Assembly (NCBI RefSeq): GCF_028858535.1
Contig: NZ_JAPMOU010000031.1
Coordinates: 1 to 64,000, forward strand
DNA length: 64,000 nucleotides
Origin: Spartinivicinus poritis
Lineage (GTDB): Bacteria > Pseudomonadota > Gammaproteobacteria > Pseudomonadales > Zooshikellaceae
Reading direction: 5' to 3'
Shown here: piece by piece, positions 1 to 64,000 of the stretch
How the letters are laid out: each line of letters opens with the position of its first letter
How positions within the stretch are numbered: position 1 is the first letter of the stretch
Made by a program: the position numbers and the translations under genes
The notes under the pieces: generated by a model
Told to the model about the DNA's origin: nothing
The model's database searches: none
The model's input: only the letters and a program-made list of their open reading frames with translations

Positions 1-328
1 AACAAATAAAAATCCAGCCCCATATTTCAACAGCAAGGCTTTTAAAAGCGGCTAAAAAATCACCTTGAAAGGGCTGGCCTAAAGCCCCTAAAAAAACATT
101 ACTCCAGCGTTTGTGCTTTCGGCACCCTATGGTTAAAGCAATTATGCTAATTGGCAAAACACCGATGAGTAGCAGTTGGTGAAATAGTTCATCTTCCAGT
201 GAAACCACAGACAGTGCTGGTAATGTCACCATTGCAATGGGTAATAGCAGGCAATGCACCATGCAAACTATTGAAAGGCCCACCGCTGTTTTGTCTGCAA
301 TTGCTTGGACGTTTATTACTTTCTCCAT
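1..328 (-). CDS. MerC-family membrane protein (3' part outside window)
   Basis: The minus-strand frame opens at an ATG at 328 and runs off the left edge, giving 109 residues of a longer protein. It begins with a short polar stretch, then a hydrophobic segment with a Cys-Met-Val-His-Cys motif (about residues 21-25), a second hydrophobic segment near residues 55-70, and a Gly-Cys-Arg-Lys-His-Lys-Arg-Trp stretch. This order (CxxHC in the first membrane helix, DE-FH, then GCR-H-RW) is that of MerC-domain proteins, small four-helix inner-membrane proteins named for mercuric-ion transport but widespread without mer operons. No mer genes are visible. A Zur-box-like palindrome lies about 70 bp upstream of the start, so zinc-dependent control is inferred. 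The ribosome binding site is weak (GAG about 10 bases upstream). Confidence 0.72.
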   Translation of the reverse strand, partial: MEKVINVQAIADKTAVGLSIVCMVHCLLLPIAMVTLPALSVVSLEDELFHQLLLIGVLPISIIALTIGCRKHKRWSNVFLGALGQPFQGDFLAAFKSLAVEIWGWIFIC

Positions 329-395
329 GTTAAGTCTCGGTAAGCTGATTTTTGGTGAGGTTATAGTGGCTACGGGAAGTAGTGATTTATTGTTA

Positions 396-410
396 TGTTA
401 TAATATAACA
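396..410. promoter_or_regulatory. Zur-box-like palindrome
   Basis: TGTTATAATATAACA is a perfect 7+7 palindrome around one central base. Its core, GTTATAATATAAC, is the consensus I know for Zur (zinc uptake regulator) operators in gammaproteobacteria. It lies about 70 bp upstream of the minus-strand MerC-family start, a normal position for repression of that promoter. Zur control of this gene is inference. Confidence 0.6.
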
Positions 411-476
411 ATTTGTGTGTAAAGGGATGGCCTGATGAGGTGCTCTGGTTAGGTACTTGACTCTGCTACTCTTCTA

Positions 477-509
477 AAAAGCTGTCGGTAAAGGCTTACG
501 ACAGCTTTT
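477..509. terminator. stem-loop, possible bidirectional terminator
   Basis: An 11-bp perfect stem (AAAAGCTGTCG with CGACAGCTTTT) encloses an 11-base loop. The A-run on one side and T-run on the other would allow termination in either direction, although the U-tract is short. It separates the MerC-family promoter from the vWA gene. Confidence 0.45.
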
Positions 510-605
510 ACAAACTTTTTACATATCACTTACTTTTGTCTGACCACAGCAAAGGCCTTAGCAATTACAGTGGAAGGTAACAGCCAAGCAATCAGGAGAG
601 TAGCC

Positions 606-1946
606 ATGAAAGTAAGTCGTTTTAAACAGCTAGCCATTGGTGTGGTCAGTAGTTTAATGTTGATAGCAACTGTAACAAATGCAAAAGTAAATCCAGTAAA
701 CCTTTCTGTAGATTTAGCTACACCTGTATTAGAGGCAGATAAAGCGCAAAAAGCATTTGTTAAGATTTCATTAACAGGTATTAAACAAAATCAAGAGCTA
801 ATTAAAAGAACCCCAACGAATATTGCAATTGTCTTGGATAAATCAGGCTCTATGCAGGGTAATAAAATTCGCCATGCCAGAGAAGCAGCAATTATGGCAA
901 TTAATCAACTAGGACCAGATGATATTGTTTCGGTGGTGACTTATGACACGACGGTGAGTGTAGTAGTTCCTGCAACTAAAGTAACCAACAAAGCGAATAT
1001 TGCCGATATGATACGACAGATTCAGGCAAATGGATCAACAGCTTTGTTTGCCGGGGTGAGTAAAGGTGCGGATGAAATACGTAAATTTATTAGTGCTAAT
1101 CGAGTCAACAGGGTCATTTTATTGTCTGATGGGTTGGCAAATGTGGGCCCTCAGTCTCCTTCTGAGTTAGGTCAGTTAGGGGCATCCTTAGCTAAGGAAG
1201 GTATCAGTGTTACTACAATAGGGTTAGGTTTAGGTTACAACGAAGACTTAATGACGCAATTAGCTGGCTTCAGTGATGGTAACCATGCATTTGTAGAAAA
1301 TGCACAAGATTTGGCCAAAATTTTTCAGAGTGAATTTGGTGATGTGCTGTCAGTGATTGCCCAAGGGGTAAATATTGAAATTCATTGTGCAAATGGCGTG
1401 CGTCCTATTCGTATTCTTGGTCGAGAAGGTGAGGTAGTTGGTAATAAAGTAAGAACTCGGCTTAATCAGTTGTATAGTACTCAGGAAAAATACCTGATCT
1501 TAGAAGTAGAAGTGCCACCAGGAAAATCTGGTCAACAAAAAGACATTGCTTCAGTACAAGTCAGCTATAACAATATGCTGAATAAAAAACAGGAAGCATT
1601 ATCAGGATTGGTTGTTGCAAACTTTTCAAAGTCTAAACAAGAAGTCACAAAATCAATTAATAAAGATGTCTATGAAGACTCTGTTGAGCAAGTAGCGAAT
1701 GAAGCCGCTCAGGAAGCCATTAGACTTCGTGATGAGGGTAATATCCCTGCAGCAAAAGCCGCGCTTAAACAAAGTGCAGATTATCTAGCAAAAGAGTCAA
1801 AAGTAGTGAAATCAGAAAAGCTGAAAAAACAACAGGAAGAAGTGCTAGAAGATGCAGCTGCTCTGGAGTCAGAAGCTGACTGGAATAAGAACCGTAAACT
1901 GTTGAAAGAAAAGCAGTATAAGCGGGCAAAACAGCAGAGTTATTAG
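606..1946 (+). CDS. secreted von Willebrand factor A domain protein
   Basis: The ATG at 606 is chosen because AGGAG precedes it by about 9 bases and a signal peptide follows directly (basic MKVSRFK, hydrophobic 8-22, Ala-Lys near 26-27). An ATG at 570 in the same frame would bury the signal. The 446-residue product has a vWA domain at about 70-255 with an intact metal-ion-dependent adhesion site: Asp78-x-Ser80-x-Ser82, a Thr near 147 and an LSDG motif near 177-180. After it come a beta-rich region and a charged helical tail rich in Lys, Glu and Ala. Proteins of this kind act in the periplasm or at the envelope in metal-dependent protein binding. A histidine kinase and response regulator follow on the same strand, so the vWA protein may be their input or target. 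Substrate unknown. Confidence 0.85.
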   Translation: MKVSRFKQLAIGVVSSLMLIATVTNAKVNPVNLSVDLATPVLEADKAQKAFVKISLTGIKQNQELIKRTPTNIAIVLDKSGSMQGNKIRHAREAAIMAINQLGPDDIVSVVTYDTTVSVVVPATKVTNKANIADMIRQIQANGSTALFAGVSKGADEIRKFISANRVNRVILLSDGLANVGPQSPSELGQLGASLAKEGISVTTIGLGLGYNEDLMTQLAGFSDGNHAFVENAQDLAKIFQSEFGDVLSVIAQGVNIEIHCANGVRPIRILGREGEVVGNKVRTRLNQLYSTQEKYLILEVEVPPGKSGQQKDIASVQVSYNNMLNKKQEALSGLVVANFSKSKQEVTKSINKDVYEDSVEQVANEAAQEAIRLRDEGNIPAAKAALKQSADYLAKESKVVKSEKLKKQQEEVLEDAAALESEADWNKNRKLLKEKQYKRAKQQSY

Positions 1947-1991
1947 TTTAATTAAGTCCCTCATCCAAAGGAGGATGTTACAAAAGGTATT

Positions 1992-2026
1992 TTTAGTTCC
2001 CTCTCCCATTGGGAGAGGGAACTAAA
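1992..2026. repeat. near-perfect 35-bp palindrome between vWA and kinase genes
   Basis: Two 17-base arms with core CCCTCTCCCA / TGGGAGAGGG meet with one base between them. No U-run follows, so it is more likely an mRNA-stabilising or attenuating hairpin, or a remnant of a dispersed repeat, than a classical terminator. It lies upstream of the ribosome binding site of the kinase gene. Confidence 0.7.
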
Positions 2027-2062
2027 TTTGAAGTAGTGTTGCATTACTCTCAAAGGAGTGAA

Positions 2063-3724
2063 ATGAAAAAACTCACCGCACAACAGAAAATAAAATTTGT
2101 ATTGGCACTACTTATTTTACTTCCTATCTGTATTCTTGCCTGGCTCAGTTTTCAATTACAGAAAAACGAACGGATTGTCCAAGCTCACCAAGCACAAAAT
2201 CTAATAGACTCAAGACTTAAAGCCGTTGAAAGGGAACTGACTGTATACTTTGAACAACTGGAAATTCAACTACGATCAGACTATCAAACACTGGCTAATA
2301 TTCAGCAGTCAAAACTAACTCATCAAGTAAGAAATTATTTATACGATTCGCCATTAGTGCAAAATATTTTTATCTTAGCAGATTCAGATAATATAACTTT
2401 TCCTCCTGATGGGATGGCATCAAGTAAAGAACAAAGTTTTATTAATCAGACGAAACCAATATGGAGTAACTCTGAATTATTCCAAAATTTAGTAAGTCAG
2501 GATGAAATGACAAAAGTACAAGTTGCCAGCGAAAGTGATGCTAAATTGGAAGCATTTGTCAGCCCTGTTAGTCAGAAGAAAGTAGTAGCCAGTTTTGCTC
2601 CTGATATATTATCCAGTGGTTGGGTTAGTTGGTATTCTGGTAGTCATAATCGTTTATTGTACTGGGTAAAGGACTCAACTAACCGTGTGATTGGTTTTGA
2701 CCTGAACCGTATGCGCATGTTGTCTGACTTGATTAACCGGTTACCCGATGCAACCTACGAGAATAATGGGTTACACCAGTCTTCTATTAGATTATTAAAT
2801 GATAAATCAAATACTTTGTATCAATGGGGCAGTTATAGTATTGATGAAGGTAAGCAAGCATTACGAACCCGTTATTTGTCACCACCACTGGCGAATTGGA
2901 AAATAGCTTATTTCTCTAATAAATCCACACTAGCTAAACTAAGTTGGGTTGGTAGCTTAGCAGGTTTGTTGGCTTTTGCTATCGCTCTTATTGGTTTGGG
3001 TATTTACTTTTACCGTGAACAGCAACGTGAAATGTTTCAAGCCCAACAGCGAGTGAGTTTTGTTAATCAAGTCTCTCACGAATTAAAAACACCTCTTACT
3101 AATATACGAATGTATGCAGAGCTATTAACTGACCAGCTGTATGAAGAAGATCAACAACATAATAAGTATTTAAAAGTGATTACAGGGGAAAGCTTGCGAC
3201 TTTCGCGCTTAATTGAAAATGTACTTAATTTCTCACGAGCACAACGAAATGCCATTAAGATAAATAAAGCCCCTGGAGTGGTTGATGAGTGTGTTAAAAA
3301 TACCATATTAGCTTTTGAGGCCACCTTACATAATAAAGGAATGCAATTTGAAGTTAGTTATACTGCAGATAAAACTGTATACTTTGATAAGGGAATAATA
3401 GAGCAAATACTAAATAATTTATTTAGCAATGCCGAAAAGTATGCTCATGAAGGGAAAAAAATCAGTGTGGCTACACAGCTAGAGAGTGATCAGTGTAAAA
3501 TTACTGTACAAGATTACGGCCCTGGAATTCCTGATTTTGCATATAATAAAATTTTTGAACCATTCTATAGAGTAAGCTCAAAACTAACCGATGGTATTAG
3601 TGGCACAGGCATTGGATTGACTATTGCTCAGCAGTTAGCCAAGCTTCATGGAGGAGAGCTTAAACTTATAGAATCTAAAGTTGGTGCTTGCTTTGTGTTA
3701 AGTATCGATATATCCCCGGTCTAA
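2063..3724 (+). CDS. membrane-bound sensor histidine kinase
   Basis: The ATG at 2063 has AAAGGAG eight bases upstream and gives 553 residues; an in-frame start at 2009 would fall inside the palindrome and is rejected. A first membrane helix (about 10-30) and a second (about 295-317) bracket an extracytoplasmic sensor region of about 260 residues that I cannot assign to a family. The cytoplasmic part has a HisKA domain (FVNQVSHELKTPL, phospho-acceptor His339) and an HATPase_c domain with N box (NLFSNAEKY), DYGPGIP and the GTGIGLTIAQ G2 box. It lacks an obvious HAMP domain. The gene ends 19 bases before the response regulator, so the two form a two-component pair, probably transcribed with the vWA gene upstream. 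Confidence 0.9.
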   Translation: MKKLTAQQKIKFVLALLILLPICILAWLSFQLQKNERIVQAHQAQNLIDSRLKAVERELTVYFEQLEIQLRSDYQTLANIQQSKLTHQVRNYLYDSPLVQNIFILADSDNITFPPDGMASSKEQSFINQTKPIWSNSELFQNLVSQDEMTKVQVASESDAKLEAFVSPVSQKKVVASFAPDILSSGWVSWYSGSHNRLLYWVKDSTNRVIGFDLNRMRMLSDLINRLPDATYENNGLHQSSIRLLNDKSNTLYQWGSYSIDEGKQALRTRYLSPPLANWKIAYFSNKSTLAKLSWVGSLAGLLAFAIALIGLGIYFYREQQREMFQAQQRVSFVNQVSHELKTPLTNIRMYAELLTDQLYEEDQQHNKYLKVITGESLRLSRLIENVLNFSRAQRNAIKINKAPGVVDECVKNTILAFEATLHNKGMQFEVSYTADKTVYFDKGIIEQILNNLFSNAEKYAHEGKKISVATQLESDQCKITVQDYGPGIPDFAYNKIFEPFYRVSSKLTDGISGTGIGLTIAQQLAKLHGGELKLIESKVGACFVLSIDISPV

Positions 3725-3743
3725 AATTCGGTGGAGTAACCAA

Positions 3744-4427
3744 ATGAAAGTATTAATAGCAGAAGACGATACCTTTATTCGGGAAGGATTAAATGACTTG
3801 CTTAGCAATGAAGGCTATCATTGTATCCTTGCAGAAAACGGTCAACAAGCCTGGCAGTATTTTCAGTTGGAACAGCCGGATTTAATTCTATTAGATATCA
3901 TGATGCCAGAAAAAGATGGTTATAGTCTATGCAGAGAAATTAGACAGATTAATCAAGACGTCCCCGTGATATTTATTACAGCAAAATCGGAAGAAATTGA
4001 TCAGGTGTTGGGCCTGGAGTTAGGGGCTGATGATTATATTATGAAGCCATTTGGTACCCGAGAGGTTGTAGCAAGGATTAGAGCAGTAACCCGACGATAT
4101 TTGCGAGCACATATAAAAACACAACAGGAGAAATCATTTACTATCGCTGATTTAGAAGTTTTCCCAGATGAATTGAGAGCACAAAGGGGAGAACAAGTAA
4201 TTGACCTGAGTTTACGGGATATCAAAATCCTAAGCTTATTGTATACAGAAAAAGGTAAGGTGGTTGATCGAGATACCCTGTTTAATCATTGTTGGGGGCG
4301 TGGTTATATTGCATCAAGCCGTACCCTTGACCAGCATATATCAAAGTTGCGCAAGGCGATAGAAGTGGATCCTAGAAACCCTGTAGTGGTCAAAACCGTT
4401 CATGGGGTTGGATATCGAGTAGAGTAA
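3744..4427 (+). CDS. OmpR/PhoB-type response regulator
   Basis: 227 residues. The N-terminal receiver domain has the acidic pair at 8-9, phospho-acceptor Asp51 (LLDIMMP), the Thr of FITAKS and the Lys of MKPFG. From about residue 130 there is a winged-helix trans_reg_C domain ending in VKTVHGVGYRVE, the usual OmpR-family C-terminus. It lies 19 bases downstream of the histidine kinase and is its likely partner. GGTGGAG upstream is a fair ribosome binding site. Target genes are unknown; the adjacent vWA gene is the obvious first candidate. Confidence 0.93.
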   Translation: MKVLIAEDDTFIREGLNDLLSNEGYHCILAENGQQAWQYFQLEQPDLILLDIMMPEKDGYSLCREIRQINQDVPVIFITAKSEEIDQVLGLELGADDYIMKPFGTREVVARIRAVTRRYLRAHIKTQQEKSFTIADLEVFPDELRAQRGEQVIDLSLRDIKILSLLYTEKGKVVDRDTLFNHCWGRGYIASSRTLDQHISKLRKAIEVDPRNPVVVKTVHGVGYRVE

Positions 4428-4445
4428 AAAGCGTGTCATAAAGGC

Positions 4446-4744
4446 TTGACATTATTATTGACAGTATTAAGATACCTAAAACATTGATTGACTTATTTCA
4501 AACTGAGATGCAAAGCGAAATGCAACAGATAACATTAAACAACTCATATTTACCCAGCACGCGCTGCCTAACAATAGGCGACAGCAAGGGTAGCTATGAG
4601 CTATCACTGGAACTAAACCAGTAATTGCGTCTCTAACTTTAGGAGGCGCCCAAGCCTTCTAAGGTCATACCTAAAAGTAACAAGCCAGTCTTAGAGCACT
4701 TTTAGAATAAAACCCGGAAGGCTAACAAACTCCGGGTTTTTTTA
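4446..4744 (+). ncRNA. candidate small RNA transcription unit
   Basis: The gap between the response regulator and the HNH gene (4428-4888) contains a good sigma70-like promoter (TTGACA at 4446, TAAGAT near 4468) and ends in a strong intrinsic terminator at 4709-4744. A transcript of about 265 nt would result. Short complementary segments (CGCTGCC/GGCGACAGC, AGGAGGCGCC/AAGCCTTCT) suggest folding. I do not recognise it as 6S, tmRNA, SRP or RNase P RNA. A 38-codon reading frame from ATG 4508 to the TAA ending near 4624 lies inside, so it could instead be a tiny mRNA or a decayed gene. The terminator could also serve the upstream operon. Confidence 0.3.
4709..4744 (+). terminator. rho-independent terminator
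   Basis: Perfect 10-bp stem AAAACCCGGA / TCCGGGTTTT with a 12-base loop, followed by a T-run to 4744. It ends the two-component operon or the candidate small RNA. Confidence 0.88.
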
Positions 4745-4894
4745 TGCCTGAATGAAAGCAAAAGCTAAGCTTTCAATAAGGTAGATGTGTCTGTACCCTT
4801 AAATATATTGCGGAATAAAATGAAATTAATTATCCACTATAAATCCATTCCATTCTATTGGTGAAGATAATTGAAGTACTTGTGAGTAGTGACA

Positions 4895-5446
4895 ATGAAG
4901 ATATTACGTTTAAATAAATCAGGCTTGCCAATATCCTGGTTATCAAAAAATGAAGCAGCTACCTTATATGTGAAACAACAAGTGTTATGGTCTTTAGGTG
5001 AAAAAAGCTTTAATCTGAAAGGTGGTCTCAACCAAAATGGGTCTCGCTCAGAATTAACTTTAGCACCTATAATTGCTTGTGATGGTAACTATAAAAAGAA
5101 AAGCTTTACACCTGCACTAAGTAATTCATTTTTATTTAGACGTGATGAATTTCATTGCATGTACTGTGGAGAAATCTTCTCAGATCGTGAGTTAACTCGC
5201 GATCATATTATCCCTCGTGTACAAGGCGGTGCTGATGTTTGGACAAATGTAGTCGCTGCTTGTCAGCGTTGCAATGGATACAAAGGAGGGCGTACACCAG
5301 AAGAAGCAGGTATGCAGTTGTTGGCTATTCCATTTGAACCAAATATATTTGAGTTTATGTATTTGGCAAACCGTAATATCTTAGGCGACCAAATGGACTA
5401 TTTAAGTGCAAGGTTTACAGGGCAACGAAGTTGGATTGCTGCGTAA
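4895..5446 (+). CDS. HNH endonuclease
   Basis: 183 residues from ATG 4895; a GTG at 4889 would add two residues, but GTGAG upstream is better spaced for the ATG. The C-terminal half is a zinc-binding HNH domain: Cys88-x2-Cys91, Asp103-His104 in RDHIIPR, Asn118, and Cys123-x2-Cys126-Asn. The His of DHIIPR is the catalytic base of the beta-beta-alpha-metal fold. The N-terminal part (MKILRLNKSG, then a stretch with Trp) belongs to a family of stand-alone HNH proteins common as housekeeping genes in marine gammaproteobacteria. There is no methylase, intron or phage gene nearby. DNA cleavage is expected from the motif; biological role unknown. Confidence 0.85.
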   Translation: MKILRLNKSGLPISWLSKNEAATLYVKQQVLWSLGEKSFNLKGGLNQNGSRSELTLAPIIACDGNYKKKSFTPALSNSFLFRRDEFHCMYCGEIFSDRELTRDHIIPRVQGGADVWTNVVAACQRCNGYKGGRTPEEAGMQLLAIPFEPNIFEFMYLANRNILGDQMDYLSARFTGQRSWIAA

Positions 5447-5527
5447 TCTAGTCAAGGGCTTTGATATTTTGAAAGTTCTTTGGAATTATTGTTCGCGAGC
5501 AAAAATAAACTTTATTATTAGTGCTCG

Positions 5528-6799
5528 TTAACTAACTTTCTTGATATCAGAGCTTTGATTTTGATGCTGCTTAAGTAGTTTAATATACATCTCTTCAAGC
5601 TCTTCATACGAATGATTTAACATTTTAAGCTTGCTAATAGCTGATTCATATGCTTGTTTATAGTCCGATGATTTAAGAGAATGAATTGTTTTATTCTTTT
5701 CCTTTATTTGTTGCTGAAGAGTTACTTTCTCATTTTCTAAGGCATTAATCTTTTTGGTTAGCTTTGTTATATCTTCAAAAAATTCATGCAGCATTTTCTT
5801 TTCTTCGATATCCTCAATATCTATTCCTTCGTGCTCTTTTTTCTTAAGCCGATCATTTTTTGCATTTATTTCTGATATTGATATTTCATATTTTTTAATG
5901 TCTTCTTCTAAAGCTAATATCTTCTCATTTGATGCTTTTATTATTGCGGAGAAATTTTGTAATATTTCATTATTAATATCGCTGTCATCAATTTTTATGT
6001 TTTCTTTAGCATTGAGCTCGTTAATGATTGCTTCATAAGAACTCTTTAAGTCTTCAAGGTGTTTTATCTTGTCTTGATATGACTTGATGTCTTTACTGTA
6101 TTTTTTCTCTAACTTTACAGCATAACTTTCATTAATTTTTTTTATGTCGAAATTGCTATTTGCTGATAGTAGTTTGTCAATCAGTATTTTATATCTTTCA
6201 TGCAAAAAGTGATGAAAATTATTTTTTTCTAGTTTTCTTTTTAATCCGGCGCTTTCTATTTTAATTAACTCTTTTCTGAAAGTTAAAAAGTTTTGTAATG
6301 TAAGATCTGTAATAGAACAGTTGGTTAGGCTGACTTTCCCATGATAGGTCTGTTGTTCATTTAATAGCTGTAATTGATTACTTAAATAAGTAATATAATC
6401 GACTTGCTTACTTTCTATTATACTGATTACCTCTCTATGTAATCTTTGTATCAAAGAGTGATACTCGGTTTGTATAGAGTAAATTTTCTCATTACTTATA
6501 GAATGCTGAACAAGTTCCAACTCAGCATGGATGAGTGATCTTCTAAGAAACAAAATATGTCGTTTTGATATTTTTTGGCTTAAAAAGTCTTTAGTATTTA
6601 ATTCACCATTAAGACTAATTTCATCAGAAGTTTCATCTAAAATCTGTTTTAGATATTTCTCAATTGTATGAAATTTATGTGAAAGAAAGTCTTTGTTATT
6701 TTTGTTGATTTTATTAAGTTGTTTTAATGCGAGTGCTATAAATATTGTTATAACAAGTGAATAATTTGCTAGTAAAATAAATAAAAGTTTATCTTGCAT
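5528..6799 (-). CDS. membrane-anchored coiled-coil protein, unknown
   Basis: About 423 residues from ATG 6799; a TTG at 6814 is an alternative and neither has a clear ribosome binding site. One N-terminal hydrophobic helix (about 5-25, KLLFILLANYSLVITIFIAL) is followed by a long, highly charged helical region rich in Lys, Glu, Ile and Asn, with heptad-like patterns strongest from about 210 to 415. The layout suggests a single-span inner-membrane protein with a cytoplasmic coiled coil. No enzymatic motif is visible. It is convergent with the HNH gene and very AT-rich even for this genome. Function unknown. Confidence 0.75.
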   Translation of the reverse strand: MQDKLLFILLANYSLVITIFIALALKQLNKINKNNKDFLSHKFHTIEKYLKQILDETSDEISLNGELNTKDFLSQKISKRHILFLRRSLIHAELELVQHSISNEKIYSIQTEYHSLIQRLHREVISIIESKQVDYITYLSNQLQLLNEQQTYHGKVSLTNCSITDLTLQNFLTFRKELIKIESAGLKRKLEKNNFHHFLHERYKILIDKLLSANSNFDIKKINESYAVKLEKKYSKDIKSYQDKIKHLEDLKSSYEAIINELNAKENIKIDDSDINNEILQNFSAIIKASNEKILALEEDIKKYEISISEINAKNDRLKKKEHEGIDIEDIEEKKMLHEFFEDITKLTKKINALENEKVTLQQQIKEKNKTIHSLKSSDYKQAYESAISKLKMLNHSYEELEEMYIKLLKQHQNQSSDIKKVS

Positions 6800-7443
6800 G
6801 CAATATAGTACCAATATTAAACTAAATTATACATGTATAACTATATGAGTTTATTATAGAATTAGTCTATAACTGTCTGTATTGTTAATAAAAAATGACA
6901 TTAATATACTATCGCTGAAGTAGTACATGGCAATACTATAATTATAGGACTGCTTTTATATATATTACAGGATAGTTAGTGTGTTTCAATAATTATTGTC
7001 TATTTTAAAATTTTAGTTAATTAAAGGTTGAGTGTGCTGTTATATAAAATATTGTAATTTATAAATAATAAAGTAAAAGTTGATATTGCCTTGTTGAAGT
7101 AGAATAATTGATCTTGAGGAGACTTAATATAAAGCTCCTTGATAATGTTGTAGTATACTAGAAGTAGTGTCAGGAAGATTAGTAGTAAAAAGCTCAAGCG
7201 TAGTATACTTTTATAGAAAATAGTCGAGCACTAAGGCTAAGCAATTCAAATACATCAAAACATGTTTATATTATGTGGTTTTTTTCAGTATAAAATTGTA
7301 TGGAAGCAATCAATGTCTGAATACTAAGGAAGGTCTATAGAGGTTAATACATACTTAACGCAAGTAAATAAGTTAGGTTAAGTAAGTAGGTTAAAGGAAA
7401 TTAATATAACTAACATAACAAAAGTGTTAAATGGAGTTCATTT
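6800..7443. other. AT-rich intergenic region, no gene seen
   Basis: About 640 bases between the divergent coiled-coil gene and the gene at 7444. Very AT-rich with stop codons in all frames. GTAGTATACT occurs twice (near 7150 and 7200), possibly a regulator half-site. GGAG at 7433-7436 is the ribosome binding site of the next gene. The region probably holds divergent promoters; nothing else stands out. Confidence 0.6.
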
Positions 7444-8037
7444 ATGATGAATGATGCGGTAGTAACGTATATAGACCTCAGCTCAATTATAAAAAAATAT
7501 CAGAATGCTGCCGTTTTGAAAGCTGTAAAGCAAGTTTTTCAACATAATGTTTCTAAAGAGTTAAATATTTATTGTTATAATTTAAAAGGTGCTATTGTTA
7601 GAGTTAGACCTCTTCATCATGAATATAATGAAGATGACATTAAGCTATTAGTATTACACGAGTTGCTTGCATTAGAGCATATACAGGGGCTTTTGTTTAG
7701 TTTTGGTGATATGCTCCATAGTAGTACTGCTTACGGGGAATTTAGGATTGCTAACAATTCAATGTCAGGCGCTGCCATTGAAAGTAGTGTTAAGCTAATC
7801 GCGAAGCAAAAGTTCAACTCAAGAATTTTACTAAGTAGTGAAATAGTGAACCTGATTAAAGCAGAGACACAGGATTTTGAAATTAGAAAAATAGCTAAGC
7901 ATATCAAAGGAATGTTAATAAGAAGTGAGTCAGGGCTATACTGTTTAGATCAATTTAAAATATTCGAATCTAAAATTGGTATTGAGTTTAGTAATGATAC
8001 TCAAGAAGAAGATAGTGTAGTGCAAGAAGCTGTATAA
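7444..8037 (+). CDS. unknown protein, possible degenerate nucleotide cyclase-like domain
   Basis: 197 residues; GGAG lies 7 bases before the ATG. I do not recognise the family with confidence. The central part (about 88-135) reads S-S-T-A-Y-G-E-F-R-I, then S-G-A-A-I-E-S-S-V-K-L-I, then S-R-I-L-L-S-S-E-I-V. This pattern resembles the C-terminal half of class III nucleotide cyclase domains (GEV-G, GxAVNxAARL, ILLS). The metal-binding aspartates and the substrate-specifying residues are not apparent, so if the fold is right it is probably inactive, a regulatory or binding module. No signal peptide or membrane helix. It precedes a chemoreceptor gene on the same strand by 266 bases. Confidence 0.6.
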   Translation: MMNDAVVTYIDLSSIIKKYQNAAVLKAVKQVFQHNVSKELNIYCYNLKGAIVRVRPLHHEYNEDDIKLLVLHELLALEHIQGLLFSFGDMLHSSTAYGEFRIANNSMSGAAIESSVKLIAKQKFNSRILLSSEIVNLIKAETQDFEIRKIAKHIKGMLIRSESGLYCLDQFKIFESKIGIEFSNDTQEEDSVVQEAV

Positions 8038-8303
8038 ATTATCAATAGTTTTTGCTTAAATTTATAATTAATTACTAGTGGTGCTATCACCACTAATCTA
8101 TTTTTTAGTATACTTTTTCAGAAATAATAATTTATTTTTAATCAACTATTTAAGTTGGTCTTTTGTCTTATTAGGCGCAAATTAATACAGCGTTTCTTAC
8201 CTTTTTATAATATATAAATATCTTTAAATTATACCTTACTTTGTGCATGGACCACTAGGTAATGGTTAGCTAACCTTGTTAATAGTCAAGGAGGATAGCT
8301 GCT

Positions 8304-11105
8304 ATGCTAGGTAAGGTAAAAATATTTCAGTGGGTGAGAGACTTAAAGATAGCTTTTAAGTTGGTTATATATTCTATAATTTTACTTATTCCAACTTTAA
8401 TATTATTGAAGTTTTTCATTGATGCAGAGAATGCTAGAATTGATTTCACTGAAAGAGAACTTATTGGTAAAGACTACTTAATTAATATTTATCCTTTAAA
8501 AATGCACTTGGCTAGACATCGTGGATTGACAAATGCATATTTTAGTGGTAATAAAAACTTAAGATCACAAATCCACGTTACACGAAATGATATAGCTAAC
8601 GCTTTTGATACATTAGTTCAACTTGATACTAAATATGGTTCGATAATATCAATTAATCAGAAGTTATCAACATTAAAAAGTGAGTGGGAAAGCTTAAAAC
8701 TTACTGCTTTTGATCTAGAAGCTGCTTTGGCTTTTAATGAGCATAGTCGATTAATAAAGCAAATTCAAAGCCTGATACTTGATGTAAGTACTCAATCTAA
8801 GTTGTTATTAGATCCTTCAATTGATAATAACTATTTGCTTAATATTGCTGTGAATAGCTTGCCTGTTTTAATAGATGAACTGGGTCAGCTTAGGGGGATG
8901 GCAGCAGGTATAGTAACTAATAATGCCTTAACGCTAGAACAAAAAATTAGATTAAAAATGCTTATAGGGAATATTAAATCGAGAGTTAATAGAAGTAAAC
9001 TGATGTTCGCAATAGTATACAACAATACTAACGATGAGCTTCTTAAGAGAAATTTAAATAATCCTGAAAAAGAAATGGTTTTTGCAGTAAATGATTTTCT
9101 GCAAAAAATTGATGGGAATATACTAAATTCAGAAGCCATTAAGACTCGCAGTGATGTAACTGGTGAAGAAATTTTTGCTAAAGGCTCATCAGTAATTGCG
9201 GTAGCGAAGCAACTCTTAGAAGAAATAAATTCAAATACCTCTAGATTACTTTCATTAAGACTAGAAGAGCTTAAAGCAGAAAGAGTAGAAAAGTTATTAA
9301 TTATTTTTGCATTAGTGGCTGTAGCATTAGTGTTTGCATGGTGGTTAAATAGCGTTATTAATCATGGCCTTAATCTTGTACTGACTATTTTTGATGATAT
9401 TAGAGTGGGTAATTATGATGAGAGAGATATTGAGTCCATACAGTCTAAAGATGAAGTGGGTACAGTAATAACTAAATTAGTAGATTTGCAGAAAAAATTG
9501 AGAGAAAACATTGAAACGTTACATATTCAAATGAACGAAACAACTCGAGTAAAACAAGCGCTTGACTGTGTTAATTCTAATGTGATGATTGCAAATAATG
9601 ATTTCGAAATAGTTTATGTAAATAATTCCTTAGAAAGGTTGATGAAAAACCTAGAGGTTTATTTCAAAAAGGAAATCAGTGGCTTTGATGCTAATAAAAT
9701 ATTAGGTAGCTGTATTGACATATTTCATAAAAATCCTGCTTATCAACGCAAACTAATTAAAGAGCTAAAAACTACTTTTAAAAATGAGTTTGTAGTTAGT
9801 GGACGTACAATTCGCATTTATGCTAACCCTGTATTTAATGAAGCTGGTGAGCGGCTGGGTACTATAGTGGAGATGAAAGATCGCACTCAGGAGGTGGCCA
9901 TTGAGCAAGAAATAGATAGTGTTGTCATGGCTGCAGTTAATGGGGATTTGACTAAGCGTATTGAAGAAACAGATAAACAAGGCTTCTTTAAAGTATTGAG
10001 TGTAGGGCTCAATAAACTAGTTAGTATTGCGGAACAAGTGGTTAATGATACCGCTAGAATATTAGATGCCTTGGCTAATGGGAATTTAACTGAGAAAATT
10101 GATCAGGAGTATCAAGGTGCATTTGCCAAATTAAAAAGAGATGCTAATGCTACTGTTGAACGTCTTACTGAAATAATTGGTGAGATTGTGGTTGCCAGTG
10201 AGGCAGTTGCTTCAGGTGCCCAACAGATAGCACAAGGTAGCGAGGATTTAAGTTCACGTACCGAAGAACAGGCTTCTTCTTTAGAGGAAACTGCCGCTAG
10301 TATGGAGGAAATGACCGGCACTGTAAAAAGTAATACTGAAAATGCGCGTGAAGCCAACCAAATGTCTATAGTGGCTAAAAATAAAGCCCAAAGTGGCGGT
10401 GAAGTGGTTAATCAGGCAGTGTTTGCGATGGAAGATATTAATACCGCTAGCAAAAAAATTGAAGATATTGTTGGAGTAATTGATGAAATTGCTTTTCAAA
10501 CTAATCTGTTGGCACTTAATAGTGCAGTTGAAGCTGCTAGGGCAGGTGAATATGGCAGAGGCTTTGCGGTCGTAGCTGCAGAAGTACGTAACCTGGCTCA
10601 GCGTTCTGCAACATCTGCGCAGGAAATCAAAAGCCTTATTCGTGATAGTGTGCTTAAGGTTAACGATGGTACAGCGCTGGTGAAGAAGTCCGGTGATACT
10701 TTAACTGAGATAATTGAGGCGATTGATAAAGTCAGTAAAATGGTTGATCAAATCACTTGCAGTGCTCAGGAGCAAGAGTCTGGCATTAATGAAGTCAATT
10801 CTGCTATTGCACAAATGGATGAAATGACTCAACAAAATGCCGCTTTGGTGGAACAGTCTTCTGCAGCGAGTATGAGCATGAAAGATCATGCAGAAAAAAT
10901 GAATAGGTTAATGAGATTTTTTAATTTAGATGTTAATTCACATATGCTTGAACAGAGTGATATCAGTTATGTGCATTCAACTGGAGCAGAAAATATACCA
11001 GCTAATCATTATAAAAAATCCACTAAGCAGCATGTAATGTCTAAAAAGTACCCACCAATAACTCGATCCCATAGTGAAGATGATGGCGAATGGGATGAAT
11101 TTTAA
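8304..11105 (+). CDS. methyl-accepting chemotaxis protein with PAS domain and CheR-docking tail
   Basis: 933 residues, AAGGAGG 9 bases before the ATG. Domains in order: membrane helix about 17-37; large helical extracytoplasmic domain about 40-325 (the segment around HLARHRGL recalls helical-bundle/NIT-type sensors, not certain); second helix about 330-349; HAMP region to about 405; PAS domain about 412-525; further HAMP-like linkers ([19 protein letters not shown]); signalling domain about 620-890 with the canonical hairpin tip [14 protein letters not shown]...EAARAGE. The last five residues, Glu-Trp-Asp-Glu-Phe, after a polar linker match the xWxxF pentapeptide that tethers CheR and CheB to high-abundance receptors. 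It should signal through CheW/CheA to the flagellar motor. Ligand unknown. Confidence 0.93.
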
Positions 11106-11157
11106 ATCAAGCTACTTTTTGTAAAAGGCTATAAAAGGTAATAGCGGCTCAATTCTG

Positions 11158-11182
11158 ACTCCCCCTTAAAAAAGGGGGAGGT
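11158..11182. repeat. short C-family hairpin
   Basis: ACTCCCCCTTAAAAAAGGGGGAGGT is an imperfect palindrome using the same CCCCCTTT...AAAGGGGG unit as the longer elements at 38703, 44352 and 54121. It lies between the convergent chemoreceptor and aldehyde dehydrogenase genes and may act as a bidirectional terminator. Confidence 0.5.
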
Positions 11183-11246
11183 GTCCATCTAATTCCTCTT
11201 TTGCCATGGCTTCTTTGTGGGAGAAGCTTAGGATGAGGGGATAAAA

Positions 11247-12740
11247 CTATAATTTGATCCAAGTAGCTTTAATTTCTGTATACTTATCGAAAGCATGGAG
11301 AGATTTATCGCGGCCGTTGCCTGACTGCTTAAAACCACCAAAAGGAGCAGTCATATCTCCACCGTCGTACTGATTAATCCAAACTGATCCTGCCCGTAAT
11401 GCTTTAGCTACCCGATGGGCTTTACTGATATCTTTGGTCCATACTGCTGCTGCTAGTCCATATTGGCTATCATTAGCAATGCAGATTGCTTCTTCAGCAG
11501 AGCTAAAACCAATACTAGATAATACTGGGCCAAAAATTTCTTCTTGAGCGATACGCATGCTATTTGATACGTTGCCAAAAATAGTGGGCTCTACAAATAA
11601 ACCACCACTGTCTTGTAAACACTGACTACCACCGACGACTAATTGAGCCCCTTCTTTCTTGCCTAGTTGGATGTAGTTTAAAATAGTTTGTAGTTGGGTT
11701 TGATCAACAATAGCTCCTATTTGTGTTTCTGGGTTTAGTGGGTGGCCTGGCTGCCAATTTGATAATTCTTGTTGCACTAATTCAAGAAACTTGCTTTGAA
11801 TGCTGCTTTCTACTAACAGCCGAGAACCGGCTGTGCAAACTTCACCCTGGTTAAAGCAAATGGCCGCAGCCGCAGCCTTGGCTGCAATGGATAAATCAGG
11901 AGCATCAGCAAAAACAATATTGGGGCTTTTACCACCTGCTTCTATCCATACTCGCTTCATATTAGACTGGCCTGCATACACCAATAGTTGTTTACCTGTA
12001 CGACTAGAGCCCGTAAACGCTAAGGTATCAATATCAGGATGAAGAGCTATGGGCTTTCCTGTATCTTCACCCAGCCCAGGTAGTACACTAAATACACCAG
12101 CAGGAATGCCAGCTTGGTGGGCTAATTCTGCCAATTTTAATGCGGTTAGTGGCGATTTTTCCGATGGTTTTAAAATAACACTATTGCCGGTTGCTAATGC
12201 AGGCGCGACCTTCCAACAAGCCATTACCAACGGAAAGTTCCAAGGGACAATAGCGCCTACTACCCCAACAGGCTCTCTAGTGATTAAGCCTATTGTATTT
12301 GCAGGAGTGGGTGCAATTTCTCCATATACTTTATCAATGGCTTCTGCATGCCACTGAAAACACTGAACCGCTGCAGGTATATCAATTGTTAGGCTGTCGT
12401 TAATGGGTTTTCCCATATCTAGGGTTTCTAATAAAGCAAGCTCTTCCTGGTGCTGATTAATTAACTTAGCCAGTTTGAGTAGTATTTTTTTACGTTTGGT
12501 GGGGGGTAATCCAGACCATACTTGTTGGTTAAAGGCATCTCTTGCTGCAGTAACGGCTATATCTACATCGGCCTGGGTGCAATTGGTTACCTCGGTGAGC
12601 ACTTGGCCATCAATTGGGCTTATGCAGTTAAAATGACCTCCTTCTTGTGCTGTTTGCCATTGTCCATTAATAAAAGCTTGGGAAGGAAAAGTGAGTTGTT
12701 TAACACGAGCTTCCCAGTCCTGTTGGGTTATTTTTTTCAT
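11247..12740 (-). CDS. puuC: NAD(P)-dependent aldehyde dehydrogenase, PuuC type
   Basis: 497 residues, the usual family length. Catalytic Cys302 (NQGEVCTAG) and general base Glu267 (WIEAGGK) are present, as are the oxyanion Asn of PWNFP and the EEIFGPV and PFGGFKQSGNGRD signatures. Overall wording (ELALLETLDMGKPI, EAIDKVYGE, NWQPGHPL, SGNGRDKSLHA) is that of PuuC/AldH, which oxidises gamma-glutamyl-gamma-aminobutyraldehyde in putrescine breakdown and accepts other aldehydes. No other Puu gene is adjacent, so the substrate here is uncertain. It stands alone on the minus strand between two chemoreceptor genes. A second PuuC-like enzyme is encoded at 40094. Confidence 0.9.
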   Translation of the reverse strand: MKKITQQDWEARVKQLTFPSQAFINGQWQTAQEGGHFNCISPIDGQVLTEVTNCTQADVDIAVTAARDAFNQQVWSGLPPTKRKKILLKLAKLINQHQEELALLETLDMGKPINDSLTIDIPAAVQCFQWHAEAIDKVYGEIAPTPANTIGLITREPVGVVGAIVPWNFPLVMACWKVAPALATGNSVILKPSEKSPLTALKLAELAHQAGIPAGVFSVLPGLGEDTGKPIALHPDIDTLAFTGSSRTGKQLLVYAGQSNMKRVWIEAGGKSPNIVFADAPDLSIAAKAAAAAICFNQGEVCTAGSRLLVESSIQSKFLELVQQELSNWQPGHPLNPETQIGAIVDQTQLQTILNYIQLGKKEGAQLVVGGSQCLQDSGGLFVEPTIFGNVSNSMRIAQEEIFGPVLSSIGFSSAEEAICIANDSQYGLAAAVWTKDISKAHRVAKALRAGSVWINQYDGGDMTAPFGGFKQSGNGRDKSLHAFDKYTEIKATWIKL

Positions 12741-12972
12741 AGCGATCTTCTATACCATCTCCTAAGGTGGCCGCATTATAACAAAAAAGCAGGCAGTTAT
12801 TTCATACAGTTTCCTTACAGCATTTCTGTTTTATTAAGCTACTCTTAAAAATGATTTCTGCACAAGTTGTCTAGATAGGCTGTGGATACTGTTTGAGTTA
12901 TAGCGATATGGCTTAAAAAGTACTACAGGTTCTAGTTTGGTGATGTTTGAACAGTGAGTAAACAGGCCACCT

Positions 12973-14856
12973 ATGAAATTTACCCACAAAATACTCGTTG
13001 CTGCTTCAGCCGTAATGGTAGTCGCATTTGCTGGATTTAGCGGCTCTCAATATGTATTGATAAAAAACCAAACCAAGTCAGACTTGGTGAATGACTTGGG
13101 CCAATTGGTTGGGTTAACCGCCAATAGTATTTCAGACTGGATGAATAACAAACTGCAAATAGTCGACTCAGTGGCGAAAAGGTTAGATAAACCTGCTGAT
13201 GATCAGACACTTAGGGCCATAGTAGACCAGGCAGGTTGGTCGAGTGAGTTTGATTCAGTTTATGTAGGTATGGAGCAAGATGGTAAGTTTGTTGATAACA
13301 ATGATAAGCCTAGTGCTGCAGATTACGATCCACGTAAACGGCCATGGTATCAACTGGCCAAAGAAAAAAAGGTTAATACATTTACTGAGCCTTATGTAGA
13401 TGCTAACTCACAAGAATTATTCATTACAGCGGTGAGCAATGTAACACAACAAGGTAGTTTTATTGGTGTTTCAGCAGGCGATATTCCCTTAAAAAGTATT
13501 TCAGACATGATTAATAAGGAAGACTTTGGTGGTTTGGGCTATGCCTTTCTGGCCACTAGAGAAGGAAAAATTATTATACACCCAAAAGCTGAGTGGGTAG
13601 AAAAAAATATAGTGGACTTATATGGTGGGGATACCATTGATATTAAAAATAAAGATTTACAGCAGGTAACCGTAGAAGGCATGGATGCCCTAACCATGCT
13701 TGTTCCAATCTCAGGTATTAAAACGGTGGATTGGTATATTGGTTTAGTAGTAGATCGAGATAAAGCATTTGAAACCATTAATCAATTTATGCAGTCAGCT
13801 GTTTTTTTTATAATTTTTGGTATCGTGTTAATTGTGCTGCTGCTGAACTTTATGATGAAAGTGGTATTAAAGCCATTGGACGATATTTCTATTGCAATGG
13901 GTGATGTTGCAGCAGGAGAAGGGGATTTAACCAAACGACTGAAAGTCAGTTCAAAAGACGAGCTAGGTCAACTTGCTGAAAACTTTAATTTATTTATTGG
14001 CAGAATTCACGAGTCAATAAAAAATGTTGCTCAAGCCAGTGGAGCATTGGGTGAGTTGTTTCAGCAGGTATTATCATGGACTGAAACCAGCATGAATAAG
14101 TCTGATGAACAGGCACACCGAACCACTAGTATTGCAACTGCAATTAATCAACTGGGTGCTGCTGCACATGAAATCGCACAAAATGCTGCATCTGCATCTG
14201 ACAGAGCCTCTGAGGCCAAGAATACAACAATAGAAGGCAAAACGGTGATGAGCCAGTCTATTGAAATTATTAATCAGTTGTCGAGTAATATAACCAGTTC
14301 AAGTGACCACATTCAAAATCTAAGTGCTAATACTGAAAACATTGGCAAGATATTAGAAGTTATAAAAGGTATTAGCGAACAAACTAATTTACTTGCTTTA
14401 AATGCGGCAATTGAAGCGGCCAGGGCAGGCGAGGCTGGGCGTGGTTTTGCAGTAGTGGCTGATGAAGTAAGAGGGTTAGCTCACCGTACGCAAGAATCTG
14501 CCCAAGAAATCCATAGCATGATTGAAGGGTTGCAAAGTGGTGCCCATACCGCTGTAGAAACCATGAATAAAAGCCAGGAGTATAGTAAACAAAGTGTGGA
14601 TGTGGTGAATGAAGCTGGCAATATGTTGAATGAAGTCAGTGCAGTGATTGGTGAAATAGATGGTATGAACCAATCTGTTGCCACTGCAACAGAAGAGCAA
14701 ACCTCAGTTGTGGGTACATTAGATCAGGAAATAACCCATATTAACCACTTAAACCAGGATTCGGTAGAGTGTTTGCAGCAAACTTTACAAGCTTGTAAAG
14801 AGGTAGGTAGGCAATCAACAGAGCTGCAGCAACTAGTAGGTAGTTTTAAAATTTAG
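12973..14856 (+). CDS. methyl-accepting chemotaxis protein with dCache domain
   Basis: 627 residues. Membrane helix about 7-29, a double-Cache extracytoplasmic domain about 35-270, second helix about 276-298, HAMP about 300-352, and the signalling domain to the end with the tip [22 protein letters not shown]. The Cache domain carries Tyr118, Arg121, Trp125-Tyr126, Tyr141 and Asp143 in a DPRKRPWY...PYVD arrangement. This is the motif I associate with amino-acid-sensing dCache_1 receptors such as PctA, so an amino acid or related amine ligand is predicted. It lacks a C-terminal xWxxF pentapeptide and would depend on other receptors for efficient methylation. Monocistronic by position. Confidence 0.92.
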
Positions 14857-14882
14857 CAGCTCAGGTTGTTTTCGAGAGCTTA

Positions 14883-15737
14883 TTAAACAGGCAGGTTTAA
14901 ATAGTCAATTTCTTCAATCCCAAACTGCTTTAATGCTGGGATTAACCGACTTATTTGCTGATTAGCTTCTGTAAATAAAGCTGTGTGGCCAGTAGCTTGG
15001 CTTTGGTGATTTTCAGAGTTAAGAGAATAATTAATAGCATCATTGCCTGTTAGCAATAACGAGGCAACACGGTTGGCAATCGCTATACCTGAATCTACCC
15101 AACTTATACCGGGTGCAAGCTGCTCTAACTCCTGTTTTAGTAAAGGAAAGTGAGTGCAACCAAGTACTACCTGGTCAGGTCGATGTGATGAAAGGCTTTG
15201 TGTTTGATGAGTCTCAGTTTGCAATATTAGCGGCTGGATAACAGCTTTTAGCTGGGTGAGACAAATCTGCTCACCACGTAATTTTTGTTCCGCCAGCTCA
15301 ACCAGCTCAGTGGAGCCTATTTTGACTATCTGACAATGACTGGCGAAATCTTGAATCAACTGGTTCGTATAGTGGCGAGTAACTGTGCCAGGAGTGGCAA
15401 GTAATCCTATACAGCCGGTTTTTGTTTCCTGGGCTGCTGTTTTAATGGCTGGTACCACACCAACAATAGGGATCTCAAAGCAGTCACGTAAACTAGGTAG
15501 GACAATAGTACTGGCAGTGTTACAAGCAATGATAATAATATCCAGGATGCAACGCTGGCTAATGGTACTTACACACTCAACCACCCGTTGTTGCAACCAG
15601 TCAGCATCCTTAGTGCCATAGGGAAAAGCTGCATTATCACTGGCATAGACCACAGAAAGTTGTGGTAACCGCTGTGATACTGCTTGCAAGATGCTTAAGC
15701 CACCTACCCCGGAATCAAAAATTAGTGCTGTTGCCAT
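14883..15737 (-). CDS. murI: glutamate racemase
   Basis: 284 residues. Converts L- to D-glutamate for peptidoglycan synthesis in the cytoplasm. The two catalytic cysteines are present: Cys72 in ACNTAS and Cys194 in GCTHFPLL. The N-terminal FDSGVGGLS loop with Asp8 and Ser9, the YASDNAAFPYG stretch and the VDSG motif are also intact. Convergent with the chemoreceptor upstream (26-base gap). The weak ribosome binding site is unremarkable for an essential, low-level enzyme. Confidence 0.96.
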   Translation of the reverse strand: MATALIFDSGVGGLSILQAVSQRLPQLSVVYASDNAAFPYGTKDADWLQQRVVECVSTISQRCILDIIIIACNTASTIVLPSLRDCFEIPIVGVVPAIKTAAQETKTGCIGLLATPGTVTRHYTNQLIQDFASHCQIVKIGSTELVELAEQKLRGEQICLTQLKAVIQPLILQTETHQTQSLSSHRPDQVVLGCTHFPLLKQELEQLAPGISWVDSGIAIANRVASLLLTGNDAINYSLNSENHQSQATGHTALFTEANQQISRLIPALKQFGIEEIDYLNLPV

Positions 15738-15793
15738 TACTTAACGCTATATTCAAATGAAAGGGGGCTATTTTACTGAGCTTTGTTATTAAA

Positions 15794-16765
15794 TTACAGA
15801 GCGTAAGTTTCAAAAAGGAAGGCTGATATTGCCAGACAGATAGCAAGAATAAAAACTGTTAACAGGCCTTCCGTTGTTGGTTCGTCTTTTTCAGTAGTGG
15901 TCTCATTTTCGCTTTTAACTACTTGAGGCTCCATCACTTTGGCTGATGATAATGGAACCACATTATTGGCTTTTGCGGTGATATTGAGTTTATGTGGCGT
16001 ACAGTTCAAAAGCAGGTGAGAGAAGTGTGCGTTAATCGCTTCTTCAGAGATATCTGCAACCAGCTCATTAATGGCATCGGGAATTGTGACAGCATGTTCT
16101 GGTGTTAGCAGTAGATCATGTTTGAAAAGTACGATGGTATTCTGGCTGGTGTCATCAACATACAGTTCAGCTCCTGTGGCTGGTAACCATTCAGGAGCTG
16201 CACCTTTGTAATCTTCAAAGAGTTTGAATACCAGTTGATTATGCTGATTACCGAGTACTACACCAGTATGCTGTTCGTCTACTAATTGCAAACAAGCATA
16301 ATAGGGAAATTGTTTATCAGTAAGTAGTTGATAGTCTGGGGGAAAACTAACTTGTCGAGAATATTCATTAATTCGAGATGAAAATAAAAAATCAAATGAA
16401 AAGTAGCTAAAACCCAGGCAATGCCAAACAGAGCCTGGAACACAAAAGCTACGGGCAAGTGCTCTTAGCTCATAATTAAATATCTCATCTGCTATTTCTG
16501 GGTATTGGTGAAAAAAATTAAAAACAGCTTTTGATTCAATTATGTATCTTGTTGTTTTAACTTGTGGGTTATGTATATTTTCAAAATGAAGATAAGGTAG
16601 GTCCATTCCTTCATTGGCTGGCCAGGCACCTTCAGTCGTTATGCGAAAATCAGCTTTGGTCAGTTTACTGTTTAAAAAAAGTAAACAAATATCATTAATC
16701 GTACTAATTAATTGATATTTGTCTTCTATAGTAAATTTATCTGCGGGTGCTGAATAATTCATCAT
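15794..16765 (-). CDS. unknown tail-anchored protein
   Basis: 323 residues, starting with two consecutive ATGs. The first 260 residues look soluble and mixed alpha/beta, with many aromatic residues (for example HCLGFSYFSFDFLF near 117-131). A polar linker rich in Glu and Thr follows, then one C-terminal hydrophobic helix (about 301-318, GLLTVFILAICLAISAFLF). With no signal peptide, this suggests a cytoplasmic protein with a C-terminal membrane anchor. I recognise no family. It lies 56 bases upstream of murI on the same strand and could share a transcript with it. Confidence 0.7.
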   Translation of the reverse strand: MMNYSAPADKFTIEDKYQLISTINDICLLFLNSKLTKADFRITTEGAWPANEGMDLPYLHFENIHNPQVKTTRYIIESKAVFNFFHQYPEIADEIFNYELRALARSFCVPGSVWHCLGFSYFSFDFLFSSRINEYSRQVSFPPDYQLLTDKQFPYYACLQLVDEQHTGVVLGNQHNQLVFKLFEDYKGAAPEWLPATGAELYVDDTSQNTIVLFKHDLLLTPEHAVTIPDAINELVADISEEAINAHFSHLLLNCTPHKLNITAKANNVVPLSSAKVMEPQVVKSENETTTEKDEPTTEGLLTVFILAICLAISAFLFETYAL

Positions 16766-16945
16766 AAGTTAACTTAATAAAATACTTAAGATATTTCACT
16801 TAATATGCTAATTACTTTTTAATCTAGCAAGTAGTTAATTGCTTAAGCCTAATCATAGCTAAATTAAGAAGATACCTTAGCTAATATAGCTATAGATATA
16901 ACAATAGTACTGAATTCTAGTGCTTACTACTTTTAAGATGTGCCC

Positions 16946-19411
16946 ATGCAGTATGACACAGGTATCTCTGTATTAGTTTTTATTATTATTGCTTTGCTAA
17001 TAGGCGCAGCTCTACGGAATATTATTAAAGGCACGCAGATGCCTTACTCTGTTTGTTTGCTTGTTATTGGTTTGGGACTTGGCCTTATTCAGCGGACTGG
17101 CTTTTTTGCCGAGTATAGCCCGTTATTGGACGGAACACTTAAGTTAGTAGCAGAAGTTGACCCTCATTTAATTCTATTTTTATTTTTACCTACTTTAATT
17201 TTTGAGAGTGCTTTTTCTCTTGAGGTTCATCTATTTAGAAGAATTTTTGCACAAATTGCATTATTAGCTGTACCCGGTTTAATTGTAGCTACAACCCTTA
17301 CTGCAGCTCTTGCTAAATGGACTTTTCCATGGGAATGGAGCTGGGCATTGTGTTTAATGTTTGGCGCAATGATCAGTGCTACTGATCCAGTCGCAGTAGT
17401 AGCCATGTTAAAAGATGTTAGTTCGCGAAAACGCTTGGAAACCTTAATTGAAGGTGAATCATTATTGAATGATGGTACAGCCATTGTTTTTTTCTCATTA
17501 TTTTATGGCTGGGTGATATCTGCTGGTGGACAAGAGAGCGATAACATACTGGGTGTAGCTGGTGATTTTATCTGGGTGGTTAGTATAGGGTTAATTTTGG
17601 GAATTTTAGCCGGCTTTTTAGTTATGGCTTGGATTGGTCGAGTGTTTAATGACCCAATGATAGAAATCACCCTGTCTATTGCTACAGCATATTTAGTCTA
17701 TTTTGCAGCAGAACAAATGCATGTCTCGGGTATTGTTGCTGTTGTTACGTTAGCACTTATGTTTGCGGGCATTGGCCGAACCAGAATATCTCCAGAGGTA
17801 GCAGAGTTTCTTCACAACTTTTGGGAGATGATGGCTCATATTGCTAATACATTAATCTTTTTATTAGTCGGGGTATTAATTGCAGCGAGAGTTCATTTAG
17901 ATGACATTAATGCCTGGGTAGCATTAGTCATTTTATATGTGGGTATTCAGCTAATTCGTGCACTTGCCGTTACTATATTTATGCCATTGCTGAAACGAAT
18001 AGGTATAGGAATCACCCGAGAAAAAGCCATTGTATTAGTGTGGGGGGGATTAAGAGGAGCTGTATCACTGGCATTAGCGTTAATTATTGCTCAGGATGAC
18101 ATAATACCAAGAGATATAAGAGACCAAATATTATTTCTTTGTGCAGGCATTGTAGTGTTCACTATTTTAATTAATGGTGCCAGTATGAGCTGGGTATTAA
18201 AAAAACTGAAACTAGACCGGTTGCCGCCTGCTAAACAAGCTACTGTTGACAAAGCTCAGGCTAAAATTAATGAAGAATTGACTACCATGTTGCCTGCATT
18301 AGTGGAAAATGAATTTTTAAAAGGGGCTGATTGGGATGGAGTGAAACATACTACAGGTTTATTAAAGCCAACTGAAATAAAAGAACCAGAAAAAGAGTCA
18401 GAAGGCATTAGTGATGCAGACTTATCCGTAGCCTTCAGAAGACGGTTACTTGAAACTGAACGTCGCCATTATTGGCATCAGTTTGAGCAGGGTACATTAG
18501 GCAAGCAGTCAACCAATAAATTAGTCGAAGCAGTAGAACACGCCTTAGATGGTGAGCCGGTTATTGCTCCTAGGGAGTCGCTATATAAAGTATGGGACAC
18601 ACCTCCTCTATTGCATATGTTGCGCAATGTTAAGGGGTTAAAGAAACTAGCCCTTAGAGTTAGTTTTTCTCGGCTGGCATTAGGTTATGAAATAGCCAGA
18701 GGATTTATTCAAGCGCAAGATACCCTGGAGACTCATATTAGCAGCTTGGCTCCTGATGAGGCAGAGGCTGCAAAAGTTAATGCACTTGTACAAGAAAATA
18801 AAAAGAAAACACTTGAGTATATTCAGCAGCTAAGAGAAACTTTTCCAGAAATTGTTCATACTTTGGAAACCCACTCTGCTATTCGTTTATTATTAAATCG
18901 TGAACGAGCAGTTATTCGTGAACAACTTAAAAAGGCAGTTTTAGATTCTCCAGAAGCAAAACGGATGATAAAGCATGTAGAAACAAGGATGAAAACCCTG
19001 CAAAAAATGTCAAGCTTTTCTGCTCCATTTACGCCAGACCAATTGCTAGGACAGTTATCTTGGTGTAAAAATTTATCGGAAGGCACTCGCAATAGTCTAA
19101 ATAATGCAATGGAGCATGGTCTTTATAGCAGCGGAGAGTGGATTTTAAAGCAAGGAAAGCCTTTTGCTGCGTTAGGCATTATTGCCCGTGGTTCAGTACA
19201 AGTACAAGAAGAGCATAAAGGTAAGAAATATAAAAAAGTATTAGGTCCGGGAGAGCATGTTACAGCATTATCACTGTTAACTGGTGTGAGTCCTGGCGAT
19301 TATAGAGCAATGACTTTAGTTGATATTTTATGGTTACGAGCAGAGCGATTAAAACCATTGATGGCTCACGATGAAGAGTTAGCAGAGGCAATAAGTAAAC
19401 TATTAAGCTAA
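16946..19411 (+). CDS. CPA1-type Na+/H+ antiporter with C-terminal cNMP-binding-like domain
   Basis: About 821 residues from ATG 16946 (a GTG at 16940 would add two). The N-terminal 420 residues form about 12 membrane helices with CPA1/NhaP signatures: SATDPVAVV (Asp147), GESLLNDGTA (Asn175-Asp176, the ND pair of electroneutral exchangers) and WGGLRGAVSLALAL. The cytoplasmic C-terminal half is mostly helical, and its last 130 residues resemble a cyclic-nucleotide-binding jelly roll (SGEWILKQGKPFAALGIIARGSVQV). The phosphate-binding cassette is not conserved: the GELAL and PRxA positions are replaced. This may therefore be a structural autoregulatory domain, an architecture reminiscent of plant SOS1. 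It exchanges Na+ for H+ at the inner membrane, sensible in a marine cell. Confidence 0.9.
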   Translation: MQYDTGISVLVFIIIALLIGAALRNIIKGTQMPYSVCLLVIGLGLGLIQRTGFFAEYSPLLDGTLKLVAEVDPHLILFLFLPTLIFESAFSLEVHLFRRIFAQIALLAVPGLIVATTLTAALAKWTFPWEWSWALCLMFGAMISATDPVAVVAMLKDVSSRKRLETLIEGESLLNDGTAIVFFSLFYGWVISAGGQESDNILGVAGDFIWVVSIGLILGILAGFLVMAWIGRVFNDPMIEITLSIATAYLVYFAAEQMHVSGIVAVVTLALMFAGIGRTRISPEVAEFLHNFWEMMAHIANTLIFLLVGVLIAARVHLDDINAWVALVILYVGIQLIRALAVTIFMPLLKRIGIGITREKAIVLVWGGLRGAVSLALALIIAQDDIIPRDIRDQILFLCAGIVVFTILINGASMSWVLKKLKLDRLPPAKQATVDKAQAKINEELTTMLPALVENEFLKGADWDGVKHTTGLLKPTEIKEPEKESEGISDADLSVAFRRRLLETERRHYWHQFEQGTLGKQSTNKLVEAVEHALDGEPVIAPRESLYKVWDTPPLLHMLRNVKGLKKLALRVSFSRLALGYEIARGFIQAQDTLETHISSLAPDEAEAAKVNALVQENKKKTLEYIQQLRETFPEIVHTLETHSAIRLLLNRERAVIREQLKKAVLDSPEAKRMIKHVETRMKTLQKMSSFSAPFTPDQLLGQLSWCKNLSEGTRNSLNNAMEHGLYSSGEWILKQGKPFAALGIIARGSVQVQEEHKGKKYKKVLGPGEHVTALSLLTGVSPGDYRAMTLVDILWLRAERLKPLMAHDEELAEAISKLLS

Positions 19412-19416
19412 TGGTG

Positions 19417-19899
19417 TTATTCAGGTATTGATATTAGTTGGAGCTCATGACCAGTTGCTCGGATAAATTTCTCTATGGCATGCATAGATATTACCAACGT
19501 TGAAGTGTTAATCAGTGGGTGGCATTGCATGGTAGAGCAAGCCCAAACGTCTTTGTCTATTAGCAGCTCTACAGATTGGTTTTGATCATTTATTAAGCTC
19601 AACAACGAAACCGCGCCAGGCTCAATACCTAAATATTGATTTAATCTTTCGGCAGAAGCAAAACTTAACTTAGTAACATTTAATTGAGCAGCCAGCTTAT
19701 CTAAAGCGACGGTTTTATGATCATTTACGATTATCAGAAAATGCCGCTTGCCTTTGCGATCACGTAAAAATAAATTTTTAGTTTTATCTCCTGGAATATG
19801 TGAAGCTAAAATATTAGCATCTTCACATGTATATAATGGTGGGTGTTGATACTGCTCAAAGCTGATGTTGTGAGTTGATAAAAAATCGTAAAGTTTCAT
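19417..19899 (-). CDS. YbaK/ProX-domain aminoacyl-tRNA deacylase (ProXp-ala/PrdX-like)
   Basis: 160 residues, a complete single-domain YbaK fold. Motifs: Y-x-HPP-x-YTCEDA near the N-terminus, catalytic-region Lys in TKNLFLRDRKGKRHFL, LGIEPGAVSLL, and CHPLINTST. This combination fits PrdX/ProXp-ala, which hydrolyses Ala-tRNA(Pro) in trans to correct mistakes by prolyl-tRNA synthetase. It ends 5 bases from the stop codon of the convergent antiporter gene. Related specificities in the superfamily (YbaK for Cys-tRNA(Pro)) cannot be fully excluded. Confidence 0.85.
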   Translation of the reverse strand: MKLYDFLSTHNISFEQYQHPPLYTCEDANILASHIPGDKTKNLFLRDRKGKRHFLIIVNDHKTVALDKLAAQLNVTKLSFASAERLNQYLGIEPGAVSLLSLINDQNQSVELLIDKDVWACSTMQCHPLINTSTLVISMHAIEKFIRATGHELQLISIPE

Positions 19900-20082
19900 T
19901 AACGTTTCTAAAATATAAGAAATCTGATCGTTTATTGAGCTTATGGCTTAAACAAACTTGTGATGCCTCAGGCTATCATCTTATTATTAGTAGTGTATAC
20001 GACATAATGCAGACAGCTGGTCGGCGAAGTATTATTGTACTGTCGATGAATGACTATTGTACAGTACCAAAAGGAATTGGAT

Positions 20083-20769
20083 ATGAGTGATGATATTGTA
20101 AGCACAGAAAGTGCGGGGCCTACGAGATGGGAGCAAGCTAAAGCTTGGGTAATTGGGCTAACAGGGGTTTTGCTGGTATTTCCTGCACTTATTAACTCTG
20201 CTGTTGATATCTATAAAGCTATTTTGAATGTCCCTAGCACTGAAGCAGAAGCGATTAATACCCAATTGTTTAAAGCCCATTTTCAAGAATTGCCTTTGAC
20301 AGTTGTTCCTGTCTCTATTAAGACTGATTCTGGCACTGTTGTTATGCAAATGTCTATATACGAGAATGGCGACATATATGCAGAATATGGGTTTCATTCC
20401 CAATGGTTTCCTATGCCAGTTAATAAGCAGGCTATTGCATTTAACTCGTTACCATTGTTGTTCTCTTCAGCTTATGCTGAAAACAGGCCACATGAGTTGA
20501 ATCAACCAATAACTGACAATGCTTTCATTCAACAGGATATCATCCATAATAACCAAATTAAGCGAAGTCGTTATTATAACAATGGGCAGTTAGAAACATT
20601 TTCGATAGATATTCAAACAGGTGAGATCAAAAACAAGCAATCTCGAGAAGTGGAAAAAGTGCCTCAAACTGGCACTACTCCTTCGGTGCCAGTAAAAAAA
20701 CGTCCAAAATTTCAACCCATGGAAGTAGACTTGGTCAATTTGAAGAAACAGAAAAATAATAGTCAGTAG
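20083..20769 (+). CDS. unknown single-span membrane protein
   Basis: 228 residues from ATG 20083, which has AAGGAA seven bases upstream; an in-frame ATG at 20050 lacks one. A hydrophobic helix at about 23-42 (WVIGLTGVLLVFPALINSA) is followed by an extracytoplasmic-looking beta-rich domain (about 60-180, with an MSIYENGDIYAEYG strand pair) and a basic, proline-rich C-terminal tail. I recognise no family. It is convergent with the OmpA-family gene at 20811. The upstream region 19900-20082 holds a possible promoter but nothing else clear. Confidence 0.7.
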   Translation: MSDDIVSTESAGPTRWEQAKAWVIGLTGVLLVFPALINSAVDIYKAILNVPSTEAEAINTQLFKAHFQELPLTVVPVSIKTDSGTVVMQMSIYENGDIYAEYGFHSQWFPMPVNKQAIAFNSLPLLFSSAYAENRPHELNQPITDNAFIQQDIIHNNQIKRSRYYNNGQLETFSIDIQTGEIKNKQSREVEKVPQTGTTPSVPVKKRPKFQPMEVDLVNLKKQKNNSQ

Positions 20770-20810
20770 AGTGAGCCTCATAGTAGAGGGTGTTCAAAAC
20801 GTATATTTTA

Positions 20811-21758
20811 TTACTGTAAAACTAACTCTACTCGACGATTTATTTTTCGGCTTTTTTCATGAAAATTACTAGCCAAAGGTGCTAATGGTCCAACACCGTG
20901 AGCTTGTAGTTGATGGTTACTGCTTGAAAACTGGTTAACTAAAGTGTTTACAACAGTTTCAGCGCGTCGTTGGGAAAGCGATATATTGTAATCAAGTGAG
21001 CCAGTTGTATCAGTATGACCAACTACATAAAATTTTTGATTGGGAGTTTGCTTCAATAATAAAGCAATATTTTGCAGAGTTGGAGTTGATTCTGGCTTTA
21101 GTGTTGCCTTATTGAGGTCGAAATATAAGCTATATAACGTCACTTTACCATTGCGTTCTAACTCTTCTTTTAAGTAATCAAGGTTTACTTCTACCATGCC
21201 AGTTTGTAAAGGTGCTTGTTCTAGTACATCCACTTGGGCTACCAGCTGTTTAGTTGAACGTCTTACGATATATAATGCTAAATAAATATCTCCATCAGAT
21301 TGAGATAATTTTGCCGCTAAAAAACGTTGAGAAGTATTTTTACCTGCTAGTCGAGAACCTCGACTTAATACTTGATTAGACCAGTCATAACTTGAGCCGC
21401 ATGTCGTGCTATTACATTCAAAAATAACTTTAAAGTTGTTAGACAATAACTCATTTTGGTAGTTTTTAAACACTTCTAAACTTGAGCGGTTATGAGGTAA
21501 CGTGTATGTAATTCTAGTAATTTTACCTTCTAATGAAAGACTCTCTTGAACTTTATATTTCTGTTTCGTTAATTTACTAATAGGTAGAATGTAGTTGTCG
21601 TAGGCAATTTGCTTGTAAGCACTAATTGTTGAACCTTGATATCGAGTAACTAACGGGTGATCTTTGCTGTTAGGAATATCATTGCCAAAAACGTTAGTAC
21701 TTATTATGAACCAATATAATAAGCTAAAGTACTTACAAGATGATATAGAATATGACAT
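20811..21758 (-). CDS. OmpA-family protein with N-terminal DUF4892-like domain
   Basis: 315 residues, AGGGA seven bases before the ATG, N-terminal signal peptide (hydrophobic about 10-24). About 35-185 resembles DUF4892 (a Y-Q-G-S region, then an RITYTLP strand and two cysteines near the TCGSSYDW motif). The last 110 residues are an OmpA-like peptidoglycan-binding domain with LYFDLNKATLKPES, VVGHTDTTGS, LSQRRAETV and a terminal NRRVELVL. It should sit in the periplasm or outer membrane bound to peptidoglycan. It is transcribed divergently from the MotAB-helicase operon across a 270-bp gap, and a functional link is possible but unproven. Confidence 0.85.
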   Translation of the reverse strand: MSYSISSCKYFSLLYWFIISTNVFGNDIPNSKDHPLVTRYQGSTISAYKQIAYDNYILPISKLTKQKYKVQESLSLEGKITRITYTLPHNRSSLEVFKNYQNELLSNNFKVIFECNSTTCGSSYDWSNQVLSRGSRLAGKNTSQRFLAAKLSQSDGDIYLALYIVRRSTKQLVAQVDVLEQAPLQTGMVEVNLDYLKEELERNGKVTLYSLYFDLNKATLKPESTPTLQNIALLLKQTPNQKFYVVGHTDTTGSLDYNISLSQRRAETVVNTLVNQFSSSNHQLQAHGVGPLAPLASNFHEKSRKINRRVELVLQ

Positions 21759-22032
21759 CTGATTTCCCTATACTTAATAGTTATTAAACTATTTATAGCA
21801 ATAAGCTAATGAAGTTAAATTGTTCGATGGTTGGGTCTAAAAAAATAGCCTTAATTTTGAGTATATACTGTTTTATTTTTTCTTCTTGTTACTCTATCTG
21901 TCGTTTTTATATCATTTAACTTTTATTACTAAATACGCAACTGGTGGTCTTAATATTTGGAGACTGCTTCTGTGTTCTACTTCACAGCAAATAGTGTTGC
22001 AGTATAGCATTATACACCACCAAATAAGCGGT

Positions 22033-23163
22033 ATGACGGTAAATGATCCATTGACAGAAATCTCTTCAAAAAAATCTAATCTTCTTGTTTCACAAAAGCA
22101 TGAAGTAGATCTATCAAGAGCTATTTACTCCACAAGTTTATCGTCAGCGTCCATAGATGATGAAACGCAGTTGTTTTATATCACTATTGACAAAGTTCTA
22201 TATCAACACCCTGTAGAAGTCATCGAAAAAGTATTGCGTGCTAATGGATTTTCCTTAAACCTGGAAAATATACTGGCATGCATGGATGATTTTAAAATTG
22301 GCACTTCGGTACAGCTGGACGATGAGTTTGCTGATCCTGATGAACCATTAAGTTTCATTCACTGTATTCAATTTAGGTTGCCTCAGAAAACATCAGTAGG
22401 GCCTACTCTTAGTAAATTTTATGAAGAAATTGAGTCTTATGAATCAATTATTGCCGACTTAAAAGGTAGTCAGGCAAATAAAGATTCTGTTGGAAAAAGA
22501 GAAGCAGAAAGTAAAAAAAGAATTCAGGAACTTGAGGCTGAAAACAGATCGTTGAAGATGCAGCTACGTTTGATGCAAAGTCAGCTAGAAAGTGCTGTAA
22601 AATCTGTAGAAAAAGCCAATGAGACGTTAGAAAGTCAAAACTATCTGCCTTCAAATGTATTTCGGGCAACAGTACGTGAAATTAATATTGAAGACCGAAT
22701 GGTTATTGTCAAGTCAGGAAAAACCACAATAAATATACCATTGTTTATGTGTGATATTTTGCCTGAAGCTGGCGATCATTGTTTGGTGCATGTAGAACAA
22801 GGTAATACACTAGGTTGTTTCTTTTTTAATAAGGAGAGAAAACACTTGCAGCCACAGTTGGCTAAGGTAATCCTAGTGAAAAACAGTATATGTAAGATTC
22901 GCGATGAAAATAGAAATACATGGTTAATTAAAGCAAAAAACTCAGTTGAGTATAATTTTTTTAGAACGTTAAAAAATAATGACCACCTATTGATCTATCT
23001 ATTGAAGGGTAAACCACTAAGGTTTGAATCTCTATTGCGCCCTGAAATTAAGCCGCATACTGATAGCGTTCAGGAAACCATACAAAAGTTTCAAATAGCA
23101 AAACTGGAAAAGGTAAAACCAATGAATGAGCAAAGCAATCAAGTGGATGGTGAACGTAAATGA
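22033..23163 (+). CDS. unknown coiled-coil protein, first gene of MotAB-helicase operon
   Basis: 376 residues from ATG 22033; the frame is open upstream to a TTG at 21886 but holds no better start. About 1-50 is polar and disordered-looking, 50-130 is mixed alpha/beta, and about 135-210 is a coiled coil (KKRIQELEAENRSLKMQLRL). About 215-330 looks like two short beta-rich domains (VREINIEDRMVIVKSG; IPLFMCDILPEAGDHCLVHV), possibly SH3- or OB-like. There is no signal peptide or membrane helix, so it is cytoplasmic. I recognise no family. It ends 31 bases before the MotA-like gene, in an unbroken same-strand run with the channel and helicase genes. Its role may be to connect motor and helicase (inference). 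Confidence 0.75.
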   Translation: MTVNDPLTEISSKKSNLLVSQKHEVDLSRAIYSTSLSSASIDDETQLFYITIDKVLYQHPVEVIEKVLRANGFSLNLENILACMDDFKIGTSVQLDDEFADPDEPLSFIHCIQFRLPQKTSVGPTLSKFYEEIESYESIIADLKGSQANKDSVGKREAESKKRIQELEAENRSLKMQLRLMQSQLESAVKSVEKANETLESQNYLPSNVFRATVREINIEDRMVIVKSGKTTINIPLFMCDILPEAGDHCLVHVEQGNTLGCFFFNKERKHLQPQLAKVILVKNSICKIRDENRNTWLIKAKNSVEYNFFRTLKNNDHLLIYLLKGKPLRFESLLRPEIKPHTDSVQETIQKFQIAKLEKVKPMNEQSNQVDGERK

Positions 23164-23194
23164 GTAGTGACAGTTAATAGACGGTGAAGGCTAG

Positions 23195-24046
23195 ATGGAA
23201 GGACTTAACTTAAAAAAGTATTTACACACCACAAGTAAAAAATTTGACCCTTTTGCTTTAATTATTGGTTTGGGTGGATTTGCTGCTGTGGGCTATGCCC
23301 TAGGCCTGAAAGAAGATATTAATACTTTTTTAGACCTAAGGTCTTTACTGATTGTAATTTGCGGTACTTTTGCTAGTATTTTATTTCAATTTGACTTCAG
23401 GTCTTGTGCATCTAGTCTAAAGTTGGTGCTTAGTTCTTTTTTTGGTACACCGGGAAGAAAAATTACCAATACACTTATTGAACTTGATCGAACAATTATA
23501 GCAAATGGTAAATTAACTGAGCTGCGTGAGGGTGAAAGCATCAATGGAGAGCTTTTAAATGACATTATATATATGCATAAACAAGGGCTCTTTTTTGAAG
23601 AGATCGATGAGTTTGTTACTTCAAGAATTCGAGATCAAATTTTAAAACGCAAAGTTTCTGTTGATATTCTTCGCAGGGCAGCCATTATTGCTCCTGCACT
23701 AGGCCTTTTTGGAACCGTTATTGGTTTGATAGGTGTGTTAAGGTCTCTTAATGATCCAAGCGAGATAGGCCCATCAATGTCATTAGCATTAATGACGACA
23801 GCTTATGGGGCTGGCTTAGGTTCTATTGTATTTACCCCACTATCTGGACGACTAGAGCATCATAATAGTATTTATTTAGCTGCACATGAACAGCTTTTAA
23901 ATAAAATTGGTATTTTAATTAAGCGCGAAGAAAATAGTATTGACGCTCAATTTTTAGCGAATACAGGGCCAAACGAAGACGCAGAATATCAATCAGAGTT
24001 TGAATCACATGATGAAGTTTACTCTGAAGAGAGTGATCCTAAATGA
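23195..24046 (+). CDS. MotA/TolQ/ExbB-family channel protein (MotA-like)
   Basis: 283 residues. Four membrane helices at about 19-38, 48-66, 161-183 and 194-215, with a cytoplasmic domain between helices 2 and 3: the MotA/PomA layout. Helices 3 and 4 carry family residues (APALGLFGTVIGLIGVL; SLALMTTAYGAGLGS) and the DPSEIGPSMSLAL loop is very PomA-like. It would form the ion-conducting ring around the MotB-like partner, whose gene overlaps its stop codon. Unlike Zorya ZorA it has no long C-terminal cytoplasmic tail, only about 40 acidic residues after the last helical part. No flagellar gene is adjacent. It is followed by a helicase, so a dedicated non-flagellar role is inferred. Confidence 0.9.
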   Translation: MEGLNLKKYLHTTSKKFDPFALIIGLGGFAAVGYALGLKEDINTFLDLRSLLIVICGTFASILFQFDFRSCASSLKLVLSSFFGTPGRKITNTLIELDRTIIANGKLTELREGESINGELLNDIIYMHKQGLFFEEIDEFVTSRIRDQILKRKVSVDILRRAAIIAPALGLFGTVIGLIGVLRSLNDPSEIGPSMSLALMTTAYGAGLGSIVFTPLSGRLEHHNSIYLAAHEQLLNKIGILIKREENSIDAQFLANTGPNEDAEYQSEFESHDEVYSEESDPK

Positions 24047-24711
24047 GAATGTCTGAGTTAGATCTTAGCCTTGACTCACAAGATGATAGTGAAAGTAAAA
24101 CAGCTTTCTATATTAGTTTCAGTGACCTGATGGTTATGTTGGGTGTATTTTTCGTTATGCTGCTTTCAATAAGCCAAGTGGATGTTGGATCATTTGAAAA
24201 AGTTAAAACAAGTGTCACTGGTAATACTGCAGGAACCTTAGTGGAGCTAAGCAATAACTTAGCCAAAATTGTTGAAGATGATCCTGATGTATCTGGTGTA
24301 TCTGTAAGAATGGCTAAAGATGGTATACGCTTGGTTTTGGATACTAAAGCATTATTTCAAACTGGAAGTGCAAATTTAAAGCCTCAGGCATTGGATTCTT
24401 TAGAGCCAATCCTATTAAGTATATTAGCCACAAAATATACGATTGATGTAGAAGGCCATACTGATGATGCGCCTTTGCATCGTTACTATAGAATGAATAA
24501 TGAGTATTTGCTTGAGACAAACTGGTCTTTGAGTGGTCGCAGAGCCAGTAGTGTTATTCACTTCTTGCTTCAATTTGGCTTTACTGAAAAACGCTTAAGA
24601 CTAGTAGGGTATGCGAGTACCCGCCCAATAAATAGTTTTAATGGTAAAAAAGGAGCAGCCCTGGAAGCTGCTAGAGCGAATAATCGTCGAGTATCACTAC
24701 TTGTTAAATAA
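24043..24711 (+). CDS. MotB-like stator partner with OmpA peptidoglycan-binding domain
   Basis: 222 residues; its ATG overlaps the previous stop (ATGA), indicating translational coupling with the MotA-like gene. A single membrane helix at about 22-44 contains Asp28 in FYISFSDLMVMLGVFF, equivalent to the ion-carrying Asp of MotB. A short plug/linker is followed by an OmpA-like domain (about 85-222) with VEGHTDDAPL, NWSLSGRRAS and NRRVSLLVK. It anchors the motor to peptidoglycan and supplies the protonatable (or Na+-binding) residue. An ATG two codons downstream is an equally possible start. Fifteen bases separate it from the helicase gene. Confidence 0.92.
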   Translation: MRMSELDLSLDSQDDSESKTAFYISFSDLMVMLGVFFVMLLSISQVDVGSFEKVKTSVTGNTAGTLVELSNNLAKIVEDDPDVSGVSVRMAKDGIRLVLDTKALFQTGSANLKPQALDSLEPILLSILATKYTIDVEGHTDDAPLHRYYRMNNEYLLETNWSLSGRRASSVIHFLLQFGFTEKRLRLVGYASTRPINSFNGKKGAALEAARANNRRVSLLVK

Positions 24712-24726
24712 TATGTGTGTTAATCA

Positions 24727-27700
24727 ATGCGATTTTTAACAAATAAAAATATAGAGCAGGGTGTTTCTGCAAAATATGATCGTAAAAATAGATTTGTTGT
24801 AAAGCGCTATAAAACAAAAGCAGGCTCTTTTGTCTATTTACTCACCAATAGCAGTAATAATGATCGCTTAGCTATTCCACATTATCTCATGGATAGGTTT
24901 AGAGCCCTTTTAGTAAAGCTACATAAAAAAATGGAGAGTGTAGCTGCTCAAGACATCGAAATCGATGAAAAATTATATTTTAAGGATACAGAGTACTATC
25001 GTTTTGAATATACAGCCAATACATTAGAACACTTAACTATTGTTGATCTGAATAGTGCAGGTCGTTTTAATATTTATAGAGAAGCTGTTAATACAGTGGT
25101 TGAGCTGTTATACGATGCTGGGTTGGATCACCCAAATGGTGTCTTTGATAGGATTATTGATTATCATAAACTGTTTCAATTCACTTTTAATGAAGGAAGT
25201 GAAAGTATAACCAGTGGTTTATCCGTTCGGCGTAATACACTGATTGAAATGGGGGATTATATTCCTCTTGAAAAGGATGCACAAAATCATGTGATTTCTG
25301 TTACAACAGATCCTACTTCATTTGAAAATGGTTTAACTCAAAAAAATAGTGGGATTAAAAAAACGGCAGATACTAAAAACTTAGAATTTAAAAGAAAGCT
25401 AGGTGAACGTAATACCGAGGAAAACCACACTGTAGATTATGATACACTATTTGGGGCATCCTCTGCCAAGAAGGCCAAGCGTCCAGTAAAAAATAAGGCA
25501 AGACTACCTTCTGTTAAGATAACCAAGACAAGCTGTCCATTACCATTATTGGCTGGTGATATTAAATCGCATACAGCGAAAGTCTATAAGTGTGAGTTAA
25601 CATCAGAGGATGCATCATCCCTAAGAAAAGGTGTGCTGGCTGATCGAGATGCAGAGCATCTACTGGGTTTTGAAATATTTACTGCTATTTTTAAGAAAAA
25701 TGGAAAACTAAAAAGTTTTAGCTTTCCTCTTTATTATATGAATGTAAAGGTTGAAGAGTCTGGACGATTTTTACATGTCTACCCTCCTGAAAATGGTGAT
25801 GTGTATCTTAACCATCTTAGTTTATCAGTATTTATTGAAAATTTTTCAGACTCCAAAAAGAGTGAGCCGCTTGATTCATTTTTTAATACACTGCTTTCTC
25901 AGAAAATAGAGATTGATAAAAAACTTCATAATATATCTATTCGTCGCCAACTGCCCTATAGTGAAGATGTCTTTCGACAAACTCGTGAAATATTAATAGG
26001 TAAAAGAGGAGAAAATGGTAAGGGAGGGATTATTGAAAATCTCAATATTATTGGTATTGAGTGTGATTTAGGCTCAGTGGTGTTATATAGGGCTGAACGT
26101 AATCCATCACCTTTAACAAGGGCGCTAGACCTAGATTTGAAGAAGATTCAACGTACTGCTCATGAATATCCTCATAGGTTTTATGCTTCCTTATTAGGTA
26201 AATTTCTTAATCCTGAACTGAAAACTAATAATATAAATGTAGAAGAATTTTGCTCTACTCCTCTTAGTCCAGGAACTTTGACTAAGTCCTCGAAGGCATT
26301 AATTCAAAATTTGAATGACCATAACTTTGTCTTACTTGAAGGTCCACCTGGAACAGGTAAAACGTTTACCATTAGAAATCTGTTGATACACTGCTTAAAT
26401 TCTAATAAAAAACTATTAATTGTAAGCGATCAGCAAGCAGCAATTCATGCACTTAATGAAAAAATACAAGAGTATTTGGTGGGTAAGGACGTTGCATCTG
26501 TAACAGCAGTAAAAACGATGAACTTATGGAAAAGTGCAATTAAGGTTATTGATGAAGTTCCTTCAAGCACTGATGATCTTGGACTGTGGATAAATAAACT
26601 TTCAAAAATGTTGGCAATGGATCTGTCCCGTGAGCAGGATTGGCCACATGATAACCCTAAAATATTAGAAGATATTCGAAAGTTGGATGCAGAATACCAG
26701 GAGGTAAAGGAAAATATAGGGAGAGTATTGAATAAAAGCTTCGAGCTGGTAAATCGTAAAAGCCAAATTATACCTAAAAATCTCCATCCAAGTAATCATG
26801 ATGATATATCTGATTTAACAGCATTTTTAACATTTATTGGATCAGGTGATCTTTCTAAAGCCAATAAGTCGGTAAGCTATCGAAAACATTTGGCATTAGC
26901 TAGTAAGTTTATAGAACTACGGCGGGAAATGCTGAACAGCAATTATGCATCATGCTATCCAGACTTTGAGTTTAGGATGGAGAGTATTAATGAGCTGGAA
27001 TCTGTAGTTTCAGGCCATATCAATATTTTGCAGCTACTTATTAAAGAAAAACCTAAAACCGAAGATGAGTTTTTCAATTTATTTCAAACTGAAGTAGAGT
27101 CATATATTAACTCTTTTTTAGTTGACTACTGGACAAAGTGTTTTGGTGCCATATCAACCGGCTCAGTTACCTTAAAAATACAAGCTGTTTTGAAGCATCC
27201 CTGTATCAGTGTTTGGAAAAGCCTTTTAAAACAGCTATTGTTTCATCAAGATTTCATCACTATAGTTAAAAGTTGTGAAAACCCTGATCAGGTATTACGA
27301 CAATTTAATCAGATACATCATTTTCTTGATCCAAACCAAGTAGAGGTTGAACACTGCTTAGCATTTGATATATGTCAGTACTTTTTAAGTGGATATAGGG
27401 AAGTTTCAATAAATTATCAACTTGAACAGTTGACAAAAATTCAGCAAAAAAGAGATATGCTGATAAAGGAAATGTGTCTACTTAAGCTGACTAGTATATC
27501 AAAAAAAGCTATTGCGAATAGGCAAAATAGTACTAATAGAGCAACTAAAATTATTAATTTGGTTGAATCTCTGAAGTCATGTAATACAATCGATACAGGG
27601 AGTGGCGCTTCAATTCTTAAGGAGCTTCAAGAAGAACTTTGGGAGTGTTTCCCAATTTGGATTTGTCGAAAACAAGCTGTTCCATTTTTATTTCCATCTA

Positions 27701-29025
27701 AAGAAAATATGATTGATTTAGTGGTAGTAGATGAAGCAGGGCAATGTCGAGTTGATGATGCTTTACCTTTGTTATATCGTGCTAAAAAACTAATGGTGGT
27801 TGGCGATGATAAGCAAACTGTATTTAATAAAAACTCCATTATAGATGACTATTTATTTCGTGAAGCTGAGTTAGAAGAGCACTTGCGAAGTATTCAAGCT
27901 AGAGGTGTTAAGGGAGGGGGATCAAACCTTTTTGAATTAGTTAAATCCATTAAACAAGGGGGGGTATTGTTAGATGAGCACTATCGATGTCCACCTGCAA
28001 TAATTGCTTATTCAAACGAGTATGTTTATAACAATGATTTGAAAATAATGCAGTGGCAACTTCCCAGCTCAACTCCTTCAGTTGTTGTCGACTATGGTGA
28101 GAAAATTGCCACCAGTAATAAAAAGACAACTAACTGGAAATATAAAGGGATCGAAGTCGAAATGGTTGATCGATTTTTTAGCTATATTGTTAAAACAATA
28201 AAGAAAATCGAAAAGGAAACTAAACGGACAATAAATGTAGAAACCGATGTAGCAATTTGCTATTTTCTTTTGAAAAATGAACCATATATTAAAGATAATA
28301 AATCCAAGCTACTGGTAAAACTAGACAGGGGGCGTGATGTGCTGGATGGAGCAGGTGCAGCGCTGCAGGGTAAAGAAAGAGATTATATATTTTATTATTG
28401 GGATATTAGCAGTTCCAACCTGGCTTCTTTCCGGCAAGGGGATGACCCCGACAAACGCAAAGGAGAACTCAATGTATTGATGAGTAGGCCTAAGGTCAGA
28501 GCTTATCATTATTTACATCGGAACTTTGAAACACTAAATCATGGCTCAACAACCATAACCAATTATTTGTGGAACACTTATCGTTCACAAAATAAAAGGA
28601 GCACTAAAGTTCGCTCTAATAATAACTATATTTGGACAGATAGTACGAGTGGACATTCAATCATTGCTATTCTTTCACATTTATGGAGCTGTCGTTCTAT
28701 TCCAGCAGTTGATGCCTATGAACCTTATTTTAATATTGTTATTGGTAATCCAAAACAAAAAGTTGATCTTATGCTAGTTCCCAAAAATGATACAAAATCT
28801 AGTTCAACTGATAAATCAATTGCTGTAGTTGATTTAAGCGCTTTTAAGATGAGTGACAACTCTGTAGATGATGTCGTTGATTATTACTTTCAGCTACAGC
28901 GAGCGGTTCCACGCGTAGATCCAGTATTTACTTTTATTCATGAAATAGCTGATGAACGATCTGGCGCTTACCAACAAATTGAAAAGAAGATACTGGCTGA
29001 GGTGCCTAGCCGAAAATGGCCCTAA
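24727..29025 (+). CDS. UPF1-like superfamily 1 helicase, 1432 residues
   Basis: Residues 1-200 and about 280-500 are unassigned and separated by a Lys-rich linker (about 245-265). The helicase core has Walker A GPPGTGKT (539-546), Walker B VVVDEAGQ (Asp1002), a GDDKQTVF motif III near 1024-1032, LLDEHYRCP (about 1083-1091), the Q-GKERDYIFYY motif V and LNVLMSRPK motif VI (from 1249). DEAGQ and the motif order place it with UPF1/DNA2/IGHMBP2-type SF1B enzymes. About 460 residues lie between Walker A and B, much of them helical, probably the 1B/1C insertions. The C-terminal 140 residues (KVDLMLVP then IAVVDLSAFK) may be a degenerate PD-(D/E)xK-like fold, weakly supported. It would translocate on nucleic acid in the cytoplasm. 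It is last in the operon. Confidence 0.9.
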   Translation: MRFLTNKNIEQGVSAKYDRKNRFVVKRYKTKAGSFVYLLTNSSNNDRLAIPHYLMDRFRALLVKLHKKMESVAAQDIEIDEKLYFKDTEYYRFEYTANTLEHLTIVDLNSAGRFNIYREAVNTVVELLYDAGLDHPNGVFDRIIDYHKLFQFTFNEGSESITSGLSVRRNTLIEMGDYIPLEKDAQNHVISVTTDPTSFENGLTQKNSGIKKTADTKNLEFKRKLGERNTEENHTVDYDTLFGASSAKKAKRPVKNKARLPSVKITKTSCPLPLLAGDIKSHTAKVYKCELTSEDASSLRKGVLADRDAEHLLGFEIFTAIFKKNGKLKSFSFPLYYMNVKVEESGRFLHVYPPENGDVYLNHLSLSVFIENFSDSKKSEPLDSFFNTLLSQKIEIDKKLHNISIRRQLPYSEDVFRQTREILIGKRGENGKGGIIENLNIIGIECDLGSVVLYRAERNPSPLTRALDLDLKKIQRTAHEYPHRFYASLLGKFLNPELKTNNINVEEFCSTPLSPGTLTKSSKALIQNLNDHNFVLLEGPPGTGKTFTIRNLLIHCLNSNKKLLIVSDQQAAIHALNEKIQEYLVGKDVASVTAVKTMNLWKSAIKVIDEVPSSTDDLGLWINKLSKMLAMDLSREQDWPHDNPKILEDIRKLDAEYQEVKENIGRVLNKSFELVNRKSQIIPKNLHPSNHDDISDLTAFLTFIGSGDLSKANKSVSYRKHLALASKFIELRREMLNSNYASCYPDFEFRMESINELESVVSGHINILQLLIKEKPKTEDEFFNLFQTEVESYINSFLVDYWTKCFGAISTGSVTLKIQAVLKHPCISVWKSLLKQLLFHQDFITIVKSCENPDQVLRQFNQIHHFLDPNQVEVEHCLAFDICQYFLSGYREVSINYQLEQLTKIQQKRDMLIKEMCLLKLTSISKKAIANRQNSTNRATKIINLVESLKSCNTIDTGSGASILKELQEELWECFPIWICRKQAVPFLFPSKENMIDLVVVDEAGQCRVDDALPLLYRAKKLMVVGDDKQTVFNKNSIIDDYLFREAELEEHLRSIQARGVKGGGSNLFELVKSIKQGGVLLDEHYRCPPAIIAYSNEYVYNNDLKIMQWQLPSSTPSVVVDYGEKIATSNKKTTNWKYKGIEVEMVDRFFSYIVKTIKKIEKETKRTINVETDVAICYFLLKNEPYIKDNKSKLLVKLDRGRDVLDGAGAALQGKERDYIFYYWDISSSNLASFRQGDDPDKRKGELNVLMSRPKVRAYHYLHRNFETLNHGSTTITNYLWNTYRSQNKRSTKVRSNNNYIWTDSTSGHSIIAILSHLWSCRSIPAVDAYEPYFNIVIGNPKQKVDLMLVPKNDTKSSSTDKSIAVVDLSAFKMSDNSVDDVVDYYFQLQRAVPRVDPVFTFIHEIADERSGAYQQIEKKILAEVPSRKWP

Positions 29026-29526
29026 AAAGATTGGTAATAATGTATTAGGCTAGCAAACTATAAAGGCTATGTTTAAATTTTTTATATTGTTTTTTGTAAT
29101 AAAAATATCACTTTAGATAATTGCTTTCTAAAGTGATGAATAGCTACTTCTCGATATTTATTGATAAAAATAATATAAAGCAAATAGTTTTGATCAGCAG
29201 CCACTGACTGTGTTTGGGATGAGGTCACTTGTTCTTTATGCACAGGACAAACTCTATAACTTGATTACCCAGATTATTATAAAAATCAATAATTAGTTAG
29301 AAAAGCAAACTAGCTTAGGAGTTTGGCTATACTAATCAAATTGCTTGCGATGACTTTATATTTAACTAAGGGTATATTGATTTAAATAGTTGTATGTTAT
29401 CTCAATCTGTCTGATAAACTTACAAGTAAAGTATTCACTTTTAATACATGTAGGTACCTTGTTTAAAAGTTTTGTGAATATTGAAAACATACTTTGCTTT
29501 GAAAAGAATGCAAACATGAGGGTTGA
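29026..29526. other. intergenic region with one stem-loop
   Basis: About 500 AT-rich bases after the helicase gene. An 11-bp perfect stem (ATCACTTTAGA, 29107-29117, with TCTAAAGTGAT, 29127-29137) has no U-run but could end or protect the helicase transcript. No gene is seen in the rest; the last 100 bases presumably hold the promoter of the next gene. Confidence 0.55.
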
Positions 29527-30351
29527 GTGATTTATCTAAAAATAATTGTTTTTATTACAGTTTTTTCTTTATCGATGCTTGCAAACAGTTTGCAGTCAGT
29601 TGATGTTTGGACTTACTACCAAAACCCTCCGTTTGTTGTTAGTTCAGAAAACAATCATGGGCTAACTTACAAGTTTTTTTGTTATCTTAATATTAAGTAT
29701 AAAGATAAAATGGAATTTAATGTACATTTTATACCCAAAAGAAGAATAAATTACTATCTCTCCAAAGGGGAAGCAGGTGTTGTTCCTTGGGTTAGTCCAT
29801 TATTTTTTAATGATAAAAATATGGACCATTATCTATGGAGTCAATCAATCATTGATGATCAGCAGGATATTATTTCATTAGCAACAAATAAAGTTACTTA
29901 TTCAAACAAACATGCACTTACTGGGTTGTTAGTAGGGGCTATTATTGGACATCGTTATATTGTGATTGATGACCTTGTTGAAAATAAATTAATGTTTAGA
30001 AAAAACTTTCGTAATGAAGAAATAGTTTTAAATGTTTTATTGAATAATCGGGTTGATTTTATAACCTTGCCAAGATCAACAATTCAATTCTATATCAAAA
30101 GTTTAAAGCTCGAAGAAAAGTTATATATTTCACCAAAGCCACTGCAAGCATACTCTCGTCGATTGTTGATCACTCCAAATCTAAAGAGTGTACACCAGTT
30201 TTTTATTAAGATCCTTCCAGAACTTATAGAAAGCCCTACTTGGTTTTTTATAGAGGAACAGCATGCTGCTTTTGATAAAAATGTAAAGTTAAGCAAAGAA
30301 CATCTCAGTGAAGAAGAAGCTACATACATAAAGGCATGTGAGCCGTTATAG
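29527..30351 (+). CDS. periplasmic solute-binding-like protein
   Basis: 274 residues starting at a GTG with GAGG upstream. The signal peptide (hydrophobic about 4-18) is followed by a divergent SBP_bac_3-like fold: VDVWTYYQNPPFVV near the mature N-terminus, PKRRINYYLSKGEAGVVPWVSP, and an IGHRYIVIDDLVE segment. Its closest relative in the window is the product of 57585-58355, sharing the PPF, R-R/K-R, WV-P and GH-YI-ID-LV positions. No permease or ATPase is adjacent, so it is more likely a sensor or orphan binding protein than part of an importer. Ligand unknown. Confidence 0.75.
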   Translation: MIYLKIIVFITVFSLSMLANSLQSVDVWTYYQNPPFVVSSENNHGLTYKFFCYLNIKYKDKMEFNVHFIPKRRINYYLSKGEAGVVPWVSPLFFNDKNMDHYLWSQSIIDDQQDIISLATNKVTYSNKHALTGLLVGAIIGHRYIVIDDLVENKLMFRKNFRNEEIVLNVLLNNRVDFITLPRSTIQFYIKSLKLEEKLYISPKPLQAYSRRLLITPNLKSVHQFFIKILPELIESPTWFFIEEQHAAFDKNVKLSKEHLSEEEATYIKACEPL

Positions 30352-30387
30352 ACAGATACCTAGCTCTGCACACTTTCTGAGGAGACA

Positions 30388-31722
30388 CTAAGGAGTTAGA
30401 ATTTGCCGCAATAAACTTCTGCAATCTTTGGCCTGTTCCAGGTTGGTAACAGTTTCTTTAATGGCATTAATGCGAGATTGTGGGAGTTGGCTTGCTGCTA
30501 GCAACTGGAATTTGTCATGAAACTCTGCGGTGGTCATTGCTGTGGCTGGATCGCCTTTGGCGGGTGTATTTGGGCTGCTGTATTGATGGCCGTTTTTTAG
30601 CAAAATATGCACGCGTGACAGCATTGCTTCTGGAAAACATGCGGATAGATCATCTGCTTCGATAATTTCAATACGACGACTGATAGCTAAAATATCTTCA
30701 GCATAAATAGCATCGCCAGTTACTTCAGTTGGGCCCAGCTGACCTCGACTGATTAATGCGGCGACAGGAAACGCCAGGCTATATTGGGCTTCATCTGCAT
30801 TGGCTGGAAAATGCCCTTGTAAACGCATAGATTCATGAAACGTTTCGATACGGATAGTTTCAATATTATTGGCATTTATTTCAGGATGCTGATTCATCAA
30901 GGTAGTGATGGCAGTTAAAGCAGGTTGTGCCCAGCGACAGACAGGCCAGGGTTTAAAATACTGGGCATCTATTTCCCAGCGTTTGCCTAAATCATCCCAG
31001 TAGTGTTGTACATTTTTCATGGCTACCGTTTCTGCTGGGGCACCAGTTATACCTTCTTGTGCTAGCAGTAATGCATTGATTCCTGCATAAGCACCGGCAC
31101 CGTGGGCATCGCGTAACATTGAGGGGAAATCAACTAGTCGCATCATTGGGCAACGGGGGCCGAAATATTCAGCAATACCCAGGGCATGCCGAAACTGTTG
31201 TTCATTTAAATTCAGTAAGCGGGCACCACCGCAGACAACCCCTATACCTGAAAAAGCACCGGAAGCATGGTATTCCGCTGTGCTATTCATTAGTGCAATG
31301 CCTGCCCGTAGTGCTGTTTCATATCCAATGGTAATTGCTGCGAGTAATTCACTTCCGCTGATTTGCTGCCCTTGATTACAGTAGGCATCTGCTAAGGCTA
31401 TTAGAGCAGGTACTATTGTTGCCCCGGCATGGCCTTTCGAGGTGAAATGACCTTCATGGGCATCCAAACTATCAACGATAAAACCACCTGCCCAGGCAGC
31501 CCCTAATGGGTGAACGGGGCGGCCATCAAATAATAAGCGAGAGTAAAGGTGAGTAGGGGTATAGTGTTTTATCGCATAGTTTTTTATTTGTTGAGCGGTT
31601 TGGTTGTGACTAGCACCAGCAGCGATGCCAATAATATCCAACAATGAATGACTGACAATTTGCCGTGTATGATCAGGAATATCGCTAAATTGCAATTGAC
31701 GTATAAATTGATATAGATACAT
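30388..31722 (-). CDS. MmgE/PrpD family protein
   Basis: 444 residues with the family pattern throughout: LLDIIGIAAGAS, WAGGFIVDSLDAHEGH, KGHAGATIVPAL, GYETALRAG, HASGAFSGIGV, GAYAGINALLLAQEG, YFKPWPVCRWAQPALTA. The group contains 2-methylcitrate dehydratase (PrpD), itaconate decarboxylase and many enzymes of unknown substrate. There is no prpB/prpC nearby. Position beside proVWX and the Rieske/DapA/aldehyde dehydrogenase genes suggests a dehydratase or isomerase step in betaine-derived carbon catabolism (inference). The ribosome binding site is weak. Confidence 0.88.
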   Translation of the reverse strand: MYLYQFIRQLQFSDIPDHTRQIVSHSLLDIIGIAAGASHNQTAQQIKNYAIKHYTPTHLYSRLLFDGRPVHPLGAAWAGGFIVDSLDAHEGHFTSKGHAGATIVPALIALADAYCNQGQQISGSELLAAITIGYETALRAGIALMNSTAEYHASGAFSGIGVVCGGARLLNLNEQQFRHALGIAEYFGPRCPMMRLVDFPSMLRDAHGAGAYAGINALLLAQEGITGAPAETVAMKNVQHYWDDLGKRWEIDAQYFKPWPVCRWAQPALTAITTLMNQHPEINANNIETIRIETFHESMRLQGHFPANADEAQYSLAFPVAALISRGQLGPTEVTGDAIYAEDILAISRRIEIIEADDLSACFPEAMLSRVHILLKNGHQYSSPNTPAKGDPATAMTTAEFHDKFQLLAASQLPQSRINAIKETVTNLEQAKDCRSLLRQILTP

Positions 31723-31761
31723 TATTTTTTTAGGTAAAAATCTTATTTTGAGTTTTTAACT

Positions 31762-31871
31762 GTATCAAGTAGTAGGATATTCTTCCTCCGCTCTTGAAGT
31801 GCCATCCCTGGCTCATCAAGAGCTAAAAAGGCATCCATGCCTTAGCTGCAGAATACCCCACTACTTTATAC
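31762..31871. repeat. B-family palindromic element, copy B1
   Basis: Terminal inverted repeats of about 21 bases (31762-31782 and 31851-31871) enclose nested stems GCTCTTGA/TCAAGAGC and GGCATCC motifs. It lies between the MmgE/PrpD start and the proX stop. The inner part is nearly identical to the copy at 42994-43166, while the outermost arms differ in sequence but stay self-complementary. Confidence 0.85.
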
Positions 31872-31911
31872 CATAAGTTAATAATGTATGGCTGAAACAG
31901 TGAATAAGTGA

Positions 31912-32967
31912 TTATTTTGCTGCCGAGCGTGCTTGCTTTAACCAACTATCAAACGTTGTTTGGTTGAGGGTGATCCATTCTTTCGCATGGCGTTTAATAT
32001 CAGCAACTGATTTTTCGCCATTTTGCATTTTTAAGTTTTGAGCACTTTCATCGTTAGCAGAAATTTGTACTAGGGATATAAACGTTTTTGCGGCTGGGTT
32101 TTCAGCAGCGAAATCTTTGCCCATAACAGCCATGACTTTATCCACAGCAAAGCCTAGGTTTTTGCCCTGAAATTGGGTATTAACGTCATTATTTTTACCT
32201 GGCAGACTGGTAAAAGGTACATCTAGCCACTCCACATCTTTTCCAGGGACTAATACCCCTGAAATCCACTGTGGCATCCAGCTGTAATACAAAACCGGTT
32301 TACCCTGTTTATAGCGAGCGATAGTATCGGCCATTAAGGCGAAATAAGATCCCCGGTTATGGCTGACCGTTTTGTTTAATTGATAAGCCTTGATATGATG
32401 GTCAATCACCTGCTCACAACCCCAGCCAGGATTACAACCAGTCAGGTCAGCTTTGCCATCACCATTGGTATCAAACAGTTTGGCTACTTCAGGTTTTTTA
32501 AAGTCAGCCAATGAGTGTATATTGTATTTATTCGCAGTTTTTTTATCAATTAAATAGCCCTGCAATACGCTAGGGATAGTAGTACCGGCTTTTACCAGCC
32601 TTCTGTCGCCGCCTGCTTTTTGGTAGAAATTGTCGTGTAAAATATCCCACAGGTGTACACTAAAATCCGCATCACCGTAAGCAAGAGCCAGCATTAGTGC
32701 TGCATATTCTGTTTCTTTGGGTTTTTCCACTTCATAACCTAGCTCTTCTAACCCTGCTATAACAATTTCACCACGAAAACGCTCTTCAGCAATATTGGGA
32801 AAGATGGGAGTAACTGATTTACCTTCACCTGGTTGCTCAGCTGCATGAGAGGTAGTTAATGGCAGGGTAAATAATACGGTGATTGCCGTAATTTTTATGG
32901 TTGCTTTAGTGAATTGTTTTAAAAATGATAGAGTGTTAAAAGATAGCTTGGTAATTGGAAACTGCAT
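31912..32967 (-). CDS. proX: glycine betaine/proline betaine substrate-binding protein ProX
   Basis: 351 residues, TAGGAG eight bases before the ATG, cleavable signal peptide with AHA-like site near 40-44 (TSHAAEQ). Strong agreement with E. coli ProX: LFDTNGDGKADLTGCNPGWGCE, YLIDKKTA, GKPVLYYSW, and the aromatic Trp residues (HLWDILHDN, GWGCE, YYSWMP) that box the quaternary ammonium group. It delivers betaines in the periplasm to ProW/ProV. It is the third gene of a proV-proW-proX operon; the 335-bp gap before it is filled by a repeat element, unusual for such an operon. Confidence 0.95.
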   Translation of the reverse strand: MQFPITKLSFNTLSFLKQFTKATIKITAITVLFTLPLTTSHAAEQPGEGKSVTPIFPNIAEERFRGEIVIAGLEELGYEVEKPKETEYAALMLALAYGDADFSVHLWDILHDNFYQKAGGDRRLVKAGTTIPSVLQGYLIDKKTANKYNIHSLADFKKPEVAKLFDTNGDGKADLTGCNPGWGCEQVIDHHIKAYQLNKTVSHNRGSYFALMADTIARYKQGKPVLYYSWMPQWISGVLVPGKDVEWLDVPFTSLPGKNNDVNTQFQGKNLGFAVDKVMAVMGKDFAAENPAAKTFISLVQISANDESAQNLKMQNGEKSVADIKRHAKEWITLNQTTFDSWLKQARSAAK

Positions 32968-32987
32968 TAGATAACTCCTAATTTATT

Positions 32988-33283
32988 ATACCCTTCTCGA
33001 ATGATTTTTAGGGTTTGTTGTCGTCGCTAAGCACCAAGGATGGTGTGAATGCAGTTTATGCAGGAGCAATAAACTGTCTTCCCCCCAATCATTTATAAAA
33101 ACATAAACTCATGGGTGCAAGTCTGATACGGCAAGACTTGCGGTAGCTGCCTTAATTTATATAAAAGTGCTACAGGAACTCATCGCTCGACGGCCCAGCT
33201 AGCACTTTTACTTCAATTAGTGTTGCTATCGCTAACCTTGCAGTAGCAGGTTAGCCCCCTAAAAACCATTCGCTTTGGCTATA
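32988..33283. repeat. A-family palindromic element, long copy A1
   Basis: About 295 bases with inverted ends (left ATACCCTTCTCGAATGATTT, right AAAAACCATTCGCTTTGGCT). Several nested hairpins lie within, for example GCAAGTC/GACTTGC near 33117-33140 and AAAGTGCT/AGCACTTT. It fills the gap between proW and proX. The internal module 33113-33180 also occurs, inverted, in element B2 (about 43043-43107). Confidence 0.88.
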
Positions 33284-33302
33284 TGTGGTTGCTTTATTAT
33301 TT

Positions 33303-34274
33303 TTATTGGTTAGGACTGTTACTGAACTTGTTGCCATAGCTGTTCCTGAGTTTGTTACGATAAAAGTAAACCAGGCAGCCAATGGGGCCAGTTTCATACC
33401 AGTGCAGGGTGTTATTGGCTTCGGACCGCTCTCCAATAGCCTGGGTTAACCGATCAAGAAAAATTGCCAGTAACACTAAGCCAGCTCCTCCTACAGTGGC
33501 TAAACCCATGTCCAGCCGACCGATACCTCTCAGCACCATTTGGCCCAAACCACCTACAGATATCATTGAAGCTATCACGACCATGGATAACGACAGCATT
33601 AAGGTTTGGTTCATGCCAGCCATAATGGTGGGCGTGGCTAATGGTAATTGCACTTTAAATAGCATTTGACGAGGTGTGCAGCCAAACGCCTGAGCGGCTT
33701 CCACTTTATCTGCCGGCACTTGGCGTATACCTAAATTGGTTAGGCGTACCAGCGGTGGTAAAGCGAAAATAATAGTGACTAATACTCCAGGTACGTTGCC
33801 AATGCCAAACAGCATTACAACAGGTACCAGATAGACAAAAGCGGGCAAGGTTTGCATTGCATCAAGTATTGGACGAATAATACGTTCCACTCGATCATTA
33901 CGGGCACAGAGTATTCCCAAGGGTACGCCAAATAATGTACAGAAAAATACGGCAGTTAATACCAGGGATAAGGTGGTCATAGACTCAGACCAGACACCAA
34001 TCAGGCCTAATAAAAACAGGGTAATACCACAAAAAGCCCCCATTTTTTTGCCTGCTAACTGCCAGCCAACCAGCGAGGCAATAATAATGCTAATTAAGGG
34101 TGGAATGGATAATAGCATTGATTCAATGCCATTTAATACTTGATCAATAGGCCAACGAATACCGCGAAAAAAACCACGAAAATTATCGACCAGATAGTTA
34201 AGGGCTGCTTCAACCCATTCTCCCAAGGGAATACTGAGGCACTGAAAGGGATCTAATAAATTACAGTCTGACAT
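33303..34274 (-). CDS. proW: glycine betaine ABC transporter permease ProW
   Basis: 323 residues with GGGAGA upstream. The N-terminal [20 protein letters not shown] segment is characteristic of ProW, followed by about seven membrane helices. The binding-protein-dependent permease loop reads [26 protein letters not shown], the EAA motif that contacts ProV. AQAFG and [11 protein letters not shown] match OpuAB/ProW proteins. It is the second gene of the betaine importer; 99 bases carrying a small A-type repeat separate it from proV. The last 30 residues are polar and cytoplasmic. Confidence 0.95.
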
Positions 34275-34289
34275 GGGGTCTCCCTTTTT

Positions 34290-34353
34290 TATACTCTTCG
34301 CGAATGATTTTTAGGGTTTGTTGTCGTCGCTAAAAACCATTCGCTTTGACTAT
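34290..34353. repeat. A-family palindromic element, minimal copy A2
   Basis: Sixty-four bases made almost only of the two A-family ends (left TTCGCGAATGATTTTTAGGG, right CTAAAAACCATTCGCTTTGA) around a short GTTTGTTGTCGTCG centre. It occupies the gap between proV and proW and can fold into one long stem. Confidence 0.88.
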
Positions 34354-34373
34354 GAATGTTGTATTTTAATTTT

Positions 34374-35555
34374 TTATTGTTTGCTTAAAGTCTGTAACAG
34401 TTGCTGTTTTGATATTGTCCCGTAAAAAGTGCCATGTTGATCAATGACTGGAACAGGATAAGGCGCGTCAGCCACGGTATTAAACATGTCTTTTAGCGGA
34501 GTATCGGTATAAACCGTCAAGTGGTTATCCATTCGATGCTGATATAGCTTTTCAAAATCAGTAGGAGTTGGTTTTAATGCACTGGTAGGAATCACGCCTT
34601 GAAGTTTGTTCCGCTCATTAATCAGGTAGCCAAAGCGAATACTGTCACAGGCATGATGGGGGTGAATTTGACCGTTTAGTTTAATAATACTTCTTGGGTC
34701 TGTTTCAGCGATATCGCCTGCTTTTAATACTTTGGATACATCCACGCCATTAAAAAAGCTGGCAACATATTCATTAGCCGGGTTGCGCAGCATGGCTTCC
34801 GGTGTACCTGTCTGGACAACCTGGCCCCCTTCCATAATGGCAATACGATCACCAATGCGAATGGCTTCGTCGAGATCATGGGAGATAAATACAACTGTTC
34901 TTTCCTGTTCCCGCTGCAAGCGAATTAACTCATCCTGCATTTCGGTGCGAATGAGTGGGTCCAGGGCAGAGAAGGCCTCATCCATCAGTAGGATGGTGGG
35001 GTCATTGGCTAAAGCACGGGCTAGACCAACTCGTTGCTGCATACCTCCCGACAGTTGATGGGGATAGCTGGTTTGATATTCCGCCAAGCTGACTTGTTCT
35101 AGTGCTGCCGCCGCACGGGCATTTTTTTCTTTTGTTGGAATACCGGATATATCAAGACCAAAAGCCGCATTTTCTAACACCGTCATGTGGGGCATCAGCG
35201 CAAATGATTGAAAAACCATACTCATTTCTTTGCGGCGCACCTCCAGTAATTCTTTAGCTGACAGTTGGGTGATATCTCGTCCATTGAGGTTAATGGTGCC
35301 AGAGGTAGGTTCTATCAGTCGGTTAAGTAAGCGTACTAACGTAGATTTGCCGGAGCCAGACAACCCCATAATGACAAATATTTCGCCTTTATTAACAGTG
35401 AAGCTGGCATCAAAAACACCGACAGTTTGCCCAGTTGATAAAAAAACGTCGTCTTTATCTGCGCCATTCTTCAGCATTTCCATGGCAACAGCAGGCTTAT
35501 TGCCGTATACCTTGAAGATATTATTAATCGAGAGTATTTCGCTGGAATCCGCCAT
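34374..35555 (-). CDS. proV: glycine betaine ABC transporter ATPase ProV
   Basis: 393 residues, GAGGG just before the ATG. The ABC ATPase domain (about 25-270) has Walker A GLSGSGKST, signature LSGGMQQRVGLARALA, Walker B ILLMDEAFSALDP and the switch His of FISHD. An N-terminal extension with VGVFDASFTV is typical of ProV/OpuAA. Two CBS domains (about 280-393) follow; in OpuA they sense ionic strength. It powers betaine import at the inner membrane and is the first gene of the operon, so osmotic induction is expected, but I identified no specific promoter. Confidence 0.95.
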   Translation of the reverse strand: MADSSEILSINNIFKVYGNKPAVAMEMLKNGADKDDVFLSTGQTVGVFDASFTVNKGEIFVIMGLSGSGKSTLVRLLNRLIEPTSGTINLNGRDITQLSAKELLEVRRKEMSMVFQSFALMPHMTVLENAAFGLDISGIPTKEKNARAAAALEQVSLAEYQTSYPHQLSGGMQQRVGLARALANDPTILLMDEAFSALDPLIRTEMQDELIRLQREQERTVVFISHDLDEAIRIGDRIAIMEGGQVVQTGTPEAMLRNPANEYVASFFNGVDVSKVLKAGDIAETDPRSIIKLNGQIHPHHACDSIRFGYLINERNKLQGVIPTSALKPTPTDFEKLYQHRMDNHLTVYTDTPLKDMFNTVADAPYPVPVIDQHGTFYGTISKQQLLQTLSKQ

Positions 35556-35748
35556 GCTGCCCTCTATTGTTATGATTATTCTGTAGCTATACCCTATATT
35601 TGCTTATTGCACTTAATTACTTAACGACTTGTTCCATGTGCTGCCTTACAATCAGGCTGGTCGCTTTTGTAATAAAGTATTCATTTACGCCCAAAGCGTC
35701 CAATGATATTTGGTGGGTGAAAACCATAATATATTGTTATGGGTATAG

Positions 35749-36960
35749 TTAGTCTGTCAGCTTGCTTTTCATGGTATCGCAGTACCAATCAACAAATTGG
35801 CACACACCATTTTCTGCAATATCTGAAAAAGGCCCAGGAATATAGGCTGGTGAATTTACCCCACGAAAAGTTTCTTCGACTAATTGGCGGTCCTGATCAT
35901 TGGTGGCAAGCCAAACTTTGGTTAAATTATCCAGGTCATAATCTATCCCTTCTTGTGCATCTTGATGGACTAACCATTTGGTGGTTACCAGCGTTTCACC
36001 TGGACTTAAGGGTAAAATCCGAAAGCTTAAAGCATGGTCGCCAAGAAAGTGGTTCCAGGTGGATGGGTAGTTAAAGTAAAGCAGTGCACCAATATTAGGC
36101 TCACTCGAATGATCTAAACGTTTGTTAACAGCAGGCTTACCATTCATCGTGTAGCTGGAGGCGTTATTAAACAGTGGTATACGAGTCATGCGGTATTGGC
36201 CCTGTTGATCCATTACCATACGACTAGGGAATCCAGCCGCTTCACAGCGCTCCCAATGGGCTTTCAACTCTGGATCTTCGTCGCCACCAACACCGGCAAC
36301 ACTGAGATTTTCAACAAATGAATTTAATAATTCAGGGTGGTTGGCGTCACAGTGGTAACACTCGCGGTTATTTTCAAATACCAGCTTCCAATTGCCTTTT
36401 TCAACCAGATTAGATTCATAGGCAACTTTGCAATTTTCCAGCTGATGGGGTGACAGAAAGGGGGAAACCGCATCTCGAAATTGGCTGAAATCTGGGGCGT
36501 GCTCAGCAACACATACATAAATATAAGTGTTAACTATTTCACAGTGTGCAGGCCGTAATCCATAGTCACTTTTGTTAAATTGCTCCCCCATATTGCCTGC
36601 AAACAATAATTTTCCATCCAGGTCGAAGGTCCAGCTGTGGTAGGGGCAGACGAGCTTAGCCACTTTTCCTTTAGCCTTTGAGCAAACCCGTGATCCTCTG
36701 TGTCGACAAGCATTATGAAAGGCACGTATATCACCACTGCTGTCTCTAACAATAACAATTGGGTAATTGCCTATCTGTAAAGTGATATATTCGCCAGGCT
36801 TTTCAATTTCAAAGGTATGACCAGCAAAAATCCACTCTTGATGCCAAATCTGCTCCAAGTCATCTTGATACACCGCAGAACTAAGATACAACTCACGGCT
36901 AAGCCCATGACGAGGCTTTCTTTGGTTGATCAGAGACAGCGTTGTTGATTTACTAGTCAT
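35749..36960 (-). CDS. Rieske non-heme iron oxygenase, GbcA/Stc2-like N-demethylase
   Basis: 403 residues, AGGAG eight bases before the ATG. The Rieske [2Fe-2S] site is complete (Cys85-x-His87, Cys105-x2-His108), and the mononuclear iron site has His203, His208 and Asp357, with the bridging-position acidic residue Glu200 in ENNRECYHC. The tail (ATNDQDRQLVE, GVNSPAYIPGPFS, QFVDWY) closely resembles glycine betaine monooxygenase GbcA and stachydrine demethylase Stc2. Such enzymes oxidatively demethylate betaines, releasing formaldehyde. The electron-donating reductase (GbcB-like) is not in this window. Beside proVWX and divergent from a LysR gene. Which betaine it uses cannot be read from the sequence. 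Confidence 0.9.
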   Translation of the reverse strand: MTSKSTTLSLINQRKPRHGLSRELYLSSAVYQDDLEQIWHQEWIFAGHTFEIEKPGEYITLQIGNYPIVIVRDSSGDIRAFHNACRHRGSRVCSKAKGKVAKLVCPYHSWTFDLDGKLLFAGNMGEQFNKSDYGLRPAHCEIVNTYIYVCVAEHAPDFSQFRDAVSPFLSPHQLENCKVAYESNLVEKGNWKLVFENNRECYHCDANHPELLNSFVENLSVAGVGGDEDPELKAHWERCEAAGFPSRMVMDQQGQYRMTRIPLFNNASSYTMNGKPAVNKRLDHSSEPNIGALLYFNYPSTWNHFLGDHALSFRILPLSPGETLVTTKWLVHQDAQEGIDYDLDNLTKVWLATNDQDRQLVEETFRGVNSPAYIPGPFSDIAENGVCQFVDWYCDTMKSKLTD

Positions 36961-37028
36961 GCTTGATACTCCTAATGCAGCGTGTGTTGCATGCGTTGAT
37001 GGGCGCCCTTGGCTAATTATTTATGCTT

Positions 37029-37059
37029 GCATCTAGTTATCCTTGCAGTCTAGAGATGC
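37029..37059. promoter_or_regulatory. candidate LysR-type operator in divergent promoter region
   Basis: GCATCTAG and CTAGAGATGC form an interrupted palindrome in the 151-bp gap between the Rieske oxygenase and LysR genes. LysR regulators commonly bind such dyads between their own gene and the divergent target. Assigned by position and symmetry only. Confidence 0.35.
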
Positions 37060-37111
37060 TAGTAGTTGAAGCAAAACGATTTTTTATTAAAGATATTAAC
37101 AACAAGAAGTT

Positions 37112-38065
37112 ATGGTTAAACATGTAGAACCCGACAAAATCCTGGTCAAAATGCCCTCACTGAGAGCGGTAAAATCTTTTGTTGCTGCTGCCAAGTACCA
37201 AAACTTTACCCGTGCAGCAGAAGCTTTATGTGTTACTCAGGCAGCGATTAGCCGCCAGATTCGTGAGTTAGAGGCTGCTCTGGGAGTAGACTTATTCAAA
37301 CGAGCGGGTCGTGCAGTGGAACTCACTGAAGCAGGTACCATTTTTTATGATGCGGCTTATTTGTCGTTTGTAAATATTGCTCAGGCGGCAGATAGAATTA
37401 AGTCTTCCCATTCAAGTAAAAAAGTCCTTACTATTTGTTGTTCCCCTGCATTTTCTGCTTTATGGTTATCCCGTCGATTACCTGATTTTTTTGCCGCTAA
37501 TCCAGAAATTGATATTAATGTGGTAACCACAGAAAATTTTTTAAAAATGGAACCGGGAGTTTACCCTGATGTTTTTATTAACAAAGTAACTGATCCCCGT
37601 GAAGGTTATCGATCAATTCCACTATTCCACGATATAATTTACCCAGTGTGTACACCACAATTTTTAGCACAAAACCCAGATGTTAATACATTAGCCGGGC
37701 TGCGTGATACGGTGTTGTTAAACCTCAGCCCTTATGGTCGAGCCCAGATAGCCGAGCATGTGGATTGGTCGGTATGGTTTGCATTTCATGACATACAGTT
37801 AAATAAACGCCCTCGCTCAGGTAAGCATTTATTTAATGCCAACGATTATAATATGCTGATTCAAATGGTATTAAGCCACCAAGGTGTGTCATTGGGGTGG
37901 CATCATTTAGTTAGCCCACTAATTGATCAAGGGCTATTAGTTAAGCCTGTTGAGCAAGAAGTAATATTTAAAGAAAAACTCCATTATTTAACTTATACGG
38001 AAGACAAAGAAGATAATGACGAATTTAGCTGGTTTAGGGATTGGCTATTGTCATCATTAAGTTAA
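37112..38065 (+). CDS. LysR-family transcriptional regulator (GcvA-like)
   Basis: 317 residues with AAGAAG upstream; an in-frame ATG at 37151 (MPSLRAV) is a plausible alternative start, typical of GcvA-like proteins. The N-terminal helix-turn-helix (about 18-75: FTRAAEALCVTQAAISRQIRELE) is followed by a LysR substrate-binding domain. Transcribed divergently from the Rieske oxygenase, it is the likely regulator of betaine catabolism and perhaps of proVWX. Effector unknown. Confidence 0.9.
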   Translation: MVKHVEPDKILVKMPSLRAVKSFVAAAKYQNFTRAAEALCVTQAAISRQIRELEAALGVDLFKRAGRAVELTEAGTIFYDAAYLSFVNIAQAADRIKSSHSSKKVLTICCSPAFSALWLSRRLPDFFAANPEIDINVVTTENFLKMEPGVYPDVFINKVTDPREGYRSIPLFHDIIYPVCTPQFLAQNPDVNTLAGLRDTVLLNLSPYGRAQIAEHVDWSVWFAFHDIQLNKRPRSGKHLFNANDYNMLIQMVLSHQGVSLGWHHLVSPLIDQGLLVKPVEQEVIFKEKLHYLTYTEDKEDNDEFSWFRDWLLSSLS

Positions 38066-38152
38066 AAGAGCATTTTTGGTATTCTTAATATTAACTGATT
38101 TGGGTTATCAGGGGCAGAACTGTCTCCCCCTGATGATTAGAAACACTAATTC

Positions 38153-38509
38153 TTAATTGTAGTTTACCGTACAAGTATATTCATAGTTTGGTGCATCAGC
38201 CGGTGGGTTTGGTATGTATTTGGCGCTTAGTGATAGCGTTGCCAGTTGTTCAGTTGAAAAATAATTAGGGGCATAAAGTACGTCAAAACTAAATCCATAA
38301 TTGTTATTTTGGTTATACCACTTACCGCCTGAGCCAATCCAAGAACTAGGGTGCGCTTGCTTTAGTTCCCCTAATTCTACAGCACAATATTTTGATAAAT
38401 GGTAAATGGCATCACTTGCTTCCTTGCCTAACTGAACATAGGTAGAAGAAAAGGCGCTTGTGCTGGTTATTACTGCAGCGAAAACAGCTGCTTTAGCTAA
38501 TATTTTCAT
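38153..38509 (-). CDS. small secreted protein, unknown
   Basis: 118 residues with an evident signal peptide (MKILAKAAVFAAVITSTSAFSS, cleavage near 19-22). The mature part of about 97 residues has two cysteines (near 42 and 112) that could form a disulfide, and several Tyr/Asn-rich strands (KWYNQNNNYGFSF). No family recognised. Convergent with the LysR gene and followed on its own upstream side by a repeat-containing gap. Confidence 0.65.
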   Translation of the reverse strand: MKILAKAAVFAAVITSTSAFSSTYVQLGKEASDAIYHLSKYCAVELGELKQAHPSSWIGSGGKWYNQNNNYGFSFDVLYAPNYFSTEQLATLSLSAKYIPNPPADAPNYEYTCTVNYN

Positions 38510-39105
38510 TTACTTTTTGTCCTATAAAAAGTATCCCTGGAGTCGCTATCTTTAGATAATAATTTTAATGAGTAATACTTGGGTACGACTATATGAAGCA
38601 TAAATACGACACTAGTCTCCAGATTGAGACCAATTTTTATAACCGGCATATAGCCTGTTTATTATTTCCTACTGCCCCCTTTAATGAGAGCGTCGAAAAA
38701 GTTGTTCCTCCCTTTAATAAAGGGGGGCTAGGGGGGATTTAAAGTGATCGTGGTTTTTGAGCCATCTCCGTCTTATTTGTATGTAAAAAAATCCCCCTCA
38801 ATCCCCCTTTTGCAAAGGGGGAAGCTGGATTGTGCTATAGTTTGAATCCCTCTGTTTCCGATAGTAGTTACAAAATACCCAATTACCCAATATCTGCTAG
38901 CCTTCACAACCCCCCCATTGCTCCATACTTATTAGCTTCCCCTAATTGATAGCAACCACTTTTGATAACCCAACGTTATGTTTATTCCGAAATAAATGTT
39001 GCTGTGGTTTTTTCTGCTTCTTCGCTAGTCTGTAACTCAGTTATAAAGGTTGTCAGCTACAATGATGCCCTGGAGAAGAATTACATTTAAATATAAGGGG
39101 GTTAA
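38510..39105. other. intergenic region containing repeat C1
   Basis: About 600 bases without a gene. The centre is occupied by the C-family element at 38703-38840. A second partial GCCCCCTTT unit lies at 38674. AAGGGGG just before 39106 is the ribosome binding site of the DapA-family gene. Confidence 0.6.
38703..38840. repeat. C-family palindromic element, copy C1
   Basis: Left arm CCTCCCTTTAATAAAGGGGG and following GGGGGGATTT are mirrored by AATCCCCCTCAATCCCCCTT and CAAAGGGGGAA on the right, around a spacer of about 50 bases. The arms, the spacer and about 40 bases of right flank resemble copy C2 at 44352-44548, showing dispersal as a unit. Confidence 0.85.
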
Positions 39106-40101
39106 ATGCAATTTGAAGGGATTTATACGCCAGTTATCACACCATTTAGTGATGACTATTCAATCGATTATGAAGCCTTTTCGGCGATGGTTGAGCACTT
39201 AGTCAATGCTAATGTTAATGGCATTATTGTAGGCGGCACTACCGGTGAGTATTACGTTGAAAGTAATGCAGAGCGGGTACGCTTGTTAGAAATAGCAATG
39301 GAATGTGTTGAGGGACGCATACCTGTCGTATTTGGTACTGGGTCACTTAACCCAAACGATTCCATTTTATTGGCAGAGGCTGCAGTTAAACAGGGAGCTG
39401 ATGGTTTATTGGTAGCAACACCACCGTATTCTTTGCCCACTGAACGTGAATTGGCCAGACATGCGTTGGCTGTTGACCGGGCCGCGAATCTACCCATTAT
39501 GTTGTACAACTACCCTAGTCGAATGGGGGTGATGATGGGGGAGGAATTTTTAGATCGAGTAGGTCGATCACCAAATTTTTGTGCTATTAAAGAAAGCTCT
39601 GGTGACCCAAATCGATTGCATTTATTAGCTCGTGATTATTCACATATTCAACTTTCCTGTGGTATGGATGATCAGGCATTAGAATTTTTTGCCTGGGGAG
39701 CTAGTAGCTGGGTTTGTGCTGGCTCTAATTTTTTACCTGGTGAGCATTCTGCATTGTATCAGGCTTGTGTCGTAGAAGGAGACTTCAAGAAAGGCCGTCG
39801 CATTATGTCAGCCATGATGCCGTTAATGCGAATATTAGAGCAGGGTGGCAAGTTTATTCAAAGTGTTAAATATGGAGTAACACTTGAAGGCCTTAATGCA
39901 GGCATTACTAGAAAACCACTTTATGGTTTGAATAAAGAGGAAAAACGTGCTTTAGAGCAAGTGATTCGCACGGTTAGAACCACTATTGCTAGCATCATAG
40001 AAGGGCCGCAGGACCCCGGTCGAGTGGTTGAAGTTACCGCCAATAAACAAGCCCAAAAAACAGCGAATACCACGGAAAAGGAAAACATAAGCTATGTCTG
40101 A
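39106..40101 (+). CDS. dihydrodipicolinate synthase/N-acetylneuraminate lyase family protein
   Basis: 331 residues, AAGGGGG before the ATG. A class I aldolase TIM barrel with Schiff-base Lys162 (AIKESSGD), Tyr134 (YNYPSR) and the GGTTGEYY motif. The family includes DapA, sugar-acid lyases and the deaminase of hydroxyproline catabolism. The usual DapA second Thr-Thr-Gly-Glu loop ends in Glu-Tyr-Tyr rather than Glu-Ser, so a biosynthetic DapA role is unlikely. Its stop overlaps the start of an aldehyde dehydrogenase gene by 8 bases, suggesting that the lyase releases a keto acid or aldehyde that is then oxidised. It opens the catabolic operon beside the betaine genes. An about 35-residue Thr/Asn-rich tail is unusual. 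Confidence 0.88.
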   Translation: MQFEGIYTPVITPFSDDYSIDYEAFSAMVEHLVNANVNGIIVGGTTGEYYVESNAERVRLLEIAMECVEGRIPVVFGTGSLNPNDSILLAEAAVKQGADGLLVATPPYSLPTERELARHALAVDRAANLPIMLYNYPSRMGVMMGEEFLDRVGRSPNFCAIKESSGDPNRLHLLARDYSHIQLSCGMDDQALEFFAWGASSWVCAGSNFLPGEHSALYQACVVEGDFKKGRRIMSAMMPLMRILEQGGKFIQSVKYGVTLEGLNAGITRKPLYGLNKEEKRALEQVIRTVRTTIASIIEGPQDPGRVVEVTANKQAQKTANTTEKENISYV

Positions 40102-41611
40102 TTTGCTCACTCATGACGAATATCTTGCTATTGCAGCTGATTTAAACCCACCTTCGATGAGTTTTATTGACGGTCGGTTTAGGCCCGCAAAATCCGGTAA
40201 AACCTTAGCCACTATTAATCCCGCTACTGGAAAAAAACTGGCAGATATTGCTGCCTGTGACAAGGAAGATGTTGATTTTGCCGTTGAAAAAGCCCGTGAG
40301 TCGTTTGATGATGGGCGCTGGCGTTGCCTTCATCCCAGTGAGCGTAAAGACGTACTAATTCGTTTATGTAAATTAATTGCTCGTAATCGACGTGAATTAG
40401 CCGTGCTGGAAGCCCTTGACTCTGGCAAGCCAATTAAAGATTGTGAAACCATTGATATTCCAGAGTTAATTCACACCATTAAGTGGCATGCGGAAGCCAT
40501 TGATAAGATTTATGATCAAACGGCACCTGTTGGCAGTGATGCTATTTCGATGATTGTTCGGGAACCCATCGGTGTGGTTGGGGCGGTATTGCCATGGAAT
40601 TTCCCCTTATTAATGCTGGCTTGGAAAATGGGGCCGGCGTTAGCGGCAGGTTGCTCAATGGTAGTAAAACCAGCGGAGCAGACATCACTCACGGCATTAC
40701 GCATTGCTGAATTAGCCATGGAAGCAGGATTACCTCGTGGCGTGTTAAATATAGTGACTGGCACTGGCAAAGACGTTGGTGAACCAATAGGTATGCATCC
40801 GGATGTGGATATGGTGAGTTTTACCGGTTCTACGGCAACTGGCCGATGTTTCTTGCGTTATGCCGCTGACTCTAACCTGAAAAAAGTTGTATTGGAATGT
40901 GGCGGGAAAAACCCCTGTATTGTTCTGGAAGATGCTGAAGATTTAGATCGAGTCGCAGTTCAGGTGGTAAATGCAGCATTTTGGAATATGGGTGAAAACT
41001 GCTCCGCAGGTTCACGACTGATAGTGCATAAAAAAATTAAAGAGGAATTACTGGAAAGAGTTAAAGCTCATGCCCGTGAATGGCGTACCGGTGATCCATT
41101 AGACCCTGCTAATCACTTGGGTGCATTAGTTGACCAAAACCATTTTAAAAAAGTGGCCAGCTATTTAAATTACGGAAAAGACTCTGGCAAACAAGTGATT
41201 CTGGGCGGTGAAACGATGGATGGTATTTATGTTCAGCCCACTATTTTTGATGGGGTGGATTCACAAGACCGTTTGGCTCAGGAGGAAATATTTGGCCCGG
41301 TTTTATCGGTTATTACCGTAGGCAGTTATGACGAAGCGATTCAAGTAGCTAATAACACCGATTATGGTTTAGCTGCCTCTGTTTTTACTGCTAATGCTAA
41401 GCGTGCCTTACGTGCAGCACAAGCTGTGCGGGCAGGTACGGTAACGGTTAATTGTTTTGGCGAAGGGGATATCACCACACCCTTTGGCGGTTATAAACAA
41501 TCAGGTTTTGGTGGACGAGATAATTCCATCCATGCCCATGATCAATATACCGAGCTAAAAACCATTTGGCTGGATCTCAGCGATCCTGTTGATGAGGCTT
41601 GTGTGGATTAA
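40094..41611 (+). CDS. aldehyde dehydrogenase, PuuC-like
   Basis: 505 residues; AAGGAA nine bases before the ATG, inside the preceding gene. Catalytic Cys303 (MGENCSAG) and Glu268 (VLECGGK), PWNFP, EEIFGPV and TPFGGYKQSG are intact. It resembles the PuuC-type enzyme encoded at 11247-12740 (ALDSGKPI, EAIDKIYD, WRTGDPLDP) but is clearly divergent. Likely substrate is an amino-aldehyde or betaine-aldehyde-type intermediate from the neighbouring lyase, oxidase or demethylase (inference). Translationally coupled to the DapA-family gene and 30 bases upstream of an FAD oxidase. Confidence 0.92.
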   Translation: MSDLLTHDEYLAIAADLNPPSMSFIDGRFRPAKSGKTLATINPATGKKLADIAACDKEDVDFAVEKARESFDDGRWRCLHPSERKDVLIRLCKLIARNRRELAVLEALDSGKPIKDCETIDIPELIHTIKWHAEAIDKIYDQTAPVGSDAISMIVREPIGVVGAVLPWNFPLLMLAWKMGPALAAGCSMVVKPAEQTSLTALRIAELAMEAGLPRGVLNIVTGTGKDVGEPIGMHPDVDMVSFTGSTATGRCFLRYAADSNLKKVVLECGGKNPCIVLEDAEDLDRVAVQVVNAAFWNMGENCSAGSRLIVHKKIKEELLERVKAHAREWRTGDPLDPANHLGALVDQNHFKKVASYLNYGKDSGKQVILGGETMDGIYVQPTIFDGVDSQDRLAQEEIFGPVLSVITVGSYDEAIQVANNTDYGLAASVFTANAKRALRAAQAVRAGTVTVNCFGEGDITTPFGGYKQSGFGGRDNSIHAHDQYTELKTIWLDLSDPVDEACVD

Positions 41612-41641
41612 TCGATACGCAGTGATGGCTGGACCTGGATT

Positions 41642-42988
41642 ATGACAAATGTCGTATATGTTAACCGGATGCCAAAGGACACAGGACCTGCTGCTTGGAA
41701 TCGCATTCTTAGTCCAGCGCAATCCTATCCACCGCTAACAGGCACTGTTTCAGCAGACTGGGTAATTGTTGGAGGTGGTTTTACCGGAATGGCTGCGGCA
41801 CGTCGTTTAAGTCAATTAGTACCGAATGATAAGGTTGTCATGTTAGAGGCCAGCCATCTTGCTGAAGGCCCAGCGGGACGTAACAGTGGTTTTATGATTG
41901 ATTTGCCCCACGAGCTGAATTCAAAAAGTTACGCAGGGGGGCGAGATGAAGATAAAAAACAAATTCGTTTAAATCGCGCTGCTATTAACTTTGCCAGGCA
42001 AATGGCTCACGACTTTACAATACCACAGGAAGTGTTTGATTTATCTGGCAAAGTGACAGGCGCTGCTTCTGCTCGTGGAGAAAAACATATTGATAGTTAT
42101 TTGAAACATATTAAGGCGTTGGGTGAGCAATATCAGCTGTTAGATCAAGCAGAAATGAAGGCGTTAACCGGCTCTGATTATTACAGTAAAGGCTTGTTTA
42201 CGCCAGGTACCGCAATGATACAACCAGCGGCATTTATTCGTTTAACTGCACAAGGGCTGAGTAAGGATGTTGCTATTTACGAAAATAGCCCTGTAACTGA
42301 AATGCAGTTGGGGCCTGAACATACCCTAAAAACCCCTAAAGGTAGGGTTAAAACCAAGCGAGTAATTCTAGCGGTTAATGGACATATTCAGTCGTTTGGT
42401 TATTTTAAACAACAGTTAATGCATATTTTTACCTATGCCTCCATGACCCGAGCATTAAATCAAGATGAGGTTAAACGGCTTGGTGGTGAGGCTAATTGGG
42501 GATTATTACCTGCTGACCCGATGGGTACCACAGTACGGCGTACCTCTAATTGGGGTGGTAGCGGCGAACGACTGACGATACGTAATCACTTTACTTTAAA
42601 TCAGTCGATGGAAGTTTCTGAAACTGAGCTAAGAAATGTAGCAAAAAATCATGATCAGGCGTTTAAAGCACGTTTTCCCATGTTGACTGATGTAACAATG
42701 GAATATTGTTGGGGTGGTCGGTTGTGCCTGTCGTTGAATTCTGTACCAGCATTTGGTGAGTTGGAAGAGCGAGTATATGCGGCGGCATGTCAAAATGGTT
42801 TAGGCACAGTGAAAGGAACTTTATCGGGAATGATGGCTGTGGAGTTGGCTACCAAAATGGATTCCCCCATTTTAAAAGAATTTATGGCTTATGATGCACC
42901 AAGTCGTTTACCACCAGAGCCTTTTATGTCTTTAGGGACAAATGCTGCTTTACGTTGGAAAGAATGGCGGGCTGGATGTGAAGTTTAG
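41642..42988 (+). CDS. FAD-dependent amine/amino-acid oxidase (DAO family, PuuB-like)
   Basis: 448 residues. The N-terminal Rossmann motif WVIVGGGFTGMAAARRL (about 40-56) binds FAD, followed by the EASHLAEGPAGRNSGF signature of PuuB/DadA-type oxidoreductases. The C-terminal part holds WGGRLCLSLNSVPAFGEL and CQNGLGTVKGTLSGM, the second dinucleotide-contact region. These enzymes oxidise primary or secondary amines to imines/aldehydes. Next to an aldehyde dehydrogenase, it probably makes the aldehyde that enzyme removes. It ends 5 bases before repeat B2. Confidence 0.9.
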   Translation: MTNVVYVNRMPKDTGPAAWNRILSPAQSYPPLTGTVSADWVIVGGGFTGMAAARRLSQLVPNDKVVMLEASHLAEGPAGRNSGFMIDLPHELNSKSYAGGRDEDKKQIRLNRAAINFARQMAHDFTIPQEVFDLSGKVTGAASARGEKHIDSYLKHIKALGEQYQLLDQAEMKALTGSDYYSKGLFTPGTAMIQPAAFIRLTAQGLSKDVAIYENSPVTEMQLGPEHTLKTPKGRVKTKRVILAVNGHIQSFGYFKQQLMHIFTYASMTRALNQDEVKRLGGEANWGLLPADPMGTTVRRTSNWGGSGERLTIRNHFTLNQSMEVSETELRNVAKNHDQAFKARFPMLTDVTMEYCWGGRLCLSLNSVPAFGELEERVYAAACQNGLGTVKGTLSGMMAVELATKMDSPILKEFMAYDAPSRLPPEPFMSLGTNAALRWKEWRAGCEV

Positions 42989-42993
42989 TATCT

Positions 42994-43166
42994 GATATGG
43001 AGTAATAGACTATTCTTCACCGCTCTTGAAGTGCCATCCATGGTTCCAGTAGCGCTTTTGTATAAATTAAAGACGCTACCGCAAGTTTCACAGTAGTAAA
43101 CTTGCCCATCAAGAGCTAAAAAGATATCCATATCTTAGTGAAAGAATACCCTATTACTCCATATAT
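42994..43166. repeat. B-family palindromic element, long copy B2
   Basis: Terminal inverted repeats (left GATATGGAGTAATAGACTATTC, right GAATACCCTATTACTCCATA) enclose the same GCTCTTGAAGTGCCATCC and TCAAGAGCTAAAAAG units as B1. An extra inserted module of about 65 bases (43043-43107) matches A1 in reverse complement. It lies between the oxidase and the 2OG-type oxygenase genes. Confidence 0.88.
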
Positions 43167-43203
43167 CTGCATTATGATAGCCTAAAATAAGGATGCTAAA
43201 TTT

Positions 43204-44193
43204 ATGAGTGTCACAGTTGAAGATAGTTTACAAAGTAAAACAACTTCTTTTAATGAAATTCCAATAGTTGATATTGCCCCATTACTTGATCAAAGTAACC
43301 CTATGAAGGTGGTGCAGGAAATAGGCTACATTTGTGAGCATATTGGGTTTCTATATATTAAAAATCATGGTGTTGATGAGCAATTAATTAAAGAAGCCTA
43401 TAAGCTGGCTGAGGTGTTTTTTGCACTGCCGTTCGAAGAAAAAAATAAGCTGAATATTACCCATTCCGGTCAAACATTACGGGGTTATATTCCTATGTAT
43501 GCAGAAAATGTCGACCCGGAAAATACTAGAGATTTTAAAGAGTGCTTTGATTTTGGACAAGAAACTTCTGAAGTAAGTCCTTTTTTTGGCCCTAATTTAA
43601 TGCCACAACAGCCTGAGCGCTTTAAAGCTGTTTTTGAGCAATATCGTAATGCTATGTTGGATTTGGCTCGACAATTGATTCGAGCGATTGCATTAAGCCT
43701 GGGTTTACCCGCCGATTATTTTGCCAAACTACAAACCAAACCGATCACTATCCAACGCTTGTTGCATTATCCTCCCCAACAAGGGGAAATTACCATGAAA
43801 GAGTTTGGCATAGGTGCGCATACCGATTACGGTTTTTTAACGATTTTATCTCAGGATGCCAATGGTGGGCTACAAGTGCAGAATAGAAATGGCGATTGGG
43901 TAAGTGCCCCACCTGTTGATGGTACCCTGATTGTAAATATTGGCGATTTAGTGCAAACATTTACTAATGACCGTTATATTTCAACGTTGCATCGGGTAAT
44001 TAACATCAGTGGCAAAGAGCGCTATTCATTACCTTTCTTTATTGACCTTGATTATGACGCCAAAGTAGAGGTAGTGCCGACTTGTCGGGATACGGCCACA
44101 TCCGTGAAAAATCAATCTTATACATGTGGGCAGCATAAGTATAAGCGGTTTGTCGATAGTTATACCCACTTACAAACTACTCTTCGCGAATGA
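43204..44193 (+). CDS. Fe(II)/2-oxoglutarate-type oxygenase, isopenicillin N synthase family
   Basis: 329 residues, AAGGAT nine bases before the ATG. The DIOX_N domain (about 18-140; IVDIAPLL, GFLYIKNHGV) precedes the double-stranded beta-helix with iron ligands His206 and Asp208 (GAHTDYG) and His263 (TLHRV), and the Arg273-x-Ser275 cosubstrate motif (RYSLPFF). The group includes 2OG dioxygenases, the ethylene-forming enzyme and isopenicillin N synthase. Substrate unknown; the setting suggests hydroxylation of an amino acid or betaine. The last codons and the stop lie inside the left end of repeat A3. Confidence 0.9.
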   Translation: MSVTVEDSLQSKTTSFNEIPIVDIAPLLDQSNPMKVVQEIGYICEHIGFLYIKNHGVDEQLIKEAYKLAEVFFALPFEEKNKLNITHSGQTLRGYIPMYAENVDPENTRDFKECFDFGQETSEVSPFFGPNLMPQQPERFKAVFEQYRNAMLDLARQLIRAIALSLGLPADYFAKLQTKPITIQRLLHYPPQQGEITMKEFGIGAHTDYGFLTILSQDANGGLQVQNRNGDWVSAPPVDGTLIVNIGDLVQTFTNDRYISTLHRVINISGKERYSLPFFIDLDYDAKVEVVPTCRDTATSVKNQSYTCGQHKYKRFVDSYTHLQTTLRE

Positions 44194-44303
44194 TTTTTAT
44201 GCTTTGTTACCTTCACACTTCACCCCAGTCATTTAGTATACCTAAACTCCTGGGGCTTCAGCGTTCGGTGGCCTTGCCTAAATAATCCTTCGCTGTGAGT
44301 ATA
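44176..44303. repeat. A-family palindromic element, copy A3
   Basis: Left end CTACTCTTCGCGAATGATTT, right end GCCTAAATAATCCTTCGCTG, with a CCCCAGTCATTTAG / CTCCTGGGGCTTC hairpin between. It overlaps the 3' end of the oxygenase gene and provides its final codons and TGA stop. Very similar to A4 at 53909, and both follow a coding sequence directly. Confidence 0.85.
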
Positions 44304-44351
44304 TCTATAGGCTTTCGTATTCTTCTTTAAACCAAGTCCTTTCTTTCCTGT

Positions 44352-44548
44352 AGGGTGTCATAAATCTACTATACCCCCCTTTGATAAAGGGGGGTTAGGG
44401 GGGATTTAAAAGGGCCAGAGTTATTGAGCTATCTTCATCTTACTTTTATGTAAAAATCCCCCTCAATCCCCCTTTTTCAAAGGGGGAAGTTTGATTGTGC
44501 CATAGTACTAAATCCTTGTTTTTGACAGTAGTTTCAGAACACCCTATC
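44352..44548. repeat. C-family palindromic element, copy C2
   Basis: Outer short inverted repeat TAGGGTGT / ACACCCTA bounds a C unit: CCCCCCTTTGATAAAGGGGG, GGGGGGATTTAAA, a spacer of about 55 bases, then AATCCCCCTCAATCCCCCTT and CAAAGGGGGAAG. Together with A3 it fills most of the 487-bp gap 44194-44680. Confidence 0.85.
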
Positions 44549-44680
44549 GCTTCATATTTATCAGCTTTCGCGATAGTCTCTTAAACATACAAAACTATTG
44601 ATACAGTATACCTGACAGATTTGTTATATTAACCAGGAGTGAGATCGAATCGATAAGTGAAGACTGAGTAACAAACTGTT

Positions 44681-45865
44681 GTGAAAAAAACGATTTTTGT
44701 CTTGAGTGTGTTTTCTGTTGGCTTGGCAAGTGGTTGGTATGGCCATCAATACTGGCCTGACATCAGGCTTGTCTTACTCAATGACAGTATGTCGGAACAG
44801 ACACTGACTGCTACAACAATTGAGCCTGTTACCTCCATCAATAGCCAACAATTAGTTGATTCTGAATTAACTGCGCCAATGCAAGGATTTAAAGAACTGC
44901 TGGTTGATTGGAACACAACAAAAATCGTAGACCACTATCGACAACTTACCCAACTGGATGATGAGCATAAAAAGTTTGCTCGTGCTGCTTTTATTCAAAA
45001 GCTACAGCAAGGATTTGAGCAAGGTAAATACCACCAATTAATTAAATTAGTTAGTCATTACTTGAAATTAAATGCTGGTGACTATCAAATTATTTATATT
45101 CTGGCCGAAAGCTACCGGGCACTAGGTAATTTACCTGCTGCCATCAAGGCATATTATCAACTAGAGCAGTATGTATATGACTTTGACCAAATAGATAATA
45201 TCAAGGCAAAAATCAATGTTTTGGTACAGGCTTACCATAAAAAAGTAGTTGGTGAGAGTAATGGTGAAGAGCGTTGGCCGCTTCTGCTAAAATTTTATGA
45301 AGAGCTTGCTCTATTAGATCAAAGTAATTATAGCTATCTATTTAAGCAAGCTGAAATACATTACCAGTTAAATGATTATCCTCGTTCTTTGGCACTGCTT
45401 GATTATTTGCTTGCAGATATAGAGTGGGGGAATGTGGCGCGGCAGTTAAAGCATAAAATAGCTACTAAAATGAGAGCTAAGGAAGGAATTGCGCTTAGGC
45501 AAGATAATGGACATTATATTGTTTCTGGTGTTATTGAGAGTAGCCATCAGGTGGAGTTGTTAATTGATACGGGCGCCACTCTGTCAGTGATATCAACTCG
45601 GTTTTTTAAGCAACTGGAAGGTGCTACCGAAGCAGAGTTTTTACATAATACCATGATGAATACTGCTAATGGTCAGTTGATAGTACCTGTATACCGGTTT
45701 AAACGGTTCGAAATTGCGGGTAGAGCCATCAATGATATTGAGTTTGCAGTGATGGATTTACCGTCAATGGAGGCCTCACAGGGCTTGTTAGGAATGAATT
45801 TTTTGCGAAATTTTCGCTTTAACATGGACCAGGAAAATAACCTATTGTTTTTGGACTTAAAGTAG
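44681..45865 (+). CDS. retropepsin-like aspartic protease with TPR-like helices
   Basis: 394 residues from a GTG start. An N-terminal signal anchor (about 3-22) leads to a helical region with tetratricopeptide-like repeats (about 95-235; YHQLIKLVSHYLKLNAGDY, AESYRALGNLPAAIKAYYQL). The C-terminal domain from about 270 is a clan AA retropepsin: LLIDTGATLSVIS with catalytic Asp296 and hydrophobic GLLGMNFL near the end. Such proteins form homodimers with one Asp per subunit. Probably periplasmic and membrane-tethered. Substrate unknown; related bacterial proteins are widespread but mostly uncharacterised. Confidence 0.85.
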   Translation: MKKTIFVLSVFSVGLASGWYGHQYWPDIRLVLLNDSMSEQTLTATTIEPVTSINSQQLVDSELTAPMQGFKELLVDWNTTKIVDHYRQLTQLDDEHKKFARAAFIQKLQQGFEQGKYHQLIKLVSHYLKLNAGDYQIIYILAESYRALGNLPAAIKAYYQLEQYVYDFDQIDNIKAKINVLVQAYHKKVVGESNGEERWPLLLKFYEELALLDQSNYSYLFKQAEIHYQLNDYPRSLALLDYLLADIEWGNVARQLKHKIATKMRAKEGIALRQDNGHYIVSGVIESSHQVELLIDTGATLSVISTRFFKQLEGATEAEFLHNTMMNTANGQLIVPVYRFKRFEIAGRAINDIEFAVMDLPSMEASQGLLGMNFLRNFRFNMDQENNLLFLDLK

Positions 45866-45910
45866 TCTTGTGTAGAGTGAGAGAAGATAGGTATTTAGGC
45901 TAAGGGATGT

Positions 45911-46744
45911 TTATGGCAGGGTAATGTTTTCTTGTTGCTCGTAATAACCTTCTAGCAATAAGTCATAGTATTTTTCATAGAAACCATCTTGTTTTATTTC
46001 TGCTAGACCTTGGTTAAATATATTAGTTAATTGTTTAGCATCTTTCCTGCTTTTTGGAAATAGTAAATGGTTTGTGCTGGAAAAGAGCGGTTTGTAATTA
46101 TAGGTTATAGTAGCTATTAGCTCTCGTGAGAATGTTTTATAAAGTAAACTATAGCCTGCAACAGTTGCCATAGGGAAAAGATCAATTCGTTTTTTAAAAA
46201 GCATTTTGAAATTTATTTCGTCTGAATTGCTTACCCTGATATTGAGGATTTTATTCTTATGAGCTTCCCAAAATTCTGGAGTATATGTGTAGCTACGGCT
46301 AGCACCTATCCTGTATTTTTTTAAGTCACTCAGGTTATCCCAACTTTTAAAGGGAGTGGTTTTTAAGTGGAAAAATACGATGTCTGCAGAATGTAATGAT
46401 TCACTATGAATAAAGGATTTTTCTCGCTCTTTTGAATAATACCAAAAAGCGGTGGCATGGTAATTTCCTTTTTGAGTTTCTTTTAATGTCCTAGCCCAAG
46501 GGAAATAATTATATTCAACTCGAAACCCTTTGCGTTTAAACGCTTCTCTTACCATATGCTGAACAAAGCCACCATGAACAACTTCCTTTGAAGTAAATGG
46601 CGGATACTCACCAGTAGCTACTTTGATAAGGGCTAACTCATTTGCTGTTTTGGCTCCATAGGTCACTGAACAATAGCTAAAGAGAATACAAAGCTTAAAC
46701 GAGTTCAACACATTCATAGTACTGATAATAGATACTCTACCCAT
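45911..46744 (-). CDS. periplasmic solute-binding protein, SBP_bac_3-like
   Basis: 277 residues from the first ATG; a start at 46717 (MNVLNSF) would place the signal peptide at the very N-terminus and is equally possible. Hydrophobic signal about 12-30, then a mature region with VATGEYPPFTS, GGFVQHMVREAFKRKG and YFPWARTLKETQKG, the pattern of polar amino-acid/cyclohexadienyl-dehydratase-like binding proteins often found without a transporter. ATAFWYYSKERE, RIGASRSYTYTP and ELIATITYNYKPL follow the family. No permease adjacent. Convergent with the protease gene. Confidence 0.85.
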   Translation of the reverse strand: MGRVSIISTMNVLNSFKLCILFSYCSVTYGAKTANELALIKVATGEYPPFTSKEVVHGGFVQHMVREAFKRKGFRVEYNYFPWARTLKETQKGNYHATAFWYYSKEREKSFIHSESLHSADIVFFHLKTTPFKSWDNLSDLKKYRIGASRSYTYTPEFWEAHKNKILNIRVSNSDEINFKMLFKKRIDLFPMATVAGYSLLYKTFSRELIATITYNYKPLFSSTNHLLFPKSRKDAKQLTNIFNQGLAEIKQDGFYEKYYDLLLEGYYEQQENITLP

Positions 46745-46927
46745 AGGTTAAGTTTAGCAGATGGTAGGATAGGTTGAGACTTTTATTAGTAGGTATGCAG
46801 TATATCAAACAAATCATTATCAAAAGTAAGTATTTACAACGTAATTATTTATAGCCCATGTCTTTACTAATCTATATATTTGCCCTTTAAACCAATGTTA
46901 TTAGAATTACCTTAGGTACGTACCAAT

Positions 46928-48061
46928 ATGAGTCGAATTGTTCAAATAGACTGTTTTCGAGGCTGGATGCTTCTAATCATGACAGTAGATCATCTTTTAT
47001 TTTTACCATTTGCATATTTAGATGGTTGGTCTGAAATTACTTATGGTTTTGCTGGATATGTAACTGCTGCTGAAGGATTTTTTCTTCTGTCTGGACTAGT
47101 TTCTGGCGTGGTATTTACGAAAGTAATTGAAAACAAGTCATTTAAATATGCTCAGCGTAAATTATGGTATAGAGCAAGGGAGTTATACTTTTGGCACCTA
47201 CTATGCTTTATATCAGCTGCTTTAATTATTTTTTGTTTTCCAGCTATAACATCGGATTGGGCGAAAAATCCATATATGACAGAGTTTGTTGAAAATCCTC
47301 TAATAAGTATGATTATGGGAGCTTTTTTTACATCGTTACCAAATTTTCTTGATATTATACCAGTGTATGTTTTGTTTTTAATCGTAACACCATTTATATT
47401 GAACAGACTAGTACTTGGTAAATTCAGGGTGATACTGTTCTGTAGTGTCATTTTCTGGATTTTGGCTCAGCTTAGACCTCAACAATTTTTATTAAGTGGG
47501 ATAAAAAGCTGGCTTCCAATTCTTCCTTGGAACTTTGGTTATTTTGAGATTTTTGCTTGGCAATTGATTTTTATATTAGGAATTGTGCTTGGTTATTATT
47601 TAGTAAAAGGTACTTTGAGTATACCTAAATCTACAAGCTTGCTCTTGATTTCTCTAGTTTTTACTATCTTTATGCTTTGTCATCGACATTCATCATATTT
47701 TCAATTAGTTTTACCATTACAAGAAAGTTGGATAAGTGTTTCTTCTCTAGGCCCATTGCGGTTATTAAATACAGTGGCATTGGGCTATGTCTTATTTAGA
47801 GCTGCTTCCCAATTTCCAAACTATTTTAATCAAAAGGCTTTTATATATTTGGGACAGCACTCACTGTATGTCTTTACTTATCATATAATCTTTCTTTATA
47901 CATTAACTTTATTTAGAATGCAGATTAGTGAGTTAAACTTCGTTGTACAAATGATAATATTTGGATGCTGTTTAGCCAGTTTATGGGCTCCTGCATATGT
48001 ACACTCTCGATGGATAGCAAGAAAAAAAGCAGTAGTCTATATACCTAATACAAATATTTAA
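46928..48061 (+). CDS. OpgC-like integral membrane acyltransferase
   Basis: 377 residues, about ten membrane helices. It begins RIVQIDCFRGWMLLIMTVDH, the OpgC/acyltransferase-3 opening with its conserved D-RG and His. TYGFAGYVTAAEGFFLLSGLVSG, the helix containing LPNFLDIIPVY and the LGQHSLYVFTYH segment also match OpgC. OpgC adds succinyl groups to osmoregulated periplasmic glucans at the inner membrane. No opgGH is present in the window, so the acceptor is uncertain. Confidence 0.82.
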   Translation: MSRIVQIDCFRGWMLLIMTVDHLLFLPFAYLDGWSEITYGFAGYVTAAEGFFLLSGLVSGVVFTKVIENKSFKYAQRKLWYRARELYFWHLLCFISAALIIFCFPAITSDWAKNPYMTEFVENPLISMIMGAFFTSLPNFLDIIPVYVLFLIVTPFILNRLVLGKFRVILFCSVIFWILAQLRPQQFLLSGIKSWLPILPWNFGYFEIFAWQLIFILGIVLGYYLVKGTLSIPKSTSLLLISLVFTIFMLCHRHSSYFQLVLPLQESWISVSSLGPLRLLNTVALGYVLFRAASQFPNYFNQKAFIYLGQHSLYVFTYHIIFLYTLTLFRMQISELNFVVQMIIFGCCLASLWAPAYVHSRWIARKKAVVYIPNTNI

Positions 48062-48213
48062 GTATGTTTATTGAGTGATAGGTTACAGTAGCACTTTCAA
48101 TATCAGTCAAAGTCGTTATTGTAAGTGTCACTGCAGTAGGATTGCCTAAATGAGCTTATAAATAATAGGTGTTTGGGTAAGAAACACTTTGGGTTATCAA
48201 GCTGGTGCTACTT

Positions 48214-48247
48214 GTTATACCTAACAATGACTCATGCTAGGTATAAC
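48214..48247. repeat. 10-bp inverted repeat
   Basis: GTTATACCTA and TAGGTATAAC flank 14 bases in the gap between the OpgC-like gene and the small protein gene at 48328. There is no U-run, so an operator or weak terminator is possible. Assigned on symmetry alone. Confidence 0.4.
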
Positions 48248-48327
48248 CTTAGACCGTGGGTTGAAATAAAAGTATAAACTCTGTATTTTTGCTGAAATTA
48301 TAGGTCTAATATTTCTAAGAAGGGTAT

Positions 48328-48639
48328 ATGGTGAAAAAAGCAGTTTTATTATTCTCACTTATCTTGTCGAACTACACCCTGGCAAGCGATTATTCCTATC
48401 AAAAAATTGCTAAACGCTATAGTGATACAGCCTTAACTGATAAAAAGGTTAAGGCCGCAAAAATGCAAGGAGAATGTTTAGTTGGTCTAAAGAGACTCAA
48501 TTTTAAAAGAAAACGGCAGTTTGATCCTATTGCTGAATGGACTAACTACCGTTCAATTTCACTATTGGGCCAGTATTCACCTTGTGAGGTATTGCTAATA
48601 ATGGAAATAGCTCAAAAACAGTTACGAGAGCAAAAATAA
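48328..48639 (+). CDS. small secreted protein, unknown
   Basis: 103 residues, AGAAGG five to six bases before the ATG. A clear signal peptide (MVKKAVLLFSLILSNYTLAS, cleavage near 19-20) precedes a mature domain of about 84 residues, mostly helical and basic, with two cysteines (50 and 86) that could form one disulfide. No family recognised. It ends 4 bases before the stop codon of the convergent cyclase-family gene. Confidence 0.65.
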   Translation: MVKKAVLLFSLILSNYTLASDYSYQKIAKRYSDTALTDKKVKAAKMQGECLVGLKRLNFKRKRQFDPIAEWTNYRSISLLGQYSPCEVLLIMEIAQKQLREQK

Positions 48640-48643
48640 GGGT

Positions 48644-49420
48644 TTATTCATCAAATATGGCTACTGCTCTGGTCCATCCAGCAGAAGCCCCTTTAATTTT
48701 TACTGGGAAGCATGAAATAGTAAAGCCATGGCTAGGTAGTGACTCTAAGCTGTGTAGCTTTTCTAGGTGACAATAACCAATATCTTTGCCTGCTTTATGG
48801 CCTTCCCAAATAATAGCTGGATCCTTTGTTTCTGCATATTTTTTTGCTGTATGTGAAAAAGGTGCGTCCCAGCTCCAGGCATCAGTGCCAGTTAGCCGTA
48901 CACCTTGTTCAAGTAAAAACAGGGTGGCTTCTAGCCCCATGCCACAACCTGAGTGAATATAATCATCATGACCATAGCGACTGCCTGCGCGAGTGTTGAC
49001 TACAACAATATCCAGTGGCTCGATGGTATAATTGATTCTTGTTAATTCTTTTTTGACGTCATCGGCAGTCACGACATAGCCATCATCGAAATATCGAAAA
49101 TCTAGCTTAACGCCTTTTTGGAAGCACCACTCTAATGGTACTTCATCAATAGTAATAGCTCTTTCTCCTTTATTCATAGTGGAGTGAAAGTGATAGGGGG
49201 CATCAAGATGAGTGCCATTGTGGGTAATGAGTTCTACTTTTTCAATTGCCCATGCCTCTCCATCAGGTAAGTCTTGCTGTTTTAAACCTGGAAAAAATGG
49301 TGCCATTTGGCTAAAAGTGGACTGGTGATCCATATAGGTCACTTTTGGGTTAAAAGGAATCGGGTCCGACTTCACCTCATTTTCAATACAAATTGAAAGA
49401 TCGATAAATCGTTTTGGCAT
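48644..49420 (-). CDS. cyclase-family metal-dependent hydrolase (kynurenine formamidase-like)
   Basis: 258 residues with AAGAGA upstream. The signature HNGTHLDAPYHF holds the metal-binding His-x3-His-x-Asp of the cyclase (COG1878) family, and the distal metal-ligand region GTDAWSWDAPF is also present. Members include kynurenine formamidase KynB, isatin hydrolase and polyketide cyclases, mostly cytoplasmic Zn2+ or Mn2+ enzymes. There is no kynurenine pathway neighbour, so the exact substrate is open; hydrolysis of an amide or lactone-like bond is the family expectation. Confidence 0.88.
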   Translation of the reverse strand: MPKRFIDLSICIENEVKSDPIPFNPKVTYMDHQSTFSQMAPFFPGLKQQDLPDGEAWAIEKVELITHNGTHLDAPYHFHSTMNKGERAITIDEVPLEWCFQKGVKLDFRYFDDGYVVTADDVKKELTRINYTIEPLDIVVVNTRAGSRYGHDDYIHSGCGMGLEATLFLLEQGVRLTGTDAWSWDAPFSHTAKKYAETKDPAIIWEGHKAGKDIGYCHLEKLHSLESLPSHGFTISCFPVKIKGASAGWTRAVAIFDE

Positions 49421-49460
49421 TTTAAGTATCTCTTATCAGGCGATATTATTTCTAAAATAA

Positions 49461-49484
49461 ATTAGGGCCATGAAAGGCCCCAAT
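49461..49484 (-). terminator. possible intrinsic terminator of the thrB operon
   Basis: Read on the minus strand, ATTGGGGCC and GGCCCTAAT form a stem with a 6-base loop, followed by an imperfect T-rich tract. It lies about 85 bases past the thrB stop. The stem has mismatches and the tract is interrupted. Confidence 0.45.
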
Positions 49485-49568
49485 AAATATATAATATTTA
49501 CATTGATATGTTACGAATCATGCCACTTCCTTGATAAGGTGAGGGTATAGGGCTGGGGAAAGTAGAGG

Positions 49569-50549
49569 TTACAGTGAATACAGACTGGAATTATTTTTAT
49601 GATGTAGCATTAGTTGTTTAAACTCATTCGGGTCTTTGGGTTTAACTACAGCATCTTCGTTTTGAGGTAAATGCTCCTCTGGATGTTCAAAAGTAATGAT
49701 ACGAGAAACCCAAAAACGAAAGGCTGCAAACTGTAACATTATTGGCCAGGCGTTTTTAGCATCTTCATTAAAAGGTCTTATTTGGTTATACCCATCAACT
49801 AATGCCTTTACCTTTTGAGGATCAAGAGTTTGCCCTGGCAGTCGACACCAGTCGTTTGCTGTAACAGCTAAATCGTATAGTAAATAGTCGGTGCAGGCAT
49901 TATAAAAGTCGATGACGCCACTAATATTAGTACCTGTGAATAGTACATTATCATGGAATAGGTCACCGTGAATGATCCCTTGAGGCAAGTGGCTATGTTG
50001 CTGAAAAAAAACCGTATAAAAGTCTGCTTGCTGCTTTAGTAGAGCTGCATTTTCGGCAGACACTAAGCTTTGCAGTCTATCGGCTTGCTCTACCAACCAG
50101 TTCAATCCGCGCTGATTGGTTTGGCTGATACTTGTTTGTAATCCTGCTTGATGCATTTTGCCCAGCATTTCACCCACAGCAGCGCAATGGCTACTAGTGG
50201 GTGTATCAACTTGTTTACCTGTCAGGCAACGTTGGATTAAACAAGGTTTGCTTTTTAACCAGTGTAGTGACTCCCCTTGCAGGTCTCTGATCGCCAAGGG
50301 TACCGGCAACTGGTGGGTTGCCAAGTGGTCGGTAAGGGCGGTGAAGAAGGGAATGATCTCAACGGGTAAAAACTCAAACAAAGTGAGTACGTATCGAGTG
50401 GTTTGGCCATCAGCTGCCACTACATCAATAAAGTAGTTGGTGTTTTCTACCCCAGCAGCTATACCCTCAAAGTGCTTGAGGGTGCCGATATCATACTTGG
50501 TTAATAGTTGTGCTATCTCATCAAAGGTTAAATGGGTATAAACCGACAT
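49569..50549 (-). CDS. thrB: homoserine kinase, type II
   Basis: 326 residues. Belongs to the aminoglycoside-phosphotransferase-like homoserine kinases used by pseudomonads rather than the GHMP type of E. coli. The opening SVYTHLTFDEIAQLL and GIAAGVENTNYFI nucleotide-binding loop, the catalytic Brenner motif IHGDLFHDNVLF and the following VIDFYNA metal-binding Asp are present. It phosphorylates homoserine for threonine synthesis. It lies 16 bases after the DUF2782 gene, in the order DUF2782-thrB opposite polA, also seen in Pseudomonas-type genomes. This supports both assignments. Confidence 0.93.
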   Translation of the reverse strand: MSVYTHLTFDEIAQLLTKYDIGTLKHFEGIAAGVENTNYFIDVVAADGQTTRYVLTLFEFLPVEIIPFFTALTDHLATHQLPVPLAIRDLQGESLHWLKSKPCLIQRCLTGKQVDTPTSSHCAAVGEMLGKMHQAGLQTSISQTNQRGLNWLVEQADRLQSLVSAENAALLKQQADFYTVFFQQHSHLPQGIIHGDLFHDNVLFTGTNISGVIDFYNACTDYLLYDLAVTANDWCRLPGQTLDPQKVKALVDGYNQIRPFNEDAKNAWPIMLQFAAFRFWVSRIITFEHPEEHLPQNEDAVVKPKDPNEFKQLMLHHKNNSSLYSL

Positions 50550-50565
50550 AAATACGACTCAAAAA

Positions 50566-50865
50566 TTACCACTCAAAAATCTTCCAGGATGGAACCAGCA
50601 TTTGGTGATGCTTGTCAGTTCGAATGAAGTTGCCCTCATTATCTGCTGCTACCAGAAAATAAGGTTTGCCACCTTTTGGAGTAACCTTATAGGCGTATAC
50701 AAAACCATTTTTTAGGCGATATGTTTCAACAGTGACACCTTTACCTTTTTTGCTCTCTTTAATTACCACTGCAGGGTCTTCAGTGATGACATCTTCTGCA
50801 TAAGCTGCCTGCCAGCCACCAAACAATACAGTGATTAGAGCCGTTGAACATATGAGCTGTTTCAT
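50566..50865 (-). CDS. DUF2782 family periplasmic protein
   Basis: 99 residues with a signal peptide (MKQLICSTALITVLFGGWQAAYA). The mature part (VTVETYRLKNGFVYAYKVTPKGGKPYFLV...) is a short beta-rich domain ending in VPSWKIFEW, as in DUF2782 proteins found next to thrB and polA in pseudomonads and relatives. Its function is not known. It is probably cotranscribed with thrB, 16 bases downstream. Confidence 0.9.
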   Translation of the reverse strand: MKQLICSTALITVLFGGWQAAYAEDVITEDPAVVIKESKKGKGVTVETYRLKNGFVYAYKVTPKGGKPYFLVAADNEGNFIRTDKHHQMLVPSWKIFEW

Positions 50866-51175
50866 AAAAGTCTCCTGGTTTGCCTAGTCTCCAATCCTAA
50901 ATTTTATGCTGCCCGCAATCGCTATAATTTGTCACAAGCCAAAGTAAGATCCTTTGGGTATATATTAATAGTGACAATAAAAGCCGCTAAACGGTACCTT
51001 AAATTTCATTGTTAGCACAGCAGTTTTCAGTCATTTTTTGTTAGCTATTGATAATTGGTAGATCAGGGCTACACCATAACTGATACAATAAGCGCCATTT
51101 GGATGGTAAGCCTTTTGGTAAGTATCAACAGGTTTTCAATGCCTTGTTTTATTTTAACTGTAAATGTACTGGCCT
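50866..51175. other. divergent promoter region between DUF2782-thrB and polA
   Basis: About 310 bases with no gene and no clear operator. It must hold the promoters of both divergent units. No strong ribosome binding site precedes either possible polA start (ATG 51164 or 51176). Confidence 0.5.
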
Positions 51176-53908
51176 ATGACGAAACAACAAAAGCAGCCCC
51201 CGTTAATTCTTGTGGATGGTTCTTCTTACTTGTTTAGAGCCTATCATGCAATGCCAGCCTTAAGCGCCTCGGATGGTCAGCCAACCGGTGCTATTCGTGG
51301 GGTGATAAGCATGATGCGGCGTTTAATTAAAGACTTCCCTGAAAGCCCAATTGGGGTCATCTTTGATGCTAAAGGCCCAACGTTTCGCAACACCATTTAC
51401 AGTGAATACAAAGCCCACCGGCCGCCAATGCCTGATGAATTAAGGGAACAGATTGAGCCGATACACGCCATTATTAAAGCCATGGGTTTACCTATGTTTG
51501 TTATTGAAGGCGTTGAAGCAGATGATGTAATTGGCACTTTGGCCAGACAGGCAACAGAAGCTGGCATTGATACAATTATTTCAACTGGTGATAAAGATAT
51601 GGCCCAGTTAGTTAATCAGCATATTACGCTGGTTAATACTATGAAAGATGATGATGCTTTTATGAACGTAGAAGGGGTAAAGGCAAAGTTTGGAATCCCA
51701 CCAGAGCTTATCATCGACTTTCTTGCATTAATGGGTGACAAAGTAGACAACATACCAGGTGTACCTGGAGTGGGTGAAAAGACGGCATTAGCTTTATTGC
51801 AAGGTTTAGGTAGTCTGGAATCTGTCTATGAACGCTTGGAAGAAGTACCGACTCTTGGCTTTCGTGGCGCGAAAACCATGCCGAAAAAGCTTGAAGAACA
51901 TAAGTCACAAGCACTGCTTTCAAAACAGCTGGCCACCATTAAAACCGATGTAGAGCTGAAAATGGGGCCTGCTGATATAAAACTGGTTGAGCCTGATAAA
52001 GCGGCGTTGTTGGACTGGTTTAAGAAGTTAGAATTTAAAGGTTGGACTGAGGAGCTACTGTCGGCTGGTGAAACCATTGATGATGTGGAGCAAGCGCTAG
52101 ACGTTACCTATGAAACTGTCTTAACCCAGCAGCAACTTGATAGCTGGATAAAACAATTAGAGCAGGCAGAGCTGTTTGCCTTTGATACTGAAACTACTAG
52201 TTTGGATTATATGCAAGCTGAAATAGTGGGGGTGTCTTTTGCCATAGAAGCAGGCAAAGCAGCTTATGTTCCACTGGCACATAACTATGTGGGAGCACCT
52301 GAGCAGCTAGACAGGGATAAGGTCTTAGCTCTGTTGAAGCCTTTATTGGAAAGCGCTGATCAGAAAAAAATTGGGCAAAACCTGAAGTATGATCAGAGTG
52401 TGTTAGCTCGCTACGATATTGAATTAAAAGGGATCGCCTTTGATACCATGTTGGAGTCTTATGTACTGGACTCCACAGCAACCAGACATGATATGGATAG
52501 TTTGGCACTCAAATACCTGGGCCATAAAACGATTCATTTTGAGGATATTGCTGGTAAAGGAGCAAAGCAAATTACTTTTGACCAGGTTGCCATTGAGCAA
52601 GCGGCGGAGTATGCGGCAGAAGATGCAGATATTACCCTACGGCTGCATCAAGCTTTAGAGCCTAAACTCGCAGAGCACCCAACACTGGTGAAGGTGTTTA
52701 AGGAAATTGAATTACCCTTAATCAGCGTGCTTTCTAAAATGGAACGTAATGGCGCGTTAATTAATCCTGGTTTGTTACAAAAACAAAGTGTTGAGTTGGC
52801 TAAACGGATTGATGAGCTTGAAAAAGCAGCCTTCGATTTAGCAGGTGAAGAATTTAACTTAGGCTCAGCCAAACAACTGGGTGAAATATTATTCAACAAG
52901 CTTGAATTGCCTGTAATTAAAAAAACCCCAAAAGGTCAGCCTTCTACTGCAGAACCTGTACTACAAGAGCTGGCTTTAGATTACCCCCTGCCAAAACTGA
53001 TTTTGGAATACCGCAGTTTAAGTAAACTTAAGTCAACTTATACCGATAAACTACCTGAAATGATCAACCCAGAGACTGGGCGGGTACACACATCATATCA
53101 TCAAGCGGTTACTGCAACGGGAAGGTTGTCTTCTTCTGACCCAAATTTACAAAATATTCCAATTCGCACAGCAGAAGGTCGGCGTATTCGCCAAGCATTC
53201 GTTGCTTCACCTGGCTATAAACTTATTGCCGCAGACTACTCACAAATTGAGCTGCGGATTATGGCGCATCTGTCTAATGATGAGGGGCTATTGAATGCCT
53301 TCTCCCAAGGTAGAGATGTTCACCGTGCCACGGCTGCAGAGGTGTTTGGAGTACCGATTGACGAAGTAACGGATAACCAGCGACGTAGTGCTAAAGCAAT
53401 CAACTTTGGTTTGATCTATGGTATGTCTGCATTTGGTTTAGCTAAGCAGCTTGGCGTGTCTCGCAAATCTGCTCAGGAGTATATCGACTTATATTTCGAG
53501 CGCTATCCAGGGGTGCTCACTTATATGGATGATATTCGTCACTCTGCTGCAGAAAAAGGTTATGTAGAAACACTATTTGGCCGACGCTTGTATCTACCAG
53601 AAATCCGTTCCCGTAACCAAATGCGTAAAAAGGCAGCAGAGAGAACCGCGATTAATGCTCCAATGCAAGGGACAGCTGCCGATATCATTAAACAGGCAAT
53701 GATTAGTGTTGATCAATGGTTAACCGCAAGTCAGCTTGATGCCAATATGATTATGCAAGTGCATGACGAATTGATCTTAGAAGTAGCAGAAGCTCAGGTT
53801 GATGAAGTGGTTGCTGGTTTGAAGCTGCGGATGGTGGCTGCGGCTGATTTATCGGTGCCGCTGATTGTGGATGCGGGAATAGGCGATAACTGGGACCAAG
53901 CCCACTAA
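51176..53908 (+). CDS. polA: DNA polymerase I
   Basis: 910 residues from ATG 51176 (ATG 51164 would add four). All three activities look intact. The 5' nuclease domain is about 1-290 ([48 protein letters not shown]). The 3'-5' exonuclease is about 315-500, with Asp337-x-Glu339 in FDTETT and NLKYDQSVL and AAEDADIT carrying the further metal ligands. The polymerase domain is about 510-910 with [16 protein letters not shown], catalytic Asp687 in [23 protein letters not shown] and Asp864 in VHDELILEV. It acts in Okazaki fragment maturation and repair. Repeat A4 begins directly after the stop codon. Confidence 0.97.
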
Positions 53909-54032
53909 CTACCCTTCGTGAATAACATTTAGGCTTTGTTATCTTCGCTCTTCACCCCAGTCACTTATTCCAATAAGCTCCTGGGGCTTCATCTCTCGAT
54001 GGCCTCGCCTAAATGCTCTTCACTGTGGGTAG
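53909..54032. repeat. A-family palindromic element, copy A4
   Basis: Best-preserved ends of the family: CTACCCTTCGTGAATAACAT on the left and its near reverse complement (ATGCTCTTCACTGTGGGTAG) on the right. An inner CACCCCAGTCACTTATTCC / CTCCTGGGGCTTC hairpin resembles A3. It starts one base after the polA stop. Confidence 0.88.
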
Positions 54033-54120
54033 CAATATATAGATATAGTTGTGATAGTTTCGGTATTCTAGAGAAAGATGGGATGGGGAGGCTTGGTAAG
54101 TAGAGCTATAACACAGTCTT

Positions 54121-54160
54121 ACTTCCCCCTTTGAAAAAGGGGGATTGAGGGGGATTTCAT
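54121..54160. repeat. partial C-family element, C3
   Basis: ACTTCCCCCTTTGAAAAAGG followed by GGGATTGAGGGGGATTT equals one arm of the C element (compare the right arms of C1 and C2, in reverse complement). The other arm is absent. Confidence 0.75.
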
Positions 54161-54360
54161 GAAGCCTTCTCAAAGTACCTAATCGTCTTCTTAAGTTTTT
54201 CTGATTTTATTGAAAAAAATTTTGAGCAGCTGGAACTTTCCTGAATTTGGGGTTGTCATATATTACGAGTGGCCGCGATGGTCACTTTAACTACTCCTTA
54301 TGTGTTTTAGTGTTGGCATTTACTCCGTTAAGCCCCCAAGTTAGCGGAGATAATAATCTG

Positions 54361-54406
54361 CCCCGGCTACATAATCTCCCCCCAAGTAGCTGGGGTAATT
54401 TTTTTT
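54361..54406 (+). terminator. strong rho-independent terminator, orphan
   Basis: CCCCGGCTAC pairs with GTAGCTGGGG (9 of 10), followed within a few bases by a run of eight or more T. A second smaller hairpin (CTCCG...CGGAG) lies just upstream. No coding sequence ends nearby on this strand except polA 450 bases earlier, so it may end an unannotated RNA starting around 54240, or polA readthrough. Confidence 0.7.
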
Positions 54407-54441
54407 CTAAGACCTCAAATTTATCTCTGCTCCACAAACAG

Positions 54442-54627
54442 CTAGCGTTTATCAAGCTTGTTATTGTCTTTGGCTACCGGTTTAACATCGTTTAAGCCCA
54501 GGTCGTAAATAAGCTGCTGATTGAGGCTGGTAGGAAGTGCTTGTGTTCTTGGTGATTTTGCTTTACTGCAATATCTCTTGTATATAAACCAGACAAAAAC
54601 TATCAGTATTATTAATAGATACTCCAT
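54442..54627 (-). CDS. small membrane protein, unknown
   Basis: 61 residues. The N-terminal hydrophobic helix (about 2-17, EYLLIILIVFVWFIYKR) is followed by a basic, polar cytoplasmic-looking tail. Composition and layout are those of a genuine small single-span protein, but the ribosome binding site is weak (AGAG-like). A plus-strand frame overlaps but lacks protein-like character. It is divergent from the LysR gene at 54772. Confidence 0.45.
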   Translation of the reverse strand: MEYLLIILIVFVWFIYKRYCSKAKSPRTQALPTSLNQQLIYDLGLNDVKPVAKDNNKLDKR

Positions 54628-54771
54628 CGCTACTACTCTTTACTTTCATCAGTTAGGCTAAAATACCTCTACATAGCAGCAATCTAGCGATTTTAATGAC
54701 TAACTACGAATGATAAATTTTGATTTACTATTAGTTGAACTAATAATTGATGATGTACTGAAAGTGATGAT

Positions 54772-55683
54772 ATGAGCGATCCCCTACAGCATCTTGGTGC
54801 TATGCGTGCTTTTGCAAAAGCGGCACAGCTATCAAGCTATTCAAAAGCGGCTGATGAGCTGGCTATTACCCAATCAGCTGTAAGCCAGCAAGTTCGAACG
54901 CTTGAGCAAGCATTGGGGGTGAGGTTATTCACTCGAGTTGGTCGCACAATGCAACTAACAGAGGCTGGTGAAAACTTATTTCAATATGTTGATCAAGGAT
55001 TAGGCCTGATTCGGGAAGGTATTAACCGCGTTCAGCAAGAAGAATTGGCTGGTGAGCTTAAGGTTACCCTTAGCCCCGCATTTGCCTCACATTGGTTAAT
55101 GCCTAAATTATGGTTATTTGCGGAAGCTTATCCAGAAATAAGAATACATATGATACCTACCTTGGATCTGTTAGATTTAAAACATGATGAAGCAGATGTT
55201 GCTATCCGTTATGGTAAAGGCAACTACTCAGGGTTGGTCAATGAATTTTTAGCTGCTAGTGAAGGAATTGTAGTTGCCTCTCCAAATGTTGCAAAAAATA
55301 TTAATAAACCAGAAGACTTATTTAACTATTTATTAATTGAAAGTACACCTTTATTTTCAGAGGGCTGGAAAAGCTGGTTTGATAAAGTCGATATAACAGC
55401 TGACTACTCTAAATTGCAAATTATACAAGTCAAAGGCGTAGGTTTAGCAATACATACGGTCCTTGAGGGGAGGGGTATAGCACTAATGAGCAACTTAGTA
55501 GCCAAGCAATTAATTAAACAACAAGCGCTTGTTCAGTTATTTAATGATACTGTAGAGTATGCAGGAGTCTGGTTGTTATACGATGAGAGTTCGCCTCGAT
55601 ACAGGCGTGTACAAAAGTTTACGAACTGGTTAAAACAGGAAATAAAGTCTGATAATGGTAAGCCAGGTTCTAAGTTCAAGTAA
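54772..55683 (+). CDS. LysR-family transcriptional regulator (GcvA-like)
   Basis: 303 residues. The winged helix-turn-helix at the N-terminus (YSKAADELAITQSAVSQQVRTLE, about 23-45) and the LysR effector domain with GELKVTLSPAFASHWLMPKL are typical of the GcvA subgroup. The neighbours are a small membrane protein (divergent) and a hybrid kinase (188 bases downstream); no obvious target gene is adjacent. It differs clearly from the LysR protein encoded at 37112. Confidence 0.9.
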   Translation: MSDPLQHLGAMRAFAKAAQLSSYSKAADELAITQSAVSQQVRTLEQALGVRLFTRVGRTMQLTEAGENLFQYVDQGLGLIREGINRVQQEELAGELKVTLSPAFASHWLMPKLWLFAEAYPEIRIHMIPTLDLLDLKHDEADVAIRYGKGNYSGLVNEFLAASEGIVVASPNVAKNINKPEDLFNYLLIESTPLFSEGWKSWFDKVDITADYSKLQIIQVKGVGLAIHTVLEGRGIALMSNLVAKQLIKQQALVQLFNDTVEYAGVWLLYDESSPRYRRVQKFTNWLKQEIKSDNGKPGSKFK

Positions 55684-55870
55684 TATTTTTATTATAAATT
55701 TCTATAATTTTTTTACAAAAAATTTATGGTTTGATATTAGTTAGAAGAAACAAAAGTTAAATAGAGTGCCTTGTTAGTAGCTGCTATAAAAAACAAAGTA
55801 AACTAGCATCAAGCTTGCTACACTTTTTAATACACATAAAGTGGTCATGGATAACCAAGTAGCTAACTAA

Positions 55871-57574
55871 ATGGTGTTCGATATAACTGCTCCTAATATT
55901 CTTGTTGTTGATGATGATATAAAAACATGCCAACAACTAAAGCATCTCATAAAAGAGTTTGGCTATCAGTGTGGCTTTATAATTAACCCCAAAAACTTAT
56001 TCCCCAGGCTTGAAGAAGAAAAATTTGACTTGATTTTGTTAGATCTGAACATGCCAGGATTAAATGGAGTTGATTTGCTGCTGCAACTAAGCAAGAAAGA
56101 AGAATTTAATAAAATAGTTATAATTGTGTTGACGGCAGAAGACAATAATGATGAAGTAATAGCAAAGTGCTATAAGTTGGGAGTTGTCAACTACATTAGT
56201 AAGCCTGTTAATAAACTTATACTAGAGGCACGCTTAAATAATGCACTTGCAGCCAAACAAGCAAGAGATTCTCTAGAGTGTAGTGTACTAGAAAGAACAC
56301 GAGACTTAGAAATTTTAAACGAACATCTAGTTAATGAAATAAAAGTAAGAAGAACATACGAAAAAGACCTCATTAGTGCCAAAGTGCAGGCTGATAGTGC
56401 CAATAAAGCTAAATCTGAGTTTCTTGCCAATATGAGTCATGAGCTTAGAACACCCATGAATGCTATTTTGGGTACGGTTCAAATACTTGAAGAAACTAAT
56501 ATAAATCAGGAACAAAAGGAATTGATAGATGTTCTTAAAGGTGGTGGAGAGAGGTTACTGAATTTAATTAATAATGTTTTAGATTTATCAAAAATAGAAG
56601 CAAATAAACTTGAAGTTAATAGCAGTGTTTTTAGTTTACACCAACTGATTGATTCAACCTACAAGCTATTAGTATCACAAGCTAAAGAAAAAGGTATTTG
56701 CTTAAACTATTCTATAGGCAGACAAGTACCCGATATTATTAAAAGTGACTCTAATAAGTTAAACCAAATATTGATTAACCTTATGGGTAATGCAATTAAG
56801 TTTACAAAAGAAGGTGGTGTTGATCTACATGTAACAACAGAAAAATCGGAAAGAGGCAAGGCACTATTGCTATTTAATATTTGTGATACGGGTATAGGTA
56901 TAGAAAAAAACAAACAAAGTATGGTATTTGATAGCTTTACCCAGGTAGAAGACTCAACCACACGAAACTATCAAGGGTCTGGTTTAGGTTTAACAATTAC
57001 CAAAAAGTTAGTTGAAATGCTATCTGGAGAGATATGGCTTGAAAGTGAGGTAAACAAAGGTAGCCAATTTTATTTTACTATTTCATGTGAGCTTGTTAAA
57101 GAGGATTCTAATAATATTAAAGATTTCTTAGGTGATCGAAGCGGTGTGATATTAAACCCTAATAAAACAGTCGAGAAAATTGACTTTAAAAATGAGAGAA
57201 AATGGAAATCTGTGCTGCTAGTTGAAGATGACCCTGCTAGCAGAATGATAGCTAAATCAATTTTATCAAAAAAATTTGATAGTGTAGAGACTGCAGTAAA
57301 TGGTGAAGAAGCATTGGAGAAATTTAAGGAGGATAAATGGAATATCGTTTTTATGGATATGCAAATGCCTTTGCTAAATGGTTATGAAGCTGTCCGTAGA
57401 ATACGAGCATGGGAATGTAACGAGAGTTTAGTAGAAACGCCTATAATAGCAATGACTGCTTATGCATTAGATGGTGATGATAAAAAATGTACCGATGCAG
57501 GTTGTACGGGCTATTTAACCAAGCCAATTAATAAAAATAAGCTTTATTCAATGCTTCATTCATTGCTGACATAA
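55871..57574 (+). CDS. cytoplasmic hybrid histidine kinase (REC-HisKA-HATPase-REC)
   Basis: 567 residues and no membrane helix. N-terminal receiver domain about 10-125 (phospho-acceptor Asp58, LLDLNMPG), coiled-coil linker about 130-180, HisKA with His190 (NMSHELRTPMNAILG), HATPase_c with NLMGNAIKF, DTGIGI and GSGLGLTITKK, and a second receiver about 445-565 (Asp496, FMDMQMP). Two receivers around one kinase suggest a node that integrates an upstream phosphoryl input. It begins a three-gene run with a solute-binding-like protein (10-base gap) and a membrane hybrid kinase. Confidence 0.93.
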   Translation: MVFDITAPNILVVDDDIKTCQQLKHLIKEFGYQCGFIINPKNLFPRLEEEKFDLILLDLNMPGLNGVDLLLQLSKKEEFNKIVIIVLTAEDNNDEVIAKCYKLGVVNYISKPVNKLILEARLNNALAAKQARDSLECSVLERTRDLEILNEHLVNEIKVRRTYEKDLISAKVQADSANKAKSEFLANMSHELRTPMNAILGTVQILEETNINQEQKELIDVLKGGGERLLNLINNVLDLSKIEANKLEVNSSVFSLHQLIDSTYKLLVSQAKEKGICLNYSIGRQVPDIIKSDSNKLNQILINLMGNAIKFTKEGGVDLHVTTEKSERGKALLLFNICDTGIGIEKNKQSMVFDSFTQVEDSTTRNYQGSGLGLTITKKLVEMLSGEIWLESEVNKGSQFYFTISCELVKEDSNNIKDFLGDRSGVILNPNKTVEKIDFKNERKWKSVLLVEDDPASRMIAKSILSKKFDSVETAVNGEEALEKFKEDKWNIVFMDMQMPLLNGYEAVRRIRAWECNESLVETPIIAMTAYALDGDDKKCTDAGCTGYLTKPINKNKLYSMLHSLLT

Positions 57575-57584
57575 TAAATGTCAA

Positions 57585-58355
57585 ATGAGGTATATGATGA
57601 TAAAGTATCTATTAAGTGTATTTATTATTTACTCATCAGTAATTTTTGCTGATAAAGAGTTAATTTATTTATATACCTATCATAACCACCCGCCTTTTAT
57701 TAACGGAGAAAATAAAGGATTAACATTTGAACTAGAGAGATTTCTTAATAATTATGTCGATAGTAGATATCAATTTAAGCTGCAGATTTTGCCTAGGAAA
57801 CGGCTTGATAAAAAAATAGAAAAAAATGGGCCATGGGTAGTCACTTGGGCCAATCCAATATGGTTCAATGATAAAAAACAGTTAAAGTATCGATGGCTGT
57901 CAATACTTGAGGACTCTAGCTCAATAGTTTCAAGGCTAGAAAAGCCGGTTGAGTATAGAGGGTTTCAGTCTTTGCAAGGGCTGACATTTGGTGGAATGGC
58001 AGGCCACAAATACATAGGAATCGATAACTTGGTTGACCAAGGAAAAATAACAAGAATTGATGGAGATCATGAGCGTAATAATGTGAAAGTACTATTAAAA
58101 GGCAGGGTTGATTTTACATTATTACCAACTTCAACAATTAACTATCTTGTTAAAGAAATGTCTTTGAAAGAAAAAATATATGTTTCTCCTGAAAAGCATT
58201 CTATTTATTATCGGATGTTCTTAATATCTAAAAGCAGAAAAGATATAGAGGAGTATTTGAGACGTATTGCTATAAATAACAATAATGAGTGGCTCAAAAT
58301 AGCTAGGGAATATGGGTTTAGTGAAAATCAAGGAGCAATTTCATATAAGCAATAA
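57585..58355 (+). CDS. periplasmic solute-binding-like protein in a kinase cluster
   Basis: 256 residues from the first ATG; ATGs at codons 4 and 5 are as likely, being near a GAGG. The signal peptide is about 5-22 (KYLLSVFIIYSSVIFADK). Mature segments YLYTYHNHPPFINGENKG, LPRKRLDKKIEKNGPWVVTW and AGHKYIGIDNLVDQG correspond to those of the protein at 29527-30351, so the two are paralogues. With no transporter gene and kinases on both sides, a role as periplasmic sensor or ligand-delivery protein for the membrane kinase encoded 44 bases downstream is likely (inference). Ligand unknown. Confidence 0.8.
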   Translation: MRYMMIKYLLSVFIIYSSVIFADKELIYLYTYHNHPPFINGENKGLTFELERFLNNYVDSRYQFKLQILPRKRLDKKIEKNGPWVVTWANPIWFNDKKQLKYRWLSILEDSSSIVSRLEKPVEYRGFQSLQGLTFGGMAGHKYIGIDNLVDQGKITRIDGDHERNNVKVLLKGRVDFTLLPTSTINYLVKEMSLKEKIYVSPEKHSIYYRMFLISKSRKDIEEYLRRIAINNNNEWLKIAREYGFSENQGAISYKQ

Positions 58356-58399
58356 TTGCATGGAGTGTGAGACTATATATCTATTTTATAGGTGTTTAA

Positions 58400-60634
58400 A
58401 TGCTGAAGCTGTTGCTAAAAGAAAAGCAGAATACTGTTGGTTATTCTTTAATTAAGGCTGTTTTTGGTGTGTATGTAATAGTAGCAATAGTGACAACAGT
58501 ATTTCAATTGGCTACTCAATATAAAGATGAAAAAAATAATGTTAACAGTGATCTAATAAAATATACAGATATATTTTCTCCAGTACTAACACAAGCCTTA
58601 TGGCATTTAAATAATGAACAAGTCTATTCAACTCTTCTTGGAATAATACAAATACCTGTTGTAGTTGGTGTAGAGCTAAAAAATGCTGAACAACAGTTAA
58701 TAGGAATTGTTGGAGATACAGAGTTAACATCAGATACACAGTTAGTCGTCAATGTTGATGGCATTGAAGCCAGCACCAACGTAGATAACAAAATACTAAA
58801 AACACTCTTTAACTATCAATTGCCACTAGTTGATAACCAAAACCAGCTGCTTGGATACTTAACTTTGTATTCTAGTAATAAAGTGGTGCTCGAAAGAGTG
58901 GAATATAGTTTTATTTTATTAATTGTAAATGGATTTATTAAAACAATAGCGTTGCTTCTAATAATAGTTTTTTTTGCTGGAAAGCTATTGGGTGAGCCGC
59001 TAAAAGTATTAACGAGAACAACAAGAGCAATTAATTTTGACAGTTTAGATGGTTTTAAACTGGAAACGGGAAATAAAAATAATAATGAATTGAAAGAGCT
59101 CGAGGTTAGTTTTTGCAATATGGTTGATAGGCTTAAGCAAGAGCTAAATAATAGAAAGCTAATTGAAGGAAAGCTTGTTTATGAAAAAATACGAGCAGAA
59201 AAAGCAAGTCAGGCTAAATCTCAATTTTTAGCTAATATGAGTCATGAGATAAGAACGCCACTAAACTCAATTATTGGGTTTAGTCAAATATTAGCGATGC
59301 GTTTTGATAAAAAACAGATTAGTTATGAATTGAAAAAGTTTGTTTTGAATATTAAATCGAGTGGGGAGCACTTAATTGAGCTGATAAATAATATTTTGGA
59401 TCTATCTAAAATAGAAGTGGGCCGTATAGATGTTTACTATGAGGATATTAATTTAAAACTTTTAGTTCAGGGTATATTTCATATCAACAAAATTTCTGCT
59501 TACAATAAAGAGCTCGACTACAGTTATCATTTTGATGGCGCATTGCCAGACATGATTAAGTCAGATAGAACAAAATTAAACCAAATATTAACTAATATTA
59601 TAAGCAATGCAATAAAATTTACGCCAAACTATAAAAGTGTAAAAATAGTTGTATCTATGGAGCAGAAAAAACTCTCTGATAGTGTAATAGTTTTTAAAGT
59701 TGAAGATGAAGGCATAGGAATATCTAAAGATAAACAAAAAGAGGTTTTTGAGTCATTTCAGCAAGCAGATAACTCAATTACGAGAAATTATGGAGGGACG
59801 GGATTAGGACTGGCGATTACCAGTAAATTAGTAAGCCTATTGGGGGGAACCATTGCTGTCGAAAGTGAACCAGGCTGTGGATCAACTTTTGAAGTTAAAA
59901 TTCCTTACATAGCTACTGATGAAAAGGAAGAGGTTTATTCACAAAAAACTGGTACTTCATTACTTTTTTCAAAAGAAAATAAAATTTTAGTTGTTGAAGA
60001 TACACCATTAAATCAAGAAGTTATGAAGGCCATGTTTGAAGACTTTGGTTTAGCAATTGACTGTGTTAGTAGCGGTCAGGCAGCCATTGATAAAGTAGTG
60101 GAAAGTCAGCTTAGATCTGACTCTTATGATTTAATTTTAATGGATATGCATATGCCTGAAATGAGTGGCTTAGATGCTACCAAGGCTATTAGGCAAATAC
60201 TAAAAGAAAGAAAGGTGCCTATAGTCGCTTTATCTGCAGAGGCATTTTGCGAACAACAACAGCGAGCTTTGGATGCTGGTGTAGATGATTATTTAACTAA
60301 ACCTATTAGTGTAGATCTGCTTGTAGAAGCACTTCATAAATATTTAAAACACCAAGATAGCTATAATATAAATGCTCATAGCATTAAACATGATGTTGAG
60401 TCAATACCTGATAAAACTAAAGAAAAAATAAAAGATTCACTCATGGAATTGGAAAAAATTTCAATTTATAAAACTGATATATTATTATCTTGCTTAGATG
60501 ACTTGAAAGAAATATGTAAACCATTTAATACTCCCTTGAATGAAATATTGTCAAAAGCTGAAGTAGCTGTATTAAATACGGATAATGAAAATCTACAAAA
60601 TTTGTTATTAAAAACATCACAATTAAAACTATAG
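58400..60634 (+). CDS. membrane hybrid histidine kinase (sensor-HisKA-HATPase-REC)
   Basis: 744 residues. Membrane helix about 14-38, an extracytoplasmic domain of about 130 residues, second helix about 170-196, HAMP-like linker and coiled coil to about 265, HisKA with His282 (NMSHEIRTPLNSIIG), HATPase_c (NIISNAIKF, DEGIGI, GTGLGLAITSK) and a receiver about 535-655 with Asp582 (LILMDMHMP). The C-terminal 80 residues are helical but lack a recognisable Hpt histidine motif. Third gene of the cluster; its periplasmic domain is small enough to suit contact with the solute-binding-like protein encoded just upstream. Confidence 0.92.
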   Translation: MLKLLLKEKQNTVGYSLIKAVFGVYVIVAIVTTVFQLATQYKDEKNNVNSDLIKYTDIFSPVLTQALWHLNNEQVYSTLLGIIQIPVVVGVELKNAEQQLIGIVGDTELTSDTQLVVNVDGIEASTNVDNKILKTLFNYQLPLVDNQNQLLGYLTLYSSNKVVLERVEYSFILLIVNGFIKTIALLLIIVFFAGKLLGEPLKVLTRTTRAINFDSLDGFKLETGNKNNNELKELEVSFCNMVDRLKQELNNRKLIEGKLVYEKIRAEKASQAKSQFLANMSHEIRTPLNSIIGFSQILAMRFDKKQISYELKKFVLNIKSSGEHLIELINNILDLSKIEVGRIDVYYEDINLKLLVQGIFHINKISAYNKELDYSYHFDGALPDMIKSDRTKLNQILTNIISNAIKFTPNYKSVKIVVSMEQKKLSDSVIVFKVEDEGIGISKDKQKEVFESFQQADNSITRNYGGTGLGLAITSKLVSLLGGTIAVESEPGCGSTFEVKIPYIATDEKEEVYSQKTGTSLLFSKENKILVVEDTPLNQEVMKAMFEDFGLAIDCVSSGQAAIDKVVESQLRSDSYDLILMDMHMPEMSGLDATKAIRQILKERKVPIVALSAEAFCEQQQRALDAGVDDYLTKPISVDLLVEALHKYLKHQDSYNINAHSIKHDVESIPDKTKEKIKDSLMELEKISIYKTDILLSCLDDLKEICKPFNTPLNEILSKAEVAVLNTDNENLQNLLLKTSQLKL

Positions 60635-60762
60635 TTTTAATTTAGACTGCTCAAGTAAAATGCTATAGAGCAAATTAATATAGAAGTACACTGGTCCTTA
60701 CCTATAATTAAATTGTGAGTACTCAACTGAGGACGGAAGTAAAAAACACAAATGGAGGATCT

Positions 60763-60843
60763 ATGACCCTGCCATTTTTTCTGCAAATGCTTATTGGTAT
60801 GTTTTTAATGTTGGGAGTTGTGGTAATTTTTGTTGAAAAATAA
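60763..60843 (+). CDS. 26-residue membrane miniprotein
   Basis: An ATG preceded by a strong Shine-Dalgarno (GGAGGA, about 6 bases spacing) opens 26 codons: a single hydrophobic helix (FFLQMLIGMFLMLGVVVIFV) ending in Glu-Lys. The gene is followed 43 bases later by an intrinsic terminator, so it looks like a complete small transcription unit. Size and layout recall single-helix subunits such as CydX or CcoQ-like peptides, but there is no oxidase gene nearby and no sequence match I can claim. Confidence 0.6.
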   Translation: MTLPFFLQMLIGMFLMLGVVVIFVEK

Positions 60844-60886
60844 AGTATATGTAATAAAGCTATTTGTCCTGTAGTCTGCTTGAGCG

Positions 60887-60932
60887 AAAAGCCTCTATAT
60901 TTAGTTTTAAAAGTATAGAGGCTTTTCTTTTT
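60887..60932 (+). terminator. rho-independent terminator
   Basis: Thirteen-bp perfect stem AAAAGCCTCTATA / TATAGAGGCTTTT with a 14-base loop, followed by a T-rich tract. It ends the miniprotein transcript and separates it from the convergent GH15 gene; the A-tract on the other side could also serve the minus strand. Confidence 0.85.
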
Positions 60933-60949
60933 ATTGATTTAATTATTGG

Positions 60950-63493
60950 TTAAAAGCTGACGTTAACTGTATTCACTTCACAGGGTTTACCAATATTATT
61001 TTTTCCTGATTGCCATTGAGAGTCGTCTTTTAACGCTTTGTATTCAAATGGCTCATTAACACCAAATAAAGTGGCTTGCCAGGTATTGCCCGGTAGCCAA
61101 TGGGCCTGAACACCTTGATTCCAATTAAGAGGACCTTTGTTACCTCGGATGGAGACTTTATGGTTATACCCTACATCAACATTGATATTAATCGTGGTTA
61201 TACAACTTTGGTATCTTTCTACAACACTACTAATAGTATCTAATGGCTGGTTCGCCTGTTTTGAGGCTAATAATTTAATATATTCAGCATGGCTCCAGGC
61301 TAACGGTGTTGCTCCACCAGTGCCTTCTCCCATTTTATAAGGCCCAGTGCGTTGATCCCATACTTGTTCTGGTAACATTCGGCCTTCATTAGCAAAGTTT
61401 TCCATGGACTTAATATAAGTATCGATATTATTGCCTTTAGCCAACTCATAATGCCCGCGTTCGCCTGTTAATAGTGGCCATAATCTGCCTTTGCCTTCAC
61501 CTGTATAATCTTTACCTGATAAAGTTTCTCCATAACCGTCATGAGAATAGCGATAATACCCAAAACCCCTTGGAGTTCTTACCTGTAATAATTTGTCGTA
61601 TTCAGCCAATGTATCTAGTATTTGCTCAGAATTAGCGGATTTAATACCAAAGCGCACAAGTTCTAAAAAGCCGCCATCTAAAATAGCACGTTCTTGATAC
61701 TGCCCACCTCCATTCGCAATATAGAGTAGTTGTTGATCATTTGGGTTGGCGGTTTTTGAGCACTGTTGGCTGCTGTCGATTCGCTCGTAATAATGGCCAT
61801 TACCATAAACGCCTGTACGGGTAAAAAGCCAGTAATCAATGCCCATGACCCATTGATCTGCTTGCTGACGATAGTGATTAGCTGTTTTATTGTCACCAGC
61901 AGCCTCAGCAAAGTCAGCAGCAGCAATTAGTGCGGTTATCGCGGCAGCTGTTGTAGAAGGAGAAATACCACTATTTTCTTCCCAGCGCTCTTGCTGGGTC
62001 CATGGTCCTACTTGGCTTATGAATGAAGCCGCAGGCTTAATGAAAGACTGGTAATATTGCTGGGGTGATAGTTGACCGAGTTGCCAAAGCCGCCATGCCA
62101 AGATAATTGGCATGGCGGTTTCATCTAACTGCATACCCGACCAGTGCGGTTTACCTGATAACCAAAAGTTTTGCGGAAAAGACCCATGTTTTGGAATGGT
62201 GTTTTCACAAAACTGCCAGCTACCATCCTTTTCTTTAAACTGTACTTTGGTTAGATAATGGAGCGCTCTTTTAGCTGTTTCAAAATCACCTGCAGCAATC
62301 GTAGCTGTGGCGACTTGGTATAAGTCTCGTGGCCAAACCACATGATATCCAACGGGGCCATCTTTATAGCCGTCGGCTGGTGAACCTGGTATTACTCCAC
62401 GATCATCGCCAGATTGATAGTCATATTGGGAAGTGCCCCAAGGTATACTTAGCGAAGCAATCATTCCTCCTTTGTAGGTTTTATCTTCATGGGCTTTAAG
62501 CACCATGGCAGAGGTATAGTAAAGCTTGCCATTATCAAAGCTCATATTGCTGAGGTTTGCTAAGCTGTCACAGTAATTGTTCCAGCCACGAATATATTGC
62601 TGAGCCAGAGGCTTAAATCCGCTGTTTAGTGATTGACTGGCTAAGTGTTTGGCTGCGCTTTTAGAGTTCCCAAACCCTAGCGCTAAGTTGAACTCATAAC
62701 TACCAGGTTTTTCAGGTAAATCCAACTCAGCAATCAATGCTACATTGCCATTACTGGCAGTGTGATATTGCCAGTCCATTTGAAAATTATCAGTCAGATC
62801 TTGCCAGCCATCTGACTTACCAACAAAGCCGCTGGATGTTTTTCGATAAGGTATGTCACTAATCAATGCAATTACTTGTGAAGCTTGTGGCTGCTGATCA
62901 GCCTGTTTAATTCTGTCATCCCAGGCATACAGTGTCTGTTGTGTAGCCTCTGCATAATCATATAAACCTGTGTTGCTAATCGCTGGGTTCAGCAATACAT
63001 AGAATTTCAGATTGGGCTGGTTAACAGTCACTTTTATATTTTGAATAAGCGTGTCTCGATTGGGGTCTGTAATAACTTTTTTGGTGATAGTGAATCGGTT
63101 GTTAGGATCGCTATTTGTAAGTTGATAAGCCAAAGATTTGTCATCTATGTAGGTAACTTGATGTTGAAGTTGCTTTTCTTCAATGAAAAAGCTTTTGCCA
63201 TCTGATACCAGTAACTGCAAGTCAGTGATTTGGGCCATGTCTATTTGGGGCCAATATACTTCAGAAACTATACCATCAACGAGGCTAAACCATACTTTAG
63301 ACTGGTCATTAGCAGAAGTGCCAACGCCTATTTTTCGAGCAGATGTCCATTGGTGAGGGCTACCTGGTTGGCCTATTGCTTCATTAGGAATACCATGTGC
63401 TGCGCTGGCAGCTGCCTGTGAGCCAGTTGAATAGGTAATGATAGATGGTGCAATTATTAAGGCAGCAAGTAAGCTACGAGTAGGTTGGTACAT
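60950..63493 (-). CDS. secreted glycoside hydrolase family 15 (glucoamylase/glucodextranase-like)
   Basis: 847 residues from ATG 63493, which has GGAG about 9 bases upstream and is followed at once by a signal peptide; an ATG at 63520 lacks both. An N-terminal beta-sandwich domain (about 35-300, as in bacterial glucodextranase and glucoamylase) precedes an (alpha/alpha)6 barrel. Catalytic residues fit GH15: general acid in RWEENSGISP (Glu505/506) and general base Glu678 in LLTGERGHYEL. YHVVWPRDLYQVA and GYGETLSGKDYTGEGKGRLWP are family signatures. The last about 90 residues resemble a starch-binding or immunoglobulin-like module. It releases glucose from alpha-glucans or dextran outside the cytoplasm. 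Confidence 0.93.
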   Translation of the reverse strand: MYQPTRSLLAALIIAPSIITYSTGSQAAASAAHGIPNEAIGQPGSPHQWTSARKIGVGTSANDQSKVWFSLVDGIVSEVYWPQIDMAQITDLQLLVSDGKSFFIEEKQLQHQVTYIDDKSLAYQLTNSDPNNRFTITKKVITDPNRDTLIQNIKVTVNQPNLKFYVLLNPAISNTGLYDYAEATQQTLYAWDDRIKQADQQPQASQVIALISDIPYRKTSSGFVGKSDGWQDLTDNFQMDWQYHTASNGNVALIAELDLPEKPGSYEFNLALGFGNSKSAAKHLASQSLNSGFKPLAQQYIRGWNNYCDSLANLSNMSFDNGKLYYTSAMVLKAHEDKTYKGGMIASLSIPWGTSQYDYQSGDDRGVIPGSPADGYKDGPVGYHVVWPRDLYQVATATIAAGDFETAKRALHYLTKVQFKEKDGSWQFCENTIPKHGSFPQNFWLSGKPHWSGMQLDETAMPIILAWRLWQLGQLSPQQYYQSFIKPAASFISQVGPWTQQERWEENSGISPSTTAAAITALIAAADFAEAAGDNKTANHYRQQADQWVMGIDYWLFTRTGVYGNGHYYERIDSSQQCSKTANPNDQQLLYIANGGGQYQERAILDGGFLELVRFGIKSANSEQILDTLAEYDKLLQVRTPRGFGYYRYSHDGYGETLSGKDYTGEGKGRLWPLLTGERGHYELAKGNNIDTYIKSMENFANEGRMLPEQVWDQRTGPYKMGEGTGGATPLAWSHAEYIKLLASKQANQPLDTISSVVERYQSCITTININVDVGYNHKVSIRGNKGPLNWNQGVQAHWLPGNTWQATLFGVNEPFEYKALKDDSQWQSGKNNIGKPCEVNTVNVSF

Positions 63494-64000
63494 TGGGTCA
63501 CTCCGTAAGTAGAATCGCACCCTAGTTATGTCGAATGTTCTTATTAAGGTGCTAGTAACTTTTTATTGTTATGTAATTGTTTTATATTATTTTTTCCGAT
63601 GCGCCTATACGACTTTGTGACTAAGTAGTCAGAGTAATAATAAGTTAGTGAAAGATATGTCCGAAAACTTGGGTCTTTTCTGTTTTTAAGCTTTAAGATG
63701 TCACGTAGGTTTAGAATTAGTGTATATACCTGGTAAAGCGATAGCCTCAGCTTGTTTTTCTTACTGCTTTATAGGTGTCTTACAAGCTATACTTTAGTTT
63801 AAGTATTAATCTTCCTCTGGTTGTTTTTCAGGGGGTGCTTTTCAAGATACTACTATAGTCGTGTATTTGATATGTATATATTTACTGCAAGTCAGAGTGA
63901 ATCTATAGTCGTATACTGAATTGCTGGTAGTCTTATCTTGACGATAGTTTCAGGGCTTAAGAATATCCTTCGATGTGAGCAATTCATTTGCTGTTTATAT
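63494..64000. other. AT-rich region upstream of GH15 gene
   Basis: About 500 bases to the window edge without a convincing reading frame. It holds the GH15 promoter on the minus strand and a possible short A-like palindrome at 63918-63985. Confidence 0.5.
63918..63985. repeat. possible divergent A-family element
   Basis: GAATTGCT and AGCAATTC form the outer inverted repeat, and ATCCTTCGATGTGAGC inside resembles the right end of A3 (ATCCTTCGCTGTGAGT). The left arm is poorly conserved. Confidence 0.35.

What the first reader, a model, noticed from the sequence alone, without database searches (positions are those of the whole stretch)
22033..29025. Four-gene operon coupling a MotAB-like ion motor to a UPF1-like SF1 helicase
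Seen: four same-strand genes with gaps of 31, -4 and 15 bases, encoding a coiled-coil protein, a four-helix MotA-like channel, a MotB-like protein with the ion-carrying Asp28 and an OmpA peptidoglycan-binding domain, and a 1432-residue helicase with complete SF1B motifs. Known: Zorya anti-phage systems pair MotAB-like ZorA/ZorB with nucleic-acid effectors (ZorC/ZorD, ZorE or ZorF/ZorG). Here the MotA-like protein lacks the long ZorA tail, the helicase is UPF1-like rather than SNF2-like, and the first gene matches none of those components. Inference: a Zorya-like envelope-sensing system of a new type, or another envelope-to-nucleic-acid coupling machine.
Basis: partly seen in the sequence, partly recalled or inferred. 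Interest (0 to 1): 0.88.

Follow-up and report, generated by a model that had tools for sequence, protein, structure and literature searches.

The report
Flagellum-free ion motor with helicase operon
Four genes, kept together in the same order in 19 genomes from two bacterial phyla, encode what looks like a cell-wall-anchored, ion-driven membrane motor plus an adaptor and a large RNA/DNA helicase; it resembles the Zorya phage-defence machines but fails their defining tests, and its function is not yet shown.

Summary
The four ORFs (22033-23163, 23195-24046, 24043-24711, 24727-29025) are real and under strong purifying selection. They recur as an intact unit in all three genomes of the genus (in one, at another locus, with the window's site empty) and in 16 of 58 genomes of a different small phylum, that of Pseudobacteriovorax. 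No helicase or coiled-coil homologue was seen there without its partners. MotB Asp28, the MotA channel residues, the OmpA peptidoglycan-binding signature and the SF1 motifs are invariant. Four carriers lack a FliG above cut-off, so the motor need not serve a flagellum. It is not Zorya by profile: no ZorA match in 18 MotA-like proteins, no long tail, no ZorC-G; the ZorB matches are uninformative. Protein A is a coiled coil followed by two OB folds; the helicase is UPF1-like with a PD-(D/E)XK-like C-terminus lacking the lysine. Neighbours are mostly housekeeping genes and inheritance in the home phylum looks largely vertical, so defence is unproven. Best reading: an undescribed wall-anchored ion-motor/helicase machine, possibly for envelope-localised nucleic-acid surveillance.

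The parts
21930..22032 (+). conserved leader upstream of gene A; left edge of the block shared with the relocated copy in G002
   Evidence: DNA match window 21930-29003 to G002 stops here; sequences
22033..23163 (+). gene A (376 aa): N-terminal alpha/beta domain, coiled coil, two OB folds; candidate cytoplasmic adaptor
22402..22635 (+). coiled coil of A (residues 124-201)
   Evidence: predicted model
22645..23037 (+). tandem OB-like beta barrels of A (residues 205-335)
   Evidence: VIA-align Z 7-9 to EF-P/IF5A, Z about 7 to proteasomal Rpt, IF1 and S1-like barrels; Foldseek to Mpa/ARC interdomain and ribosomal S1
23195..24046 (+). MotA-like channel subunit (283 aa; 257-287 aa in relatives), no ZorA tail
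24043..24711 (+). MotB-like subunit (222 aa): one TM helix and OmpA domain
24124..24126 (+). codon of Asp28, the ion-carrying residue; invariant in 16/16
24352..24648 (+). OmpA-type peptidoglycan-binding domain
   Evidence: PF00691 1.9e-14
24727..29025 (+). UPF1-like SF1 helicase (1432 aa)
26341..26364 (+). helicase motif I (GPPGTGKT)
27721..27744 (+). helicase motif II (VVVDEAGQ)
28648..29001 (+). C-terminal domain, topology alpha-beta-beta-beta-alpha-beta-alpha, Asp1347 and Asp1369 invariant, lysine of (D/E)xK missing: probable degenerate PD-(D/E)XK domain
   Evidence: not confirmed by a fold search

Best explanation
The four genes form one functional unit: a peptidoglycan-anchored, ion-driven MotA/MotB-type rotary unit in the inner membrane that does not drive a flagellum but works, through the coiled-coil/OB protein A, on a UPF1-like SF1 helicase at the membrane. 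Proposed action: the MotB-like OmpA domain holds the unit to the cell wall; when it engages, ions flow past Asp28 and the MotA-like ring turns or changes shape; the ring, whose cytoplasmic loops no longer carry the flagellar torque motif, moves protein A, which recruits or switches on the helicase, and the helicase (with a probably non-cleaving PD-(D/E)XK-like domain used for binding) translocates on or strips nucleic acid at the envelope. The most likely purpose is surveillance and handling of incoming or envelope-associated nucleic acid, analogous to Zorya. Shown: gene unit, conservation, intact catalytic and channel residues, occurrence in genomes without FliG. Inferred: 5:2 assembly, physical coupling via A, nucleic-acid target. 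Least certain: an anti-phage role (about 0.4).
For: Same four genes in the same order in 3/3 genus members and, in another phylum, in 16/16 carriers (13 contiguous, one of them with the helicase split into two ORFs; 3 broken only at contig ends), with no A or full-length helicase homologue alone among 58 genomes. The block moves as a unit: in G002 it lies elsewhere and the window site is empty. dN/dS 0.03-0.08 for all four. Pairwise distances of the four proteins correlate at 0.81-0.93. Invariant MotB Asp28, MotA P167, T174, T201, T202, P215, OmpA residues and SF1 motifs. Four carriers (G414-G417) lack FliG above the cut-off. The system MotA proteins form their own clade beside the flagellar MotA/PomA group, apart from ExbB/TolQ; the flagellar loop motif ARKGGLLALE is replaced. 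A has a coiled coil plus OB pair, like ring-forming Mpa/Rpt N-domains. Helicase matches UPF1, IGHMBP2, SETX, Dna2 in sequence and fold.
Against: No interaction, ion flux or helicase activity is shown. Surroundings are mostly housekeeping (RluD, LepA, PolA, TGT, ferrochelatase), with one SNF2 ATPase next to A in one genome. Within the home phylum distances track rpoB at 0.88-0.94, as expected of a vertically inherited cellular function rather than a mobile defence system. The A model has pTM 0.36 and the helicase model mean pLDDT 68, so domain arrangement is not reliable. The FliG-versus-system table is not significant (4 of 8 versus 12 of 50, p 0.2).
Confidence: 0.6

Rival explanations
1. A further type of anti-phage defence of the Zorya kind: the motor senses local envelope or peptidoglycan damage at phage injection and releases the helicase onto incoming phage DNA.
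For: Motor plus helicase with nuclease-like domain parallels ZorAB-ZorCD (PMC11890865); UPF1-like helicases are frequent in defence (best PADLOC matches MkoC, PDC-S37, Hhe; CoCoNuT CnuH, PMC11090510); transfer between phyla and relocation within a genus; patchy, 16 of 58 genomes.
Against: No ZorA/C/D/E/F/G match; not in defence islands; largely vertical in home phylum; no candidate active nuclease, since the C-terminal domain lacks the lysine.
Confidence: 0.4
2. A housekeeping machine that uses ion flow to position, pull or process the cell's own or imported nucleic acid at the envelope (chromosome segregation, DNA uptake, or handling of nucleic acid during growth on other cells' remains).
For: Vertical inheritance, stable synteny in four genomes (MFS, luciferase-like, asparaginase II, RluD, then A), housekeeping neighbours, strong conservation of a 1430-aa helicase (35-49% identity between phyla).
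Against: Missing from 42 of 58 genomes of the phylum, so dispensable; transferred to a distant genus.
Confidence: 0.35
3. An alternative flagellar or surface-motility stator whose genes happen to lie beside a helicase.
For: Closest solved relatives are flagellar PomA/MotA and MotB; NCBIfam best matches PomA and MotD, but far below the cut-offs.
Against: The helicase and A travel with the pair in every carrier; four carriers without FliG; torque-loop motif not kept; the window genome has its own PomA, MotA and other flagellar MotA-family genes.
Confidence: 0.05
4. Chance neighbours or an assembly/annotation artefact.
For: None found.
Against: Conserved in 19 genomes and moves as a block.
Confidence: 0.01

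Closest known systems
Zorya anti-phage systems (types I-III; ZorAB with ZorCD, ZorE or ZorF/G)
   Same: MotA-like plus PG-binding MotB-like subunits encoded with nucleic-acid-acting proteins; a helicase as in type I
   Different: MotA-like protein 257-287 aa without the long ZorA tail and without any ZorA profile match; helicase UPF1-like SF1, not SNF2-like; protein A matches no ZorC model; no ZorE/F/G; no defence-island context
Flagellar stators PomAB/MotAB (FIT group of PMC12505986)
   Same: closest by sequence; Asp28, channel residues, OmpA domain
   Different: not in a flagellar cluster, occurs in genomes without FliG, flagellar torque-loop motif not kept, extra N-terminal segment, invariant partnership with A and a helicase
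Generic ion transporters ExbBD, TolQR, AglRS (GIT group of PMC12505986)
   Same: non-flagellar use of an ion-driven unit
   Different: GIT B subunits are reported to lack the OmpA domain; here it is present; the MotA-like clade separates from ExbB/TolQ
UPF1-like helicases of defence systems (Mokosh MkoC, Hhe/PDC-S37, CoCoNuT CnuH)
   Same: same SF1 helicase clade, large helical insertion after motif I, nuclease-like domains
   Different: match limited to the helicase core; their usual partners (for CoCoNuTs, McrBC-type GTPase and nuclease) absent, MotAB present instead

Membership tests
Zorya | ZorA: MotA-like with long C-terminal tail bundle | tested here: not met
   18/18 MotA-like proteins are 257-287 aa and none matches a ZorA model at E<=1; type I ZorA runs to about residue 696 (PMC11890865)
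Zorya | ZorB: PG-binding MotB-like protein with essential Asp | tested here: inconclusive
   Asp28 and OmpA domain present; ZorB models match at 9e-17, but flagellar MotB-family models match better (7e-34) and an unrelated OmpA protein at 20814-21758 also matches ZorB models at 8.5e-12
Zorya | Effector ZorC/ZorD, ZorE or ZorF/ZorG in the operon | tested here: not met
   no such match for any of the four proteins
Zorya | Protection against phage | not testable with these tools
   needs plaque assays
Zorya | Clustering with other defence genes (usual, not strictly defining) | tested here: not met
   91 neighbours in 15 loci: mostly housekeeping families, one SNF2 ATPase; no defence match among window neighbours except the OmpA artefact
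Flagellar stator | Channel residues and Asp of MotAB | tested here: met
Flagellar stator | NCBIfam equivalog cut-offs for MotA/PomA and MotB | tested here: not met
   PomA 104 bits against 341; MotD 117 against 283
Flagellar stator | Flagellar rotor (FliG) in the genome | tested here: not met
   4 of 16 carriers lack FliG above the cut-off; the other 12 have it
Flagellar stator | Conserved torque-loop residues | tested here: not met
   ARKGGLLALE of the own PomA is replaced in the system proteins; judged by alignment only
UPF1-like SF1 helicases | SF1 motifs and UPF1/IGHMBP2 fold | tested here: met
   (VIA Z 12.8 to UPF1, 347 aligned, rmsd 11.4, so the relative placing of domains is off)
PD-(D/E)XK nucleases | alpha-beta-beta-beta-alpha-beta core with Asp and (D/E)xK | tested here: inconclusive
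   topology and two Asp fit, Lys replaced by S/C/A/R; no Pfam match for the domain in 15 members; the fold search did not test this part
Mokosh type II (MkoC) | full-length MkoC match | tested here: not met
   best stretch limited to residues 993-1221, two stretches in all

The most novel reading that the evidence does not exclude
A previously undescribed class of molecular machine: a flagellar-type stator, recruited away from the flagellum in the phylum of Pseudobacteriovorax, that converts ion flow at a wall-anchored membrane motor into action on nucleic acid through a dedicated coiled-coil/OB adaptor and a UPF1-like helicase, with a role other than phage defence.
Probability: 0.35. Interest if true: 0.93.

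Novelty: new variant of a known kind. Interest (0 to 1): 0.8.

Why it matters
Zorya is, to my knowledge, the only described case in which a MotAB-type motor is coupled to a nucleic-acid enzyme, and how motor motion reaches the effector is open. This operon is an independent, more compact version with the tail apparently replaced by a separate adaptor protein, so it offers a second test case. It also shows a flagellar-like stator (with OmpA domain) used outside the flagellum, which the FIT/GIT division of stators in PMC12505986 does not cover in the passages read. Carriers without FliG would allow clean genetics.

Tried and rejected
Viral contigs scanned four times with helicase and A alignments, phage records and plasmids by tblastn: no orthologue. 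Own order (391 genomes, A), class (369, helicase) and phylum (398, A): only the own genus; other hits are coiled-coil noise or generic helicases. Mobile-element explanation: no flanking repeats or integrase found at the block. Promoter/terminator scan: promoter count no more than shuffles. ZorB match as evidence for Zorya: rejected after the neighbouring OmpA protein gave the same matches. Pfam for the helicase C-terminus: nothing. Pfam for A: only coiled-coil matches. Structural relatives of A's N-terminal domain and of the helicase C-terminal domain were barely tested by the fold searches, so absence of matches there means nothing. No paper on a fourth Zorya type was found in the held library.

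Full report
Observation. Pfam finds MotA_ExbB, MotB_plug plus OmpA, and AAA_11/AAA_12; gene A gives only coiled-coil matches. All four genes are under strong purifying selection within the genus, dN/dS 0.03-0.08.

The unit within the genus. All three held genomes of the genus carry the four genes. In G001 the region is syntenic; in G002 the DNA match covers only window 21930-29003, that is the operon and about 100 bases before it, at another chromosomal place. At the G002 position corresponding to the window, the YbaK-like gene is followed directly by the PrpD-like gene (window 19860 and 30389 lie about 140 bases apart there), so that site is empty of window 19900-30388. The four genes therefore moved together. 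No repeats or integrase were found at the edges.

The unit elsewhere. A scan of 84,980 species genomes with the helicase alignment found one relative, in a Pseudobacteriovorax MAG, 49% identical over residues 1-1424, and directly upstream of it lie A, MotA-like and MotB-like genes in the same order. That scan used two short peptide patterns, so relatives lacking them are missed. A profile of A then hit 15 of 58 genomes of that phylum, and every one has MotA-like and MotB-like genes after A, as far as the contig goes. The helicase follows wherever the contig is long enough (in G424 it is split into two ORFs). A helicase profile found 16 carriers, the 15 plus G437, and contig ends of G421, G422 and G437 show MotB next to the helicase. 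No genome in that phylum has a strong helicase match without the unit. In the window's own order (391 genomes) and phylum (398 genomes) only the own genus carries A.

History. Without the window genus, distances of each of the four proteins follow rpoB distances (r 0.88-0.94); with it the correlation drops to 0.42-0.58, while the four proteins stay correlated with each other (0.81-0.93). The window genus joins the Pseudobacteriovorax-like carriers with full support in the system tree, but is remote in rpoB. This is what transfer from that phylum to the window genus, with vertical descent inside the phylum, would give; the direction is inferred. On the rpoB tree of 27 genomes the presence label needs 4 changes against 8.8 in shuffles. 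Four carriers share the same upstream genes (MFS, luciferase-like, asparaginase II, RluD).

Motor proteins. MotB Asp28 is invariant (16/16) and MotA Pro167, Thr174, Thr201, Thr202, Pro215 are invariant (18/18); the OmpA signature is intact. Closest solved structures are flagellar PomA/MotA and MotB. NCBIfam flagellar models match far below their cut-offs. In a tree with the other MotA-family proteins of the window genome and G391, the 18 system proteins lie together, separate from both the flagellar group (branch support 83/84) and ExbB/TolQ (100/99). The alignment shows an extra N-terminal segment and loss of the loop motif ARKGGLLALE found in PomA. Four of 16 carriers lack FliG above the cut-off; the association of the system with FliG loss is not significant (p 0.2), but the motor cannot be a flagellar stator in those four unless FliG was missed.

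Adaptor A. The model (mean pLDDT 76.5, pTM 0.36, so domain arrangement unreliable) has an alpha/beta domain, a coiled coil at 124-201 and two beta barrels at 205-335. The barrels match OB/EF-P-like domains (Z 7-9) and the coiled coil-OB arrangement brings up the Mpa/ARC and Rpt N-terminal rings. That A forms a ring on the MotA pentamer and replaces the ZorA tail is my inference.

Helicase. All SF1 motifs are invariant or nearly so. By sequence and fold the core matches IGHMBP2, UPF1, SETX and Dna2. The C-terminal 120 residues are predicted as alpha-beta-beta-beta-alpha-beta-alpha with invariant Asp1347 and Asp1369, the layout of PD-(D/E)XK nucleases, but the lysine position is S, C, A or R; an inactive nuclease-like domain is my reading, unconfirmed by fold search.

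Is it Zorya? ZorA models match none of 18 MotA-like proteins; no ZorC-G match; no tail. The ZorB matches carry no weight, since the OmpA/DUF4892 protein at 20814-21758 matches ZorB models too. Neighbours of the operon in 15 loci are mostly housekeeping; the only strong defence-model match examined is a SNF2 ATPase beside A in G416, which may be the generic SNF2 family. So it perhaps works like Zorya, but it is not a Zorya member by the features that could be tested. No description of such an operon was found in the held papers; the stator survey PMC12505986 does not mention one in the passages read, and the library is incomplete.

Verdict. A real, conserved, apparently undescribed ion-motor/helicase operon. 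I rate unit status at 0.95, ion conduction 0.85, physical coupling of motor and helicase 0.7, and an anti-phage role 0.4.

Noticed in passing
window 20811-21758 (-): DUF4892 plus OmpA-domain exported protein just upstream of the operon on the other strand; it matches PADLOC ZorB models (8.5e-12), a false-positive trap for Zorya calling.
   Followed up: partly
window 32983-33200, with partial copies near 34285, 43043, 44178, 53910; L026:12670-12732: Dispersed intergenic repeat family found in all three genomes of the genus. In G001 a related partial copy lies inside the operon, where about 120 extra bases separate the MotB-like gene from the helicase; its RNA fold is only slightly better than shuffles (z -1.9).
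   Followed up: partly
L092:12568-15309 (-): SNF2-family ATPase of 914 aa (DpdE 6e-117, ZorD 4e-100 by PADLOC) directly upstream of gene A in G416, between lepA and the operon.
   Followed up: partly
L028:17196-17885 (-): Lipoxygenase-like ORF of 229 aa (matches only the C-terminal third of PF00305) immediately downstream of the relocated operon in G002.
   Followed up: no
L096:4403-8658 (-): Helicase of G424 is split into two overlapping ORFs (313 and 1127 aa), a possible frameshift or sequencing error.
   Followed up: no
window 29527-30351 (+): ORF of 274 aa without Pfam match above cut-off, looks like a periplasmic solute-binding protein; absent with the operon region from the corresponding site of G002.
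   Followed up: no
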